Shown here piece after piece: positions 1 to 45,913 of a stretch of 45,913 bases of DNA. The first letter of the stretch is position 1, and every line of letters starts with the position of its first letter. Both the position numbers and the translations under genes were made by a program. Source of the stretch: Clostridiales bacterium (GTDB lineage Bacteria > Bacillota > Clostridia > Lachnospirales > Lachnospiraceae); contig JAJQAA010000038.1 in NCBI GenBank assembly GCA_021204045.1, forward strand, positions 1-45,913, read 5' to 3'. The notes under the pieces were generated by a model that saw only the letters and a program-made list of their open reading frames with translations, did no database searches and was not told the DNA's origin.

Positions 1-147
1 TAAATTTAAAGTCAAAATCTCAGTCCGTCTTTTCCCCACCCCGTGAATAGTAACATTTACCGCGCTTATATTTTACCGTGATAAAGACCATTTGGATAAA
101 CTTCCGAAAACCGTATTTTCGATTGCAGTTTACCGGAACTCAGCCTT

Positions 148-858
148 TTAAAGCAGCGCCTCGATCACCGCCCGCGCGCTTTTCTCTCTCACCGGCAGCG
201 TCAGCCCCGGTTCGTTGATATGCTCCAGATAATGGGCGTCCGAGTTACAGAGAATGCGGCAGTTTTTCAGATAGGGATTGTCCCGCCGCAGCGAATACAG
301 GCAGCCAGGATCCTTCAGCTCCGCCACAGCAAACCGGCTGTCCGGCGGAACAAAGCCCAGATTGGAAATCAGACTGTTCGAAGATCTGTCAATGTGAGCC
401 GGGAACATAACTCCATCGTAAGCGCGCACCAATCCCCACAGATCGGAAAATGAGATGTCCGTACTGCCGATCAGAAGGAGCTTTTCCGTGCCCACAATCT
501 CATCGTTCTCATCGCAGATCTGCTGCCTGCCAAAGATTTCTTCTTTATTCGGAAACGGCATCAGCCGCTCATGCACATAGGCGTCAAAATCCATCGCCTG
601 TTCCAGCCCGGCAAACAGACAGACCGCGTGCACCTCCTCGGAGGTATTGATCTCCATCCCGGGAATTGCCAGCACGCCAAACTTCTCCGCCAGCCTGAGC
701 ACCGCCGGACAGTTTTTGCAGGAGTTATGATCTGTAACCGCAATCACGTCCAGCCCCTTGATCGACGCCATGCCGACGATGTTACCCGGCGTCATGTCAT
801 CGTCGCCACACGGTGAAAGGCAGGAATGAATATGCAGATCGTACGTCAGGTCAATCAT
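148..858 (-). CDS. PHP-domain metal-dependent phosphoesterase-like protein
   Basis: Predicted 236-residue cytoplasmic PHP-domain protein (family of polymerase/histidinol-phosphatase-like phosphoesterases). The metal-binding pattern looks complete: HIHSCLSPCGDD near the N-terminus, VTDHNSCKNC, GMEINT, PAHIDR and NSDAHYLE near the C-terminus. I chose the ATG at 858 because it overlaps the stop of the upstream DRTGG gene as ATGA, which implies translational coupling; an in-frame ATG ten codons earlier would extend into that gene. PHP proteins are recurrent neighbours of DRTGG proteins and [FeFe]-hydrogenases in Clostridia (recalled), so a role in hydrogenase regulation or a nucleotide-signal phosphoesterase is inferred. 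The substrate is not known. Confidence 0.85.
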   Translation of the reverse strand: MIDLTYDLHIHSCLSPCGDDDMTPGNIVGMASIKGLDVIAVTDHNSCKNCPAVLRLAEKFGVLAIPGMEINTSEEVHAVCLFAGLEQAMDFDAYVHERLMPFPNKEEIFGRQQICDENDEIVGTEKLLLIGSTDISFSDLWGLVRAYDGVMFPAHIDRSSNSLISNLGFVPPDSRFAVAELKDPGCLYSLRRDNPYLKNCRILCNSDAHYLEHINEPGLTLPVREKSARAVIEALL

Positions 859-1202
859 GAGGCGTTCTCCGTCTCCAACATCTTCCATACAGACAATGCC
901 GCCACAAACACCGGTTCTTCGGAGGCAAGCACCGTGATTCCCTGCTGCTTTGCCGCCGCCAGCCCCGCCTCATCCAGCGACGCGCCCTCCGCCATGATGA
1001 CACAGGCGGCGTCCGCCAGCGACGCCACCGCCAGCGTATTCCGGTTTCCCATCACCGTCACCCAGGCGCAGCCGGCCGGCGCGCGTCCCATCGCGACGCT
1101 CAGAAGATCGCAGCAAAACGGAGTTGTAATCTCTCGCTCCGTGTCATCTCCCATGTTTACCACTGCGAATAACTTCTGCTCTATCAAATCCTGGACTGTC
1201 AT
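855..1202 (-). CDS. DRTGG-domain protein (hydrogenase-associated)
   Basis: 115-residue small soluble protein resembling the DRTGG domain, a putative ligand-binding fold found in some phosphotransacetylases and CBS proteins. It is paralogous in kind to the protein at 26720-27070: both begin with a short segment on a helix-forming leader (VQDLIEQKLFAVVNMGDD here), contain a C-C-DLLS/DMMSD stretch and a following hydrophobic beta strand with AVASLADAACVIM. The start ATG is preceded by GGGAGGGAGGG. It is co-transcribed with the PHP gene by an ATGA overlap. Function is not established; the context suggests redox or nucleotide sensing linked to hydrogenase. The hydrogenase genes it probably belongs with now begin some 23 kb away. 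Confidence 0.75.
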   Translation of the reverse strand: MTVQDLIEQKLFAVVNMGDDTEREITTPFCCDLLSVAMGRAPAGCAWVTVMGNRNTLAVASLADAACVIMAEGASLDEAGLAAAKQQGITVLASEEPVFVAALSVWKMLETENAS

Positions 1203-1268
1203 AATGTCCCTCCCTCCCGAAGTGAACCGATCTTTTGAAATTATCTAGAATGTCCGAATTGTACTTAA

Positions 1269-1297
1269 AGTATACAACAGTTAATCTCAAATAACAA
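1269..1297 (-). promoter_or_regulatory. Probable sigma-A promoter for the DRTGG-PHP pair
   Basis: Read on the minus strand there is TTGTTA, a 17-bp spacer, then TATACT, about 65 bases upstream of the DRTGG start. The -10 is good and the -35 is partial. The IS66 element ends 88 bp upstream of the -35, so this promoter would let the pair be expressed independently of the insertion. Confidence 0.4.
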
Positions 1298-1377
1298 GAC
1301 AATCATCACGGAATGCTTTATACACCACGATGATAGATTTGAACAGAAAGAACACTGGCTTAATCAACACAATTTAA

Positions 1378-1385
1378 CAAGTTGG
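1378..1385. repeat. Left copy of 8-bp IS66 target-site duplication
   Basis: CAAGTTGG directly precedes the left terminal repeat and recurs exactly at 8435-8442. An 8-bp duplication is the hallmark of IS66-family insertion (established). Confidence 0.9.
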
Positions 1386-1408
1386 GTAAGCGCCTAAATT
1401 TTGGGCGG
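1386..1408 (+). repeat. IS66 left terminal inverted repeat
   Basis: Begins GTAAGCGCC, the typical GTAAGCG start of IS66-family ends. It matches the reverse complement of 8412-8434 at 22 of 23 positions. Confidence 0.9.
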
Positions 1409-1528
1409 CTTCCCAGATAACATTTTTCCTCTCATAATGGTAGTGAATCATTTTTTATCCATTTCGATCCGGTAACGGTTAGTAACCGGTAGAAATTCAC
1501 TATCATTACAATAAGGAGGAACTTCCAA

Positions 1529-1938
1529 ATGCCAAGCACAGTGCCCGCCGTTCTGACAGCGACTGGTTCCGCATTATCCAGGAATGCAGACAAAGCGGGG
1601 TATCCGATGCCCGATGGTGTGAACAACACGGCATCTGCATCAGCTCGTTCTACAACGCAGTAACCCGGCTCCGCAGGAAAGCCTGCGCCATCCCGGAAAA
1701 AAGCAGCGCATGTGCCCTGGACCTGACATCCCGCCAGGATGTTGTCCAGATTGACATATGTCCGGATCCTTATCCGGAAACGGGTGTACCGGCAAAACCG
1801 GAGATGCCCGGCATGTACCTTGACAATCCACATACGATCGAACTCAGCATGGATGGCATAATGCTGAAAATCAGCAACTCGGCGGACCCCGCCCTGCTCG
1901 GCCATGTGATCCGGCTGGTGAAAGCGGTATCATGTTAG
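1529..1938 (+). pseudogene. tnpA: IS66 TnpA-like ORF with a frameshift after the start
   Basis: The reading frame that begins around 1531 and stops at 1938 encodes a typical IS66 first protein: DWFRIIQECRQSG, then WCEQHGICISSFYNAVTRLR (an HTH-like segment), ending RLVKAVSC. This frame has no ATG, GTG or TTG near its beginning. The only well-placed start, ATG at 1529 with AAGGAGG nine bases upstream, is in a different frame that stops after about 44 codons. One missing base just after ATGCC would restore MP-KHSARRSDSDW. I therefore call it a frameshifted tnpA; programmed frameshifting or a sequence error are alternatives. Its stop overlaps the tnpB start by 7 bases. Confidence 0.7.
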
Positions 1939-2282
1939 CCGATATTTCCGGTGTGGATGAGATCTATATCATCTGCGGGCGTACGGACATGAGGAAATCC
2001 ATTGACGGTCTCTGTGCGATCATCCAGGAAAATTTTTCGATGGATCCCCATGCGAATGCGCTGTACCTTTTCTGCGGCCGCAGATGTGACCGGATCAAAG
2101 CAATCCTGACGGAGCCGGACGGCATGGTGCTGATCTATAAAAGGCTCACGGTAACGCAGGGCCGCTACCGCTGGCCGCGTAACAAATCGGAGGCCCGCAA
2201 CCTCACGTGGAAGGAGTTTGACTGGCTGATGTCGGGTATTGATATTGACCAACCCAAAGCAATCCGGACGGCAAAAACATGA
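1932..2282 (+). CDS. tnpB: IS66 accessory protein TnpB (Orf2)
   Basis: 116-residue protein with the IS66 Orf2 signature: YIICGRTDMRKSIDGL near residues 12-27, then LYLFCGRRCDRIKAI and the DGMVLIYKRLTVTQGRYRWP stretch. IS66 transposition requires this protein in addition to the transposase (family knowledge), although its biochemical role is poorly defined. Length matches the family. The start ATG overlaps the end of tnpA, consistent with translational coupling. The gene itself looks intact. Confidence 0.92.
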   Translation: MLADISGVDEIYIICGRTDMRKSIDGLCAIIQENFSMDPHANALYLFCGRRCDRIKAILTEPDGMVLIYKRLTVTQGRYRWPRNKSEARNLTWKEFDWLMSGIDIDQPKAIRTAKT

Positions 2283-2419
2283 CATTCCAAGAGGACGGAA
2301 TCGTGTACAGAAATACCGTTTAAAAGCCTTGATTTTCGGCATTTTTCAGCACCGGTTTCCCTGTCAAAAGGATCTGCTCCGTGGTATAATAAAACCATCA
2401 GAAAACGGGGGAAAACCAC

Positions 2420-3877
2420 GTGGCAGGCAGTCCGAAAGATCTCCAATTCCGGGAGATGAAAGATACCATTACCGAACTGAATAAGCTCATTAAGACGCTC
2501 CGCGAGACCATCGAAATGTTGAAAGCCCAGCAGGAGCAGGTCAGCCAGGAACGCGACAACCTGAAAGAGCAGGTCGATTACCTGACGAAGAAGCTCTTTG
2601 GCAGATCCAGTGAAAAAGGGATTGCCCAGATCCCCGGCCAGATGGAACTCTTTAATGAGGCCGAGGCGGAACAGGACCCTGCCCTTGCCGGGCAGGAAGA
2701 AACCTTTGCCACTGAACCGCCCGCGGATAAGAAGACACGCAGGCCCCGGAAAGATAATGCCGAACGGTTCCAGGGCATCCCCGTGGAAAAACGGTATCTC
2801 GATATCCCGGAGGAAGGACGTGTCTGCGGGATCTGCGGCACCCCGCTCGAAAAGATCGGGGAGGAGTTTGTCCGGCGGGAGATCCAGTTTACCCGCCCGA
2901 AAGTAAAGATCCTCGAGTATTACAGCGTGAATTACGGATGCCCTTCCTGCAGGAAAGATGCCGAACAGCCCTGTATCATAAAAGGGAAGGAGGGCCATGC
3001 CCACAGGGTACACGGGATGGCTTCTGCATCCACGGTCGCCTGGGTCATTTACCAGAAGTATTTCAATGGGATGCCGCTGTACCGCCAGGAAAGTGACTGG
3101 AAGCAGTGCGGCGCCCGGATCAGCCGGGCAACCCTGGCAAACTGGGTGATCTGGAATGCTGACGCATTCTTCCGGCCAATGTATGATTTCTTCCGGAAAA
3201 AGCTCCTGGAGCGCCGGTTTATCATGGCGGACGAGACGGTGTGCCAGGTACTCCACGAACCGGAACGCCGGGCCCAGACGCAGTCCTATATGTGGCTTTA
3301 CCGCAGCGGGGAGGATGGCGGGCCGCCCATCATCATCTATAAATATTCCGAGACCCGGGCCGGGGAAAACGCGGTGGATTTCCTGGACGGATACAACGGT
3401 TACCTGATGTGTGACGGGTACAGCGGATACAATAAACTCCGATCCGCTAAGAGGACGGCGTGTTACGCACACATCCGGAGGTACCTGATCGACGCGATCC
3501 CTAAGGGCAAAGAGCTGGACTACACGCAGCCAGCCGTGCAGGGAGTCATGTACCTCAACCGGCTCTTTGAAGAGGAAGGGAAGATCAAAAAGAAGAATCT
3601 CCCGTTCGATGCCATCAAACAGGCCAGGCTTGAGAAAGAAAAGCCGGTGATTGAAGGCTTTTTGTCGTGGCTTGAGAAGCAGGCCCCGGTAAAAGGCTCC
3701 CGTATGGCAAAGGCAGTTACCTATGCGCGTAACCGCATCCCGTACTTTATGACTTACCTGGAGGACGGGAGGTGCAGCCTTTCCAACAACCCGAGTTTAT
3801 CCGAAGCATTTACTTATCCGCAGCTTTTTGAAAAAGCGCCTGTCTGCGGAGCTTTTTATGAAAAAAGATGCGGATAA
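2420..3877 (+). pseudogene. tnpC: IS66 transposase TnpC, 5' part (interrupted by the recombinase-trio element)
   Basis: Begins at GTG 2420 and codes for the first ~459 residues of an IS66 transposase before running into the inserted element and stopping at 3877. Visible parts are an N-terminal leucine-rich coiled coil (about residues 8-60), a zinc-finger-like CGICG...CPSC region (about 135-175), and the catalytic domain with MADETVCQ (first Asp) and MCDGYSGY (second Asp). The true sequence ends at SNNPS near 3796; the last ~27 codons derive from the insert's terminal repeat. The remaining C-terminus is at 8020-8289. Joined, the protein would be about 548 residues, normal for the family. Confidence 0.9.
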
Positions 3878-3882
3878 TCTTT
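3797..3882 (+). repeat. Left inverted end of the recombinase-trio element
   Basis: Matches the reverse complement of 7909-7993 with only three or so differences over 86 bases. It contains TTATCCGAA at 3797, TTATCCGCA at 3814 and the inverted TGCGGATAA at 3869, plus an inner CTGCGGAGC segment. Probably the recombinase binding and crossover region. Confidence 0.85.
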
Positions 3883-4920
3883 TCACCGAACTCCGCACAG
3901 GCGTGCCAGTTCCTCGTCATCCGTCCACAGCGGAGCCTCAGATAATTCAGCGTCTGGACTCCCACCCTTTTCCATTTCCCGCCGCAGCATCTCAACAGAG
4001 GGGCTTGCGTAGGATTTACGGGTTGTCAGTGTGCTGGAATGCCCAAGCAGAACAGCGATCGTTTCAATTGGGGCTCCATCCCTGTACCAGCCGGTAGCTC
4101 TTGTTCTCCGAAGCATATGCAGGTATATTTGCGGGGGCAAGTCCGATTTAGATTTTCGCACTATGTCACCGTATTTCTTTACGATCCGCTCAAGGTTTCT
4201 TTCCAACATTCGCCCCATTTGTCCTTTAATTACAGTATAGATAAACGGAGTGGCTTTCTGCCGATGCTGCTCGTGATAAAGCTCCATGTACTGTCTGATC
4301 AACGGAACTGTTTTTTCCGACAGCGCCACAATGCGCTCTTTGTCTCCTTTGCCATGTATACGGAGATACGGTTCCGAGCAAGTGAAATTTACATCTGACA
4401 CATCTAGTTCGATCAGTTCATCTGCACGTATCGCCGTGTCATAGAGAATTACAAGGATCAGCTGATCTCTGATCCCAATCTTAGATGGACCAGGTGCTGA
4501 CAGAAGCATGGCAAGTGTTTCCTTATCATCAATGGTCTTCTGTATTCTTGACGGTACGGTTACATAAGGCACTTCCGAAACATTCATGTAAATTTGAATC
4601 AGATCCGGCTTTCGTGTCGCAACGTACCGCATGTACGCAGTTATGACAGTCAGCCGGTGGTTCACGGTCCTTGGCTTATACCCCTTGTTTTCAAGAAAAA
4701 TCCGGTAATCCAAAAGAAAGTCATAGGTGAGATCCGCGAACCGGAAGCGCTCTATCGGGATTCCACAGTTATCTGATAAATATCGGCGAAAGATGGTCAG
4801 CGCATCTGCATATGCTTCTGCCGTCTGCGGACTGTCCTGATGCTGGGACGGAAGAAAGATATTCAGATAATCCCATGTCAGGGAGAAAAAGAGCTCCTCT
4901 TTTAAAATCTTTTTCTTCAT
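3883..4920 (-). CDS. Tyrosine recombinase/integrase, third gene of the trio
   Basis: 345-residue phage-integrase-family recombinase. The N-terminal SAM-like core-binding domain spans about residues 1-115 (LTWDYLNIFLPSQHQ... is typical). The catalytic domain shows the full tetrad context: the first Arg in DTAIRADELIEL, a Lys in HGKGDKERIV, HMLRRTRAT for the His-x-x-Arg box, LLGHSST for the second His, and the nucleophile Tyr in RKSYASPS. Start ATG at 4920 overlaps the preceding recombinase stop as ATGA. The stop lies immediately inside the left inverted repeat. It presumably acts together with its two partners to move the element. Confidence 0.9.
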   Translation of the reverse strand: MKKKILKEELFFSLTWDYLNIFLPSQHQDSPQTAEAYADALTIFRRYLSDNCGIPIERFRFADLTYDFLLDYRIFLENKGYKPRTVNHRLTVITAYMRYVATRKPDLIQIYMNVSEVPYVTVPSRIQKTIDDKETLAMLLSAPGPSKIGIRDQLILVILYDTAIRADELIELDVSDVNFTCSEPYLRIHGKGDKERIVALSEKTVPLIRQYMELYHEQHRQKATPFIYTVIKGQMGRMLERNLERIVKKYGDIVRKSKSDLPPQIYLHMLRRTRATGWYRDGAPIETIAVLLGHSSTLTTRKSYASPSVEMLRREMEKGGSPDAELSEAPLWTDDEELARLCGVR

Positions 4921-5900
4921 CTGCGTCTCACCTCCGGAATCACACTGGCTGCCACGGTATCTTTCTGTTCGATGATTCGGAAAGCTTCTGAAACCATGTG
5001 GTAGTAGTAAAAACTCTCATCCGGGTCACGATGCCCCAGATACTTGCTTAAATATGGCAGCATCACGTTGACATCGGCGCCTTCCAGGATCCATCGGTTG
5101 ATGCGGTTGACGACAAAAGTATGCCTGAGACAGTGAGGTGTCGGCTTCCTGTCACAGCTTTTTGAGTACTGTGTTGCGTTCCAGAAAGCTTCAAACTTCT
5201 TGTCAATCTGGGTCTTTGAGACATGGTTGGCCGGGTTTCTGCCAGGGAAAAACCAGACAGGTTCGAAGCCAAGCGTTCTCTTTAAATGGCTGAAATATTT
5301 TCCTGCCAAAAGCCGCAGATCCTCCGGCATGTAAACCAGCCGGTCCTTATGGTTCTTTCCTTCTTTTATCGTCAGAATACCATTTTCAAGGTCAACATCG
5401 GAGGTTTTCAGGGAACATGCTTCATTGTTCCGCATGCCGCAGCAATAATAAAAGCGAAAAATAACCGGGTATTCGTCAGCCATTCTGAGAAAAACAGCTG
5501 CCGGAGCTTCTGGATAATACCCATCAATCACAAGAAAAAGTTCGCGAATCTCATCATCACTGAGGATGTGGATTACCGGATGGTCATCACCGATGCGAAT
5601 GAGCGGCACATAGGTCTGGATGCCGAGTATATTCATATAAAAGGCAAGAGATCGCAGGGTACTAACTCTGCTCTGCTGGCTGCTTTTGCCTTCGGAAGGA
5701 AGGCAGCACAGCCATTCACTGACCCTTTCCGCTGTAATGACTGCATCGTCATATCCATGGGCAATCCAGTAATCATCAAACCGTTTGAGGTTATAGGCCT
5801 GGACATTATAGATAAATCCGAGCTTTCTCTTTTCAGATACAAGCCCACCCATGTAAGGAGCAAGGGCACTGTGATAAATATAATTCCTGTAATCAGTCAT
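4917..5900 (-). CDS. Tyrosine recombinase/integrase, second gene of the trio
   Basis: 327-residue tyrosine recombinase starting at ATG 5900 (protein begins MTDYRNYIYHS). I prefer this start because it overlaps the upstream recombinase stop by just 8 bases (ATGACTGA); a longer frame reaching 6086 would lie wholly within that gene. Catalytic signatures are CCGMRNNEACSL (Arg), EGKNHKDRLV (Lys), PHCLRHTFVV (His-x-x-Arg), YLGHRDPDES (His) and the FYYYH tyrosine cluster. The N-terminal part is a SAM-like DNA-binding domain. All residues required for strand cleavage appear present, so the protein is probably active. Confidence 0.9.
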   Translation of the reverse strand: MTDYRNYIYHSALAPYMGGLVSEKRKLGFIYNVQAYNLKRFDDYWIAHGYDDAVITAERVSEWLCCLPSEGKSSQQSRVSTLRSLAFYMNILGIQTYVPLIRIGDDHPVIHILSDDEIRELFLVIDGYYPEAPAAVFLRMADEYPVIFRFYYCCGMRNNEACSLKTSDVDLENGILTIKEGKNHKDRLVYMPEDLRLLAGKYFSHLKRTLGFEPVWFFPGRNPANHVSKTQIDKKFEAFWNATQYSKSCDRKPTPHCLRHTFVVNRINRWILEGADVNVMLPYLSKYLGHRDPDESFYYYHMVSEAFRIIEQKDTVAASVIPEVRRR

Positions 5901-7860
5901 AACGCCTGCCCTCCATCGTAAGATTTGCTTCTTCCAAAGAGATCGGGCATAAGCGCATCCGGTCCGGATCAAGGTTAAGATAGCAGGAAACCGATGCTGT
6001 TCCCCGATGCCCCAGCAGATCCGCCACAATGCCCTGGCCGACATTTCGCTGAAGCTGCTCTGTTGCAAAGGTTTTTCGCGTGACATGAAAGCCAGAGCCT
6101 GGGCAGTTGCGATCCGGTAGCGTATGCGTCAACGCATAACGGCACGCAGCAGGGGACAGTAAGTCATAGGGAACCCTTACTTTCACAAAAACAGAATGGC
6201 AGGCGGTTTCCGGACGGCCGTTTTTGATGTAGAGATAGATGGCATTTCCAACATCTGTTGGCATGGGCAATTCAATCTCATGCCGGGTTTTCTGCTGCAT
6301 AACCCGTATTGTCTGCTGCTTCCAGTTGATATCCTGGAACGTCAGCTTCACGATATCACTGCTGCGAAGTCCCATTTTCAGCCCCAGAAGAAGGATTGCA
6401 TGGCTGCGGAGTTCTGTAGATGTGGATGCCTGTTTTCCAGCCTGTTCTATTCCCGCTTTTTCATCTTCTGAGAGGGTGATGACGACATTCTCTTTCAGTG
6501 CAACTGTACAGGCAAGGGAAAATGACATTCCATAAGGAATCAGATTTCGCCGCTCAAGGAATAGAAGAAATCTTCTGATTCTTACATTATAAGCATTCTT
6601 TCCTTCAATGGTCATATGCTGATCGGTCTGGTTAAACATTTTTATATGTTCCACTGTTATGTCAGAAAAAGAATTGACATGCTGCTTAACCAGAAAGAAA
6701 CAAAACCTTGTTGTCGAGGATCTGTACATGGAAAGTGTGGACGGTTCCCAGCCTTCTTTTGTTTTTAATTTCAGAAAATCCTCCAGTGTTTTCCGGCACC
6801 ATTCAGGAAGCGAATTGCATCGGTACGGCTGATTTCTAAAAATAACCTGCGGAATCACATCCCCTTCTTTCGTATATAACTCGAAAAGGTCCAGAATACG
6901 CCGTTTCTGTTTCCATCCGGTGCCTTTACTGATAAGTATCTCTGGTTCCAGATATACAGAGGCAATCTCACGGTTATAACCCAGCCCGTGCATCTCTAAG
7001 AATAGCAGGAGATGATTGAGCGTCGATTTTGCCACTTTGCAAGGGGTTCCACTGTAACCGAGAGAATAAAAACATTCCAGAAAACCAGGAATAAGATCTG
7101 CGTACTTTTCTGAAGGAAAGGTCTGGCTTTCATTTCTCAGGGCTTCAATTCTGCAGATCTGTTCCTGCGAAAGATCCTGCATAAGCAGAACGTTTCCATG
7201 CATCCTAAAATAGGGATACCAGCCAAGCCCATGACTGCACATTCCCTTGGATGCCATGAAGAGGAGGATATCCCCAATCACATACGTGTATTTAGCATCG
7301 GAATTGTGAGATTTGTGGGCGTCATCTTTTATGTATGATTCCAGTACCTGAAATGTTATCTCCGACGGATTTGTTATGCCATTGGACTGGATGCTGTGTA
7401 AAAATCTTGCAGCGCAGTTCCGTACCTGTGTCAGTGAGCGTTCTTTTTGATCAAGGGTGGAAAGATAATCGTCCAACAGATCCTTCCATGGCTCGCACAG
7501 GCTGGCATAATGTGAGACAATGGCAGGAAACGCATTTATCGGCTGGACATTTCCATAACGGAAGAAATCATCCAGCCTGAGTAATGCAGACAGGGAACCT
7601 TTTGGATACGGACCGGTATCCCGAAACCACTGGCCAGCCACATCTGTAGTATAACTCTGACCGCTCTCGATAAGAAAAACACGAAGCTTTTCCAAACAGC
7701 GGACTGTGCAATAATATAGCGTGATTCCTACGCCGCGCTGTACCAGATAATTTATAACATTTCTGCAGTTGCTGTCATAGATTGCCAGCCATTTGTGCGT
7801 GATGTAAAGTTTCTCGTTACATTCACGTTCATAAAATAAATCACGTCTTGGTCTTGCCAT
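5893..7860 (-). CDS. Large tyrosine recombinase/integrase, first gene of the trio
   Basis: 655-residue recombinase with a much longer N-terminal half than a normal integrase (about 330 residues before the core-binding region), a feature reminiscent of Tn554 TnpB. Catalytic residues can be placed at Arg499 (GLRSSDIV), Lys524 (MQQKTRHE), His592 and Arg595 (FHVTRKTFAT), His618 (LLGHRG) and Tyr627 (SCYLNLD). ATG 7860 is preceded by AGGAGGTG, so the start is secure. As the first gene of the operon it is read from a promoter located inside the right end of the element. The long N-terminus may contact the repeated terminal motifs or the other recombinases (inference). Confidence 0.9.
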   Translation of the reverse strand: MARPRRDLFYERECNEKLYITHKWLAIYDSNCRNVINYLVQRGVGITLYYCTVRCLEKLRVFLIESGQSYTTDVAGQWFRDTGPYPKGSLSALLRLDDFFRYGNVQPINAFPAIVSHYASLCEPWKDLLDDYLSTLDQKERSLTQVRNCAARFLHSIQSNGITNPSEITFQVLESYIKDDAHKSHNSDAKYTYVIGDILLFMASKGMCSHGLGWYPYFRMHGNVLLMQDLSQEQICRIEALRNESQTFPSEKYADLIPGFLECFYSLGYSGTPCKVAKSTLNHLLLFLEMHGLGYNREIASVYLEPEILISKGTGWKQKRRILDLFELYTKEGDVIPQVIFRNQPYRCNSLPEWCRKTLEDFLKLKTKEGWEPSTLSMYRSSTTRFCFFLVKQHVNSFSDITVEHIKMFNQTDQHMTIEGKNAYNVRIRRFLLFLERRNLIPYGMSFSLACTVALKENVVITLSEDEKAGIEQAGKQASTSTELRSHAILLLGLKMGLRSSDIVKLTFQDINWKQQTIRVMQQKTRHEIELPMPTDVGNAIYLYIKNGRPETACHSVFVKVRVPYDLLSPAACRYALTHTLPDRNCPGSGFHVTRKTFATEQLQRNVGQGIVADLLGHRGTASVSCYLNLDPDRMRLCPISLEEANLTMEGRRYD

Positions 7861-7898
7861 AATCAGCGCACCTCCTAAAATTTGATGTGCTGATTATA
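7859..7898 (-). promoter_or_regulatory. Recombinase operon -10 element and ribosome-site hairpin
   Basis: On the minus strand a perfect TATAAT (7898-7893) lies ~35 bases upstream of the first recombinase ATG, without an obvious -35. Between it and the ATG is an inverted repeat: ATAATCAGCGCA next to the start codon (7859-7870) pairs, with one mismatch, with TGTGCTGATTAT (7886-7897). The ribosome site AGGAGG sits in the loop. The transcript 5' region could fold so that expression is restrained, or the DNA palindrome could be an operator. Confidence 0.45.
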
Positions 7899-7908
7899 TC
7901 GCAGTGAT

Positions 7909-7993
7909 AAAGATTATCCGCATCTTTTTCATAAAAAGCTCCGCAGACAGTCGCTTTTTCAAAAAGATGCGGATAAGTAAATGCTTCGGATAA
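7909..7993 (-). repeat. Right inverted end of the recombinase-trio element
   Basis: Inverted counterpart of 3797-3882. It contains TTATCCGCA at 7914, TGCGGATAA at 7968 and TTCGGATAA at 7985. Unlike the left end, a further TTCGGATAA copy follows outside it at 8011-8019, so the right end has one more terminal motif than the left end. Confidence 0.85.
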
Positions 7994-8019
7994 TGATGCT
8001 TATGCGAATGTTCGGATAA

Positions 8020-8289
8020 GCATCGGAGAATTGCATCCGTCCGTTTGTCGTAGGGCGCAAGGGATGGCTTTTCAGCGACCGCCCGGTCGGGGCTGAGGCC
8101 AGCGCTATGTGTTATACGATGGTAGAGATGGCAAGGGCAAATGGAGTAAACGCCTACCACTACCTTTGCCTGCTCCTGGAGAAGCTGCCAGACGGTAGCC
8201 CGACAGACGGGGAACTGGAGCAGCTGGCACCATGGAGTGAATCTATGAAAGCGGAAGTCGCACAGATGATGCTGGCAGAAAATCAATAG
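8020..8289 (+). pseudogene. tnpC: IS66 transposase TnpC, 3' remnant
   Basis: In-frame C-terminal continuation of tnpC, 89 codons without its own start: SENCIRPFVVGRKGWLF, then SDRPVGAEASAMCYTMVEMA and LPWSESMKAEVAQMM. IS66 transposases normally have a contiguous NN-x-x-E-x-x-IRPFVVGRKNW sequence, so the trio element landed within the motif that carries the catalytic glutamate. The fragment cannot be translated together with the 5' part. Confidence 0.88.
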
Positions 8290-8411
8290 GCTGAAATCGA
8301 TCTTATGTGGATTGTCAAGGTGCTTTGACCGTATGTTACGGCCAGGGCATTTTTGAATTGGAGCAAAAAAATACTTCTTACTTCAAAAATACAGTAGTAT
8401 GGATAGTCCTA

Positions 8412-8434
8412 CCGCCCAAAATTTAGGCGCCTAC
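8412..8434 (-). repeat. IS66 right terminal inverted repeat
   Basis: Reads, on the minus strand, GTAGGCGCC and then the same core as the left end; a single mismatch (A/G at position 4). Confidence 0.9.
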
Positions 8435-8442
8435 CAAGTTGG
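8435..8442. repeat. Right copy of 8-bp IS66 target-site duplication
   Basis: CAAGTTGG, identical to 1378-1385. Confidence 0.9.
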
Positions 8443-8459
8443 TACGCTACCGATATTTA

Positions 8460-8507
8460 AAAAGGAAACAACTACATCCTACTTAAGGATTTCTGTTGCT
8501 TCCTTTT
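8460..8507 (-). terminator. Rho-independent terminator of the leftward catabolic operon
   Basis: Stem GGAAGCAAC with GTTGTTTCC (minus strand), followed by a run of five T. It lies ~35 bases downstream of the DUF169 stop codon, closing the 18.8-8.5 kb operon just before the IS66 element. Confidence 0.7.
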
Positions 8508-8540
8508 TGTCTCCGTTACATTAAAATTTTTTCACTAAAA

Positions 8541-9314
8541 TTAGTGCAAATCCACAGTACTATTGCACTCTGCTGCCATCTCCTGCCAATGATCCATACG
8601 CCTTTTCAGTTCCGCTTTACTCTCCTCGTCTTCTCGAAAAGCGATTGCCGTCCATGGCATCTCAGCAAGAGCTGTTACAACCTCATCGATCTTCTGGAAA
8701 GGAATTGAAATCATTGTCAATCCCGCCGGATACGCTTTCCGTCGTTTCAATCCATGATAAAAACCTGTGGTAATATGGTTTACCTTTCCACTGATGACTG
8801 TATAGGCGTACATCCATGCACAGCTGATCACCGGCGACGATTTAGATTCCCAAAAATCACCGCTGATATAGGACGTTGCATGCATCAGAACATCCGCAGA
8901 TTTCATATCTGCCACACAAATGATCAAATCCGGATCAAAGTCACACTCCGAAACCTGTGCAAATTGTACATAATTAACAGTCCCTGCTTCGACCACCGGC
9001 AGTTCCTGATAGAGCTTTCTACAGCCTGCCGGAGAACGGTACATTTCAAAGTCAGCTCCAGCCTGTCCGCTGGCCGTCACTGGTGGTTTCGGTATCATGC
9101 CGAGAACCATTTTTCCATAGCAGGCATCCATCTCTGCTGAAATATAAAATGTTTCTTTATGGCTCTGAGCATAGGACACATACTGACAAAACGCTACATG
9201 TTCACCCTCATATGCTTTCACATCCCGCGGTCTGCACACATGATAGCGCAAGGCAATCGCCGGATAAGGCATATTTAATTTCTTAAATAGTTCTTTTGCT
9301 TTATTGTTTAACAC
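8541..9314 (-). CDS. DUF169-family protein
   Basis: 257-residue soluble protein resembling DUF169 family members, recognised by the early PAIALRYH strand, the EHVAFCQYVS cysteine motif, the CYGKMVLGMIPKPP glycine-rich segment and GLTMISIPFQKIDEV near the C-terminus. No biochemical function is established for the family, and I do not assign one. The start is GTG 9314, preceded by AGGAGA. It is the last gene of a long leftward catabolic operon, 35 bases after the M20 peptidase, so it may support uptake or breakdown of the same unknown compound. Confidence 0.7.
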   Translation of the reverse strand: MLNNKAKELFKKLNMPYPAIALRYHVCRPRDVKAYEGEHVAFCQYVSYAQSHKETFYISAEMDACYGKMVLGMIPKPPVTASGQAGADFEMYRSPAGCRKLYQELPVVEAGTVNYVQFAQVSECDFDPDLIICVADMKSADVLMHATSYISGDFWESKSSPVISCAWMYAYTVISGKVNHITTGFYHGLKRRKAYPAGLTMISIPFQKIDEVVTALAEMPWTAIAFREDEESKAELKRRMDHWQEMAAECNSTVDLH

Positions 9315-9349
9315 GACAATTCTCCTATATCAAATTATTTTTCCGACTC

Positions 9350-10741
9350 TCATTGTTCATTTACTTTTAGCTTCTCTCCCAAACGAATCATCATAATTGA
9401 AGCAGCCCGTATCCCATTTTCAAAATCCATAAGTTTCATATTCTCGTTTGGAGAATGTTCACACTGATCCGCCGCACACATCGGCAAAATCACAGTATCC
9501 ACACCAACGCTATCCGTGAACATTTTTAACGGACCCGAACCACCTCCACTCGGATATACAATCGGTTCCTGATTGTAAGCATCCCGAAGTGCAGGAATTA
9601 AAATCTGCACATACGGGTTTGTAATTGACAACCGCACTGGCTTAACTGCCGTCTCAGCAGAAATAATCTTAACATCATCAAATCCATGCTTATGCAAATG
9701 CGCCTGTAGCTTCTCATGAATATCCAAAGGAATCTGATTCGGAACCAGACGAAAATCCAATCGACAACGTGCCTTATGTGGAACGATATTATTATCCCCC
9801 GGACCAATATGGCCTGAAACAAGTGAATTGATGTTACAGGAATTTTCAAAAACAAAATTATAATTATAATCATTTCCCTTTGGTCCCATAGCAAAATGAT
9901 CCAGATCCAATTCTCTCAGTGTTACCGCACCATCATCTGGCATTGACTGCAACGTAGCGATTTCTTCTTCGGTAGGTACCTGCACATCATCATAAAAACC
10001 ATCAATCAAAATACGACCGGTAGAAAAATCGCGCAAACTGGACAATACCTCTACCATCCGCCAAGCCGCATTGGGGACTGTAGGTCCATGCATGGAATGA
10101 ACATCTCGGTTTGCACAAATCACTTCAAGAATTGGGGCATACATTCCTTTCGTCCCAAGCTTTACCGTAGGACGACATGACTCGTGCATTGCACCATCAC
10201 TGTTTAAACAAAAATCTGCTTTCAACAGTTCCCTGTTTTCCATCAAAAATTCCGACAGACCAGGACTACCAATCTCTTCCGAACCTTCAAAAATGAATTT
10301 TACATTGCATGGAAGCTCTCCATAAAGTTCCCGGCATATCTGAATTGCCTTGATATACATAAAAATCTGACACTTATTATCCGATACGCCACGTCCATAC
10401 ATCCTTCCATCACGGATTTCTGGTTCAAATGGCTCCGACTTCCAGAGCGATACATCACCCTCTGGCTTCACATCATAATGACCATATACCAGAATTGTAG
10501 GTGCATTTAAATTATTACATTTAGCTTCACCAACAACAAATGGAAATGGTGGATATTCCCTACTCAGGCTGCGAACATTTGCATCAATACCGACCTTACG
10601 CATAACCTTCACAAAAAGTTCTGCACAATCAACAACCCCTTCTCCTGTCCCGCTCACACTTCTTTGGCGAACCAAACCAGCTAGTTCCTCCAGCCATTCC
10701 GTCATATGTTTATTTATACAAGCGTTAATCTTATCTATCAT
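9350..10741 (-). CDS. M20-family dipeptidase/amidohydrolase
   Basis: 463-residue zinc-dependent hydrolase of the M20 (ArgE/DapE/carnosinase-like) family. The di-metal site appears complete: YGHYDVKPEG (His and Asp), GRGVSDNKC (bridging Asp), FEGSEEIGS (general base Glu and ligand Glu), NSDGAMHE, and the distal QCEHSPNEN histidine. Residues roughly 190-330 form the lid/dimerisation domain. Start ATG follows CGGAGGATAAC. Such enzymes cleave dipeptides or N-acyl amino acids. With an M24 enzyme and two transporters in the operon, it probably hydrolyses an imported amino-acid conjugate, but the substrate cannot be read from sequence. Confidence 0.88.
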   Translation of the reverse strand: MIDKINACINKHMTEWLEELAGLVRQRSVSGTGEGVVDCAELFVKVMRKVGIDANVRSLSREYPPFPFVVGEAKCNNLNAPTILVYGHYDVKPEGDVSLWKSEPFEPEIRDGRMYGRGVSDNKCQIFMYIKAIQICRELYGELPCNVKFIFEGSEEIGSPGLSEFLMENRELLKADFCLNSDGAMHESCRPTVKLGTKGMYAPILEVICANRDVHSMHGPTVPNAAWRMVEVLSSLRDFSTGRILIDGFYDDVQVPTEEEIATLQSMPDDGAVTLRELDLDHFAMGPKGNDYNYNFVFENSCNINSLVSGHIGPGDNNIVPHKARCRLDFRLVPNQIPLDIHEKLQAHLHKHGFDDVKIISAETAVKPVRLSITNPYVQILIPALRDAYNQEPIVYPSGGGSGPLKMFTDSVGVDTVILPMCAADQCEHSPNENMKLMDFENGIRAASIMMIRLGEKLKVNEQ

Positions 10742-10783
10742 AATGTTATCCTCCGAAAACTATTGTCTTCATAGCTTAGTTCC

Positions 10784-11479
10784 TTATTTCTTTGCGGAAC
10801 GATCAGTGAAAAACGACATTCCAAGAGCAACCGAACCAAAAATAGATATCAACATTACAATCGGCGTACGAAAAGCAGATGGTAGAAACGCCATTGCTCC
10901 ATATTTATTCAAACAAGTCATTACAATAGCCAACGGCAAACAAACACTTGCATATTTCCAATTTTTAATAATCAAACCAGCAATAAGTGAACCAAACAGA
11001 GCAGGAACCAGATAATTCAAAGTGGACTTCACCTCTGCAGGTAATGCTGACACAATAGCCGTTCCGAAAATAATTGTTAATGAAAGGATTATCAAATTAA
11101 CAACGATAGAAACAGCAATACCGACCGTGGCAATACAATTTCCTTCCGGCGTTCCTGGTTCTACTCCCGCCGCTTCCTGAGCACAAATGGCACATGGCAA
11201 ACGCATATTATTGATATTTCCGGCAAGGTAAGACATATAGGTACCCGCCAAGCCAAGACCCGGATAGTAAGAAACCGGCTCAACAACATAGTTTAAGCCA
11301 AGGGAAGAAAGTCTCATAATCATAGAGGCACCAACTGCTCCCCAAATAGGAGAATATCCCGAAAGCGTAATCACAATACACGGCACAAATAGAAGTATTA
11401 CACCAAGAAGATTTGTTCTCCGTCCCCATTTTATGACAAATGGTACATATTTATTTCTATAAATTTCCATTCTGTTCAT
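10784..11479 (-). CDS. Integral membrane protein, partner of the DUF5058 protein
   Basis: 231-residue protein with about six hydrophobic segments (for example LLGVILLFVPCIVITLSGY, then a NYLVPALFGSLIAGLII stretch) and an internal loop LPCAICAQEAAGVEPGTPEGN. I do not recognise a well-characterised family. In Clostridia a protein of this size often accompanies DUF5058 proteins beside M20 peptidases (recalled), which suggests a two-subunit transporter for peptides or related compounds. It begins at ATG 11479 after GGAGGAAAGCT, 37 bases behind the DUF5058 gene. The C-terminus ends in a charged tail, FFTDRSAKK. Confidence 0.65.
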   Translation of the reverse strand: MNRMEIYRNKYVPFVIKWGRRTNLLGVILLFVPCIVITLSGYSPIWGAVGASMIMRLSSLGLNYVVEPVSYYPGLGLAGTYMSYLAGNINNMRLPCAICAQEAAGVEPGTPEGNCIATVGIAVSIVVNLIILSLTIIFGTAIVSALPAEVKSTLNYLVPALFGSLIAGLIIKNWKYASVCLPLAIVMTCLNKYGAMAFLPSAFRTPIVMLISIFGSVALGMSFFTDRSAKK

Positions 11480-11516
11480 AGCTTTCCTCCTGTATCAACA
11501 TGAAAATCTTCTTAGG

Positions 11517-12230
11517 TTACAGAAACAAATACAGCGCAGCAGCAATAAGCCCTCCAAACATGGCAAATGTCAATCCCCAAACAGACATCCATTTAATATT
11601 TTTCCTGCGTCCATAAAGTGTCATAAACGCCTGAATAATACCTGCTGCAATCAAAGCAATAAACCCTGCCGGAATACTAGCGCTACTAAGACATTGATTC
11701 GTAGCCAGATATCCATATGCCCCCAGACAGGCCCCAGTTGTAAATACTGCCATACGTGCCGGATTTCCCTTCGCCACAAAATTCTCTAATTTATCCATTT
11801 TATCAGTAAAGAAGGCTGTCACCAAAATCCAGCCCAAACAGGCTAACGTCATTACCCATACACAGGTACAGAAGACGTTCATGTTCATTCCCTCGGCACC
11901 CAAAGTAGCTCCAGCGGAAGTGGCCGCCAACTGTGCAGTAATAAGTTCATAAGCAACGCTACCGATATACGCAAGTCTCATCCAGGACATGGGACCTCCG
12001 ATGGCAACAATAAGCGTCACACAGCCTGTAGCCACAACAATTGCAGGTCCTATGCTGGCCGCTGCTGCAGAAATGATTGCTCTTTTAAACTGCTCATTTG
12101 TAATACCAATTTCTTTTCCAACAGAAAAAGCACGCTTGGTAAATATCCCTGCCTGAACAACCGTAAGTACAATGGCTGGTATTACAGCCACCCACATGAT
12201 CCAACTGTTTGCAAATCCTAAATAATCCAC
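11517..12230 (-). CDS. DUF5058-family membrane protein
   Basis: 237-residue polytopic membrane protein beginning MDYLGFANSWIMWVAVIPAI, typical of DUF5058. About six hydrophobic helices are visible, with a conserved-looking cytoplasmic segment ITNEQFKRAIISAAAASIGP after helix 1 and YGRRKNIKW before the last helix. The start is GTG 12230 with AAGGGGG upstream. The family has no proven function. Together with the following membrane gene and the M20 peptidase it probably forms a transport-plus-hydrolysis unit (inference). It follows the dehydrogenase gene after a 131-base gap containing a strong stem-loop. Confidence 0.75.
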   Translation of the reverse strand: MDYLGFANSWIMWVAVIPAIVLTVVQAGIFTKRAFSVGKEIGITNEQFKRAIISAAAASIGPAIVVATGCVTLIVAIGGPMSWMRLAYIGSVAYELITAQLAATSAGATLGAEGMNMNVFCTCVWVMTLACLGWILVTAFFTDKMDKLENFVAKGNPARMAVFTTGACLGAYGYLATNQCLSSASIPAGFIALIAAGIIQAFMTLYGRRKNIKWMSVWGLTFAMFGGLIAAALYLFL

Positions 12231-12298
12231 CGCACAATCCCCCTTCGACGATTGGTTTTAAAAATTTTATATTCGGTATTCAACGATCCATCCATTCT

Positions 12299-12325
12299 TC
12301 CTGCCGACTTATAAGGTCGGCAGGA
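12299..12325. promoter_or_regulatory. Intercistronic stem-loop
   Basis: Perfect 10-bp stem TCCTGCCGAC/GTCGGCAGGA with a 7-base loop. It lies between the DUF5058 start and the dehydrogenase stop. On the minus strand it is not followed by a T run, so it may be an mRNA-stabilising or processing structure rather than a full terminator. Confidence 0.55.
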
Positions 12326-12361
12326 TTTGTTATACGATTTATACTATTGTACTGGCGGTAA

Positions 12362-13297
12362 TTATTTCAAAAGATATTTCGGTGTGCCACCATTCATAAC
12401 TGCCAAAATACTTTCAGCAACATCTACTCCCGTTTTGACAATGGCGCCATTCGTAAATCCGGCATAATGTGGCGTACAAATAACATTATCAAATGTCAGC
12501 AAAGGCTCATCAGCAGCCAACGGCTCTGACGCATAAACATCCAAACCAGCACCAGCAATTTCTCCCGCTCGAAGCGCCGCAACCAACGCATCTTGCTGCA
12601 CGATCGCCCCACGAGCCGCATTAATCAGAAACGCTGAATTTTTCATTTTCCTCAGCTCCTCCGCGCCAATCATACCTATTGTCTGCTTAGTTTCCGGAGT
12701 ATGAAGTGTAACAAAATCAGAACGTTCCAGAAGTTCATCCAGTTTTTCGATCATTTCAATTCCATCCGCTTCTTTTACAAATGGATCCCATGCGATGACA
12801 TTCATATCGAAACCTTTTGCCTTTTTGGCTACTTTCTTCCCAATATTTCCCAGTCCGATAATGCCCAACGTAGAATTCTCCAACTCCACTGCAGAGATCT
12901 TCTTAATGCTATTAAATTCTCCGGAGTGAATTTTCTTATCCACAATACGAGAATTGCGAGCACATGCCATAATCAGATACATCGCATGTTCGGCTACAGC
13001 ATTCGCATTTGACGTCGGTGTATTACAAACCATAATACCTTTTGACTGCGCATAGGGCACATCAACAATCTCCATACCTACGCCAAAACGAGAAATAAGC
13101 TTTAAATTTTTAGCAGTATCAATCACTTCTTTATCAATCTTATTTGGAGAAAGCCAAACAACAATTGCATCTACATCCGCCACATCGCGCAGCAAATCCT
13201 CTTTGGATGGACCTGAACTCCCAACAATTTCGACACCAGCATCCTTTAACATTTTCTCAGCAACAGCTGCCAAGGGTTTTGGATTATATACTTTCAT
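12362..13297 (-). CDS. D-2-hydroxyacid dehydrogenase (phosphoglycerate dehydrogenase-like)
   Basis: 311-residue NAD-dependent 2-hydroxyacid dehydrogenase. The Rossmann signature LGIIGLGNIGKKVAKKAKGF lies near residues 144-163. Substrate-binding and catalytic features include SRFGVGMEIVD (Arg-type contact), NAARGAIVQQDALV, the Asp/Glu pair of GLDVYASEPL, and the catalytic His in CTPHYAGFT. The protein lacks the ACT regulatory domain of SerA, so it is more likely a catabolic 2-ketoacid reductase or hydroxyacid dehydrogenase. It begins at ATG 13297 after GGAGATAAC and follows the broken enolase-superfamily gene, suggesting that it handles a product of that enzyme. Confidence 0.88.
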   Translation of the reverse strand: MKVYNPKPLAAVAEKMLKDAGVEIVGSSGPSKEDLLRDVADVDAIVVWLSPNKIDKEVIDTAKNLKLISRFGVGMEIVDVPYAQSKGIMVCNTPTSNANAVAEHAMYLIMACARNSRIVDKKIHSGEFNSIKKISAVELENSTLGIIGLGNIGKKVAKKAKGFDMNVIAWDPFVKEADGIEMIEKLDELLERSDFVTLHTPETKQTIGMIGAEELRKMKNSAFLINAARGAIVQQDALVAALRAGEIAGAGLDVYASEPLAADEPLLTFDNVICTPHYAGFTNGAIVKTGVDVAESILAVMNGGTPKYLLK

Positions 13298-13327
13298 TAA
13301 TGTTATCTCCTTAATTTTTCGTGTTTT

Positions 13328-14516
13328 TTATTTAAACGTAAAAACTACTGCTTCTGCAATTGCCTTCTCAGAAAGCTCCTGGCCGATGCCGGGCTGAGTC
13401 GGTATATCATAAGCACCATTTACTGGTTGATAAGTATATTTTCCCAATTCCACCATGTCTTTTTTGATTGCCCCTTCATGAACCTCATGTATGAGGAAAT
13501 TCGGAATTACTGTCTCAACCTGCAAAGTTGCTGCAGTTGCAATCGGACCTCCGCAAACGTGAACTTGAACGGCAGCGTCATATATATTAGCCATATCGCA
13601 AATCTTTTTGACCTCTGAAATACCGCCTGTATTCGTCAGATCTGGCTGAATAACCTGAATCGCGTGTTTCTCCAAAAACTCTCGGTATCCCCAGCGTGTG
13701 TAAATACGTTCTCCGCTGGCAATCGGAATATTCACGTTTTTACGAACTTCCAACATATTTTCTACATTCAGCGGATGAACTGGTTCCTCATAATAGTAGA
13801 TATTAAGTGGTTCCAATGCCTTTCCAAGCTGTACCGCTGTAATTGCATCCGTATAAGCATGCAACTCAATAATAATATCCAGATCCTTTCCTCCAGCTTC
13901 ACGCATGGCAGCTGTGCGCTCGTAAGCGGTTCTCACCATTTCTGCAGAAAGTTTTCCATGTAGCTTCCAGTCAGGGTTAGAGGCCTCGCGCGCCCACTTT
14001 CCATCGCTCGTTACTCCAATCGGGTCTACCTTGATTGCAGTATATCCCTGAGCCATCGCCTTACGTGTCGCTTCTGCATACTGAGTCGGTTCTGTTAAAT
14101 TGCAATGTTCCACATCCCAGTCAAACTGAAGCTGGCTAGCATACGCACGAATTCTCTCATTTGTCTTCCCCCCCCAGTAACTGCCAGCACGGAACTCCCA
14201 ACGCCTTTCCCTTTATATCCCATAAAGCGGTATCAACAGCACTTACGCCAGCATTGACCACACCGCCGCCGCCCATTCCCCAGAATGTCGAACGGAAAAT
14301 ATTCTCCCAGATAGCCTCTATATTCATTGGATCCTTGCCAACGATTAACTTTGCCATATCTTTGGCAATCCCAACACCCGCATCATGCATACCGCCATAG
14401 GATAATCCGACCTCACCAAATCCGGAAATACCCTCATCTGTATTAACACGAATGCAGATAACCTTTCCCATAACATTAAATTTGCATTCGAATACATCAA
14501 CACTTGTAATTTTCAT
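13328..14516 (-). pseudogene. Enolase-superfamily (mandelate racemase/muconate lactonizing-like) enzyme, frameshifted
   Basis: Two adjacent reading frames together make one ~390-residue acid-sugar dehydratase or racemase-like protein. The first (14516 to 14157) holds the capping domain, ending in WQLLGG. The second holds the barrel, with IKVDP (general base Lys), IELHAYTD and YYEEPVHP (metal ligands), IASGERIYTRWGY and VQVHVCGG (His). The frames meet at a run of eight G (minus strand, 14166-14173). Removing one G gives a continuous LLGGKTNERIRAYASQL. I cannot tell a real mutation from homopolymer slippage or a sequencing error. A second start within the distal part is possible but would give a protein without a capping domain. 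Confidence 0.85.
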
Positions 14517-14560
14517 GAAATGTAAAACCTCCTGACTAGTATTAACGAACGATAATTATC

Positions 14561-14592
14561 AGATGTCGGCATCCTTGAGAGACGCCGACATC
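14561..14592. promoter_or_regulatory. Intercistronic stem-loop
   Basis: Stem AGATGTCGGC-(A)TC pairs with GA-(C)GCCGACATCT around a short loop, in the gap between the M24 stop and the enolase-superfamily start. It resembles the stem at 12299 and may set relative expression within the operon. Confidence 0.5.
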
Positions 14593-14604
14593 TTTATTTG
14601 TTGA

Positions 14605-15783
14605 TTAAAGATACATAATCCCGTGAGGAGTCTCATTCACGCGGACAGCTCCTTCTTTGCCGATAATAAAGTTATCCGTATTAAATGCAAATACATTGGC
14701 AGTTGCCATTTGCGGATGGATCGATACGAACATATTCTCCTGAAGAATCATGGTCTCATCGTAGGAAAATGTCGGCCGACAGGACATATCATAACCCTGA
14801 CCATGCCCAAACAGGCCATCCGAACGCTTGTATCCGTGCTCATCTTGGAATTTATGCAGTGCCTTGGTAACTTCAACCGCCGGAGTTCCTGGTTTAGCAA
14901 TTTTAGCCAACTCTCCTTGCATATATACAGCATCTTTTACCGCCTGTTGGAATTCTTCATCCGGATCATCGCGCAAAGACCACGGACGTGAAAGCTCTCC
15001 CCAATATCCGCCACGATAGGATAATTCAATTAAAATGTCAACAATATCCCCTTCTTTGATCACATTGTTTTGCAGAAGGAACGGTTTATGCTGTGCCTTA
15101 GGATAACCAGCACAAACCATTGCGTTATTGACCTCCTCAAATCCCATATCAAAAGCAGCTTTTTTTAAATCTGTCGAGATATCTCTCTCTCTGCGTCCCG
15201 GACGCAGAATAGACGGAATAATCTTAAAAAGCTGATCATGCATATGTACCGTTTCACGCGCTACAGCCAACTCTTCTTCTGATTTTATGGCCATCAGGTA
15301 ATCGATCTCATCATCTACTTTTTCAATGGTAGCACCATCAATATTCTCCAAAACATAATTAACAAAATACCACGGCAATGACGTCTGACGATAAAAACCA
15401 ATTTTCTTCAGATTACGCTCTTTCATGAATGTAACCATCTCACGCGGGATATAATCATCTGAAAATGAAGTTGATGTCAGGAAAGGACCTCCCTTGGCAT
15501 AAGCAATATGTCTCTGCACAGGAGGCGGAATTGGCGCACCACTGAACGCGCAATGACCAAATGCACCCATGTCACCATCCTTAGGAATAATCAACGTCTG
15601 AATGTGAGAACCGGCATTCGCATAATCCGTAAAATAGCGAAAAGCGCCGCCCAGTGCATTATTATGTCCGCCACAGATAATGCAATCCAAATTCCTGTCC
15701 GAAATAATCTTCTGAACCGCATTGAAACGTCTGTCGAGTTCCTTATCCGAAACTGCGCCATAATAGGGACCTTTTTGAACCAT
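14605..15783 (-). CDS. M24-family (aminopeptidase P/creatinase fold) protein with altered metal site
   Basis: 392-residue pita-bread-fold protein: N-terminal creatinase-type domain (about residues 1-165), then the M24 catalytic domain. In true metallo-aminopeptidases five acidic or His ligands are conserved. Here the first Asp region reads VDILIEL, the second SDxTR-type motif reads GELSRPW, the His is kept (LFGHGQGYD), the EPG motif is replaced by SIHPQM, and the last Glu by NTDNF. Four of five ligands therefore differ, so a metal-free creatinase-like hydrolase is more likely than a proline peptidase (inference). The gene follows TRAP dctM and precedes the enolase-superfamily gene. Confidence 0.8.
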   Translation of the reverse strand: MVQKGPYYGAVSDKELDRRFNAVQKIISDRNLDCIICGGHNNALGGAFRYFTDYANAGSHIQTLIIPKDGDMGAFGHCAFSGAPIPPPVQRHIAYAKGGPFLTSTSFSDDYIPREMVTFMKERNLKKIGFYRQTSLPWYFVNYVLENIDGATIEKVDDEIDYLMAIKSEEELAVARETVHMHDQLFKIIPSILRPGRRERDISTDLKKAAFDMGFEEVNNAMVCAGYPKAQHKPFLLQNNVIKEGDIVDILIELSYRGGYWGELSRPWSLRDDPDEEFQQAVKDAVYMQGELAKIAKPGTPAVEVTKALHKFQDEHGYKRSDGLFGHGQGYDMSCRPTFSYDETMILQENMFVSIHPQMATANVFAFNTDNFIIGKEGAVRVNETPHGIMYL

Positions 15784-15906
15784 AATCTTCTCTCCTTTAC
15801 TATAATAAAAATTTTTAGTGATATACAGATCGTCACAGACAACCTATATTTATGATGAAATTAAACCAGCTTGTCAACAATACAGATCCAACTAGGTTTA
15901 ATCAAA

Positions 15907-17175
15907 TCATACAAAAATAAGCGCTATGTCTGGTACCAAAGCTACCAGAACCAAATCCAATACATATACCATAATAAATGGCAAAACTTTCAGTGCTATT
16001 TTTTCTACTGGTGCCTTTGTTACCATTGATGAAGCATACAGACAAGTACCAAACGGAGGTGTCATACAACCAATTGCCAATGTCATTAAGATCATCGCTC
16101 CAAAATGAACTGCATTAATCTGCAGCGTCGAGCAAAGCGCGGTAAGAATCGGAGCCGCTATCAGAACAATCGCTGTACCACTCATAAACATACCCGCAAC
16201 AAGAATGACTAGATCCACCGCAAGAATAATTATTATCTCACTGGAAGTAAGTAAAAGAATGCTTTGCATCAGCATATTAGGCAACTTCGTGTAAGCGATA
16301 ATCCAACCAAACACACCTGCAGTGGCCATAATTAAAAGGATCGCTGCTGACTGCAATGCTGCCTTCTTAAATGATTCCCAAATGCTTGCCAGGTTTAATT
16401 CGTGAAAAATTGGGCCGCATACCAGGATAACATATGCAATCAAAACTACTGAGCATTCAGTAGGTGTAACAAATCCACCAAAAATTCCCACGATGATTAA
16501 CACTGGTGCTAAAAGAGCTAATATTGATTCCTTTAGCGTGTCTATAACCATCGGTATCGTATATTCTTTCTTTATTATAACGACGTCTTTTTTCCTGCTT
16601 CCCTGAATTAAACACACAATTATTGTCGATACCACCATAAAAAGTCCAACTGAGAAACCGGACTTAAATAAATCACTGATGGACGTTCCAGTAGCCGCAC
16701 CATAGACAACTAAAATCACACTCGGTGGGATTACTGCATCAAGCACACCTCCTGATGTAATTAAGGCTCCAACATAACTCGGCTCATAACCGCGTTTTTC
16801 CATTTCAGGGAGCATAATTCCTCCCACAACTGCCGTTGTGGCCACACCAGATCCAGAAATTGCACCAAAAATAGCAGATGCAATTACTGTTACAATAGGA
16901 AGCCCTCCAGGAAGCTTGGCTACAAATAGTTCACAGAAAGAAACCAAACGCTTTGCAAGTCCTCCTTTATCCATCAGGTTTCCAGCAATCAAAAATCCTG
17001 GCAACGCCAGCAACGTCATCTTATCAACACTAGAATACATGCGTTGAATCATCATAAAAAAATCAATACCCGCTGTATTCATAAACACAATACATGTCGC
17101 TGCAATTCCTGCGTATACAGGCATTCCCGCCAACAAAAATATAAACAACAGCACGAACAATATAATACCACTCAT
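15907..17175 (-). CDS. dctM: TRAP transporter large permease (DctM)
   Basis: 422-residue DctM-type subunit with about 12 hydrophobic segments. Characteristic stretches are ALPGFLIAGNLMDKGGLAKR, the AISGSGVATTAVVGGIMLPE segment, ALITSGGVLDAVIPPSVILV and TPPFGTCLYASS near the C-terminus. DctM forms the Na+-coupled transport core for an acid substrate delivered by DctP. Its ATG overlaps the dctQ stop by one base, which supports fixed stoichiometry with dctQ. First set of TRAP genes in the window; it differs clearly from the one at 33.4 kb. Confidence 0.95.
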   Translation of the reverse strand: MSGIILFVLLFIFLLAGMPVYAGIAATCIVFMNTAGIDFFMMIQRMYSSVDKMTLLALPGFLIAGNLMDKGGLAKRLVSFCELFVAKLPGGLPIVTVIASAIFGAISGSGVATTAVVGGIMLPEMEKRGYEPSYVGALITSGGVLDAVIPPSVILVVYGAATGTSISDLFKSGFSVGLFMVVSTIIVCLIQGSRKKDVVIIKKEYTIPMVIDTLKESILALLAPVLIIVGIFGGFVTPTECSVVLIAYVILVCGPIFHELNLASIWESFKKAALQSAAILLIMATAGVFGWIIAYTKLPNMLMQSILLLTSSEIIIILAVDLVILVAGMFMSGTAIVLIAAPILTALCSTLQINAVHFGAMILMTLAIGCMTPPFGTCLYASSMVTKAPVEKIALKVLPFIMVYVLDLVLVALVPDIALIFV

Positions 17176-17684
17176 TAATCTATCTCCTCCTTTTCGTACA
17201 CAATTTCATCTTTTGAGAAGACATCTTCTAGTGTGCATACCACCGTTTGGAAGAGCAAAAGAGCTATCCCCACCGGAATTGCCGCATAAATAGTTGCAGC
17301 GGAAATAGGCAACGCATCTGCTTTCTGTGGAGCTGTTACGCCGATTGCCCTTATCCCCCATATAATAAGCAAAATCAGCACAATCGATGTTAAAATAGTC
17401 AAAACTACATTCATAATTTTTTTCGTTTTTTCACCAAAGCGGTCGATAATAAACGTAATCGTGATCTGACTCCTGCTCTTTGTAGCCAATGGGGCTCCAA
17501 GAAATGTAGCCCAAATGAAAGCATATCTACACGCTCCATCTGCCCAGGATAATGTATAAGCCGGGAACAAATTTCTGAGAATAACCTGTAACAGCATAAT
17601 TACAAAAAACATTACCATCAACATAGCACTAATGCAACGAAGAACAGCATCCAATTTGTTACTAATTTTAACAAGAGTCTTCAT
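17175..17684 (-). CDS. dctQ: TRAP transporter small permease (DctQ)
   Basis: 169-residue DctQ-type protein with four membrane helices (for example MLMVMFFVIMLLQVILRN, then YAFIWATFLGAPLA). The LSWADGACRYAFIW and KSRSQITITF motifs between helices 1 and 3 are typical of the family. It docks with DctM in the inner membrane. It lies 47 bases downstream of dctP. Confidence 0.92.
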   Translation of the reverse strand: MKTLVKISNKLDAVLRCISAMLMVMFFVIMLLQVILRNLFPAYTLSWADGACRYAFIWATFLGAPLATKSRSQITITFIIDRFGEKTKKIMNVVLTILTSIVLILLIIWGIRAIGVTAPQKADALPISAATIYAAIPVGIALLLFQTVVCTLEDVFSKDEIVYEKEEID

Positions 17685-17731
17685 AACCTCACTTCCTTTC
17701 CATTCATTACACGGGAGACAATATCCCTTGA

Positions 17732-18823
17732 TCAGTCAAAATAAGATAGAAATTCGGCATATTTATCCTCGTATTTCGGCCATACAGTTTCTTTGCATGT
17801 GGTTTTCATTTCTTCCATTGCATCCTCACTCAAATCTGTGACTTCACAACCCCCCTCTGCCAATAGCTGACGATATTTAGCCTCTTCTTCTTCTGCCTGC
17901 TGCATAATCCTCTGACAAGCCTCTGTTGTAACATCCGTGTATACTTTCTGATATTCTTCAGGAAGCGCATCCCAAGCAGCCCCACTCACATAATAACCAG
18001 AAAATGTAGCAATATGATTCGTTACCGTAATATATTTTTGGAACTCATAAAAACCATCATTGTAGATGAAATCCAAAGGATTTTCTTCCGCATCAATAGT
18101 TCCCTGCTGTAAAGAAACAAGCACTTCGGAAGCAGCCATAGGAACAGGATAAGCACCAAGCGCATTAAATGTGTCAATATACACATCATTTTGCTGTACA
18201 CGAACTTTTAGCCCGGCCATATCCGCCATTGTATTAACCGGTCGTACATTATTAGAAAAACTACGCAATCCAGGACAGTAGAACGCCAATGGATGCAGCC
18301 CTATAGCTTCAATAGCATCACTTAACAACTTGCGAGCATCAGCAAAATTTTCTCCAAAACACAAATCATTAGCCTCTTCCCAATTAGATACCAGATAAGG
18401 AAGACTGACAACATTACAATAATCAACAAAATTGGAAAGCGTACCATAAGAACCTTGTCCTGCTTCTATTGAACCAGCAGTTAAAGCTTCAATACATTCA
18501 CGATCACTATACAATACTGCATCCGTATAAACTTCAATCGTAAACTTTCCACCTGTCCGTGCTGAAACCTCCTCTGCTATCCAGTTTGCCATCTGACCAA
18601 CAACCGTTCCACTAGTCGTCTGCGTAGAAAATCTCCATTTAACATCCTCAAGGTTAGAAAAATCTCCGGTTGTCGTACCAGAATCAGATTCATTTGCAGC
18701 TTCTGTCCCCACAGCAGCTGCAGAAGTGGAAGATTCCACCGATTTACTTCCGCATGCACTCAAACTGCCTAATGCAAAAACTCCACACACACACGCCATC
18801 ATCTTGATAATTTTTTTCCTCAT
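17732..18823 (-). CDS. dctP: TRAP transporter substrate-binding lipoprotein (DctP)
   Basis: 363-residue extracytoplasmic solute receptor. The N-terminus MRKKIIKMMACVCGVF...LGSLSACGS has a lipobox (LSAC) with a Ser/Thr-rich spacer (to about residue 55), so it is membrane-anchored outside the cell. The DctP core shows GGKFTIEVYTDAVLYSDREC, GLRSFSNNVRPV, the Arg-containing MAGLKVRVQQNDVY (the residue that normally binds the substrate carboxylate) and QQGTIDAEENPLDF. It delivers an organic acid to DctQM. It is the first gene of the leftward operon and has a strong promoter upstream. Confidence 0.94.
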   Translation of the reverse strand: MRKKIIKMMACVCGVFALGSLSACGSKSVESSTSAAAVGTEAANESDSGTTTGDFSNLEDVKWRFSTQTTSGTVVGQMANWIAEEVSARTGGKFTIEVYTDAVLYSDRECIEALTAGSIEAGQGSYGTLSNFVDYCNVVSLPYLVSNWEEANDLCFGENFADARKLLSDAIEAIGLHPLAFYCPGLRSFSNNVRPVNTMADMAGLKVRVQQNDVYIDTFNALGAYPVPMAASEVLVSLQQGTIDAEENPLDFIYNDGFYEFQKYITVTNHIATFSGYYVSGAAWDALPEEYQKVYTDVTTEACQRIMQQAEEEEAKYRQLLAEGGCEVTDLSEDAMEEMKTTCKETVWPKYEDKYAEFLSYFD

Positions 18824-19029
18824 AATCTTTACCTTTTCCTTCTCATTAATTGATTTGTTAATATCAACTGTTTCAACCGCAATAACCTAACCTAATCTTA
18901 TTGTGTTTGCATACACACAACTTCCCTGCTCATCCCACCTTTCTCACTGTTTTGATTACTGTGTATAACCTCTGTTCATCGTTTATTTTTACAAATATCG
19001 TCTTTAATTTTTTCTTGTTTTGTTGCTTT

Positions 19030-19058
19030 AGCATAATATATTTACAAATATTTGTCAA
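19030..19058 (-). promoter_or_regulatory. dctP operon promoter with palindrome in the spacer
   Basis: On the minus strand TTGACA (19058-19053), 17-bp spacer, TATGCT (19035-19030). The perfect palindrome ACAAATATTTGT (19044-19055) occupies the spacer and the edge of the -35, an ideal operator position for a repressor. Confidence 0.6.
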
Positions 19059-19102
19059 TAGTTTTAGTGAAAATTATTCACCGAATTTTTTCTATTAAAC
19101 TA

Positions 19103-19129
19103 TTGACAATTTTTTTTGTAAATTATAGT
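19103..19129 (+). promoter_or_regulatory. Probable promoter of the P-type ATPase gene
   Basis: TTGACA at 19103-19108, 15-bp spacer, TATAGT at 19124-19129. The spacer is shorter than the usual 17 bp and contains a T run and a TTTGTAAA half-site. The ATPase start codon is 67 bases downstream. Confidence 0.4.
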
Positions 19130-19195
19130 GGTCATAAACATAAAAACATAGCAATTTGAAAACCACACACACTCCCAAATAATAAGGAGGATCAG

Positions 19196-21832
19196 ATGAA
19201 ACGTTATTATTTTGAAGAAACAAAAAATGTTTTAAGAGATTTGCATTCTAATGAATCTGGTATCAGCGAAAAAGAGGCGATAATACGGCTGGAAGCTAAT
19301 GGTAAGAACCTTCTAGATACAGCAGAGGAAAAATCCCTGATCATTCGCTTTCTAGAACAAATGGCGGATCCCATGATTCTTATTCTGATCGCAGCAGCTG
19401 CCATCAGCGGCATACTGGCAATTGTAGAAAATGACAGCTTTGCTGATGTCATCATTATTATCGCGGTCGTTATTGTGAACGCCGTATTGGGTGTTTACCA
19501 GGAAAGTAAAGCAGAAAAAGCGATCGAAGCACTACAAAAAATGTCTGCCGCTACATCCCGAGTACTCCGTGACGGTAAGATTCGAACCATCCACAGCGAA
19601 GACCTGGTAGTGGGCGATGTCATTCTCCTGGATGCCGGGGACGCCGTGCCTGCAGACGCCCGTATTTTGGAAAGTGTCAGTCTGAAAGTAGAAGAGTCCG
19701 CGTTAACCGGAGAATCTGTTCCCGTTACCAAATTTATTGATATCATTTGCTTAGCCGAAGGAGAGAAAAACATTTCCCTTGGCGACCGCAAAAATATGCT
19801 ATACATGGGCAGTACAGTTGTATATGGCAGAGGAAAAGCGGTCGTAACAGCAATCGGTATGGATACTGAAATGGGGAAAATTGCTGATGCCATCGCGCAG
19901 ACCGAGGAAGGGTTAACACCTTTGCAGATTAAATTGAACCAACTTTCGAAGATACTGACTTGGCTGGTTCTCGGTATTTGTGTTGCTGTATTTGCCATTC
20001 AAATTATCAGGGCAGGCAGTCTGAATTTTGATCTAATACTGAATTCTTTTATGATTGCAGTTTCTCTTGCAGTCGCCGCCATCCCAGAAGGGCTTGTGGC
20101 AGTTGTCACAGTCGTCCTTTCCATTGGTGTTACCAATATGTCAAAACGAAATGCTATCATCCGTCGTCTGACTGCAGTAGAGACGTTAGGCTGCGCCCAG
20201 GTCATTTGTTCGGATAAAACTGGTACACTGACACAAAACAAAATGACAGTCGTGGATACATTCGGTGAAGATACTCTGAAACTAGCATCAGCCATGACCC
20301 TTTGCACCGACGCAGAATTAGATGATGATGGACAAGTAACTGGTGAACCGACAGAAGCCGCGTTGGTAGTCTGGGCCAACGAACTCGGGCTCGCCAAGCC
20401 CGCATTAAAAGAACAATATGTACGTTGCGGAGAAGCTCCTTTTGATTCTAATCGCAAAATGATGTCCACAGTACACAGAACACAGGACAGCATAATCCAG
20501 TTTACTAAAGGCGCGGTCGATATGGTGATCGAAAAATGCATCTATTGTCGAAAGAATGGACAGCTTGTCCAAATGACAGAGCATGATAAAAAAAATATTC
20601 TTTCTGCAAACAAAGAAATGGCAAACCGAGCGCTCAGAGTCTTAGCATGTGCGGAAAGAATATGGGAAGAAACGCCGTTGGATTATGAACCGAATACATT
20701 GGAGCAACAGCTTTGTTTTATCGGGCTCTGCGGTATGATTGATCCAGTTCGACCGGAGGTAAAAGCAGCCATCAATGAATGCCGTCAGGCCGGTATCCGT
20801 CCGATCATGATTACTGGTGACCACATTGACACGGCAACAGCGATCGCGAACGAGTTAGACATCATCACAGAAGGAACTTATGCAGTAACTGGTTCCGATC
20901 TGGCGAATATGGATGATAAATCCTTTACCAAAGAATTTCAGAACATCAGCGTGTATGCTCGTGTTCAACCGGAACAGAAAACGCGCATCGTCAATGCCTG
21001 GAAGGATTCCGGATATGTGACGGCAATGACTGGTGACGGTGTGAATGACGCTCCCTCAATCAAAGCAGCAGATATCGGAATTGGTATGGGAATAAATGGA
21101 ACTGATGTGACGAAAAATGTAGCAGATATGATTCTGGCAGATGACAATTTTGCAACTATCGTCGGTGCCGTAGAGGAAGGAAGACGCATTTATGACAACA
21201 TCCGCAAAGCAATTCAATTCCTCCTCGGCTCTAATATAAGTGAGGTACTAAGTATCTTCTTTGCAACGCTGATGGGCTTTACCATCTTAAAACCAGTACA
21301 TTTGCTCTGGATCAATCTTGTAACTGACTGTTTTCCAGCACTTGCGCTCGGTATTGAAAAGGCAGAACCTGATATCATGAACCGCAAACCTCGCGATGCA
21401 AAAGCGGGCATCTTCGCTGATGGCATGGGCCTTGACGTCTTGTATCAGGGACTCGTTGTGACAATACTGGTTCTTGCATCCTATTTTATTGGTCATTTCA
21501 TGGAGAGCGGAACATGGGCAATCACGGACAGCGCAGATGGAACTACTATGGCTTTTCTAACTATGTCCATGGCAGAAATTTTTCATAGTCTGAATATGCG
21601 TTCCCAACGCCAGAGTATTTTCCGACTCGGCTCCCAAAACATATGGCTTCTTCTAGCGGCCGCAGTTTCCCTTGTTGCTACCACTGTGGTCTGTGAAGTT
21701 CCCACAATTGCTAAGGCCTTCGAGTTTACTAGTGTGGAATTTATAGAATATATCACCGCAATTCTTCTGGGTGTACTGGTTATTCCGATTGTCGAACTGG
21801 TAAAACTAATTCAGCGCCATTGCAATAAATAG
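19196..21832 (+). CDS. Cation-translocating P-type ATPase (Ca2+-type, P2A-like)
   Basis: 878-residue P-type ATPase. In order: cation-ATPase N-terminal region, TM1-2, actuator domain with ALTGESVPVTK, TM3-4 with AAIPEGLVAVVT (the PEGL ion-binding motif; the family more often has PEGLPAVVT), phosphorylation site SDKTGTLTQNKMTV, nucleotide-binding KGAVDMVIEKC, hinge MITGDHIDTA and MTGDGVNDAPSIKAADIGI, then TM5-10. The overall layout matches SERCA/PMCA-type Ca2+ exporters such as YloB, although ion specificity cannot be proven. No N-terminal heavy-metal domain is present. Strong AAGGAGG precedes the ATG. It is divergent from the dctP operon and upstream of a TetR gene. Confidence 0.92.
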   Translation: MKRYYFEETKNVLRDLHSNESGISEKEAIIRLEANGKNLLDTAEEKSLIIRFLEQMADPMILILIAAAAISGILAIVENDSFADVIIIIAVVIVNAVLGVYQESKAEKAIEALQKMSAATSRVLRDGKIRTIHSEDLVVGDVILLDAGDAVPADARILESVSLKVEESALTGESVPVTKFIDIICLAEGEKNISLGDRKNMLYMGSTVVYGRGKAVVTAIGMDTEMGKIADAIAQTEEGLTPLQIKLNQLSKILTWLVLGICVAVFAIQIIRAGSLNFDLILNSFMIAVSLAVAAIPEGLVAVVTVVLSIGVTNMSKRNAIIRRLTAVETLGCAQVICSDKTGTLTQNKMTVVDTFGEDTLKLASAMTLCTDAELDDDGQVTGEPTEAALVVWANELGLAKPALKEQYVRCGEAPFDSNRKMMSTVHRTQDSIIQFTKGAVDMVIEKCIYCRKNGQLVQMTEHDKKNILSANKEMANRALRVLACAERIWEETPLDYEPNTLEQQLCFIGLCGMIDPVRPEVKAAINECRQAGIRPIMITGDHIDTATAIANELDIITEGTYAVTGSDLANMDDKSFTKEFQNISVYARVQPEQKTRIVNAWKDSGYVTAMTGDGVNDAPSIKAADIGIGMGINGTDVTKNVADMILADDNFATIVGAVEEGRRIYDNIRKAIQFLLGSNISEVLSIFFATLMGFTILKPVHLLWINLVTDCFPALALGIEKAEPDIMNRKPRDAKAGIFADGMGLDVLYQGLVVTILVLASYFIGHFMESGTWAITDSADGTTMAFLTMSMAEIFHSLNMRSQRQSIFRLGSQNIWLLLAAAVSLVATTVVCEVPTIAKAFEFTSVEFIEYITAILLGVLVIPIVELVKLIQRHCNK

Positions 21833-22005
21833 TATTGTCCCCTACCATGACCTGTACTGCTTTGCATGGTAAGAGTACGTAATGGATAAAAAATTTATTG
21901 TATAATCCTTGAAGGATTGATTTTAAAGTCAGCTTACGATAAAATATTATAAATTGAAAAAACTTTTTTAAATTTTTCAAAAAAATGGATGAGAGGAAGA
22001 ATATT

Positions 22006-22623
22006 TTGACAAGCAGACAAGTTCAATCAGAAGAAACAAAACAGAAAATTTTTCTTGCGACCATGCGATTACTGGAAAATCGCGATGCGGATGACATAAA
22101 AATTACAGATATCATAAAAGAAGCACAGGTTTCCGTTGGATCATTTTACAATCATTATTCTTCAAAAAACGATGTTTTCGCTGAAAGCTATCAATTAGAA
22201 GATAAATATTTTGAAGAAGAGGTTGAGCCTGCGCTCATACAAGATGATGTACGCGAACGACTTCTCTTCTTTTTTAATCGATATGCTTTTTATAACAGTG
22301 AAATCGCCAGTATTGGAAAACTCCGTTACGTTCTCAGCTGCAATTGTATCCATGTCGAACGCCCTTATGAAACTGGAACTCTGGGTGTACTACAACGAGT
22401 CATCCAATGGGGAATAAACAATGGTCAACTTCAGGTTGATGAAAATTCGGTCCATATGGTGCATTTTATGATGGTTTCCGCGCGTGGTCTGATTGACAAC
22501 TGGTATACACGTAACAAGATATTTAATCTTCAAGATGAAATGAAAAGTTTTGTGCAAAAATTCATCCGCCTTTTTTGCACAGAAAGCGATTCTGTAAACA
22601 TTACCCCTCCCCACACACAGTGA
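22006..22623 (+). CDS. TetR/AcrR-family transcriptional regulator
   Basis: About 205 residues. The N-terminal helix-turn-helix is clear: KQKIFLATMRLLEN, then IKITDIIKEAQVSVGSFYNH and YSSKNDVFAESY. The remaining ~150 residues would form the ligand-binding dimer domain. I prefer TTG at 22006 because GAGAGGA lies 8-14 bases upstream; the in-frame ATG at 21985 has only A/T-rich sequence before it. It lies between the ATPase (170 bases upstream) and the MATE gene, and could control either. The final codons (His-Thr-Gln-stop) fall within a 74-bp repeat that recurs at 24686. Confidence 0.85.
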   Translation: MTSRQVQSEETKQKIFLATMRLLENRDADDIKITDIIKEAQVSVGSFYNHYSSKNDVFAESYQLEDKYFEEEVEPALIQDDVRERLLFFFNRYAFYNSEIASIGKLRYVLSCNCIHVERPYETGTLGVLQRVIQWGINNGQLQVDENSVHMVHFMMVSARGLIDNWYTRNKIFNLQDEMKSFVQKFIRLFCTESDSVNITPPHTQ

Positions 22624-22687
22624 TAACGTTAAATAAAAATGCCCCCGTATGAAAGGCAGAAAATATGCCTTTTCATACGGAGGCTAC
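22614..22687 (+). repeat. 74-bp direct repeat, copy A (contains a hairpin)
   Basis: Starts CACACAGTGATAACGTTAAA, overlaps the end of the TetR gene, and continues through a hairpin. It matches copy B at 24686-24759 throughout, with scattered and compensatory differences in the stem. The two copies flank the MATE gene. Confidence 0.75.
22645..22680 (+). terminator. Stem-loop terminator after the TetR gene
   Basis: CCGTATGAAAGGCA pairs with TGCCTTTTCATACGG, loop about 7 bases. On the plus strand it lies 22 bases after the TetR stop but is followed by few T. On the minus strand it is followed by GGGGGCATTTTTATTT, so it may work in both directions. Confidence 0.6.
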
Positions 22688-23096
22688 TTTCTTATCTGGC
22701 AATCCATATAATGATTCGAACAACCAAAAGTAGTAGTCACCTTTATCTATATGACCTTTAACTCTTTTGATTTGTTAACTGAAAGAAAAATGATTTTTAG
22801 ACATAAGGAAATATTATTTTGTCCTTGTATTCATAATATGCTCTCCTGGTTGCCGCGTCACAGAATTACTGCCATTCGATTCTGAAATCCTTTGGATGAG
22901 GTATGAATTTAGTACCTGTAAAGTATCCTGACAGGAAATGCTAAGATCTTTTTAAAGTCTGATTGAAAGGCGTAAGGGCTGAGATTCGTTATCCTCGGCA
23001 TTATTTCATTCCTCTTGCCAAATAACCGTACATCCACATGCGAACACTCTGTTTATGGGATACGAAATAATACCACATCAAGAAAGGATGATCAAA
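22688..23096. other. Non-coding leader before the MATE gene
   Basis: About 410 bases without a recognisable gene. Small inverted repeats (for example AGGTAtgaatttagTACCT near 22898) might indicate a structured leader, but I recognise no riboswitch class. The ribosome site AAGAAAGG lies at 23080-23087. Confidence 0.35.
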
Positions 23097-24449
23097 ATGA
23101 AAGAGAAGGATATGCATTTGCGCAATGAACAAATGCTCAATGACCCAATAGAGCAGATCATCCCAAGGCTTGCGGGACCAACAATTATATCAATGCTGAT
23201 TACTGCTATCTATAATATGGCAGATACGTTTTTTGTGAGCCAAATCGGTACATCCGCTTCCGGGGCAGTCGGGATCATTTTCTCAGTGATGACACTAATT
23301 CAGGCATTTGCATTTATGATCGGAGTAGGAGCGGGCAGTAATATTTCCCGTCTGCTTGGGAAAGGTGAGAAAGAAGAAGCAAAGAAATACGCATCGATTG
23401 CCTGGTTTACCGGATTTGGAGTTGGCCTCATGTTATCACTGATTGGCATAACCCTTATGGAGCCCATAGTCATGCTGTTCGGATCAACAGAAACGATCGC
23501 TCCTTATGCTGTAAACTATGCCCGATACATTTTTCTGGCGGCACCTTTTATGATATGCTCGTTGGTTATGAACAACCTGCTTCGCTTCCAGGGGCTGCCG
23601 GTTTATTCTATGATTGGAATTATTACAGGTGGCATTTTAAACTTACTCCTAGATCCACTACTCATTTTCGGTGCCAAAATGGGTACGATGGGAGCTGGAA
23701 TTGCGACCGGTTTTTCCCAGTTCGTAAGCTTTTGCATTCTCCTGTTTATGTGCAACACACACACAAACGTAATCCACATCATTCTTCGAAACTTCAAACC
23801 ATCCAAACAAATATACGGGGCTATTCTATACACAGGTGCACCTTCTCTTGCCAGGCAAGGAATTGCCAGCATTGCAATCGTAATGCTAAATTCAATCGCC
23901 GGAACTTACAGTGACGCAACAGTCGCAGCGATGTCGATTGTCTCGCACTTCACAATGTTTATCAATTCCGTTATTGTCGGATTCGGGCAAGGTTTCCAGC
24001 CGGTCTGCGCGTTTAATTTCGGTGCAAAAAGATATGATCGCGTTAAACAGTCATTCTGGTTCTGCGTGAAGGTTATGACGGTAACTCTGCTAATACTATG
24101 TAGCATTTCCCTGCTGTTTTCCTCCAATATCATTGTGATCTTCCGTCGGAATGATGCAGAGGTCATCGCGATTGGCACATTTGCAATGCGTGCACAACTC
24201 ATCACCATGCCGCTCTGGGGATATGACATCATATGCAACATGTTTTCCCAATCTATTGGTTACGGCATCCGTTCTTCCATCATATCCTGCGCAAGACAAG
24301 GACTTTTCCTGATCCCTGCTTTGGCCATCCTTCCACGTTTCTTTGGACTGCGTGGGCTGCAACTCTCTCAGCCAGTTTCCGATATACTCGCATTTATATT
24401 GGCGTATGTACTAACAAGCGGAATTTTAAAACAGCTTGACAAGAAATGA
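23097..24449 (+). CDS. MATE-family multidrug/cation antiporter
   Basis: About 450 residues with 12 predicted membrane helices in two homologous halves. Family features: LNDPIEQIIPRLAGPTIISM at the N-terminus, YNMADTFFVSQIGTSASGAV in helix 1-2, GAGSNISRLLGKGEKEEAKK in the first loop, and GFGQGFQPVCAFNFGAKRYDR in the second half. MATE proteins exchange drugs or organic cations for Na+ or H+ at the cytoplasmic membrane. I place the start at ATG 23097, with AAAGG nine bases upstream; an in-frame ATG at 23055 lacks such a site. The neighbouring TetR gene could be its regulator. Confidence 0.93.
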   Translation: MKEKDMHLRNEQMLNDPIEQIIPRLAGPTIISMLITAIYNMADTFFVSQIGTSASGAVGIIFSVMTLIQAFAFMIGVGAGSNISRLLGKGEKEEAKKYASIAWFTGFGVGLMLSLIGITLMEPIVMLFGSTETIAPYAVNYARYIFLAAPFMICSLVMNNLLRFQGLPVYSMIGIITGGILNLLLDPLLIFGAKMGTMGAGIATGFSQFVSFCILLFMCNTHTNVIHIILRNFKPSKQIYGAILYTGAPSLARQGIASIAIVMLNSIAGTYSDATVAAMSIVSHFTMFINSVIVGFGQGFQPVCAFNFGAKRYDRVKQSFWFCVKVMTVTLLILCSISLLFSSNIIVIFRRNDAEVIAIGTFAMRAQLITMPLWGYDIICNMFSQSIGYGIRSSIISCARQGLFLIPALAILPRFFGLRGLQLSQPVSDILAFILAYVLTSGILKQLDKK

Positions 24450-24531
24450 AGATGCGGAATCAAATAATGAGACAACTAGAAATTCATCCATATGATACAA
24501 CAAAAAAGCAATAGAGAAAACCACTCAGCTA

Positions 24532-24645
24532 CTATTTAAAATTAAAAGATTTAAGCAAATCTTCAATCCCGAACCGGTAAGAATAGACTTTAATCACCCG
24601 ATTCGGATCCATGGAAAAAATTGAAATGCCATTGGATTCAAGTCT
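24532..24645 (-). pseudogene. Possible C-terminal transposase remnant
   Basis: A 37-codon open stretch on the minus strand ends in VIKVYSYRFGIEDLLKSF, similar to the YSYRFKIE-type C-terminal motif of IS4-like DDE transposases (recalled from the family, not searched). It has no start codon and upstream frames are closed. If real it is an old insertion scar between the MATE gene and the hydrogenase cluster. Confidence 0.25.
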
Positions 24646-24685
24646 TTAAATTTCTATATCTGTTGGTAGTTTTCGAACGGTTTGC

Positions 24686-24759
24686 CACACAGTGATAATG
24701 TTAAATAAAAATCCCCTCGTATAAAAGACAGAAAATCTGTTTTTCATACGAGGTACTAC
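24686..24759 (+). repeat. 74-bp direct repeat, copy B (contains a hairpin)
   Basis: Counterpart of 22614-22687, beginning CACACAGTGATAATGTTAAA. It is located immediately downstream of the leftward hydrogenase gene. Stem differences from copy A are largely compensatory. Confidence 0.75.
24715..24753 (-). terminator. Terminator of the leftward HydS-like operon
   Basis: Minus strand: CCTCGTATGAAAAACAGA pairs with TCTGTCTTTTATACGAGG, then GGATTTTTATTT. It is placed 24 bases after the stop codon of the hydrogenase gene ending at 24777. Confidence 0.75.
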
Positions 24760-24776
24760 CTTTTCCTTTCATCTCC

Positions 24777-26189
24777 TTAATTTTTTTCTTCCTCTTGCCC
24801 TCGCCTTTCCTTATCATCCAACTCCGCCATCTCCTCGGAAATTTTCTGAATATAGCTCCGCAGAAGCCGCAGCGTCTCCTCATTGCGGCCATCGTCCGTC
24901 TGCACGTCCCCGGCCAGCGAGGAAACCTCCTTGGCCAGCTTATGCAGATTTTCACGCAGATAATGGATACAGTCGCTCTCGCTCGCCTCGCCGCGCACAA
25001 TATCCTCCGCCAGCGCCTTGCAGGTCGGCGCCCCGCAGGATCCGCAGTCCAGGCCGGGGAATTTGCGGCAGAGCCGCTCCACCTGATTCAGGCGCAGGAA
25101 GCTCTCCATCATATTGTCGCCGAGGCTGAACACCGGCTCATACTGCACATCCGCCGTCCACGGCACAACCTGCTCCGCTTCTTCCTCCTCATCCATATGA
25201 CTGCGCGCCACCGGCATGTATTTGCGAAGGCGCTTGAGCTTGGCTTCGGCCGCGTAAGGATTTTCCACCGTCAGCACGCCGCCGACACAACCGCCGCTGC
25301 AGGCATTTAATTCAACAAATTTCAGATTGGCGAATTTCTCATCCTCCAGATCCTCGAGCACGCGGATCACATTCTCAATGCCGTCCGCCGCCAGGTAATT
25401 CTCCGTAAACAGGCCGCCCGCCTCGCCGCCGCTGCGGCCCCAGCTGATGCCAATTTTTCCGGAAGTGGACAGTTCCTCCGGATCCTCTGCTACTGCTTTC
25501 ATGTGGGAAAGCAGCAGAGGGTAAACATCCTTGATCGCCAGCACATGATCGATCTCGCTCTTTTCCGTACCCAGCGGCGACTTTGCGTAGGTCACCTTCG
25601 ACGGGCAGGGAGAAATAAAGCAGATTCCAATCTCCTCGCGCTTAAATCCGGTCTCCTTCATCGCGCGCTCCGCGGCCAGAATCGCCGCCACCTCGACCGG
25701 CGGCTTGAGCGGCAGAAGATGCGGAATCAGATTCGGGAAACGCACGCGGATCAGACGTACCACGGACGGACAGGCGGTACTGATCAGCGGCAGGTTGTCC
25801 TCATGTCCGCTCAGGTACTCGCGCGTTGCCTCCGAGACCAGCTCCGCTGCGGCACTGACTTCAAAGACCGCGTCAAAGCCCATCAGAACCAGCGCGTTCA
25901 ACACGATATTTACGTCGTCCAGATGATTGAACTGGCTGTACAGAGAAGGCGCCGGAAGCGCTACCGTGTAACGGTACTGCTTCGTCACCTCCAGCTTATC
26001 GTACGTCGCGTGCTTGGCGTGATGCGGGCAGACACGGATACATTCGCCGCAGTCAATACAGAATTTGCCGTTGATCTGCGCCTTGCCGCCGCGCACCCGG
26101 ATCGCCTGTGTCGGGCATCGTTTGATACAGTTGATGCAGCCGGTACACAGTTCCGGGTCAAGCCGGACCGAGTGATAAAATTTATCCAT
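24777..26189 (-). CDS. [FeFe]-hydrogenase-like iron-sulfur protein (putative sensory/accessory type)
   Basis: About 470 residues from ATG 26189, chosen because GGAGGTGA lies 6 bases upstream. Order: two [4Fe-4S] ferredoxin motifs (CTGCINCIKRCP, CIDCGECIRVCP; residues 15-54), hydrogenase core with H-cluster motifs STACPSVV (about 137-144), ISPCPSKV (about 192-199) and NACSGGCVGG (about 297-306), then a further Fe-S region LDCGSCGAPTCKAL (near 390) and a charged helical tail. The L1 motif has one Cys: the residue equivalent to the proton-transfer Cys is Ala, as in some sensory hydrogenases. It therefore probably senses H2 or redox state or has low activity (inference). It is the third gene of the DRTGG-ATPase operon. 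Confidence 0.85.
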   Translation of the reverse strand: MDKFYHSVRLDPELCTGCINCIKRCPTQAIRVRGGKAQINGKFCIDCGECIRVCPHHAKHATYDKLEVTKQYRYTVALPAPSLYSQFNHLDDVNIVLNALVLMGFDAVFEVSAAAELVSEATREYLSGHEDNLPLISTACPSVVRLIRVRFPNLIPHLLPLKPPVEVAAILAAERAMKETGFKREEIGICFISPCPSKVTYAKSPLGTEKSEIDHVLAIKDVYPLLLSHMKAVAEDPEELSTSGKIGISWGRSGGEAGGLFTENYLAADGIENVIRVLEDLEDEKFANLKFVELNACSGGCVGGVLTVENPYAAEAKLKRLRKYMPVARSHMDEEEEAEQVVPWTADVQYEPVFSLGDNMMESFLRLNQVERLCRKFPGLDCGSCGAPTCKALAEDIVRGEASESDCIHYLRENLHKLAKEVSSLAGDVQTDDGRNEETLRLLRSYIQKISEEMAELDDKERRGQEEEKN

Positions 26190-26279
26190 CCGCGTCACCT
26201 CCATTTTAATCGCCGATCATCCACACTCATTTCGTCTGCCATTCGCGGACAGAATCGGTCTTCTGTATCTATATAAGCT

Positions 26280-26702
26280 TCATACGTTGACCACCATCGT
26301 GATCGTGGTGCCGACGCCAAGCGTCGTCTCTATCCTCATATCGTCGGTATATTTCTTCATATTCGGCAGGCCCATCCCGGCTCCGAAGCCAAGATTACGC
26401 ACTTCCTCGGGGGCAGTTGACCAGCCTTCCTTCATCGCCAGGTCAATATCCGGGATGCCGGGTCCTACGTCCGCCAGCACCATCTCCACACGCTGCGGCG
26501 TGATCGTCACCGTGATCTCGCCGCCCCGGGCGTGAATCACCATATTGATCTCGCCTTCGTACATGGCAATCGCCACCTTGCGCACAGCTGCCGGGCTGAT
26601 CCCGAGCTGCTTTAATTTTCCTTTTACATCGCTGCTGGCCTCCCCGGCTCTGGTAAAATCATCCGGAGAAACATGGTAATTCAGAACAATCGCGTTATCC
26701 AT
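26280..26702 (-). CDS. GHKL-type ATP-binding protein (RsbW/SpoIIAB-like)
   Basis: 140-residue stand-alone HATPase domain of the anti-sigma-factor serine kinase type. Motifs: N-box MYEGEINMVIHARGG, G1 DVGPGIPD, G2 NLGFGAGMGLPNMKKY, and the final beta strand GVGTTITMVV. No histidine-kinase dimerisation domain and no sensor are present. Proteins of this kind phosphorylate a serine on a partner such as an STAS protein, but no STAS or sigma-factor gene is visible here. Start ATG follows AAGGAGGTG. The gene lies 18 bases after DRTGG and 91 bases before the HydS-like gene. Confidence 0.87.
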   Translation of the reverse strand: MDNAIVLNYHVSPDDFTRAGEASSDVKGKLKQLGISPAAVRKVAIAMYEGEINMVIHARGGEITVTITPQRVEMVLADVGPGIPDIDLAMKEGWSTAPEEVRNLGFGAGMGLPNMKKYTDDMRIETTLGVGTTITMVVNV

Positions 26703-26719
26703 CCGGCCGCACCTCCTTA

Positions 26720-27070
26720 TCAGAACGCGCCGCTCCCCAGGCCCGCCTGATACAGAAGGCCGCAGGAGGAAAACATCCGGTGCCCCGTCTCCATCACAAT
26801 CAGATCCCGCTCTTTCGCGAGCTCAATGATCGCCGGATCCGGCTTCTTGCCGCGCACAAAAACAATACAGACAATATCCAGCATCTCCGCGGTGCGCACG
26901 ACCTGCGGATTGCAAAGGCCCGTCAGCAGCACGGAATGATCCTTCGAAAACGCCAGCACGTCGCTCATCATATCCGAGCCGCAGGCGCTTTTCACCTCAC
27001 GCTCCAGATGCTCCGCGCCGGTCAGTACCCTCGCATCCAGTATCTTCTGTACATCACTGGCTTTCATCAT
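26720..27070 (-). CDS. DRTGG-domain protein, first gene of the leftward hydrogenase operon
   Basis: 116 residues, starting at one of two adjacent ATGs (27070 or 27067), both served by GGGAGGAGTTGAG. It resembles the DRTGG protein at 855-1202: MKASDVQKILDARVLTGAEHL, then ACGSDMMSDVLAF and a C-terminal GHRMFSSCGLLYQAGL. Two cysteines near the C-terminus (SSCGLL and ACGSD) might bind a cofactor or be redox-active. The family's ligand is unknown. It is divergently oriented to hndA. Confidence 0.78.
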   Translation of the reverse strand: MMKASDVQKILDARVLTGAEHLEREVKSACGSDMMSDVLAFSKDHSVLLTGLCNPQVVRTAEMLDIVCIVFVRGKKPDPAIIELAKERDLIVMETGHRMFSSCGLLYQAGLGSGAF

Positions 27071-27124
27071 CTCAACTCCTCCCACCCGCTTATGCGGGCA
27101 AAACCCTATCACGTTCTTTCATCT

Positions 27125-27153
27125 ATGATACGATAGAAAATCTGAATTATCAA
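27125..27153 (-). promoter_or_regulatory. Promoter of the DRTGG-ATPase-HydS-like operon
   Basis: Minus strand: TTGATA (27153-27148), 17-bp spacer, TATCAT (27130-27125), about 55 bases upstream of the DRTGG ATG. The rightward hnd operon probably uses a weaker-looking promoter with TAGAAT at 27212-27217, but I see no convincing -35 there. Confidence 0.5.
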
Positions 27154-27312
27154 GAAGAGAAAATCTTTTTTTGCCAGCGGTCTTTTTGTAGATTTTTTCT
27201 CATCTCTATGTTAGAATACTATGATGTTGGGGTTTCTGTCCCCAATACCGCGGGAATGTGTTTCACCGTTCCCCTACTATACCGCTTTAAAACTACCAGA
27301 GGAGGGAAGGAT

Positions 27313-27807
27313 ATGGCTGCCACAAACCAGGGTGTCGCGTTTCACGGCACACCGAAGCAGGAAGCCGAGCTGAAACAGGCCATCGCAGAATTAAAAGACA
27401 CAAAGGGTGCGCTGATGCCGATCATGCAGAAGGCGCAGGAGATTTACGGCTATCTCCCGATCGAGGTTCAGACCATGATTTCCAACGAGACCGGTATCCC
27501 GCTGGAAAAAATTTATGGTGTTTCCACATTTTACTCACAGTTCGCGCTCCAGCCCAAGAGAAAATATCAGATTTCCGTGTGTCTGGGCACAGCCTGCTAT
27601 GTCAAGGGCTCCGCAGCGATCCTTGGCAAGCTGGAAGAGCTGCTCGGCATTTCCAACGGCGAATGCACGCCGGACGGACGATTTTCGCTGGATTCCTGCC
27701 GCTGCGTGGGCGCCTGCGGACTCGCACCGGTCATGATGGTCAACGGTGAAGTCTACGGCCGTCTTGTCCCTGACGACGTCCCGGCTATCCTCGCAAAATA
27801 TCAATAG
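27313..27807 (+). CDS. hndA: NADH/NADP-linked hydrogenase 2Fe-2S subunit (NuoE/HndA/HydC type)
   Basis: 164-residue thioredoxin-like [2Fe-2S] protein. An N-terminal helical NuoE region (LMPIMQKAQEIYGYLPIEVQ, about residues 34-53) is followed by YGVSTFYSQF and the four cluster Cys: VCLGTACYVKG and DSCRCVGACGLAPV. It passes electrons between the flavin subunit and the hydrogenase. I start it at ATG 27313 because AGAGGAGGGAAGG precedes it; upstream in-frame codons lack this. First gene of a rightward operon with a subunit order matching hndABCD of Desulfovibrio; in acetogens the equivalent is hydC. Confidence 0.93.
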   Translation: MAATNQGVAFHGTPKQEAELKQAIAELKDTKGALMPIMQKAQEIYGYLPIEVQTMISNETGIPLEKIYGVSTFYSQFALQPKRKYQISVCLGTACYVKGSAAILGKLEELLGISNGECTPDGRFSLDSCRCVGACGLAPVMMVNGEVYGRLVPDDVPAILAKYQ

Positions 27808-27810
27808 ACC

Positions 27811-28368
27811 ATGATGACGGAAATTTCCCTGAACATCCTTGATATCGCGGAAAACTCCACGCGCGCCGGCGCTTCGCTGGTGCAGATTTTTGTGGAGACA
27901 GACACGGCGGCCGACCGGCTGACCGTCACGATCGCAGACAACGGGTGCGGCATGACGGCGGAGCAGATCGCGCAGGTGACCGATCCGTTTTTTACCAGCC
28001 GCGATACCCGCAAGGTTGGTCTGGGCGTACCATTTTTCCAGTATGCGGCGGAAAGCACCGGCGGCAGCTTTCACATCGAATCTGAGGTAAACGTCGGTAC
28101 GACCGTGACCGCGGTCTTTGTCCCCTCGCATATCGACTGCATGCCGCTCGGGGACATCAACAGCACGATCCACACGCTGATCGTCTGTCACCCGGGAACG
28201 GATTTTTACTACCGTTATCGCTATGATGACCGCACATTCATGCTGGATACCAGAGAATTCCGCCAGATTCTCGGGGACGTCCCCCTTGATGCCCCGGAAA
28301 TCTCCGACTACATCCGCGACTATCTGGCGGAAAATCAGAAGGAAACCGACGGCGGCGCGGTCTACTAA
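27811..28368 (+). CDS. GHKL-type ATPase within the hnd operon
   Basis: 185-residue stand-alone histidine-kinase-like ATPase: NILDIAENSTRAGASLVQIF (N-box), ADNGCGMTAEQI (G1), TRKVGLGVPFFQYAAESTGG (G2), GTTVTAVF, followed by a ~75-residue C-terminal region (FYYRYRYDDRTF, FRQILGDVPLDAPE) that I do not recognise. It starts 3 bases after hndA without a separate strong ribosome site, so its translation is coupled. It is distinct from the smaller ATPase at 26.3 kb. A role in phosphorylating or sensing for the hydrogenase is inferred from position alone. Confidence 0.87.
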   Translation: MMTEISLNILDIAENSTRAGASLVQIFVETDTAADRLTVTIADNGCGMTAEQIAQVTDPFFTSRDTRKVGLGVPFFQYAAESTGGSFHIESEVNVGTTVTAVFVPSHIDCMPLGDINSTIHTLIVCHPGTDFYYRYRYDDRTFMLDTREFRQILGDVPLDAPEISDYIRDYLAENQKETDGGAVY

Positions 28369-28434
28369 AAACCGCCGGTTCCTGCGCCGGATACGCAGAA
28401 CGCTTTTGTAAATAATTCCATACGGAGGAAACCC

Positions 28435-28812
28435 ATGAAAAGTCTTGAAGAATTAAGAGCCATCCGCGAGCGGATGCAGGGCCAGGTCGGCCTGCGCGCG
28501 GAGGATCACACCCAGACGCGCGTGGTCGTCGGCATGGCCACCTGCGGCATCGCCAGCGGGGCCCGGCCCGTGCTGACGACATTGTCCAATCTTGTACAGG
28601 AAAAAGGGCTGTCCGGCAAAATCGCCGTCACCCAGACCGGGTGCATCGGCCTGTGCCAGTACGAGCCGATCGTCGAGGTGATGGAGCCAGGCAAACCAAA
28701 AGTTACCTACATCAAAATGAACCCGGACAAAGCGGCCGAGATCGTGGAACGCCATCTGATCGGCGGACATATCGTGGAGGACTACACCCTGGCCTCTGCT
28801 GATCTGAAATAA
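28435..28812 (+). CDS. hndB: 2Fe-2S thioredoxin-like hydrogenase subunit (HndB type)
   Basis: 125-residue protein, the same length as HndB of NADP-reducing hydrogenase. After an N-terminal helix (LEELRAIRERMQGQVGL) a thioredoxin-like [2Fe-2S] fold follows: VVVGMATCGIASGARP and VTQTGCIGLCQYEPIVEV supply the cysteines (C-x-C-type spacing). It ends in a helix (AAEIVERHLIGG). It probably transfers electrons to HndC. ATG follows CGGAGG; the next gene begins 15 bases downstream. Confidence 0.9.
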   Translation: MKSLEELRAIRERMQGQVGLRAEDHTQTRVVVGMATCGIASGARPVLTTLSNLVQEKGLSGKIAVTQTGCIGLCQYEPIVEVMEPGKPKVTYIKMNPDKAAEIVERHLIGGHIVEDYTLASADLK

Positions 28813-28827
28813 GGAGGACATAGCAAA

Positions 28828-30615
28828 ATGTATCGTTCACATGTACTGGTCTGCGGCGGCACCGGCTGCACCTCCTCCGGAAGCCCGCGGATCATGGAAG
28901 CATTAAAGGAAGAACTCCAGAAAGCCGGACTCGAAAACGAAGTCTCAGTCGTCCAGACCGGCTGTCACGGTCTCTGCGCCCTCGGCCCGATCATGATCGT
29001 CTATCCGGACGCGGTCTTCTATTCCATGGTCAAGGTAGAGGACATTCCCGAAATCGTGCAGGAGCACCTGCTCAAGGGACGCGTCGTTACCCGCCTGATC
29101 TACCAGGAGACCGTCGCGGAAGACGGCGTCAAGTCTCTTGCAGACACGGATTTTTATAAAAAACAGCACCGCATTGCCCTGCGCAACTGCGGCGTGATCA
29201 ACCCCGAAAACATCGAGGAGTATATCGGCACCGGCGGCTATCAGGCTCTCGGCAAGGTACTCACCGAGATGACGCCCGACGAGGTGATCCAGTGCCTGAT
29301 GGATTCCGGTCTGCGCGGCCGCGGCGGCGCCGGTTTTCCCACCGGCCTCAAATGGAAATTTGCCCGCCAGAACGACGCCGACCAGAAATATGTCTGCTGC
29401 AACGCCGACGAGGGCGACCCCGGCGCGTTCATGGACCGCTCCGTACTGGAAGGCGACCCGCACGCGGTCCTGGAAGCCATGGCGATCGCCGGCTACGCGA
29501 TCGGCGCCAACCAGGGCTACATTTACGTCCGCGCCGAGTACCCGATCGCCGTCGAGCGTCTGCGCATTGCGATCGGCCAGGCCCGCGAGATGGAACTTCT
29601 CGGCAAAGATATTTTCGGCACCGGCTTTGACTTTGACATCGACCTGCGCCTCGGCGCCGGCGCGTTTGTCTGCGGTGAAGAGACCGCGCTGATGACCTCG
29701 ATCGAGGGAAACCGTGGCGAACCGCATCCCCGCCCGCCTTTCCCTGCAGTGAAGGGTCTGTTCGCGAAACCGACGATTTTGAACAACGTCGAGACCTACG
29801 CAAATATCCCGCAGATCATCCTAAACGGGCCGGAATGGTTCGCCTCGATGGGAACGGAGAAATCCAAGGGCACCAAGGTCTTCGCCCTGGGCGGCAAAAT
29901 CAACAACACCGGCCTCGTCGAGATCCCCATGGGCACAACGCTGCGCGAGATCATCGAGGAGATCGGCGGCGGCATCCCCAACGGCAAAAAATTCAAAGCG
30001 GCGCAGACCGGCGGCCCGTCCGGCGGCTGTATCCCGGCCGAGCATTTCGACATCCCGATCGACTACGACAACCTGATTTCGATCGGTTCAATGATGGGCT
30101 CCGGTGGCCTGATCGTCATGGACGAGACCGACTGCATGGTCGATATCGCCAAGTTTTTCCTCGAGTTCACGGTCGAGGAATCCTGCGGTAAATGTACGCC
30201 CTGCCGTATCGGTACCCGGCGCATGCTCGAAATCCTCACCAAGATCACCGAGGGCAAGGCGGAGATGTCCGACCTCGACAAGCTTGAGGAGCTTTGCTAC
30301 TATGTGAAAAACAACTCGCTCTGCGGTCTCGGCCAGACAGCTCCAAACCCGATTCTCTCGACCCTGCGCTATTTCCGCAGCGAGTACGAAGCACATATCA
30401 AAGAAAAACGCTGCCCGGCCGGCGTCTGCAAGGAACTCCTTACCTATCGCATTGACATGGAAAAGTGCCGTGGCTGCACACTCTGCGCCCGCAACTGCCC
30501 GGCAAACGCCATTCAGGGCACCGTGCGCAACCCGCATGTCATCGACACCGAAAAATGCATCAAGTGCGGCGCCTGTATGGACAAATGCAAATTCGGCGCG
30601 GTCTACAAACAGTAA
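28828..30615 (+). CDS. hndC: NAD(P)H-binding flavin hydrogenase subunit (NuoF/HndC/HydB type)
   Basis: 595-residue multi-domain protein. Order: N-terminal 2Fe-2S thioredoxin-like domain (CGGTGCTSSG and QTGCHGLCALGP, residues 1-100); NuoF core with the nucleotide/FMN sites GLRGRGGAGFPTGLKW and CNADEGDPGAFMDR, then SIEGNRGEPHPRPPFP; [4Fe-4S] site ESCGKCTPCRIGTRRM with the distant SLCGLGQ; and a C-terminal double ferredoxin domain (CRGCTLCARNCP, CIKCGACMDKCK). This is the subunit that exchanges electrons with NAD(P)H and in bifurcating enzymes with ferredoxin. Longer than HndC (495) because of the N-terminal domain and ferredoxin tail; typical of HydB of acetogens. Confidence 0.95.
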   Translation: MYRSHVLVCGGTGCTSSGSPRIMEALKEELQKAGLENEVSVVQTGCHGLCALGPIMIVYPDAVFYSMVKVEDIPEIVQEHLLKGRVVTRLIYQETVAEDGVKSLADTDFYKKQHRIALRNCGVINPENIEEYIGTGGYQALGKVLTEMTPDEVIQCLMDSGLRGRGGAGFPTGLKWKFARQNDADQKYVCCNADEGDPGAFMDRSVLEGDPHAVLEAMAIAGYAIGANQGYIYVRAEYPIAVERLRIAIGQAREMELLGKDIFGTGFDFDIDLRLGAGAFVCGEETALMTSIEGNRGEPHPRPPFPAVKGLFAKPTILNNVETYANIPQIILNGPEWFASMGTEKSKGTKVFALGGKINNTGLVEIPMGTTLREIIEEIGGGIPNGKKFKAAQTGGPSGGCIPAEHFDIPIDYDNLISIGSMMGSGGLIVMDETDCMVDIAKFFLEFTVEESCGKCTPCRIGTRRMLEILTKITEGKAEMSDLDKLEELCYYVKNNSLCGLGQTAPNPILSTLRYFRSEYEAHIKEKRCPAGVCKELLTYRIDMEKCRGCTLCARNCPANAIQGTVRNPHVIDTEKCIKCGACMDKCKFGAVYKQ

Positions 30616-30628
30616 GGGAGGGGAGAAG

Positions 30629-32380
30629 ATGGCAAACATTACACTTAAAATCAACGGCATAGAAGTGAGCGCCCCGGCGGGTTCCACGATCCTCGAGGCG
30701 GCGCGGCTGGCCCACATCGAGATCCCGACTCTGTGCTTTTTAAAGGATATCAATGAAATTGGCGCCTGCCGCATGTGCGTGGTCGAAGTAAAAGGCGCGC
30801 GCAGCCTGGTCGCCGCCTGCGTCTATCCGATCGCCGAGGGGATGGAGGTCCGCACCAATACGCCCACCGTTCTCGAATCGCGCAAAAAGACCTTACAGCT
30901 CTTGCTGTCCAACCACAACCGCAGCTGCCTCTCCTGCGTCCGCAGCGGCAACTGTGAGCTGCAGCAGCTTGCGCACCAGCTCGGCGTCGAGGACGAAGCT
31001 CTCTACGACGGCGCGCGCACGCCGTCCGAGATCGACGACAGCGCCGTCCACATGATCCGCGACAACAGCAAGTGCATCCTCTGCCGCCGCTGTGTGGCTG
31101 TCTGCGAAAAATCGCAGGGGATCGGCGTCATCGGCCCGAACATGCGCGGCTTCGCAACGTTCATCGGCTCCCCATTCGGCATGGGACTGGGCGAGACCAG
31201 CTGCGTATCCTGCGGCCAGTGTATCGCGGTTTGCCCGACCGGCGCACTGCAGGAGAAATCGCAGATCGATGAAGTCCTGGAAGCGATCGCCAACCCGGCC
31301 AGGCATGTGATCGTACAGACCGCTCCGGCTGTCCGCGCCGCGCTGGGCGAGGAATTCGGTTATCCGATCGGCACCAACGTTGAAGGCAAAATGGCGGCTG
31401 CGCTGCGACGCATCGGCTTTGACAAGGTGTTCGACACCGATTTTTCCGCGGACTTAACCATCATGGAAGAAGCGCACGAATTTGTCGAGCGCGTGCAGAA
31501 CGGCGGCGTGCTGCCGCTGATCACCTCCTGCTCGCCGGGCTGGATCAAATACTGCGAACACTATTTCCCGGATATGACAGAAAATCTGTCCAGCTGCAAA
31601 TCCCCGCAGCAGATGTTCGGCGCGATCGCCAAATCCTACTACGCCGAAAAGAGCGGACTGAAGCCGGAGGATATCGTCTCCGTCTCCATCATGCCCTGCA
31701 CGGCGAAGAAATTCGAAATTCAGCGCCCGGACGAAGCCGCCAACGGCGTCCCGGACGTCGACTATACACTGACGACACGCGAATTAGCGCGCATGATCCG
31801 CAAGCTCGGCATCCGCTTCACCGAACTGCCCGACGAGGGCTTTGATGCCCCGCTTGGCATTTCCACCGGCGCGGCCGTGATCTTCGGCGCTACCGGCGGC
31901 GTCATGGAGGCCGCACTGCGCACGGCTGTGGAGACGCTGACCGGCGAAGAACTTACGAGCCTTGACTTCCACGACGTCCGCGGCATGCAGGGCATCAAGG
32001 AAGCCTCCTACAACGTCGCGGGTCTTGAAGTAAACGTGGCGGTCGCCTCCGGCCTTGCCAACGCCGGCGAGCTGCTGCGCAAGGTAAAATCCGGCGAAGC
32101 AAACTACCATTTCATCGAGATCATGGGCTGCCCCGGCGGCTGCATCAACGGCGGCGGCCAGCCCCAGCAGCCCGGCTGGGTGCGCAACACGACCGACATC
32201 CGCGCCCTGCGCGCGAAGGTGCTCTACGACTCCGACCGGGACAACCCGATCCGCAAGTCCCACGAGAACCCGGCCATCAAAGAGCTGTACGATACCTACC
32301 TCGGCCAGCCCGGGAGCCCGCTGGCGCACCATCTGCTGCACACGAAGTATGTGAAGCGGACGGTGAATCCGACGTTCTGA
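30629..32380 (+). CDS. hndD: [FeFe]-hydrogenase catalytic subunit (HndD/HydA type, group A)
   Basis: 583 residues (HndD is 585). Order: 2Fe-2S ferredoxin domain (Cys in CFLKDIN, GACRMC), His-ligated cluster in LLSNHNRSCLSCVRSGNC, two [4Fe-4S] motifs (CILCRRCVAVCE, CVSCGQCIAVCP), then the H-cluster domain with L1 ITSCSPGWIKY (about residue 299), L2 IMPCTAKKFE (about 355) and L3 EIMGCPGGCINGGGQP (about 498). It reduces protons or oxidises H2. The L1 motif has Ser where TSCCP is the canonical sequence. Starts at ATG 30629 after GGGAGGGGAG; longer frames to the left lie within hndC. Last gene of the operon before a terminator. Confidence 0.96.
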   Translation: MANITLKINGIEVSAPAGSTILEAARLAHIEIPTLCFLKDINEIGACRMCVVEVKGARSLVAACVYPIAEGMEVRTNTPTVLESRKKTLQLLLSNHNRSCLSCVRSGNCELQQLAHQLGVEDEALYDGARTPSEIDDSAVHMIRDNSKCILCRRCVAVCEKSQGIGVIGPNMRGFATFIGSPFGMGLGETSCVSCGQCIAVCPTGALQEKSQIDEVLEAIANPARHVIVQTAPAVRAALGEEFGYPIGTNVEGKMAAALRRIGFDKVFDTDFSADLTIMEEAHEFVERVQNGGVLPLITSCSPGWIKYCEHYFPDMTENLSSCKSPQQMFGAIAKSYYAEKSGLKPEDIVSVSIMPCTAKKFEIQRPDEAANGVPDVDYTLTTRELARMIRKLGIRFTELPDEGFDAPLGISTGAAVIFGATGGVMEAALRTAVETLTGEELTSLDFHDVRGMQGIKEASYNVAGLEVNVAVASGLANAGELLRKVKSGEANYHFIEIMGCPGGCINGGGQPQQPGWVRNTTDIRALRAKVLYDSDRDNPIRKSHENPAIKELYDTYLGQPGSPLAHHLLHTKYVKRTVNPTF

Positions 32381-32444
32381 GAATAATGAATCTCTTAAAA
32401 ATGATTCTCTCCCAGTTAGAATCTATAATCTGATACGCCATATA

Positions 32445-32478
32445 AAGAAGCCAACCCAACCAACGGAGCTGGCTTCTT
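32445..32478. terminator. Bidirectional terminator between hndD and the aldolase gene
   Basis: Stem AAGAAGCCA/TGGCTTCTT with a 16-base loop; T-rich on the plus strand (TTATTTTTTC) and preceded by A/T on the minus. It separates two convergent operons. Confidence 0.7.
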
Positions 32479-32504
32479 TATTTTTTCAGTGTTCCTGCGC
32501 TTCT

Positions 32505-33389
32505 TTACAGAAAATCCTTCAGCGCTTTTTCCATTTCCACATAAGCCGCCTGATCGAGCGCCTGCAGAGGAGCTCTCATCCTTCCATAGTTTTTCCCTCT
32601 CATATGCTGGGCAGCTTTCACGCGCGCAATAGAATGATCCGGCGTAAGGATTTTGAGCAGATCATCAATCCTTCTCTGAAGCCGGAGCGCCTGCCCGCCA
32701 TTGCCTTCCGAATACGCACGGTACATCGCGACAAATAATTCGGGGAAGGCATTGGCGCACCCGGACACAACGCCGTCGCAGCCCATGCTCAGATAGGGAA
32801 GAATATGACCCTCCATGCCCACCAGGACAGAAAACGAATAGTCCTTGATCCTCACATAATCGGAAATCCTCCCCGCGTCATTCCAGCTGTACTTGATTCC
32901 GATAATATTTTCATATTCTTCCGCGAGTTTTCTGCATACATCCGCAGAAATATCATTGGCGCTGCACTGCGGAATATTATAAATATATATCGGAAAATCC
33001 TTGCCCGCGCAAACAGCCGCAGCCTTGTAATATTCGATCAATTCCTCATCGCTCATGCTGAAAAACGTCGGCGTCACGATCCCGACTCCGTCCGCACCAA
33101 TCTTTTTTGCATGCTCGATCAGACTACAGGTATCGCGCGTCGTCATAGCACCGCATTGGACAAATATGCTGGCTTTCCCCGCAGCGGCCGACACAATGGT
33201 TTCCGCCAGTTTTTTTCGTTCTTCCACGCTCATCAGATGCATTTCCCCGGTCGTCCCGCAAGGATACAGAAATTGAATTCCTTTATCGATCAGAAATTTT
33301 GCAGAATCATATGCGGCATCATAATCCACACAGTCATTATCTGTAAACGGTGTCGTCAGAGCAGCGACAATACCTTTCATACGCTTCAT
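32505..33389 (-). CDS. DapA/NanA-family class I aldolase
   Basis: 294-residue (beta/alpha)8 protein of the dihydrodipicolinate synthase / N-acetylneuraminate lyase family. Family residues: GTTGE in PCGTTGEMHLMSVEER (about 45-60), the Tyr in IYIYNIPQC (about residue 135), and the Schiff-base Lys in IIGIKYSWND (about 164). As such it cleaves or forms a 2-keto acid. Its place downstream of TRAP genes under a GntR regulator suggests cleavage of an imported acid rather than lysine synthesis. NanA, 2-keto-3-deoxy-sugar-acid aldolase and 4-hydroxy-2-oxoglutarate-type activities are all possible. ATG after GGAGGAAAG. Confidence 0.88.
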   Translation of the reverse strand: MKRMKGIVAALTTPFTDNDCVDYDAAYDSAKFLIDKGIQFLYPCGTTGEMHLMSVEERKKLAETIVSAAAGKASIFVQCGAMTTRDTCSLIEHAKKIGADGVGIVTPTFFSMSDEELIEYYKAAAVCAGKDFPIYIYNIPQCSANDISADVCRKLAEEYENIIGIKYSWNDAGRISDYVRIKDYSFSVLVGMEGHILPYLSMGCDGVVSGCANAFPELFVAMYRAYSEGNGGQALRLQRRIDDLLKILTPDHSIARVKAAQHMRGKNYGRMRAPLQALDQAAYVEMEKALKDFL

Positions 33390-33416
33390 TTTTCACTTTC
33401 CTCCAGATTTATTATC

Positions 33417-34703
33417 TTATCCCATCAGAATTTCCGGAATAGCAGTCACAATAGCGGGACAATAGGTAATCAGCAAAAGTACAGCGATCATCAGCGCTAC
33501 CATCGGCAACACTTCCTTAAATACCGATTGCACCGGTACTTTTCCGAGGCTGGCTGAGATAAAGCACAACACTCCATACGGCGGCGTCGTCATACCAATC
33601 ATCATATTGACCACAATCACCACGCCGAAATGGACGAGATCGATTCCCAGAGCCGTCGCGACAGGAAGCACCAACGGCAGGAATACCATCTGCAGCACCT
33701 GCGTATCAAACAGCATTCCCAGAAAAATAAACAGTATATTGACGATAACCAGGAACACATATTTATTGTCGGTCAGGCTGAGGAAGGTATCGCATATCGC
33801 CTTTCCAAGACCGGACAGCGTAACAATGTGCGATAAAACGAACGCCCCTGTTACAATGGCAATGATGGTGCCCGTCTGAGTCACGGTATCCCGCACAGAG
33901 ATCAATAGCTGTTTCGGGGTAATGCACCGATAAGGGCAGATCGATACCAGGATGGACCAGGCAGCCGCCAGCGCTCCTGCTTCCGTCGCCGTGACAACAC
34001 CTGTGTATATTCCGCCAAGAAGGATAACCGGCGTCATCAGTGCCGGAATTGCCTGTATTGTATAGGACCAGAATTCCTTTCGCGTAAAGGCAATGCCTTC
34101 CGGATAATTTCGTTTCTTTGAAATATAGTGGACATAGCCGCTTAAGACCAGGCTAATCAAGAGTGCCGGAATCATCCCTCCCATAAATAACCGCCCGATC
34201 GATACTTCCGCAAACAGCGCGTAAACCACCATCGGAATACTGGGAGGAAATATCGGACCGACAACGGAAGTAGCCGAAGTAATCGCGCTGGAAAACGGGA
34301 CATCATAGCCGTCCTTTTCCATTTCCCGTATTTCCATAATGCCAATCCCGGAAGCGTCAGCCACCGCGGAACCGGTCATTCCGGAAAAAATCAGCGAAAT
34401 CAGAATATTCAGATAGGCAAGCGCGCCTTTCCTGCGGCCGATTAACGCCTTACAGAAGGTAAACATGTGCTCCGTCACCTTGCCGGAATTCATGATATTC
34501 GCGGTAAAAATAAACAGCGGAATCGAAACAAGATTGGAATTTGCCGCCAGGCGGCTCATCGCGATGCTCAGCACCTGACCAATATTCATACCGCTCAGAA
34601 TAAAATACAGAATCGATACGCAGAACATCGTGAGGCTGATCGGCAGACGGATGAGGAAACAAACCATCATCAGGATCAATACGAAAAAAATTATATTATT
34701 CAC
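33417..34703 (-). CDS. dctM: TRAP transporter large permease (DctM), second cassette
   Basis: 428-residue DctM permease with about 12 transmembrane helices. Landmarks: MVCFLIRLPISLTMFCV, VSIPLFIFTANIMNSGKVTE, the IFSGMTGSAVADASGIGIME segment, VVGPIFPPSIPMVVYA and MTTPPYGVLCFISA. I place the start at GTG 34703, directly after AAGGAGGAGCGGA and overlapping the dctQ stop by 8 bases. Sequence differs clearly from the first cassette's DctM, so the two are not a recent duplication. Confidence 0.94.
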   Translation of the reverse strand: MNNIIFFVLILMMVCFLIRLPISLTMFCVSILYFILSGMNIGQVLSIAMSRLAANSNLVSIPLFIFTANIMNSGKVTEHMFTFCKALIGRRKGALAYLNILISLIFSGMTGSAVADASGIGIMEIREMEKDGYDVPFSSAITSATSVVGPIFPPSIPMVVYALFAEVSIGRLFMGGMIPALLISLVLSGYVHYISKKRNYPEGIAFTRKEFWSYTIQAIPALMTPVILLGGIYTGVVTATEAGALAAAWSILVSICPYRCITPKQLLISVRDTVTQTGTIIAIVTGAFVLSHIVTLSGLGKAICDTFLSLTDNKYVFLVIVNILFIFLGMLFDTQVLQMVFLPLVLPVATALGIDLVHFGVVIVVNMMIGMTTPPYGVLCFISASLGKVPVQSVFKEVLPMVALMIAVLLLITYCPAIVTAIPEILMG

Positions 34704-35211
34704 TCCGCTCCTCCTTTCCGCCTCCAAAAATCGAAACAATATCCTTAACGATCAGAAGCACATGATGAAGGATCGTGAGTCCCATAAATATGAGGAATGG
34801 AGCAAAAACCCAGTTGTACGGAAGTTTTAAAATCGAACTTTTGCGTACTTTCATAAAATCCAGATTGCTCACAGCCTTTGGAAACAACATCACAAAGATC
34901 GCGACGACAAACACATTGCCAATCACGCGCATAAGCATCTGCAGTCTGGGCGACACATGATCATACAGAATCGTAAATTGAACATGAGTACCGGAATGGC
35001 TTCCATAAGAGGCCGCGAATATTCCACACCACACAAAAGCCAGCGAATTGAGTTCATACAGCCAGTCAAATGATGATTTCAGCACATACCGGTAGAAGAT
35101 CAATATTATGTAAGAAATAAACAAAAAAATAAAAATCAGGCATGGCAGATAAACTTCCAGAACATCACTTACCGCCTGGTATATTTTCCACAGCGTTTTC
35201 GAACCTCTCAT
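34696..35211 (-). CDS. dctQ: TRAP transporter small permease (DctQ), second cassette
   Basis: 171 residues with four hydrophobic helices (LPCLIFIFLFISYIILIFY; SLAFVWCGIFAASYG). Family features include the WLYELNSLAFVW region and SHSGTHVQFTI. I start it at ATG 35211 after GGGAGTG. A longer frame starting at 35250 would include the strong hairpin at 35239-35275, so it is unlikely. It is separated from dctP by 90 bases. Confidence 0.9.
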   Translation of the reverse strand: MRGSKTLWKIYQAVSDVLEVYLPCLIFIFLFISYIILIFYRYVLKSSFDWLYELNSLAFVWCGIFAASYGSHSGTHVQFTILYDHVSPRLQMLMRVIGNVFVVAIFVMLFPKAVSNLDFMKVRKSSILKLPYNWVFAPFLIFMGLTILHHVLLIVKDIVSIFGGGKEERSE

Positions 35212-35238
35212 AAAAACACTCCCATCGCAAATACAGCA

Positions 35239-35275
35239 GGGGACTGCCATCAGCAGTATTCAGACAGCAGTCCCC
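35239..35275 (-). promoter_or_regulatory. Stem-loop between dctP and dctQ
   Basis: Perfect 9-bp stem GGGGACTGC/GCAGTCCCC with a 19-base loop, beginning 26 bases after the dctP stop, with no T tract after it. Typical of intercistronic structures that give more solute receptor than permease (inference). Confidence 0.65.
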
Positions 35276-35300
35276 GACTTTCCTGTTTCCTTTTATGCAT

Positions 35301-36422
35301 TTATTGATAGGACTGAATCACTTCATAAAGATCCATATCCCAGGAATCCGCCTGTCCCTTGTCAAAATAGTACTGGAGTACTTCCTCGCGGTAAGCCCCG
35401 CGCTCCTCATCGGTCATATCATAAAACACAATACCGTACTCCTCGCTGATCTCCTTCATCTGGTTTTCAAGCTCAGACCAGCAACTGTCGGTAACATAGT
35501 CATATCCGACCGCGACCGCGTCTCGCATTACCTGCTGCAGCTTGGGTGTCATGGACTGCCATACATCCTCGTTGACAATAAACCAGTCTTCCAGATACAT
35601 GTGGTTTGTCAGCGTCACGCTCTTTGTCACCTCATACAGACCCATATCCAGCGTATTGCCGACCGGGTTTTCCTGAGCATCCACCATGCCGGTCTGCAGT
35701 GCCATATAAATATCCGCGCCAACTACAGGAACCGGATTTCCGCCCAGGGCCTCGCCCAGGAAAAGCCAGGAATCACTGTTTGGCATTCTCAGCGAAATAC
35801 CGGACATATCCGCACGGGTAAGGATCTTCTTATCCGTCGTCAGGTTGATGGTACGTCCGCCCTTGTTGCTCACACCGATCACACGGACATTGGTCTCCGC
35901 CGCAATCTCATCTGTCAGAGCCAGCCAGTCTTCGCTGTTGTAATAATTTTTCCAGTGATCAAAGCTGGAGAACAGATATGCTGACGCAAGCACGGTAAGC
36001 TTTGGCATATAGTCCGCCATATACGCCGCGGTCGTAGCACTTATCGCAAGTTCCCCGCTCATCACCGCCGGAATGATCTGATCCTGTGCAAAAAGCGAAT
36101 AGTTGTCATGCTTGTCTACTTTCACGGCTCCGTTTGTCGTCTCTTCAATGTACTGAACCGTCAGGAGCGCTCCCTGTCCGCTGGTACTTGCTTCCGTACA
36201 GGTCGTATCATACAACAGTGTCATCTCGGGATAAGAAATCTCCTCAGCTGCCGCCTCAGTAGTCTCTTCTGCCGCTTCCGTCGTCTCCTCAGCCGCCGTG
36301 GTTTCCGCTGCCGCCGCCGTCGTGGCCGCAGCTGTGGTCTGGGACTGTCCGGAACTGCTTCCGCAGCCTGCCAGCGCAACCGCGGTTGTCATCGCAAGAA
36401 ACGCAGAAAGTAACCTTTTCAT
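35301..36422 (-). CDS. dctP: TRAP transporter substrate-binding lipoprotein (DctP), second cassette
   Basis: 373 residues from ATG 36422 (AAGGAGGAAAATAG upstream). N-terminus MKRLLSAFLAMTTAVALAGC is a lipoprotein signal with LAGC lipobox, followed by a low-complexity Ala/Thr/Glu linker to about residue 65 (repeats of ETTEAAEE). The mature DctP domain shows TCTEASTSGQGALLTVQYIE, LTRADMSGISLRMPNSDSWL (carboxylate-binding Arg) and ALQTGMVDAQENPVGNT. It captures an organic or sugar acid outside the cell and passes it to DctQM. Confidence 0.94.
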   Translation of the reverse strand: MKRLLSAFLAMTTAVALAGCGSSSGQSQTTAAATTAAAAETTAAEETTEAAEETTEAAAEEISYPEMTLLYDTTCTEASTSGQGALLTVQYIEETTNGAVKVDKHDNYSLFAQDQIIPAVMSGELAISATTAAYMADYMPKLTVLASAYLFSSFDHWKNYYNSEDWLALTDEIAAETNVRVIGVSNKGGRTINLTTDKKILTRADMSGISLRMPNSDSWLFLGEALGGNPVPVVGADIYMALQTGMVDAQENPVGNTLDMGLYEVTKSVTLTNHMYLEDWFIVNEDVWQSMTPKLQQVMRDAVAVGYDYVTDSCWSELENQMKEISEEYGIVFYDMTDEERGAYREEVLQYYFDKGQADSWDMDLYEVIQSYQ

Positions 36423-36447
36423 AACTATTTTCCTCCTTTTTTGTTTT

Positions 36448-36476
36448 ATTCTAGCATTTTCATATTGATATGTCAA
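36448..36476 (-). promoter_or_regulatory. Promoter of the second TRAP operon
   Basis: Minus strand: TTGACA (36476-36471), 17-bp spacer, TAGAAT (36453-36448), some 25 bases before the dctP ATG: a strong consensus promoter. Confidence 0.7.
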
Positions 36477-36487
36477 CTGAAATATCA
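36466..36487. promoter_or_regulatory. Candidate GntR operator
   Basis: Inverted repeat TGATAT...ATATCA with a 10-base centre. It overlaps the -35 of the TRAP operon promoter, where a bound repressor would block transcription. Assignment to the adjacent GntR protein is an inference. Confidence 0.4.
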
Positions 36488-36577
36488 GTCAATGTTGCAA
36501 TTAGTATTATTTTATCAGAAAATCGATTATTTTTTTGTTTAAAATACCCCATCCGCATCTTCCGGGGAATTTTTTTC

Positions 36578-36606
36578 TTGACACAAATTTCAATTGCATT
36601 TATTCT
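36578..36606 (+). promoter_or_regulatory. Promoter of the gntR gene
   Basis: TTGACA (36578-36583), 17-bp spacer, TATTCT (36601-36606); the ATG lies 41 bases downstream. A second TTGACA at 36626 is probably incidental. Confidence 0.65.
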
Positions 36607-36647
36607 TAACGTAATGATCGAATAATTGACACAAAGGGGAATTCTTC

Positions 36648-37298
36648 ATGCGGGACCAGATGACAGCCACCGGAAAAGAAAATCTGACGCAAAAAATATA
36701 TGATGACCTGCTCAGACGATTTTTGAATAATGAACTCCTGCCCGGCACGGTAATTGACCGCAAGGCTCTCGCGAAAGAATATAGCGTCAGTATGTCCCCC
36801 GTACGGGACGCTCTGCAGCGTCTGGCTCTGGAAGGCTTCGTGGAGACCCGTTCCCGGAGCATCACCATCGTCAAGGTAATCAAAAAAGAAGATATTTATG
36901 ATATGCTCACTGTGAGAGAAGCTCTGGAATCTCAGGTGACTCGCATGATCTGCGGCGAACGCATCCGCAGCGAATACGATGCCCTGATGATTCTGGCCAG
37001 ACAGGTCGACGAAGCGGACGCAATTATGGAATACTGGCGCAAGGACATTGCCTTTCACCGTCAGCTCGTCACGATGAGCGGCTGCAAACTGCTCATTACC
37101 ATGTACAACCAGATTATGAACATCGGCAACTTTTATCAGATCAACAATTTTTTCGTCAACCTTGATCCCGAGTCCCGTGACAGCCATATAACACTGCTTC
37201 AGCATCTGGCTTCCGACGACAAAGACGAATCCGAACTTGCCATACGCAATCATCTGAAAGCCGGGAAAATCGGATTTCCGCAGTATATCCGAAAGTAA
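36648..37298 (+). CDS. GntR-family transcriptional regulator (FadR/FCD type)
   Basis: 216 residues. N-terminal winged helix (residues 8-75): LTQKIYDDLLRRFLNNELLP, LAKEYSVSMSPVRDALQRLA and EGFVETRSRSITIV. The C-terminal all-helical FCD ligand domain (about 80-210) includes TVREALESQVTRMI and FHRQLVTMSG, the latter carrying residues that in relatives coordinate metal or ligand. It is divergent from the TRAP/aldolase operon, so it is very likely its local, substrate-responsive regulator. Ribosome site AAAGGGG lies upstream of the ATG. Confidence 0.92.
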   Translation: MRDQMTATGKENLTQKIYDDLLRRFLNNELLPGTVIDRKALAKEYSVSMSPVRDALQRLALEGFVETRSRSITIVKVIKKEDIYDMLTVREALESQVTRMICGERIRSEYDALMILARQVDEADAIMEYWRKDIAFHRQLVTMSGCKLLITMYNQIMNIGNFYQINNFFVNLDPESRDSHITLLQHLASDDKDESELAIRNHLKAGKIGFPQYIRK

Positions 37299-37348
37299 TT
37301 TCAATTTTTGGGGAGAAAACGGAAAACGGAACAAAACAACACTAAAAT

Positions 37349-37387
37349 AACGCCCATTGAGAAGCCAAAATCTTCCCAACAGGCGTT
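37349..37387 (-). terminator. Terminator of the sensory hydrogenase operon
   Basis: AACGCC-TGTTGGGAAG pairs with CTTCTCAA-TGGGCGTT (minus strand), followed by ATTTTAG. It lies ~30 bases after the group-B hydrogenase stop codon and is convergent to gntR. Confidence 0.6.
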
Positions 37388-37415
37388 ACTTGTTTCAACT
37401 TTTCAGACTTCAGAT

Positions 37416-38864
37416 CTATCGTCCCATCGCAACCCCATCCGCTCCGGCCATCTTCAGATTCTCATGAATCTTTCTGTCATCGGCCTGGCCGATCAGCAGA
37501 TCGCGCGCCTTCTTGGCCTCCAGCTCCGTCTTATGTTTGCTCGGACCGCCGACGCAGCCACCGACACAGGCCATGCCCTCGATGAAATCTTCCAGCAGGC
37601 GGCCCGCCTTCAGAAGCATCAGCGCTTTCTTGCACTCGGCCGCGCCGTTGCAGCGCAGGACATTCGGCGAGATATCCTCATCCATCTCCTTGAGACTCTG
37701 CAGTACCGCGTTCGTGACGCCTCCGGAGTTGCCGAAGCGCTTACCGTAAACGGAACTGCCCTGGCTGCTGTTTTCTTCCGGCTCCAGCTCAACGTCCTTT
37801 GCCCGCATCAGCGCGCGGATCTCGCCAAAGGTCAGCGCATAGTCCGCGTTGTTCTGAATATTCAGATCCAGAGCCTCGCTCTTTTTTGCGATACAGGGGC
37901 CGATAAAAACCGTGACCGTCTCCGGATCCTGCGCCTTCAGCATCCGGGAAACGCCGCACATCGGCGAAACCGTGGTTGATATATGGTCCGTCAGCGTCGG
38001 GAAGTGCTGCCGGATCAGGTTCACAAAAGCCGGGCAGCAGGAGGTCGTCAGCTTCTTTCCTTCTTTGTAGGCCTCGGCCCACTCTGCCGCTTCCGCCGCA
38101 GCCGTCATGTCGCCGCCCAGACCGACCTCGACCATATCGGCAAATCCCACTTTTTTCAGCGCCGTCCGCCAGCTGGCCATCGTGATATCCGTGCCGAACT
38201 GCCCTTCCGTCGCCGGAGCCACCATCGCCACCACGCGGCGACCCGCAAGAATCAGGTTAATCACATCGACAAGGAACGTCTTGGTGCCGATCGCGCCGAA
38301 CGGACAGCTGTGGATACAGGCGCCACACTGGATGCATTTCTTCTCATCGATCACGCAGAGACCGTTCTCGTCGTAGGTGATCGCGTCCGCCGGGCAGACC
38401 TTTTTGCAGGGCCGCTCCAGATGCGCGATCGCGCTGTAAGGGCAGGCCTGCGCGCATTTGCCGCATTCCCTGCATTTATTCGGATCAATATGGGCGCGGA
38501 AATCGCCCATCGAGATCGCCCCGAACGGGCAGGAATTCTGACAGGCCTTACCCATACATTTGCGGCAGTTATCCGTCACCAGATAGGAGGCGATCGGACA
38601 TTCCTCGCAGGCCGCGTTGATCACCTGCACCACATTCATCGAATCGTGTCCCGTCGGACAAAGTCCGCTGGCCAGGCGGACGCGCTGACGGATAATCTCC
38701 CGTTCCTTGTATATACAGCAGCGGAACTGCGCCTGCGGACCGGGAATCATCTTGTAGGGAATGTCGTCCTTCCCCTCCTCAAGCTTTCCTTCCCAGGCAA
38801 GCTTCGCCACCTCGTAGAGCACCTCGTGTTTGATTTTTAAAATGGTCGCGTCATTGGTTACCAT
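37416..38864 (-). CDS. [FeFe]-hydrogenase, monomeric ferredoxin-type (group B-like)
   Basis: 482 residues. An N-terminal region with Cys in SGLCPTGHD and ACEECP, then multiple [4Fe-4S] motifs (CRKCMGKACQNSCP at 100-113, CRECGKCAQACP at 131-142, CIQCGACIHSCP at 177-188; an extra PCKKVCP at 152-158), then the H-cluster domain with TSCCPAFVNLI (273-283), GPCIAKKSE (322-330) and EGMACVGGCVGGP near 440. L1 retains both Cys and L2 begins G rather than M, as I recall for group B enzymes. Function probably ferredoxin-linked H2 production or sensing. Start ATG 38864 overlaps a small ORF as ATGGTAA; GAGGAGGATGAG upstream. Confidence 0.92.
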   Translation of the reverse strand: MVTNDATILKIKHEVLYEVAKLAWEGKLEEGKDDIPYKMIPGPQAQFRCCIYKEREIIRQRVRLASGLCPTGHDSMNVVQVINAACEECPIASYLVTDNCRKCMGKACQNSCPFGAISMGDFRAHIDPNKCRECGKCAQACPYSAIAHLERPCKKVCPADAITYDENGLCVIDEKKCIQCGACIHSCPFGAIGTKTFLVDVINLILAGRRVVAMVAPATEGQFGTDITMASWRTALKKVGFADMVEVGLGGDMTAAAEAAEWAEAYKEGKKLTTSCCPAFVNLIRQHFPTLTDHISTTVSPMCGVSRMLKAQDPETVTVFIGPCIAKKSEALDLNIQNNADYALTFGEIRALMRAKDVELEPEENSSQGSSVYGKRFGNSGGVTNAVLQSLKEMDEDISPNVLRCNGAAECKKALMLLKAGRLLEDFIEGMACVGGCVGGPSKHKTELEAKKARDLLIGQADDRKIHENLKMAGADGVAMGR

Positions 38865-38971
38865 GACTGCTCATCCTCCTCATTCTCCTCTGCGCCAAAT
38901 GTCAGATACAGCCCCACATGATACAAACTCTTCCGGAACTGCCTCGTTCCGTCAATCTCTTCGTCAGTAAT
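38858..38971 (-). CDS. Possible 37-residue small protein between the phosphatase and hydrogenase genes
   Basis: An open frame fills the 99-base gap between the SpoIIE-like gene and the hydrogenase. Its end overlaps the hydrogenase start (ATGGTAA), and its beginning overlaps the phosphatase stop (ATTACTGA). The product would be an acidic peptide with RQFRKSLYHVGLYLTFG in the middle and EENEEDEQSW at the end. GGTGGAGG lies 8 bases before an ATT codon, the only codon in a plausible start position; an ATT start is rare, so either this is a real unusual start or the codon mutated from ATG. The sequence matches no protein I recognise. Confidence 0.45.
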   Translation of the reverse strand: MTDEEIDGTRQFRKSLYHVGLYLTFGAEENEEDEQSW

Positions 38972-40145
38972 AACTGACCTCCACCGGTTTTCCCATTTCC
39001 TCCACGGCGTGCTTTAACTGCTCCACCAGGTTCTGGCGGATTCCCAGATCAAACGGCAGTCCCGGATTCTGGTAGGCGCTGTTGATCGCCCTGCCCACAT
39101 ACAGATGCAGCTCCGTGCAGTCTTCAATCAACATCTTCGCCACCATGGACGCGCCGTTCGGTTTGTCCAGTTCCAGGAAAAACTCCTCAGACACCGTCTC
39201 ATTCTTCGCGTAACGCTTCAGCAGCTGGATGACGCGGTTGAGCGTCAACACGCCCTCCGTCACCAGCTCGATTCCGTCCATGTAGGCGATCGGCGGGATG
39301 TCCGGATCGACGTATTCCATGGAGACGTCGAGCGAACGCCCCAGCACCCGCGAGACGATCGTCGCGCTCGTCCCGCCGCAGACAATCCGCTTCGTCGTCT
39401 CATCCCCCGACATAAAACTGTCTACCATCGCTTCATCATCATCTGGTTTCTGTGCCGGTCCCGTCATCAGATGCACCGGCCGAGAATCGATGATCCGCAT
39501 GCAGGCCACCGTCGTATCATCCCCGGGGCGATACTGGTACAGCTCGTCGCAGGCCTGGCTGATCGCCGCCGCCAGACGCATGGCTGACACCGTCAGCGCA
39601 TATTGTTTCACCGCGTATTTCGCGATGTCCTCCCACAGCCAGCCGAAATTCAGCAGCTGTCCGACACCGGCGTGAATCGTCCCGTCGCTCATCAGAATCA
39701 GCGTGTCCCCCTTCTGCACACGAAAACGATATTCGTTCACACATTTGCCCTCGATCTCGCGGATGTTCTGCGGGATCGGCATCAGCTTTCCGCCGCGAAT
39801 GAAGATACAACCGGGATTGTCAAACTCCACCAGATAAGCCTCGCCGTTGTGAAACACCTGCAGAATGCTAAAGGTAGAATAAGCCACCTTGCGCACCTGG
39901 CAGACCGGCAGCGTCTCCACAATCGTCGAGACGCACTCCTCCAGGGTCGCGCCGTTCAAAAACATCGTGCCGAGGATCTTTGAAGTCAGCGTCGCGAGGA
40001 TATTCGCTTTCACGCCGCTTCCCATGCCGTCGGCGAGGATCAGAATATGCGAATCCTCCGTCTGCAGAATCTCGACCTTGTCGCCGCAGAGGATCTCAGA
40101 AAATTTGTTCAGGCTCTTGTAGGCGACGTCCACCGTCACTCCCAT
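38964..40145 (-). CDS. SpoIIE/PP2C-family protein phosphatase
   Basis: 393 residues. The N-terminal 230 residues form a SpoIIE-type PPM phosphatase: ILILADGMGSGVKANI (Asp-Gly metal site), DTLILMSDGTIHAG and RPGDDTTVACMRI. There is no membrane region and no obvious sensor domain. The C-terminal ~160 residues (GGTSATIVSRVLGRSLDVSM, then a helical part) are not recognised and may bind partners. Such phosphatases dephosphorylate serine on proteins modified by RsbW-like kinases; two such GHKL ATPases are encoded 10-13 kb away. It lies one base after the sensory hydrogenase stop and so is co-translated with it. Confidence 0.9.
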   Translation of the reverse strand: MGVTVDVAYKSLNKFSEILCGDKVEILQTEDSHILILADGMGSGVKANILATLTSKILGTMFLNGATLEECVSTIVETLPVCQVRKVAYSTFSILQVFHNGEAYLVEFDNPGCIFIRGGKLMPIPQNIREIEGKCVNEYRFRVQKGDTLILMSDGTIHAGVGQLLNFGWLWEDIAKYAVKQYALTVSAMRLAAAISQACDELYQYRPGDDTTVACMRIIDSRPVHLMTGPAQKPDDDEAMVDSFMSGDETTKRIVCGGTSATIVSRVLGRSLDVSMEYVDPDIPPIAYMDGIELVTEGVLTLNRVIQLLKRYAKNETVSEEFFLELDKPNGASMVAKMLIEDCTELHLYVGRAINSAYQNPGLPFDLGIRQNLVEQLKHAVEEMGKPVEVSYY

Positions 40146-41954
40146 TTATTTCCCTCCACCTTCGCCATCCTCAAGCAGGGTACGGCACAACGTCGTCAGC
40201 GTCGTCTTCGTCTCCGCCGTCGTCTCGCCGAGCAGACCGGCGATCTCCTGCGCCACCATCATCTGCTTGTGAATGACCTTCTGTGCCAGGTCAATGGTCT
40301 CCAGCTTCTTTTCGTAATCCTGGCGCGCCTGCTCCTCCTCCTTCGTGATATCAATGAAGGTCGCGAGCACCGCGTTTTCTTTTTCTATGTAAACGATATT
40401 CTGCAGCGTATCCAGATGGTAATCCGGATAGCTCACTTTCTTGCCGTGAATATTCTGGTGCGTGTCAAACACCCACTGCACGTCGGACGGGTCGATAAAC
40501 TCAAACAGATACATCTGCAGCGCTTCCGTGCGCGACTTCCCGAAATACCGGGCACCGGCCGCGGAATACTCAAGAATTTTCATCGTCTCATCCACAATCA
40601 GTACAATATTCGGCGATGTCTCAATGACCAGATTGGCAAAAGACTCCGATTTCTCGTACATGAACGGAATGCACATATTCAGCTCCGCTTTTTTCTGGAA
40701 AACGGCGATCGCCTTTTCGCGGCAGGTCGGATAACCGCAGGCGCCGCAGTTGAGCTCGTCCTCCGCCCGCACCTTCCCGGTCTTCGCCAGGATTTCCTGA
40801 ATCTGCCGCTGCGTCGGCACGCGGTCCTTCGGCGAATGATCGCTGAAGGTCTTCGCGAGCGTAAGCTTCACAAGCGCCGGTTCTGTCTCCTCTCTGGGCA
40901 CCGGCTCCCGCGCGACGCGTTCCTCCATATCCAGCTTGATCTTAAAACGCGAAAGCGGATTTTTCCCCGCGGCCGGGCCGTTGATACAGCCGCCGCTGCA
41001 CATGTCGATCTCAATAAAACAGCCGTAAATCTCGCCGCGCTGCAGACTCTCGCACAGCTCCATACACTCGCGCTCGCCATCCACATACAGCTTGCGGTAG
41101 CCGTCTGTCCGTCCGCGATCCGGCTTTTCATCACCTGACCAGCCTCCGCCTGTCTGTCCATTGCCTCTATGTTCCCCGTCCGTCCATCCGCCTCCGGCGA
41201 GCACCGAACTGATCACGCCGCTCGACACCGGATAGAGACGGTTCACGCGCGGATCGGCCTTTTCAAACGGCAGATCCTCACAATCCTCAATCAGGATATC
41301 CTCCTCAGACAGCCAGCGGTCGATGTCGTTGAAATTGAGCACCGCATCGATATAACCGGAATGACGCGCATCCTGCGCTTCTTTTTTCTTGGCAATGCAG
41401 GGTCCCAGGAAAACAACCTTGCAATCGCTCCCCAGCTCCTTTTTCAGAAGCATTCCGTGCGCGATCATCGGCGATACCACCGGCGCCATCCATGGCGTGA
41501 GATCCGGGTAATATTTCTCAATCAGATCGTTGGCACTCGGGCAGCAGGTCGTGATGATATTTTCCATCGTGCCTTCCGCGATCAGCCGGTTGTATTCTGC
41601 CGTAACCAGCGCTGCGCCCTCCGAGGTCTCGCGCACGTCCGCGAATCCGAGCTGCAGCAGCGCCGCGCGCACCTGCCCGATCGTATGGTATTTGAAAATG
41701 CCCATATAAGCGGGCGCAAGCGACAGGTATACCTTTTCCCCGCGCTCGATCATCCGCCGCACAAGATCAAGATCGCTGACCAGCGTCTTGGCTGACTGCG
41801 GACAAACCTGCATGCACTTGCCGCAGAGCACACAGTTGTCCGGCATAATCTCCGCGCGCCCGTCCTTCACCATGATCGCCTTGACCTCACAGTTGCGCAC
41901 GCACTTATAACAATGGCGGCAGCGGGTAGCCTTAAAATCGATAATCGGCATCAT
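40146..41954 (-). CDS. hydS: Sensory [FeFe]-hydrogenase with PAS domain (HydS-like, group C)
   Basis: 602 residues. Two [4Fe-4S] motifs (CRHCYKCVRNCE, CVLCGKCMQVCP; residues 12-51), H-cluster domain with ITTCCPSAN (134-142), LGPCIAKKKE (183-192) and DMCSGGCINGP (318-327), an Fe-S motif NCGACGYPTC...C (402-428), then a PAS domain (about 440-540) and a coiled coil (540-585). This is the layout of group C hydrogenases proposed as H2 sensors that transmit through PAS. Odd feature: a Gly/Asp-rich insertion at 252-288 absent from the usual sequence. The adjacent SpoIIE-like phosphatase is the probable output. Start ATG after GGGGAGG, two bases past the preceding gene. Confidence 0.92.
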   Translation of the reverse strand: MMPIIDFKATRCRHCYKCVRNCEVKAIMVKDGRAEIMPDNCVLCGKCMQVCPQSAKTLVSDLDLVRRMIERGEKVYLSLAPAYMGIFKYHTIGQVRAALLQLGFADVRETSEGAALVTAEYNRLIAEGTMENIITTCCPSANDLIEKYYPDLTPWMAPVVSPMIAHGMLLKKELGSDCKVVFLGPCIAKKKEAQDARHSGYIDAVLNFNDIDRWLSEEDILIEDCEDLPFEKADPRVNRLYPVSSGVISSVLAGGGWTDGEHRGNGQTGGGWSGDEKPDRGRTDGYRKLYVDGERECMELCESLQRGEIYGCFIEIDMCSGGCINGPAAGKNPLSRFKIKLDMEERVAREPVPREETEPALVKLTLAKTFSDHSPKDRVPTQRQIQEILAKTGKVRAEDELNCGACGYPTCREKAIAVFQKKAELNMCIPFMYEKSESFANLVIETSPNIVLIVDETMKILEYSAAGARYFGKSRTEALQMYLFEFIDPSDVQWVFDTHQNIHGKKVSYPDYHLDTLQNIVYIEKENAVLATFIDITKEEEQARQDYEKKLETIDLAQKVIHKQMMVAQEIAGLLGETTAETKTTLTTLCRTLLEDGEGGGK

Positions 41955-41956
41955 CG

Positions 41957-42196
41957 CTACAGCCTCCCCAGTATTTCCTTCTCAAAAAACGCGTCCACAT
42001 TTTCCGGCTGCACCGAAAAAAGTTCGCCGTCCACCGTGACGCAGACACCATTCTCGCAGTTGCCGCTGCAGAACGCGCCGTTTAAATCCACCTTCCCGGC
42101 GACCCCATACTGCCGCACCAGCCCCTGCAACCTCTCGATAATCTGTCGCGACCCCTTAAGATGGCAGGCGCTCCCAATACAAATACTAACCCTCAT
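41957..42196 (-). CDS. Small thioredoxin-like [2Fe-2S] ferredoxin (NuoE C-terminal type)
   Basis: 79 residues: MRVSICIGSACHLKG carries the first two Cys, and NGAFCSGNCENGVCV the second pair, as in NuoE C-terminal domains. It lacks the helical N-terminal part of NuoE. It probably feeds electrons to the sensory hydrogenase encoded two bases downstream. First gene of the operon ending at 37416. Confidence 0.85.
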   Translation of the reverse strand: MRVSICIGSACHLKGSRQIIERLQGLVRQYGVAGKVDLNGAFCSGNCENGVCVTVDGELFSVQPENVDAFFEKEILGRL

Positions 42197-42257
42197 GACT
42201 ACTCTCCTCCACGACCCGCATGCCCGATTAATGGGCGCAAGTGAATATTCTCATTTC

Positions 42258-42286
42258 ATTATCGCACACTGACATTATTTTATCAA
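42258..42286 (-). promoter_or_regulatory. Promoter of the sensory hydrogenase operon
   Basis: Minus strand: TTGATA (42286-42281), 17-bp spacer, GATAAT (42263-42258), about 60 bases before the first ATG. The -35/-10 quality resembles that of the DRTGG operon promoter at 27125-27153 (both have TTGATA). Confidence 0.6.
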
Positions 42287-42340
42287 TTGAAATTTTTGTA
42301 AATAAAAGGCCGGTAAAAAAGACGATAAATGGCAAATTGC

Positions 42341-42382
42341 AAAAAAAGCCACCCTGACGGAAAAATTCCCGCCAGGATGACC
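42341..42382 (-). terminator. Rho-independent terminator of the lipoprotein operon
   Basis: Minus strand: GGTCATCCTGGCGGG pairs with CCGTCAGGGTGGC (one bulge), followed by seven T. It lies ~40 bases after the lipoprotein stop codon. Confidence 0.75.
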
Positions 42383-42422
42383 AGAAAATCGCTCGCATTC
42401 CTTACCTTCCATCAGGCGACAG

Positions 42423-44276
42423 TTACTGACCCATGCCGCCTCCGCGGCCGCCCATTCCGCCGCGACCACCGGGCATTCCCTCCGGCATCTCGCCGTTTTC
42501 CGGAGGCTGCATCCCTTCCGGCATTTCACCGCCCTCCCCAGGCTGGAAGCCTTCCGGCATTTCACCGCCCTCCGGCATCTGGAAATCTTCCGGCATCTCG
42601 CCGTCCTCAGAAAACTTGCGGCCGCCGCCCATTCCACGGCCACCCATTCCAGGGCCGCCCATGCCTCCATCCATACCGCCGAAACCAAATCCGCCCTCGC
42701 CGATGACAGTCTGGACATCGCCAATCGTCACTTCCTCATCATTCTCCCCGGTAATCACATGGTAAACGTTTCCGCTCTCCAGGCCCGGCACGCTGATGAG
42801 CGCCGCCCGGTATTCCTTATCCGGCTCATAGCTGCCAAGCTCCGTACCGTCGGCGTCTGTCAGGCAGATCCGTGTCCCGGCTGCCTGCGTCTCCTCATAA
42901 TAAATGACAATGTAGTTCTGTGTGGAATCCGCGCCAAAGGTCTGCATCATCCCCGCAGACCCGGCCGCGAATACCGTACCGCCGGTAAGCGCCGCCGACC
43001 CGTTATAATCGAAAATTCCTTCGCCGTCCATGACCGGGCCGGACAGATACAACGCGCCGCCCTCCATGTAAAAGTCCCCATTGGAGTCAATGCCGTCCGC
43101 CGACGCGTTCAGACGCACCTCGCCGCCCGCGATGCGGGTATAGACGCCCTCCTGGTCCATCATCTTTTCCATTTCCGTCTCGGCAGCAGCCGCGGAATTG
43201 ATGCCGTCATCCTGCGCCACCGCGTCGATGAGGCCGCCGAGAATATCGATCGTCTTCGCCGCCAGGCTCTCATCGCTCTCCGTGATCGTAATCTCACCGC
43301 CGCGAATAACCAGCGCGGTCTCCGCCTGGATCCCGTCATCCTGCGCCGCGATCGCGATCGTACCGCCGTCGATCCAAATATAGCCAAGCGCCGCGTCCGA
43401 ATCGTTATTTGCCTTGATTCCGTCTTTGCCGGAATGGATTGTAAGAATGCCATCATAGATCAGCACCGCGTCCTTGCCCTTGAGACCATGCTCCGCGGAC
43501 GTAATCGTGATATCTCCTGACATGACCCGCAGCGTCCCCTTGCTGTGAATGCCTTCGATGTAATTTCCGGATATCGTAAGCACACCGCTTCCGTTGATCG
43601 TCAGATCCCCGTCCGCGTACAGCGGTGAATCCGGTTCGTCATCGCCCTCTTTTTCATACTGATACGCGCCGCTGTCCGCCAGCACATTCATCGTGCCGTC
43701 CGCCAGCGTTACAATCAGTTTGTTTTTCTCCTTGCTGTAGATCGGCGCGGTCGTCTGCGAGGTGAGCTCCAGGCCGTTCAATACCAGCCGGACTGTGTCG
43801 TCATCCTCCACGTCGATCACGATATTCCCGTCCGATGACTGACCACTGGCCACATACGTTCCCGCGGAGCGGATTGTCACGGTGGTCCCGTCTATCTGGA
43901 CGCCGCCAGTGCCCGAACCGGCATTACTGACACTCGCCTACTCTCCGTCAAATACAATGCTGACCGCCGTGTCTGCATCCCAGCTGCTGTCAAAATCCTC
44001 CGCGAAGTAAGTGACGGTCATCTCGCCGCCCTCGCCAAGCTGCTCCGTTATCACAAGATCCTCTGACCGTACGGCATCATTCACACCACTGCCAGAGCCC
44101 GAACTACCGGCACTCCCATCAGCCGCAGAACCGTCCGTTCCCGCCGCCTGCAACGCGTTGTCCGAAGCGGTATTCCCGGAGCATCCGGCAAGCGCCGCAA
44201 CCGCCAGCATAACGGCAAGCCAGAAAGCAAATCGCCTCCTGCCCGAATACTTCTTTTTATCAATTCCTGTCCTCAT
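42423..44276 (-). pseudogene. Carbohydrate-binding-type (DUF4353-like) lipoprotein interrupted by an in-frame TAG
   Basis: A single frame of 617 codons with one internal TAG at 43940-43938. The N-terminal part (start ATG 44276, AAGGAGA upstream) has a lipoprotein signal ending in LAGC and a Ser/Gly/Ala-rich spacer. After the amber codon the frame continues without shift into repeats of beta-strand/turn units (NGSGVLTISGNYIEGIHSKG, then IWIDGGTIAIAAQDDGIQAE and LGGLIDAVAQDDGINS), as in DUF4353 carbohydrate-binding proteins, and ends in Gly/Met/Pro-rich repeats (GGEMPEGFQPGEGGEMPEGM) and GGRGGMGGRGGGMGQ. Related proteins run through this junction without a break (recalled). Nonsense mutation is the simplest reading; readthrough cannot be excluded. 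Confidence 0.85.
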
Positions 44277-44356
44277 CGTTCGCCATCTCCTTTTCATCGA
44301 AACTTCCAGATAAATAAATGTCCTCACTCAAAAATCGGGTCAGAAATGCTGAACTT

Positions 44357-45034
44357 CTATAATTCTTCCCTGCACGGCACGATCCGTCCGCAGACCACCG
44401 TCAGATTCCCGTTGCGGCAGCGGATCTGGTCAAGGAATTCCTTTTCCATCTTCTCATCGCGCAGGCGGATATAATATTTCAGCTCATACAGGCTGCCCAT
44501 ATTTACGGTCCGTACTCGCTGCAGCTGCGCCCGCACCGTGTATTTGGCAAACAGATCGTCAAATATGCCATTGTAGTCCAGATTTTCCGGAATTGTAATT
44601 TTCAGCTCCTTCTCCCCGGCATCACCGCCGCATTCCGGCAGACGCAGCATAATCAGAGTCATCACGCCGACCACGATCACCAGGATCGCCGCCACGCCCA
44701 GATATCCCATGCCGGTCGCCAGTCCGACTGACATCGCCAGGAAAATTCCGATAATTTCGCGGCCGTTACCGGGCACCGAGCGGAATCGCACGAGACTGAA
44801 CGCGCCCATGATCGCCACGCCCGTGCCGAGGTTGCCATTCACCAGCATGATCACGGTCTGGACAATGGCCGGAAGCAGCGCCACTGTCATCGTAAAATTG
44901 CGCGTGGAATGATTCTGCCAGCCGTTGATCCAGGCGATCGCCGCGCCAAATACCAGCGACGCCAGAAGACATAATAAAAATTCCTCCGCGGCCACCGAAG
45001 CCGCCTGCGATGTCGATAATATACTGTTAAGCAC
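44357..45034 (-). CDS. DUF4956-family membrane protein
   Basis: 225 residues from GTG 45034 (GGAGG 8 bases upstream), overlapping the VTC gene end by 8 bases. Three or four membrane helices lie in the first 140 residues (LLCLLASLVFGAAIAWI; TVALLPAIVQTVIMLV; FLAMSVGLATGMGYL), with the conserved-looking AFSLVRFRSVPGN loop between them, then a cytoplasmic ~85-residue C-terminal domain. No proven function; proteins of this family commonly neighbour VTC-domain proteins, suggesting a membrane complex for surface polymer or polyphosphate metabolism (inference). Confidence 0.88.
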   Translation of the reverse strand: MLNSILSTSQAASVAAEEFLLCLLASLVFGAAIAWINGWQNHSTRNFTMTVALLPAIVQTVIMLVNGNLGTGVAIMGAFSLVRFRSVPGNGREIIGIFLAMSVGLATGMGYLGVAAILVIVVGVMTLIMLRLPECGGDAGEKELKITIPENLDYNGIFDDLFAKYTVRAQLQRVRTVNMGSLYELKYYIRLRDEKMEKEFLDQIRCRNGNLTVVCGRIVPCREEL

Positions 45035-45746
45035 AGATCTCGCCTCCTCTCGCCGCGCTCTCCGCCGCGATATAATCCTGATAATAGGTTCCGTATTTGG
45101 AAAAGTTCGTCGGATAAATTTCCAGTTCCGCAAATAAATGGCTCATCCACAGCGGCATCGCCTCGGGAATCTTGACCTCCATCAACAGCTCACTTCTGCC
45201 CAGAAACAGCGTCCCATATGTACTGCGGCTCAGATCGAGGTCACAGGAGCGGCCGCGGATATTCATATCAAAGGTAATCCGCAGATCCGGATCTTCCTTT
45301 CCGAAAAAGGCGATACGGTCGTAAGCGATGTACGCCATCGGCCTAGCCTCATAAAAACGCAACGTGTAATCAATCTCCCGCAGGATCTGGCTGTCTTTCT
45401 GCGGCCGGATGCCATAATAAAGAAATTTCCGGGCTTCCGACAGCGGCAGCCCGGCGCGGCGCTTATAAACGATACCTTCGTATTTCTTTTTCAGTTCCAG
45501 ATAGACCGTATCTTCCTCACCCGGCACTCCGTAGCTGCGCAGCCGCAGCTTTTCCTTATATTCCGGTTTGTCAAGCGACCGGCGGATCATCTGATAATCC
45601 GGCGTGTCAAAATAAATATTGCAAATCGTATGTTTTCCGTAGCTGTCCGCCGTCATCCGCTCGAGCAGCTGTCCAATCAGCGCCTGATACTGTTTCATGG
45701 AAATCCGGTATTTTTTTTCGTATCTCTCAAAAATCTCCTGTGCCAT
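45027..45746 (-). CDS. VTC-domain protein (polyphosphate polymerase-like)
   Basis: 239 residues, ATG 45746 with GAGGAGGTTGGCGT upstream. VTC domain features of the triphosphate-tunnel fold: RYEKKYRISMKQYQ at the start, CNIYFDTPDYQMIRRSLDKP, KEKLRLRSYG, VYLELKKKYEGIVYKRR and VMEVKIPEAMPLW-type (LLMEVKIPEAMPLW) near the C-terminus, supplying the basic tunnel residues and the Glu metal ligands. Eukaryotic relatives make polyphosphate from ATP; bacterial copies are less well characterised. It is the first gene of the VTC-DUF4956-lipoprotein operon. Confidence 0.9.
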   Translation of the reverse strand: MAQEIFERYEKKYRISMKQYQALIGQLLERMTADSYGKHTICNIYFDTPDYQMIRRSLDKPEYKEKLRLRSYGVPGEEDTVYLELKKKYEGIVYKRRAGLPLSEARKFLYYGIRPQKDSQILREIDYTLRFYEARPMAYIAYDRIAFFGKEDPDLRITFDMNIRGRSCDLDLSRSTYGTLFLGRSELLMEVKIPEAMPLWMSHLFAELEIYPTNFSKYGTYYQDYIAAESAARGGEICA

Positions 45747-45913
45747 ACGCCAACCTCCTCTCGTCTGTTCCAGACGACTGTTCCGGAATCTCTGCTTTGA
45801 TTTTGTTCTGTCCATCTTAGCGGAAAAATGTGTTGGAGGCTTGAAGGGTTTGTGATAAAATTCTTCAGTAAAGTATCATATTCAGGACAGACAAAAAGGA
45901 CAGCCTTATAAGA

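Follow-up and report, generated by a model that had tools for sequence, protein, structure and literature searches.

The locus described here raises the question of how a RIT (recombinase in trio), a type of element first described in Cupriavidus metallidurans CH34, came to lie inside the transposase gene of an IS66 element. It belongs to the window, by which we mean the whole 45,913-nucleotide stretch of Clostridiales DNA that was analysed. The trio may have recognised its site, travelled there with the IS66 or landed there by chance. The answer we consider likely is that the trio is a Clostridial-lineage RIT-family transposon, site-specific for IS66 tnpC, which inserts at a 6-bp crossover directly before a conserved Glu codon, by way of a putative circle and with 6-bp footprints apparently from the donor.

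The host IS66 spans positions 1386-8434. Its 23-bp terminal inverted repeats (GTAAGCGCCTAAATTTTGGGCGG at 1386..1408, + strand, and a near-perfect complement at 8412..8434, - strand) and its identical 8-bp flanks (CAAGTTGG at 1378..1385 on the left and the same 8 letters at 8435..8442 on the right) are as a preliminary description had reported them. The first reading frame (1504..1938, +) is named tnpA from its position only and has no in-frame ATG, GTG or TTG near a ribosome-binding site. It is followed by an intact tnpB (1932..2282, +; PF05717, 2.6e-36) and by the 5' half of tnpC, codons 1-457 (2420..3790, +), which matches PF03050 (2.8e-71, covering profile positions 1-258 of 284), PF13007 and PF13005. 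Uninterrupted homologues go on 6 nt later. The 3' half, from a conserved Glu (ENCIRPFVVGRKGW...) to the stop (8026..8289, +), was recognised by alignment to uninterrupted relatives. The window thus holds the tnpA (position only)-tnpB-tnpC order, DDE_Tnp_IS66, inverted ends and 8-bp duplication of the IS66 family, with tnpC interrupted.

The interrupting element runs from 3797 to 7993 (- strand) between inverted ends (3797-3882 and 7909-7993) that agree at 67 of the outer 69 nt. It encodes three tyrosine recombinases on the - strand: RitA (655 aa, 5893..7860; PF00589, 1.3e-18), RitB (327 aa, 4917..5900; 4e-17) and RitC (345 aa, 3883..4920; 1.2e-25). All three match Phage_integrase (PF00589), each carries HxxR and a Tyr after LGH, and their genes overlap by 8 and 4 nt, in keeping with the three overlapping recombinases first noticed between the tnpC halves. 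The RitB start, the ATG at 5900, was picked by its 8-nt overlap; the 389-aa ORF scanned in the profile search, to which the value of 4e-17 applies, looks over-extended. RitA has a long N-terminal extension, helical in a low-confidence model (mean pLDDT 54.6) that is of little use; the Foldseek matches of this model, all weak, were XerA, XerD and the Tn1549 and lambda integrases. RitC is 31.9% identical, over 98% of its length, to a recombinase of a described RIT on pHG1, the third gene of the trio there.

The accessible text of PMC3414803 describes RITs as three adjacent, overlapping tyrosine-recombinase genes with inverted repeats and a palindrome near one end. The window trio resembles these elements in its adjacent genes, 4-8 nt overlaps, catalytic motifs, inverted repeats and nearby palindrome. 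RitB and RitC fit the archetypal range of 315-410 aa (Table 1 note in the text available from PMC10214605), whereas the 655-aa RitA and the 4.2-kb element exceed it and the archetypal length of ~3.5 kb, making this a large-RitA RIT variant, size being descriptive and not a stated criterion. RIT insertion into IS66 has been reported before: in CH34, a gene of the IS66 family is broken up by the trio ritA1B1C1 (PMC2864759). In the window, tnpC is divided by a RIT-type element with clean outer and inner boundaries, confirming the nesting that the preliminary description had proposed. Its inner end at 8019 was right as a position; however, the inverted ends stop at 7993, and 7994-8025 forms a separate module.

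The intact 8-bp duplication is evidence only that the IS66 flanks have escaped rearrangement. Conceivably, an IS66 disabled by the trio was moved to its present chromosomal position by a transposase acting in trans, and the trio came along as an IS66 passenger at this locus. Such carriage would fit the 23-bp ends, tnpB and 8-bp duplication, all of which are intact around the 7-kb composite, but the duplication would look identical had the trio arrived later. The window genome (2.75 Mb) shows one IS66, about 2.8 kb without its insert; no second PF03050 transposase was found in this 99%-complete assembly, in which the IS66 and the trio are each single-copy. We consider arrival of the trio aboard the IS66 unlikely.

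Site-specific insertion, the reading we prefer, is approached through the junctions. The 5' half of tnpC is followed by a 6-bp spacer, CCGAGT (3791..3796, +; Pro-Ser), read as native because CCGAGC stands at this place in the uninterrupted relative. On the tnpC 3' side, the module comprises an internal inverted spacer, TGATGC (7994..7999, +; complement GCATCA, Ala-Ser), a 20-nt palindrome, TTATGCGAATGTTCGGATAA (8000..8019, +), and a right spacer, GCATCG (8020..8025, +; Ala-Ser), read as foreign to the window tnpC. The left spacer thus appears native, and the right-hand spacers appear foreign but Ala-Ser-coding, as if from another tnpC. Comparison of the window with its uninterrupted relative L065, one case only, fits a pair of junctions of which one keeps the native 6 bp and the other has those of the donor; native spacers were also sought for L038 and L079, for which no near uninterrupted copy was found, and the native side is established for the window only. 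Earlier insertions seem to be recorded in the 6-bp spacers.

The module is predicted to fold into a hairpin (z -6.3; 0/200 shuffles equally stable), as is its counterpart in L024 (z -8.2; 0/200) and, more weakly, that in L022 (z -3.8; 2/200). These hairpins could mark an integron attC-like site, recombined as one single strand with the inverted spacer as the other arm, and internal spacers show more complementarity to their right spacers than shuffled pairs do (176/20000 as low). However, the fold stops at the spacer in the window and L022, leaving one arm plus a spacer and no whole core site. L024 alone forms four further pairs past the spacer, and the spacers of L052 and L054 differ at 3-4 of 6 positions. 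We regard an attC-like site as quite unlikely.

A site-specific transposon is better judged from its other insertions. We searched with RitA in 24 genus, 397 family, 392 order and 391 class genomes at cut-offs of 1e-60 or 1e-50; in the larger sets at most 3 candidates were scored per genome, so that element counts are lower bounds. Nearly all junctions were read from draft assemblies, and several elements are not complete (L024 has an internal deletion, only RitA is seen in L042 and L043, and RitC is truncated in L022a). A whole trio is carried, for example, by a Bacteroides ovatus strain with plasmid NZ_CP041396. In the window and in L022a, L024, L025, L027, L039, L043 and L052, tnpC is split at the same codons, just before the conserved Glu, which we take to be the DDE catalytic Glu. 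With a Bacteroides plasmid RIT (L079), nine elements share this insertion point, eight to the base where the junction is readable and L079 shifted by 1 nt. In the RitA clade of the window (8 rows, support 100/100), all six members with a readable flank lie in tnpC, two being unreadable; beyond it, the site is used by two more distant Clostridial elements and the Bacteroides plasmid RIT. Two elements of another RitA clade are inserted in tnpB; L038 and L054 split tnpB next to an intact tnpC. Of the 16 large-RitA elements whose flank is readable, six have no IS66 around them (L028, L042, L055, L056, L057 and L081), indicating that target specificity belongs to clades.

Several suggestions of the preliminary description can be judged from this survey. 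The uninterrupted tnpC relative it called for exists in the same genus (L065; 88% aa identity over the 389 codons of the 5' half that its contig reaches, 87% for the 3' half), and the gap between the halves is exactly 6 nt in 6/6 uninterrupted tnpC. An IS66 carrying the trio with its genes whole, which would have counted against the nesting, was not seen among the elements opened, L038 and L054 having a split tnpB. The same nesting does recur in relatives, at the same codons in other genomes. This recurrent use of one target, the extra palindrome at the right end and the reading of the spacers as records are absent from the preliminary description. The proposed comparison of insertion sites succeeded for tnpC; for the chromosomal empty site it gave a partial match only, the right-hand flank being matched, in part of a gene, in 1/23 other genus genomes (G014) and the left flank being absent from the 5-kb stretch of G014 at that match.

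The order of parts also recurs. A 6-bp spacer separates the 5' half of the target from the element, which may point either way; beyond the element come an inverted 6-bp spacer, the 20-nt palindrome and a further 6-bp spacer, and then the 3' half. Among large-RitA elements and L079, the palindrome is present at 12/12 readable 3'-half flanks and 0/7 readable 5'-half flanks, and single insertions comprise 4 sense and 5 antisense elements. The palindrome rule fails for some trios, as L022b, from another lineage, has palindromes at both ends, one adjoining a tnpB 5' part. Internal spacers keep the coding signature of the target at 11/11 Clostridial junctions, with a second residue of Ser, Thr or Ala in 8/8 tnpC and Gly in 3/3 tnpB. 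Six of these 11 equal or nearly equal the right spacer and add little; the information lies in the other 5, which depart from the right spacer beside them at two or more of 6 positions. That L024 and L039 have identical spacers calls for some homogenisation after insertion.

A shared site could instead reflect common descent, if one ancient IS66::RIT composite had been inherited and moved as a unit, and the many genomes with identical site and layout would agree with this. However, the relatedness of RIT and tnpC is uncoupled in both directions: the window and L022a share 90% identity in RitA and 60% in the tnpC 3' half, the window and L024 share 80% and 43% (tnpC), and L024 and L025 share only 32% in RitA but 78% in tnpC over 46 aa. 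The element is also found in both orientations, and in genus genome G005 a RIT lies in a different IS66 (29% aa identity, tnpC 5' half) and the window-type IS66 copy is uninterrupted. Uncoupled identities indicate independent insertions and lead us to reject a single composite ancestor as very unlikely. From these independent insertions we infer that the trio is mobile. Chance nesting of little-specific RITs in a merely common IS66, which the 6/16 relatives lying elsewhere might suggest, is scarcely credible and is contradicted for the window's clade by nine elements at one tnpC insertion point and a single IS66 in the 2.75-Mb window genome.

For the preferred reading, site-specific insertion into tnpC, we suggest the following scheme, drawn from integrated copies; no circle or joint sequence was seen. 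RitABC would form a circle whose joint contains the palindrome, flanked by two dif-like crossover sites. Either site could be used with the palindrome side facing the target's 3' half, which would place the element in both orientations. As in Tn554 and SEs, the target's own 6 bp would be kept at one junction and the donor's 6 bp left at the other, so that spacers would record earlier tnpC (or tnpB) hosts. Insertion splits tnpC. IS66 would offer a site where landing costs little, and in principle the composite might still hitch-hike, provided that TnpC can act in trans. A broader claim, to which we give an even chance, is that a widespread Clostridial RIT lineage, with at least one Bacteroides plasmid, is a dedicated IS66 parasite. 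Its target would be either the tnpC codons that precede the conserved catalytic Glu or a conserved motif of tnpB. It would transpose as a circle in which two crossover sites flank a 20-nt palindrome, and would carry a heritable 6-bp record of previous IS66 hosts.

Tn916/Tn1549-type integrases tolerate non-identical 5-6 bp crossover sequences (variable coupling sequences), but these are large conjugative elements with one integrase plus an excisionase and little target specificity. The window element resembles them in tolerating non-identical 5-6 bp crossovers, and the Tn1549 integrase is among the weak Foldseek matches obtained with the poor model of RitA. The accessible Discussion of PMC10214605 gives SEs and Tn554 a 6-bp footprint, with the target's 6 bp at one junction and the donor's at the other; SE targets listed there are bcp, insJ of IS3 and yjjNt. 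The window element is like these in having multiple tyrosine recombinases, a specific target and a 6-bp footprint. It is set apart by gene content, being filled by three integrase-type genes, whereas SEs encode IntA-Tfp-IntB-Srap and Tn554 encodes TnpA-TnpB-TnpC. In the portions of the literature accessible to us, SE/Tn554 reports held no trio with a palindrome and inverted spacer, and RIT reports held no recurrent targeting of one tnpC site with 6-bp footprints. According to Table 1 of the 2023 paper (PMC10214605), RITs had not been tested for target specificity, empty sites or movement. The insertions described here give RITs a target and a Tn554/SE-like 6-bp footprint. The sequence itself shows a natural target and its empty site, a crossover that is defined and footprints that apparently come from the donor, so that the design of an integration assay can start immediately. 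Were IS66 the standing target of these RITs, they would be transposons living on another transposon and breaking it in a conserved motif of its active site.

With five Clostridial tnpC queries, no IS66 was found at E 1e-3 near the trios of L082, L083 (two trios) and L084-L087 or in plasmid loci L078, L080 and L090-L095; the best match in the plasmid loci and L097 was in L093 (E 0.012 over 66 aa). This negative is weak: an IS66-type gene is reported beside the pHG1 recombinase genes (PMC2864759), and the queries did not find it in 40 kb of pHG1 (L097). Proteobacterial IS66 may escape the Clostridial queries, or the 40-kb stretch may not include the gene. Phage or viral carriage of the trio was rejected: viral_contigs held no close relative of RitA or tnpC and no exact palindrome match, and the 12 phage records that match RitA do so weakly, none over 80% of its length. 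Circularity of seven element-sized contigs (L021, L023, L025, L037, L040, L041 and L053) was also rejected, as all seven lacked direct end overlaps of 10-299 nt; they probably represent repeats collapsed in assembly, or contigs that break off in differing flanks. Short DNA matches were seen in G011, G048 and G114. The palindrome pattern occurs in 3/397 family genomes, and in two of these a trio adjoins it.

The nested element in the window is real. The preliminary description had placed a three-recombinase element within an IS66 at 1386-8434, and its coordinates were borne out by the 23-bp inverted ends of the IS66, its 8-bp target duplication and the interrupted tnpC gene. Three tyrosine recombinase genes, all on the opposite strand, break tnpC after its codon 457. 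Their products, RitA, RitB and RitC, are 655, 327 and 345 aa long, respectively, and each contains HxxR and a candidate catalytic tyrosine; the gene overlaps are 8 and 4 nt. The trio has inverted-repeat ends of its own at 3797-3882 and 7909-7993, where 67 of the 69 outermost nucleotides are identical, and it belongs to the known recombinase-in-trio (RIT) kind as a variant with a large RitA. The IS66 and the RIT are each single-copy in their own assembly, whose completeness is rated 99%. The IS66 also carries a 32-bp subterminal inverted repeat (1817-1848 and 8290-8321, 91% complementary), and L065 and L066, two related IS66 copies, contain corresponding pieces. Its presumed tnpA frame (1504-1938) is open and has no in-frame ATG, GTG or TTG near the ribosome-binding site.

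Relatives of the window RIT were gathered from genome and plasmid collections. The tree held 22 large-RitA elements, 16 of them with at least one readable flank; the contigs of the others (L021, L023, L037, L040, L041 and L053) had none. IS66 was the location of 10 of these 16. Eight interrupt tnpC (the window, L022a, L024, L025, L027, L039, L043 and L052), and two interrupt tnpB immediately before its TDMRK motif (L038 and L054). At the remaining six (L028, L042, L055, L056, L057 and L081), IS66 was not found by the queries used. Within the window's RitA clade (8 rows, support 100/100), tnpC was the site for all six members with a readable flank. The Bacteroides ovatus plasmid locus L079 holds a RIT of archetypal size that likewise lies in an IS66 tnpC; its layout is the same, with a 1-nt shift of the spacer. 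Eight other plasmid loci (L078, L080 and L090-L095) gave no convincing IS66 match, a weak negative with Clostridial tnpC queries. On pHG1, a Cupriavidus trio near 16300 of L097 has a palindrome adjoining its RitA-side end, and no IS66 was found beside it with the queries used.

Several of the trios are incomplete. L042 and L043 show RitA only, RitC is truncated in L022a, and L024 is internally deleted. The L024 element (4307-6196, G005:C14) has lost about 2.1 kb, so that RitA continues directly into the C-terminal 54 residues of RitC, and retains both ends and the palindrome. L037, an element-sized contig, departs from the usual flanks: its two outer ends are inverted copies of the same 54 bp.

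Elements and targets are not related to the same degree. RitA and the tnpC 3' half are 90% and 60% identical between the window and L022a, 80% and 43% between the window and L024, and 32% and 78% (over 46 aa) between L024 and L025. Because these identities are mismatched, the RIT and its target IS66 do not share a single common history. Genome G005, from the same genus, is a natural control for this independence. Its RIT is 83% identical in nucleotides to the window RIT and occupies an IS66 that has 29% identity to the window's in the tnpC 5' half. Its relative of the window IS66 is uninterrupted, at 88% over 389 codons of the tnpC 5' half and 87% in the 3' half.

In all six uninterrupted tnpC genes the gap between the two halves is exactly 6 nt, and these 6 bp encode the two residues preceding Glu in the motif NN-(2 residues)-E. 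The Glu codon starts the 3' half in 8/8 readable Clostridial cases; this residue is presumably the catalytic glutamate within the DDE triad.

In target orientation, the layout is 5' half, 6-bp spacer, element, inverted 6-bp spacer, 20-nt palindrome, 6-bp spacer and 3' half. The palindrome of the window clade reads TTATSCGAAyrTTCGSATAA. Among the large-RitA elements and L079, it is present on 12/12 readable 3'-half flanks versus 0/7 readable 5'-half flanks. Single insertions occur in both orientations: five elements are antisense (the window, L022a, L027, L039 and L079) and four are sense (L024, L025, L038 and L043). In this lineage, therefore, the palindrome tracks target polarity and the element does not. 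Since the palindrome is absent from the uninterrupted tnpC sites examined, it is taken to arrive with the element. L052 and L054 have a target 3' half and palindrome on each side. In these elements (3672-7954 of L052 and 4634-8814 of L054), the two flanking 3' halves are in opposite orientation, and the internal spacer of one side equals the outer spacer of the opposite side, a match that suggests recombination between two insertions.

A trio of another lineage, L022b, violates the palindrome rule, having a palindrome at each end, one adjoining the 5' part of tnpB. It occupies 12427-15312 of L022, bordered on one side by the truncated RitC of the first RIT and on the other by the tnpB 5' part (about codon 59), and its palindromes are about 30 nt long. 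The exact palindrome pattern occurs in at least 3 of 397 family genomes, a minimum because more diverged palindromes escape it, and a trio adjoins it in two. In G051 (L061 3093-3112, G051:C32), a solitary palindrome with 10-bp inverted flanks adjoins the 3' part of tnpB with no trio beside it, and is perhaps a scar.

The left spacer of the window, CCGAGT (Pro-Ser), agrees in 5/6 letters with CCGAGC (Pro-Ser) of the uninterrupted relative. On the right-hand side, GCATCG and GCATCA (the internal spacer read as its complement) both encode Ala-Ser and fail to match that relative. This pattern is the rule reported for SEs, other multi-tyrosine-recombinase elements with 6-bp footprints, in which one junction holds the target 6 bp and the other the donor 6 bp (PMC10214605). 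We tallied spacers at 11 Clostridial junctions, excluding L079, whose spacer is out of codon phase. At 11/11 junctions the internal spacer retained the coding signature of the target gene, its second residue being Ser, Thr or Ala in 8/8 tnpC and Gly in 3/3 tnpB cases. Internal and neighbouring right spacers differed in 7/11, and only the five differing at two or more positions lend the signature independent weight. The three spacers of L038 (ACC GGC, ACG GGC and ACT GGT) spell Thr-Gly three ways. From such sequence patterns, we read the spacers as probable traces of earlier insertions into the same gene family. Complementarity of internal and right spacers exceeds that of shuffled pairs (176/20000 as low), which calls for some later homogenisation.

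The element ends and palindrome arms take the form CGGATAA-6 bp-TTATSCG, which resembles Xer dif sites. A putative circle joining element, spacer, palindrome and spacer would contain two crossover sites. If insertion requires the palindrome side to face the target 3' half, the choice of crossover site would give both element orientations and would displace old spacers inward.

Associations of RITs with transposase genes have precedents. In C. metallidurans, ritA1B1C1 is reported to inactivate an IS66-family gene and another trio to interrupt radC, and the pHG1 recombinases are reported to adjoin an IS66-type gene (PMC2864759). RITs within a Tn6049-like transposase gene have also been reported, as have an inverted repeat of 28-29 bp and a palindrome close to the trio (PMC3414803), and a RitA with two core-binding domains is described (PMC8138268). 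In the literature searched, mostly outside subscription journals, we found neither a recurrent IS66 site nor 6-bp footprints described for RITs. Judged from sequence comparison, the novel part appears to be the site-specific attack of this large-RitA variant on IS66 and its readable 6-bp history.

The preliminary description also asked whether the defective IS66 had brought the trio to this site, a question on which the 8-bp duplication does not discriminate. The window's assembly yielded no second IS66 transposase. An empty chromosomal site was not shown among 24 genus genomes (own included), in which the flank is too poorly conserved. Elsewhere in the window's genome, a solitary repeat resembling the IS66 left end lies at G000:C41:31092-31130 (L005), with 90% identity over 39 bp.
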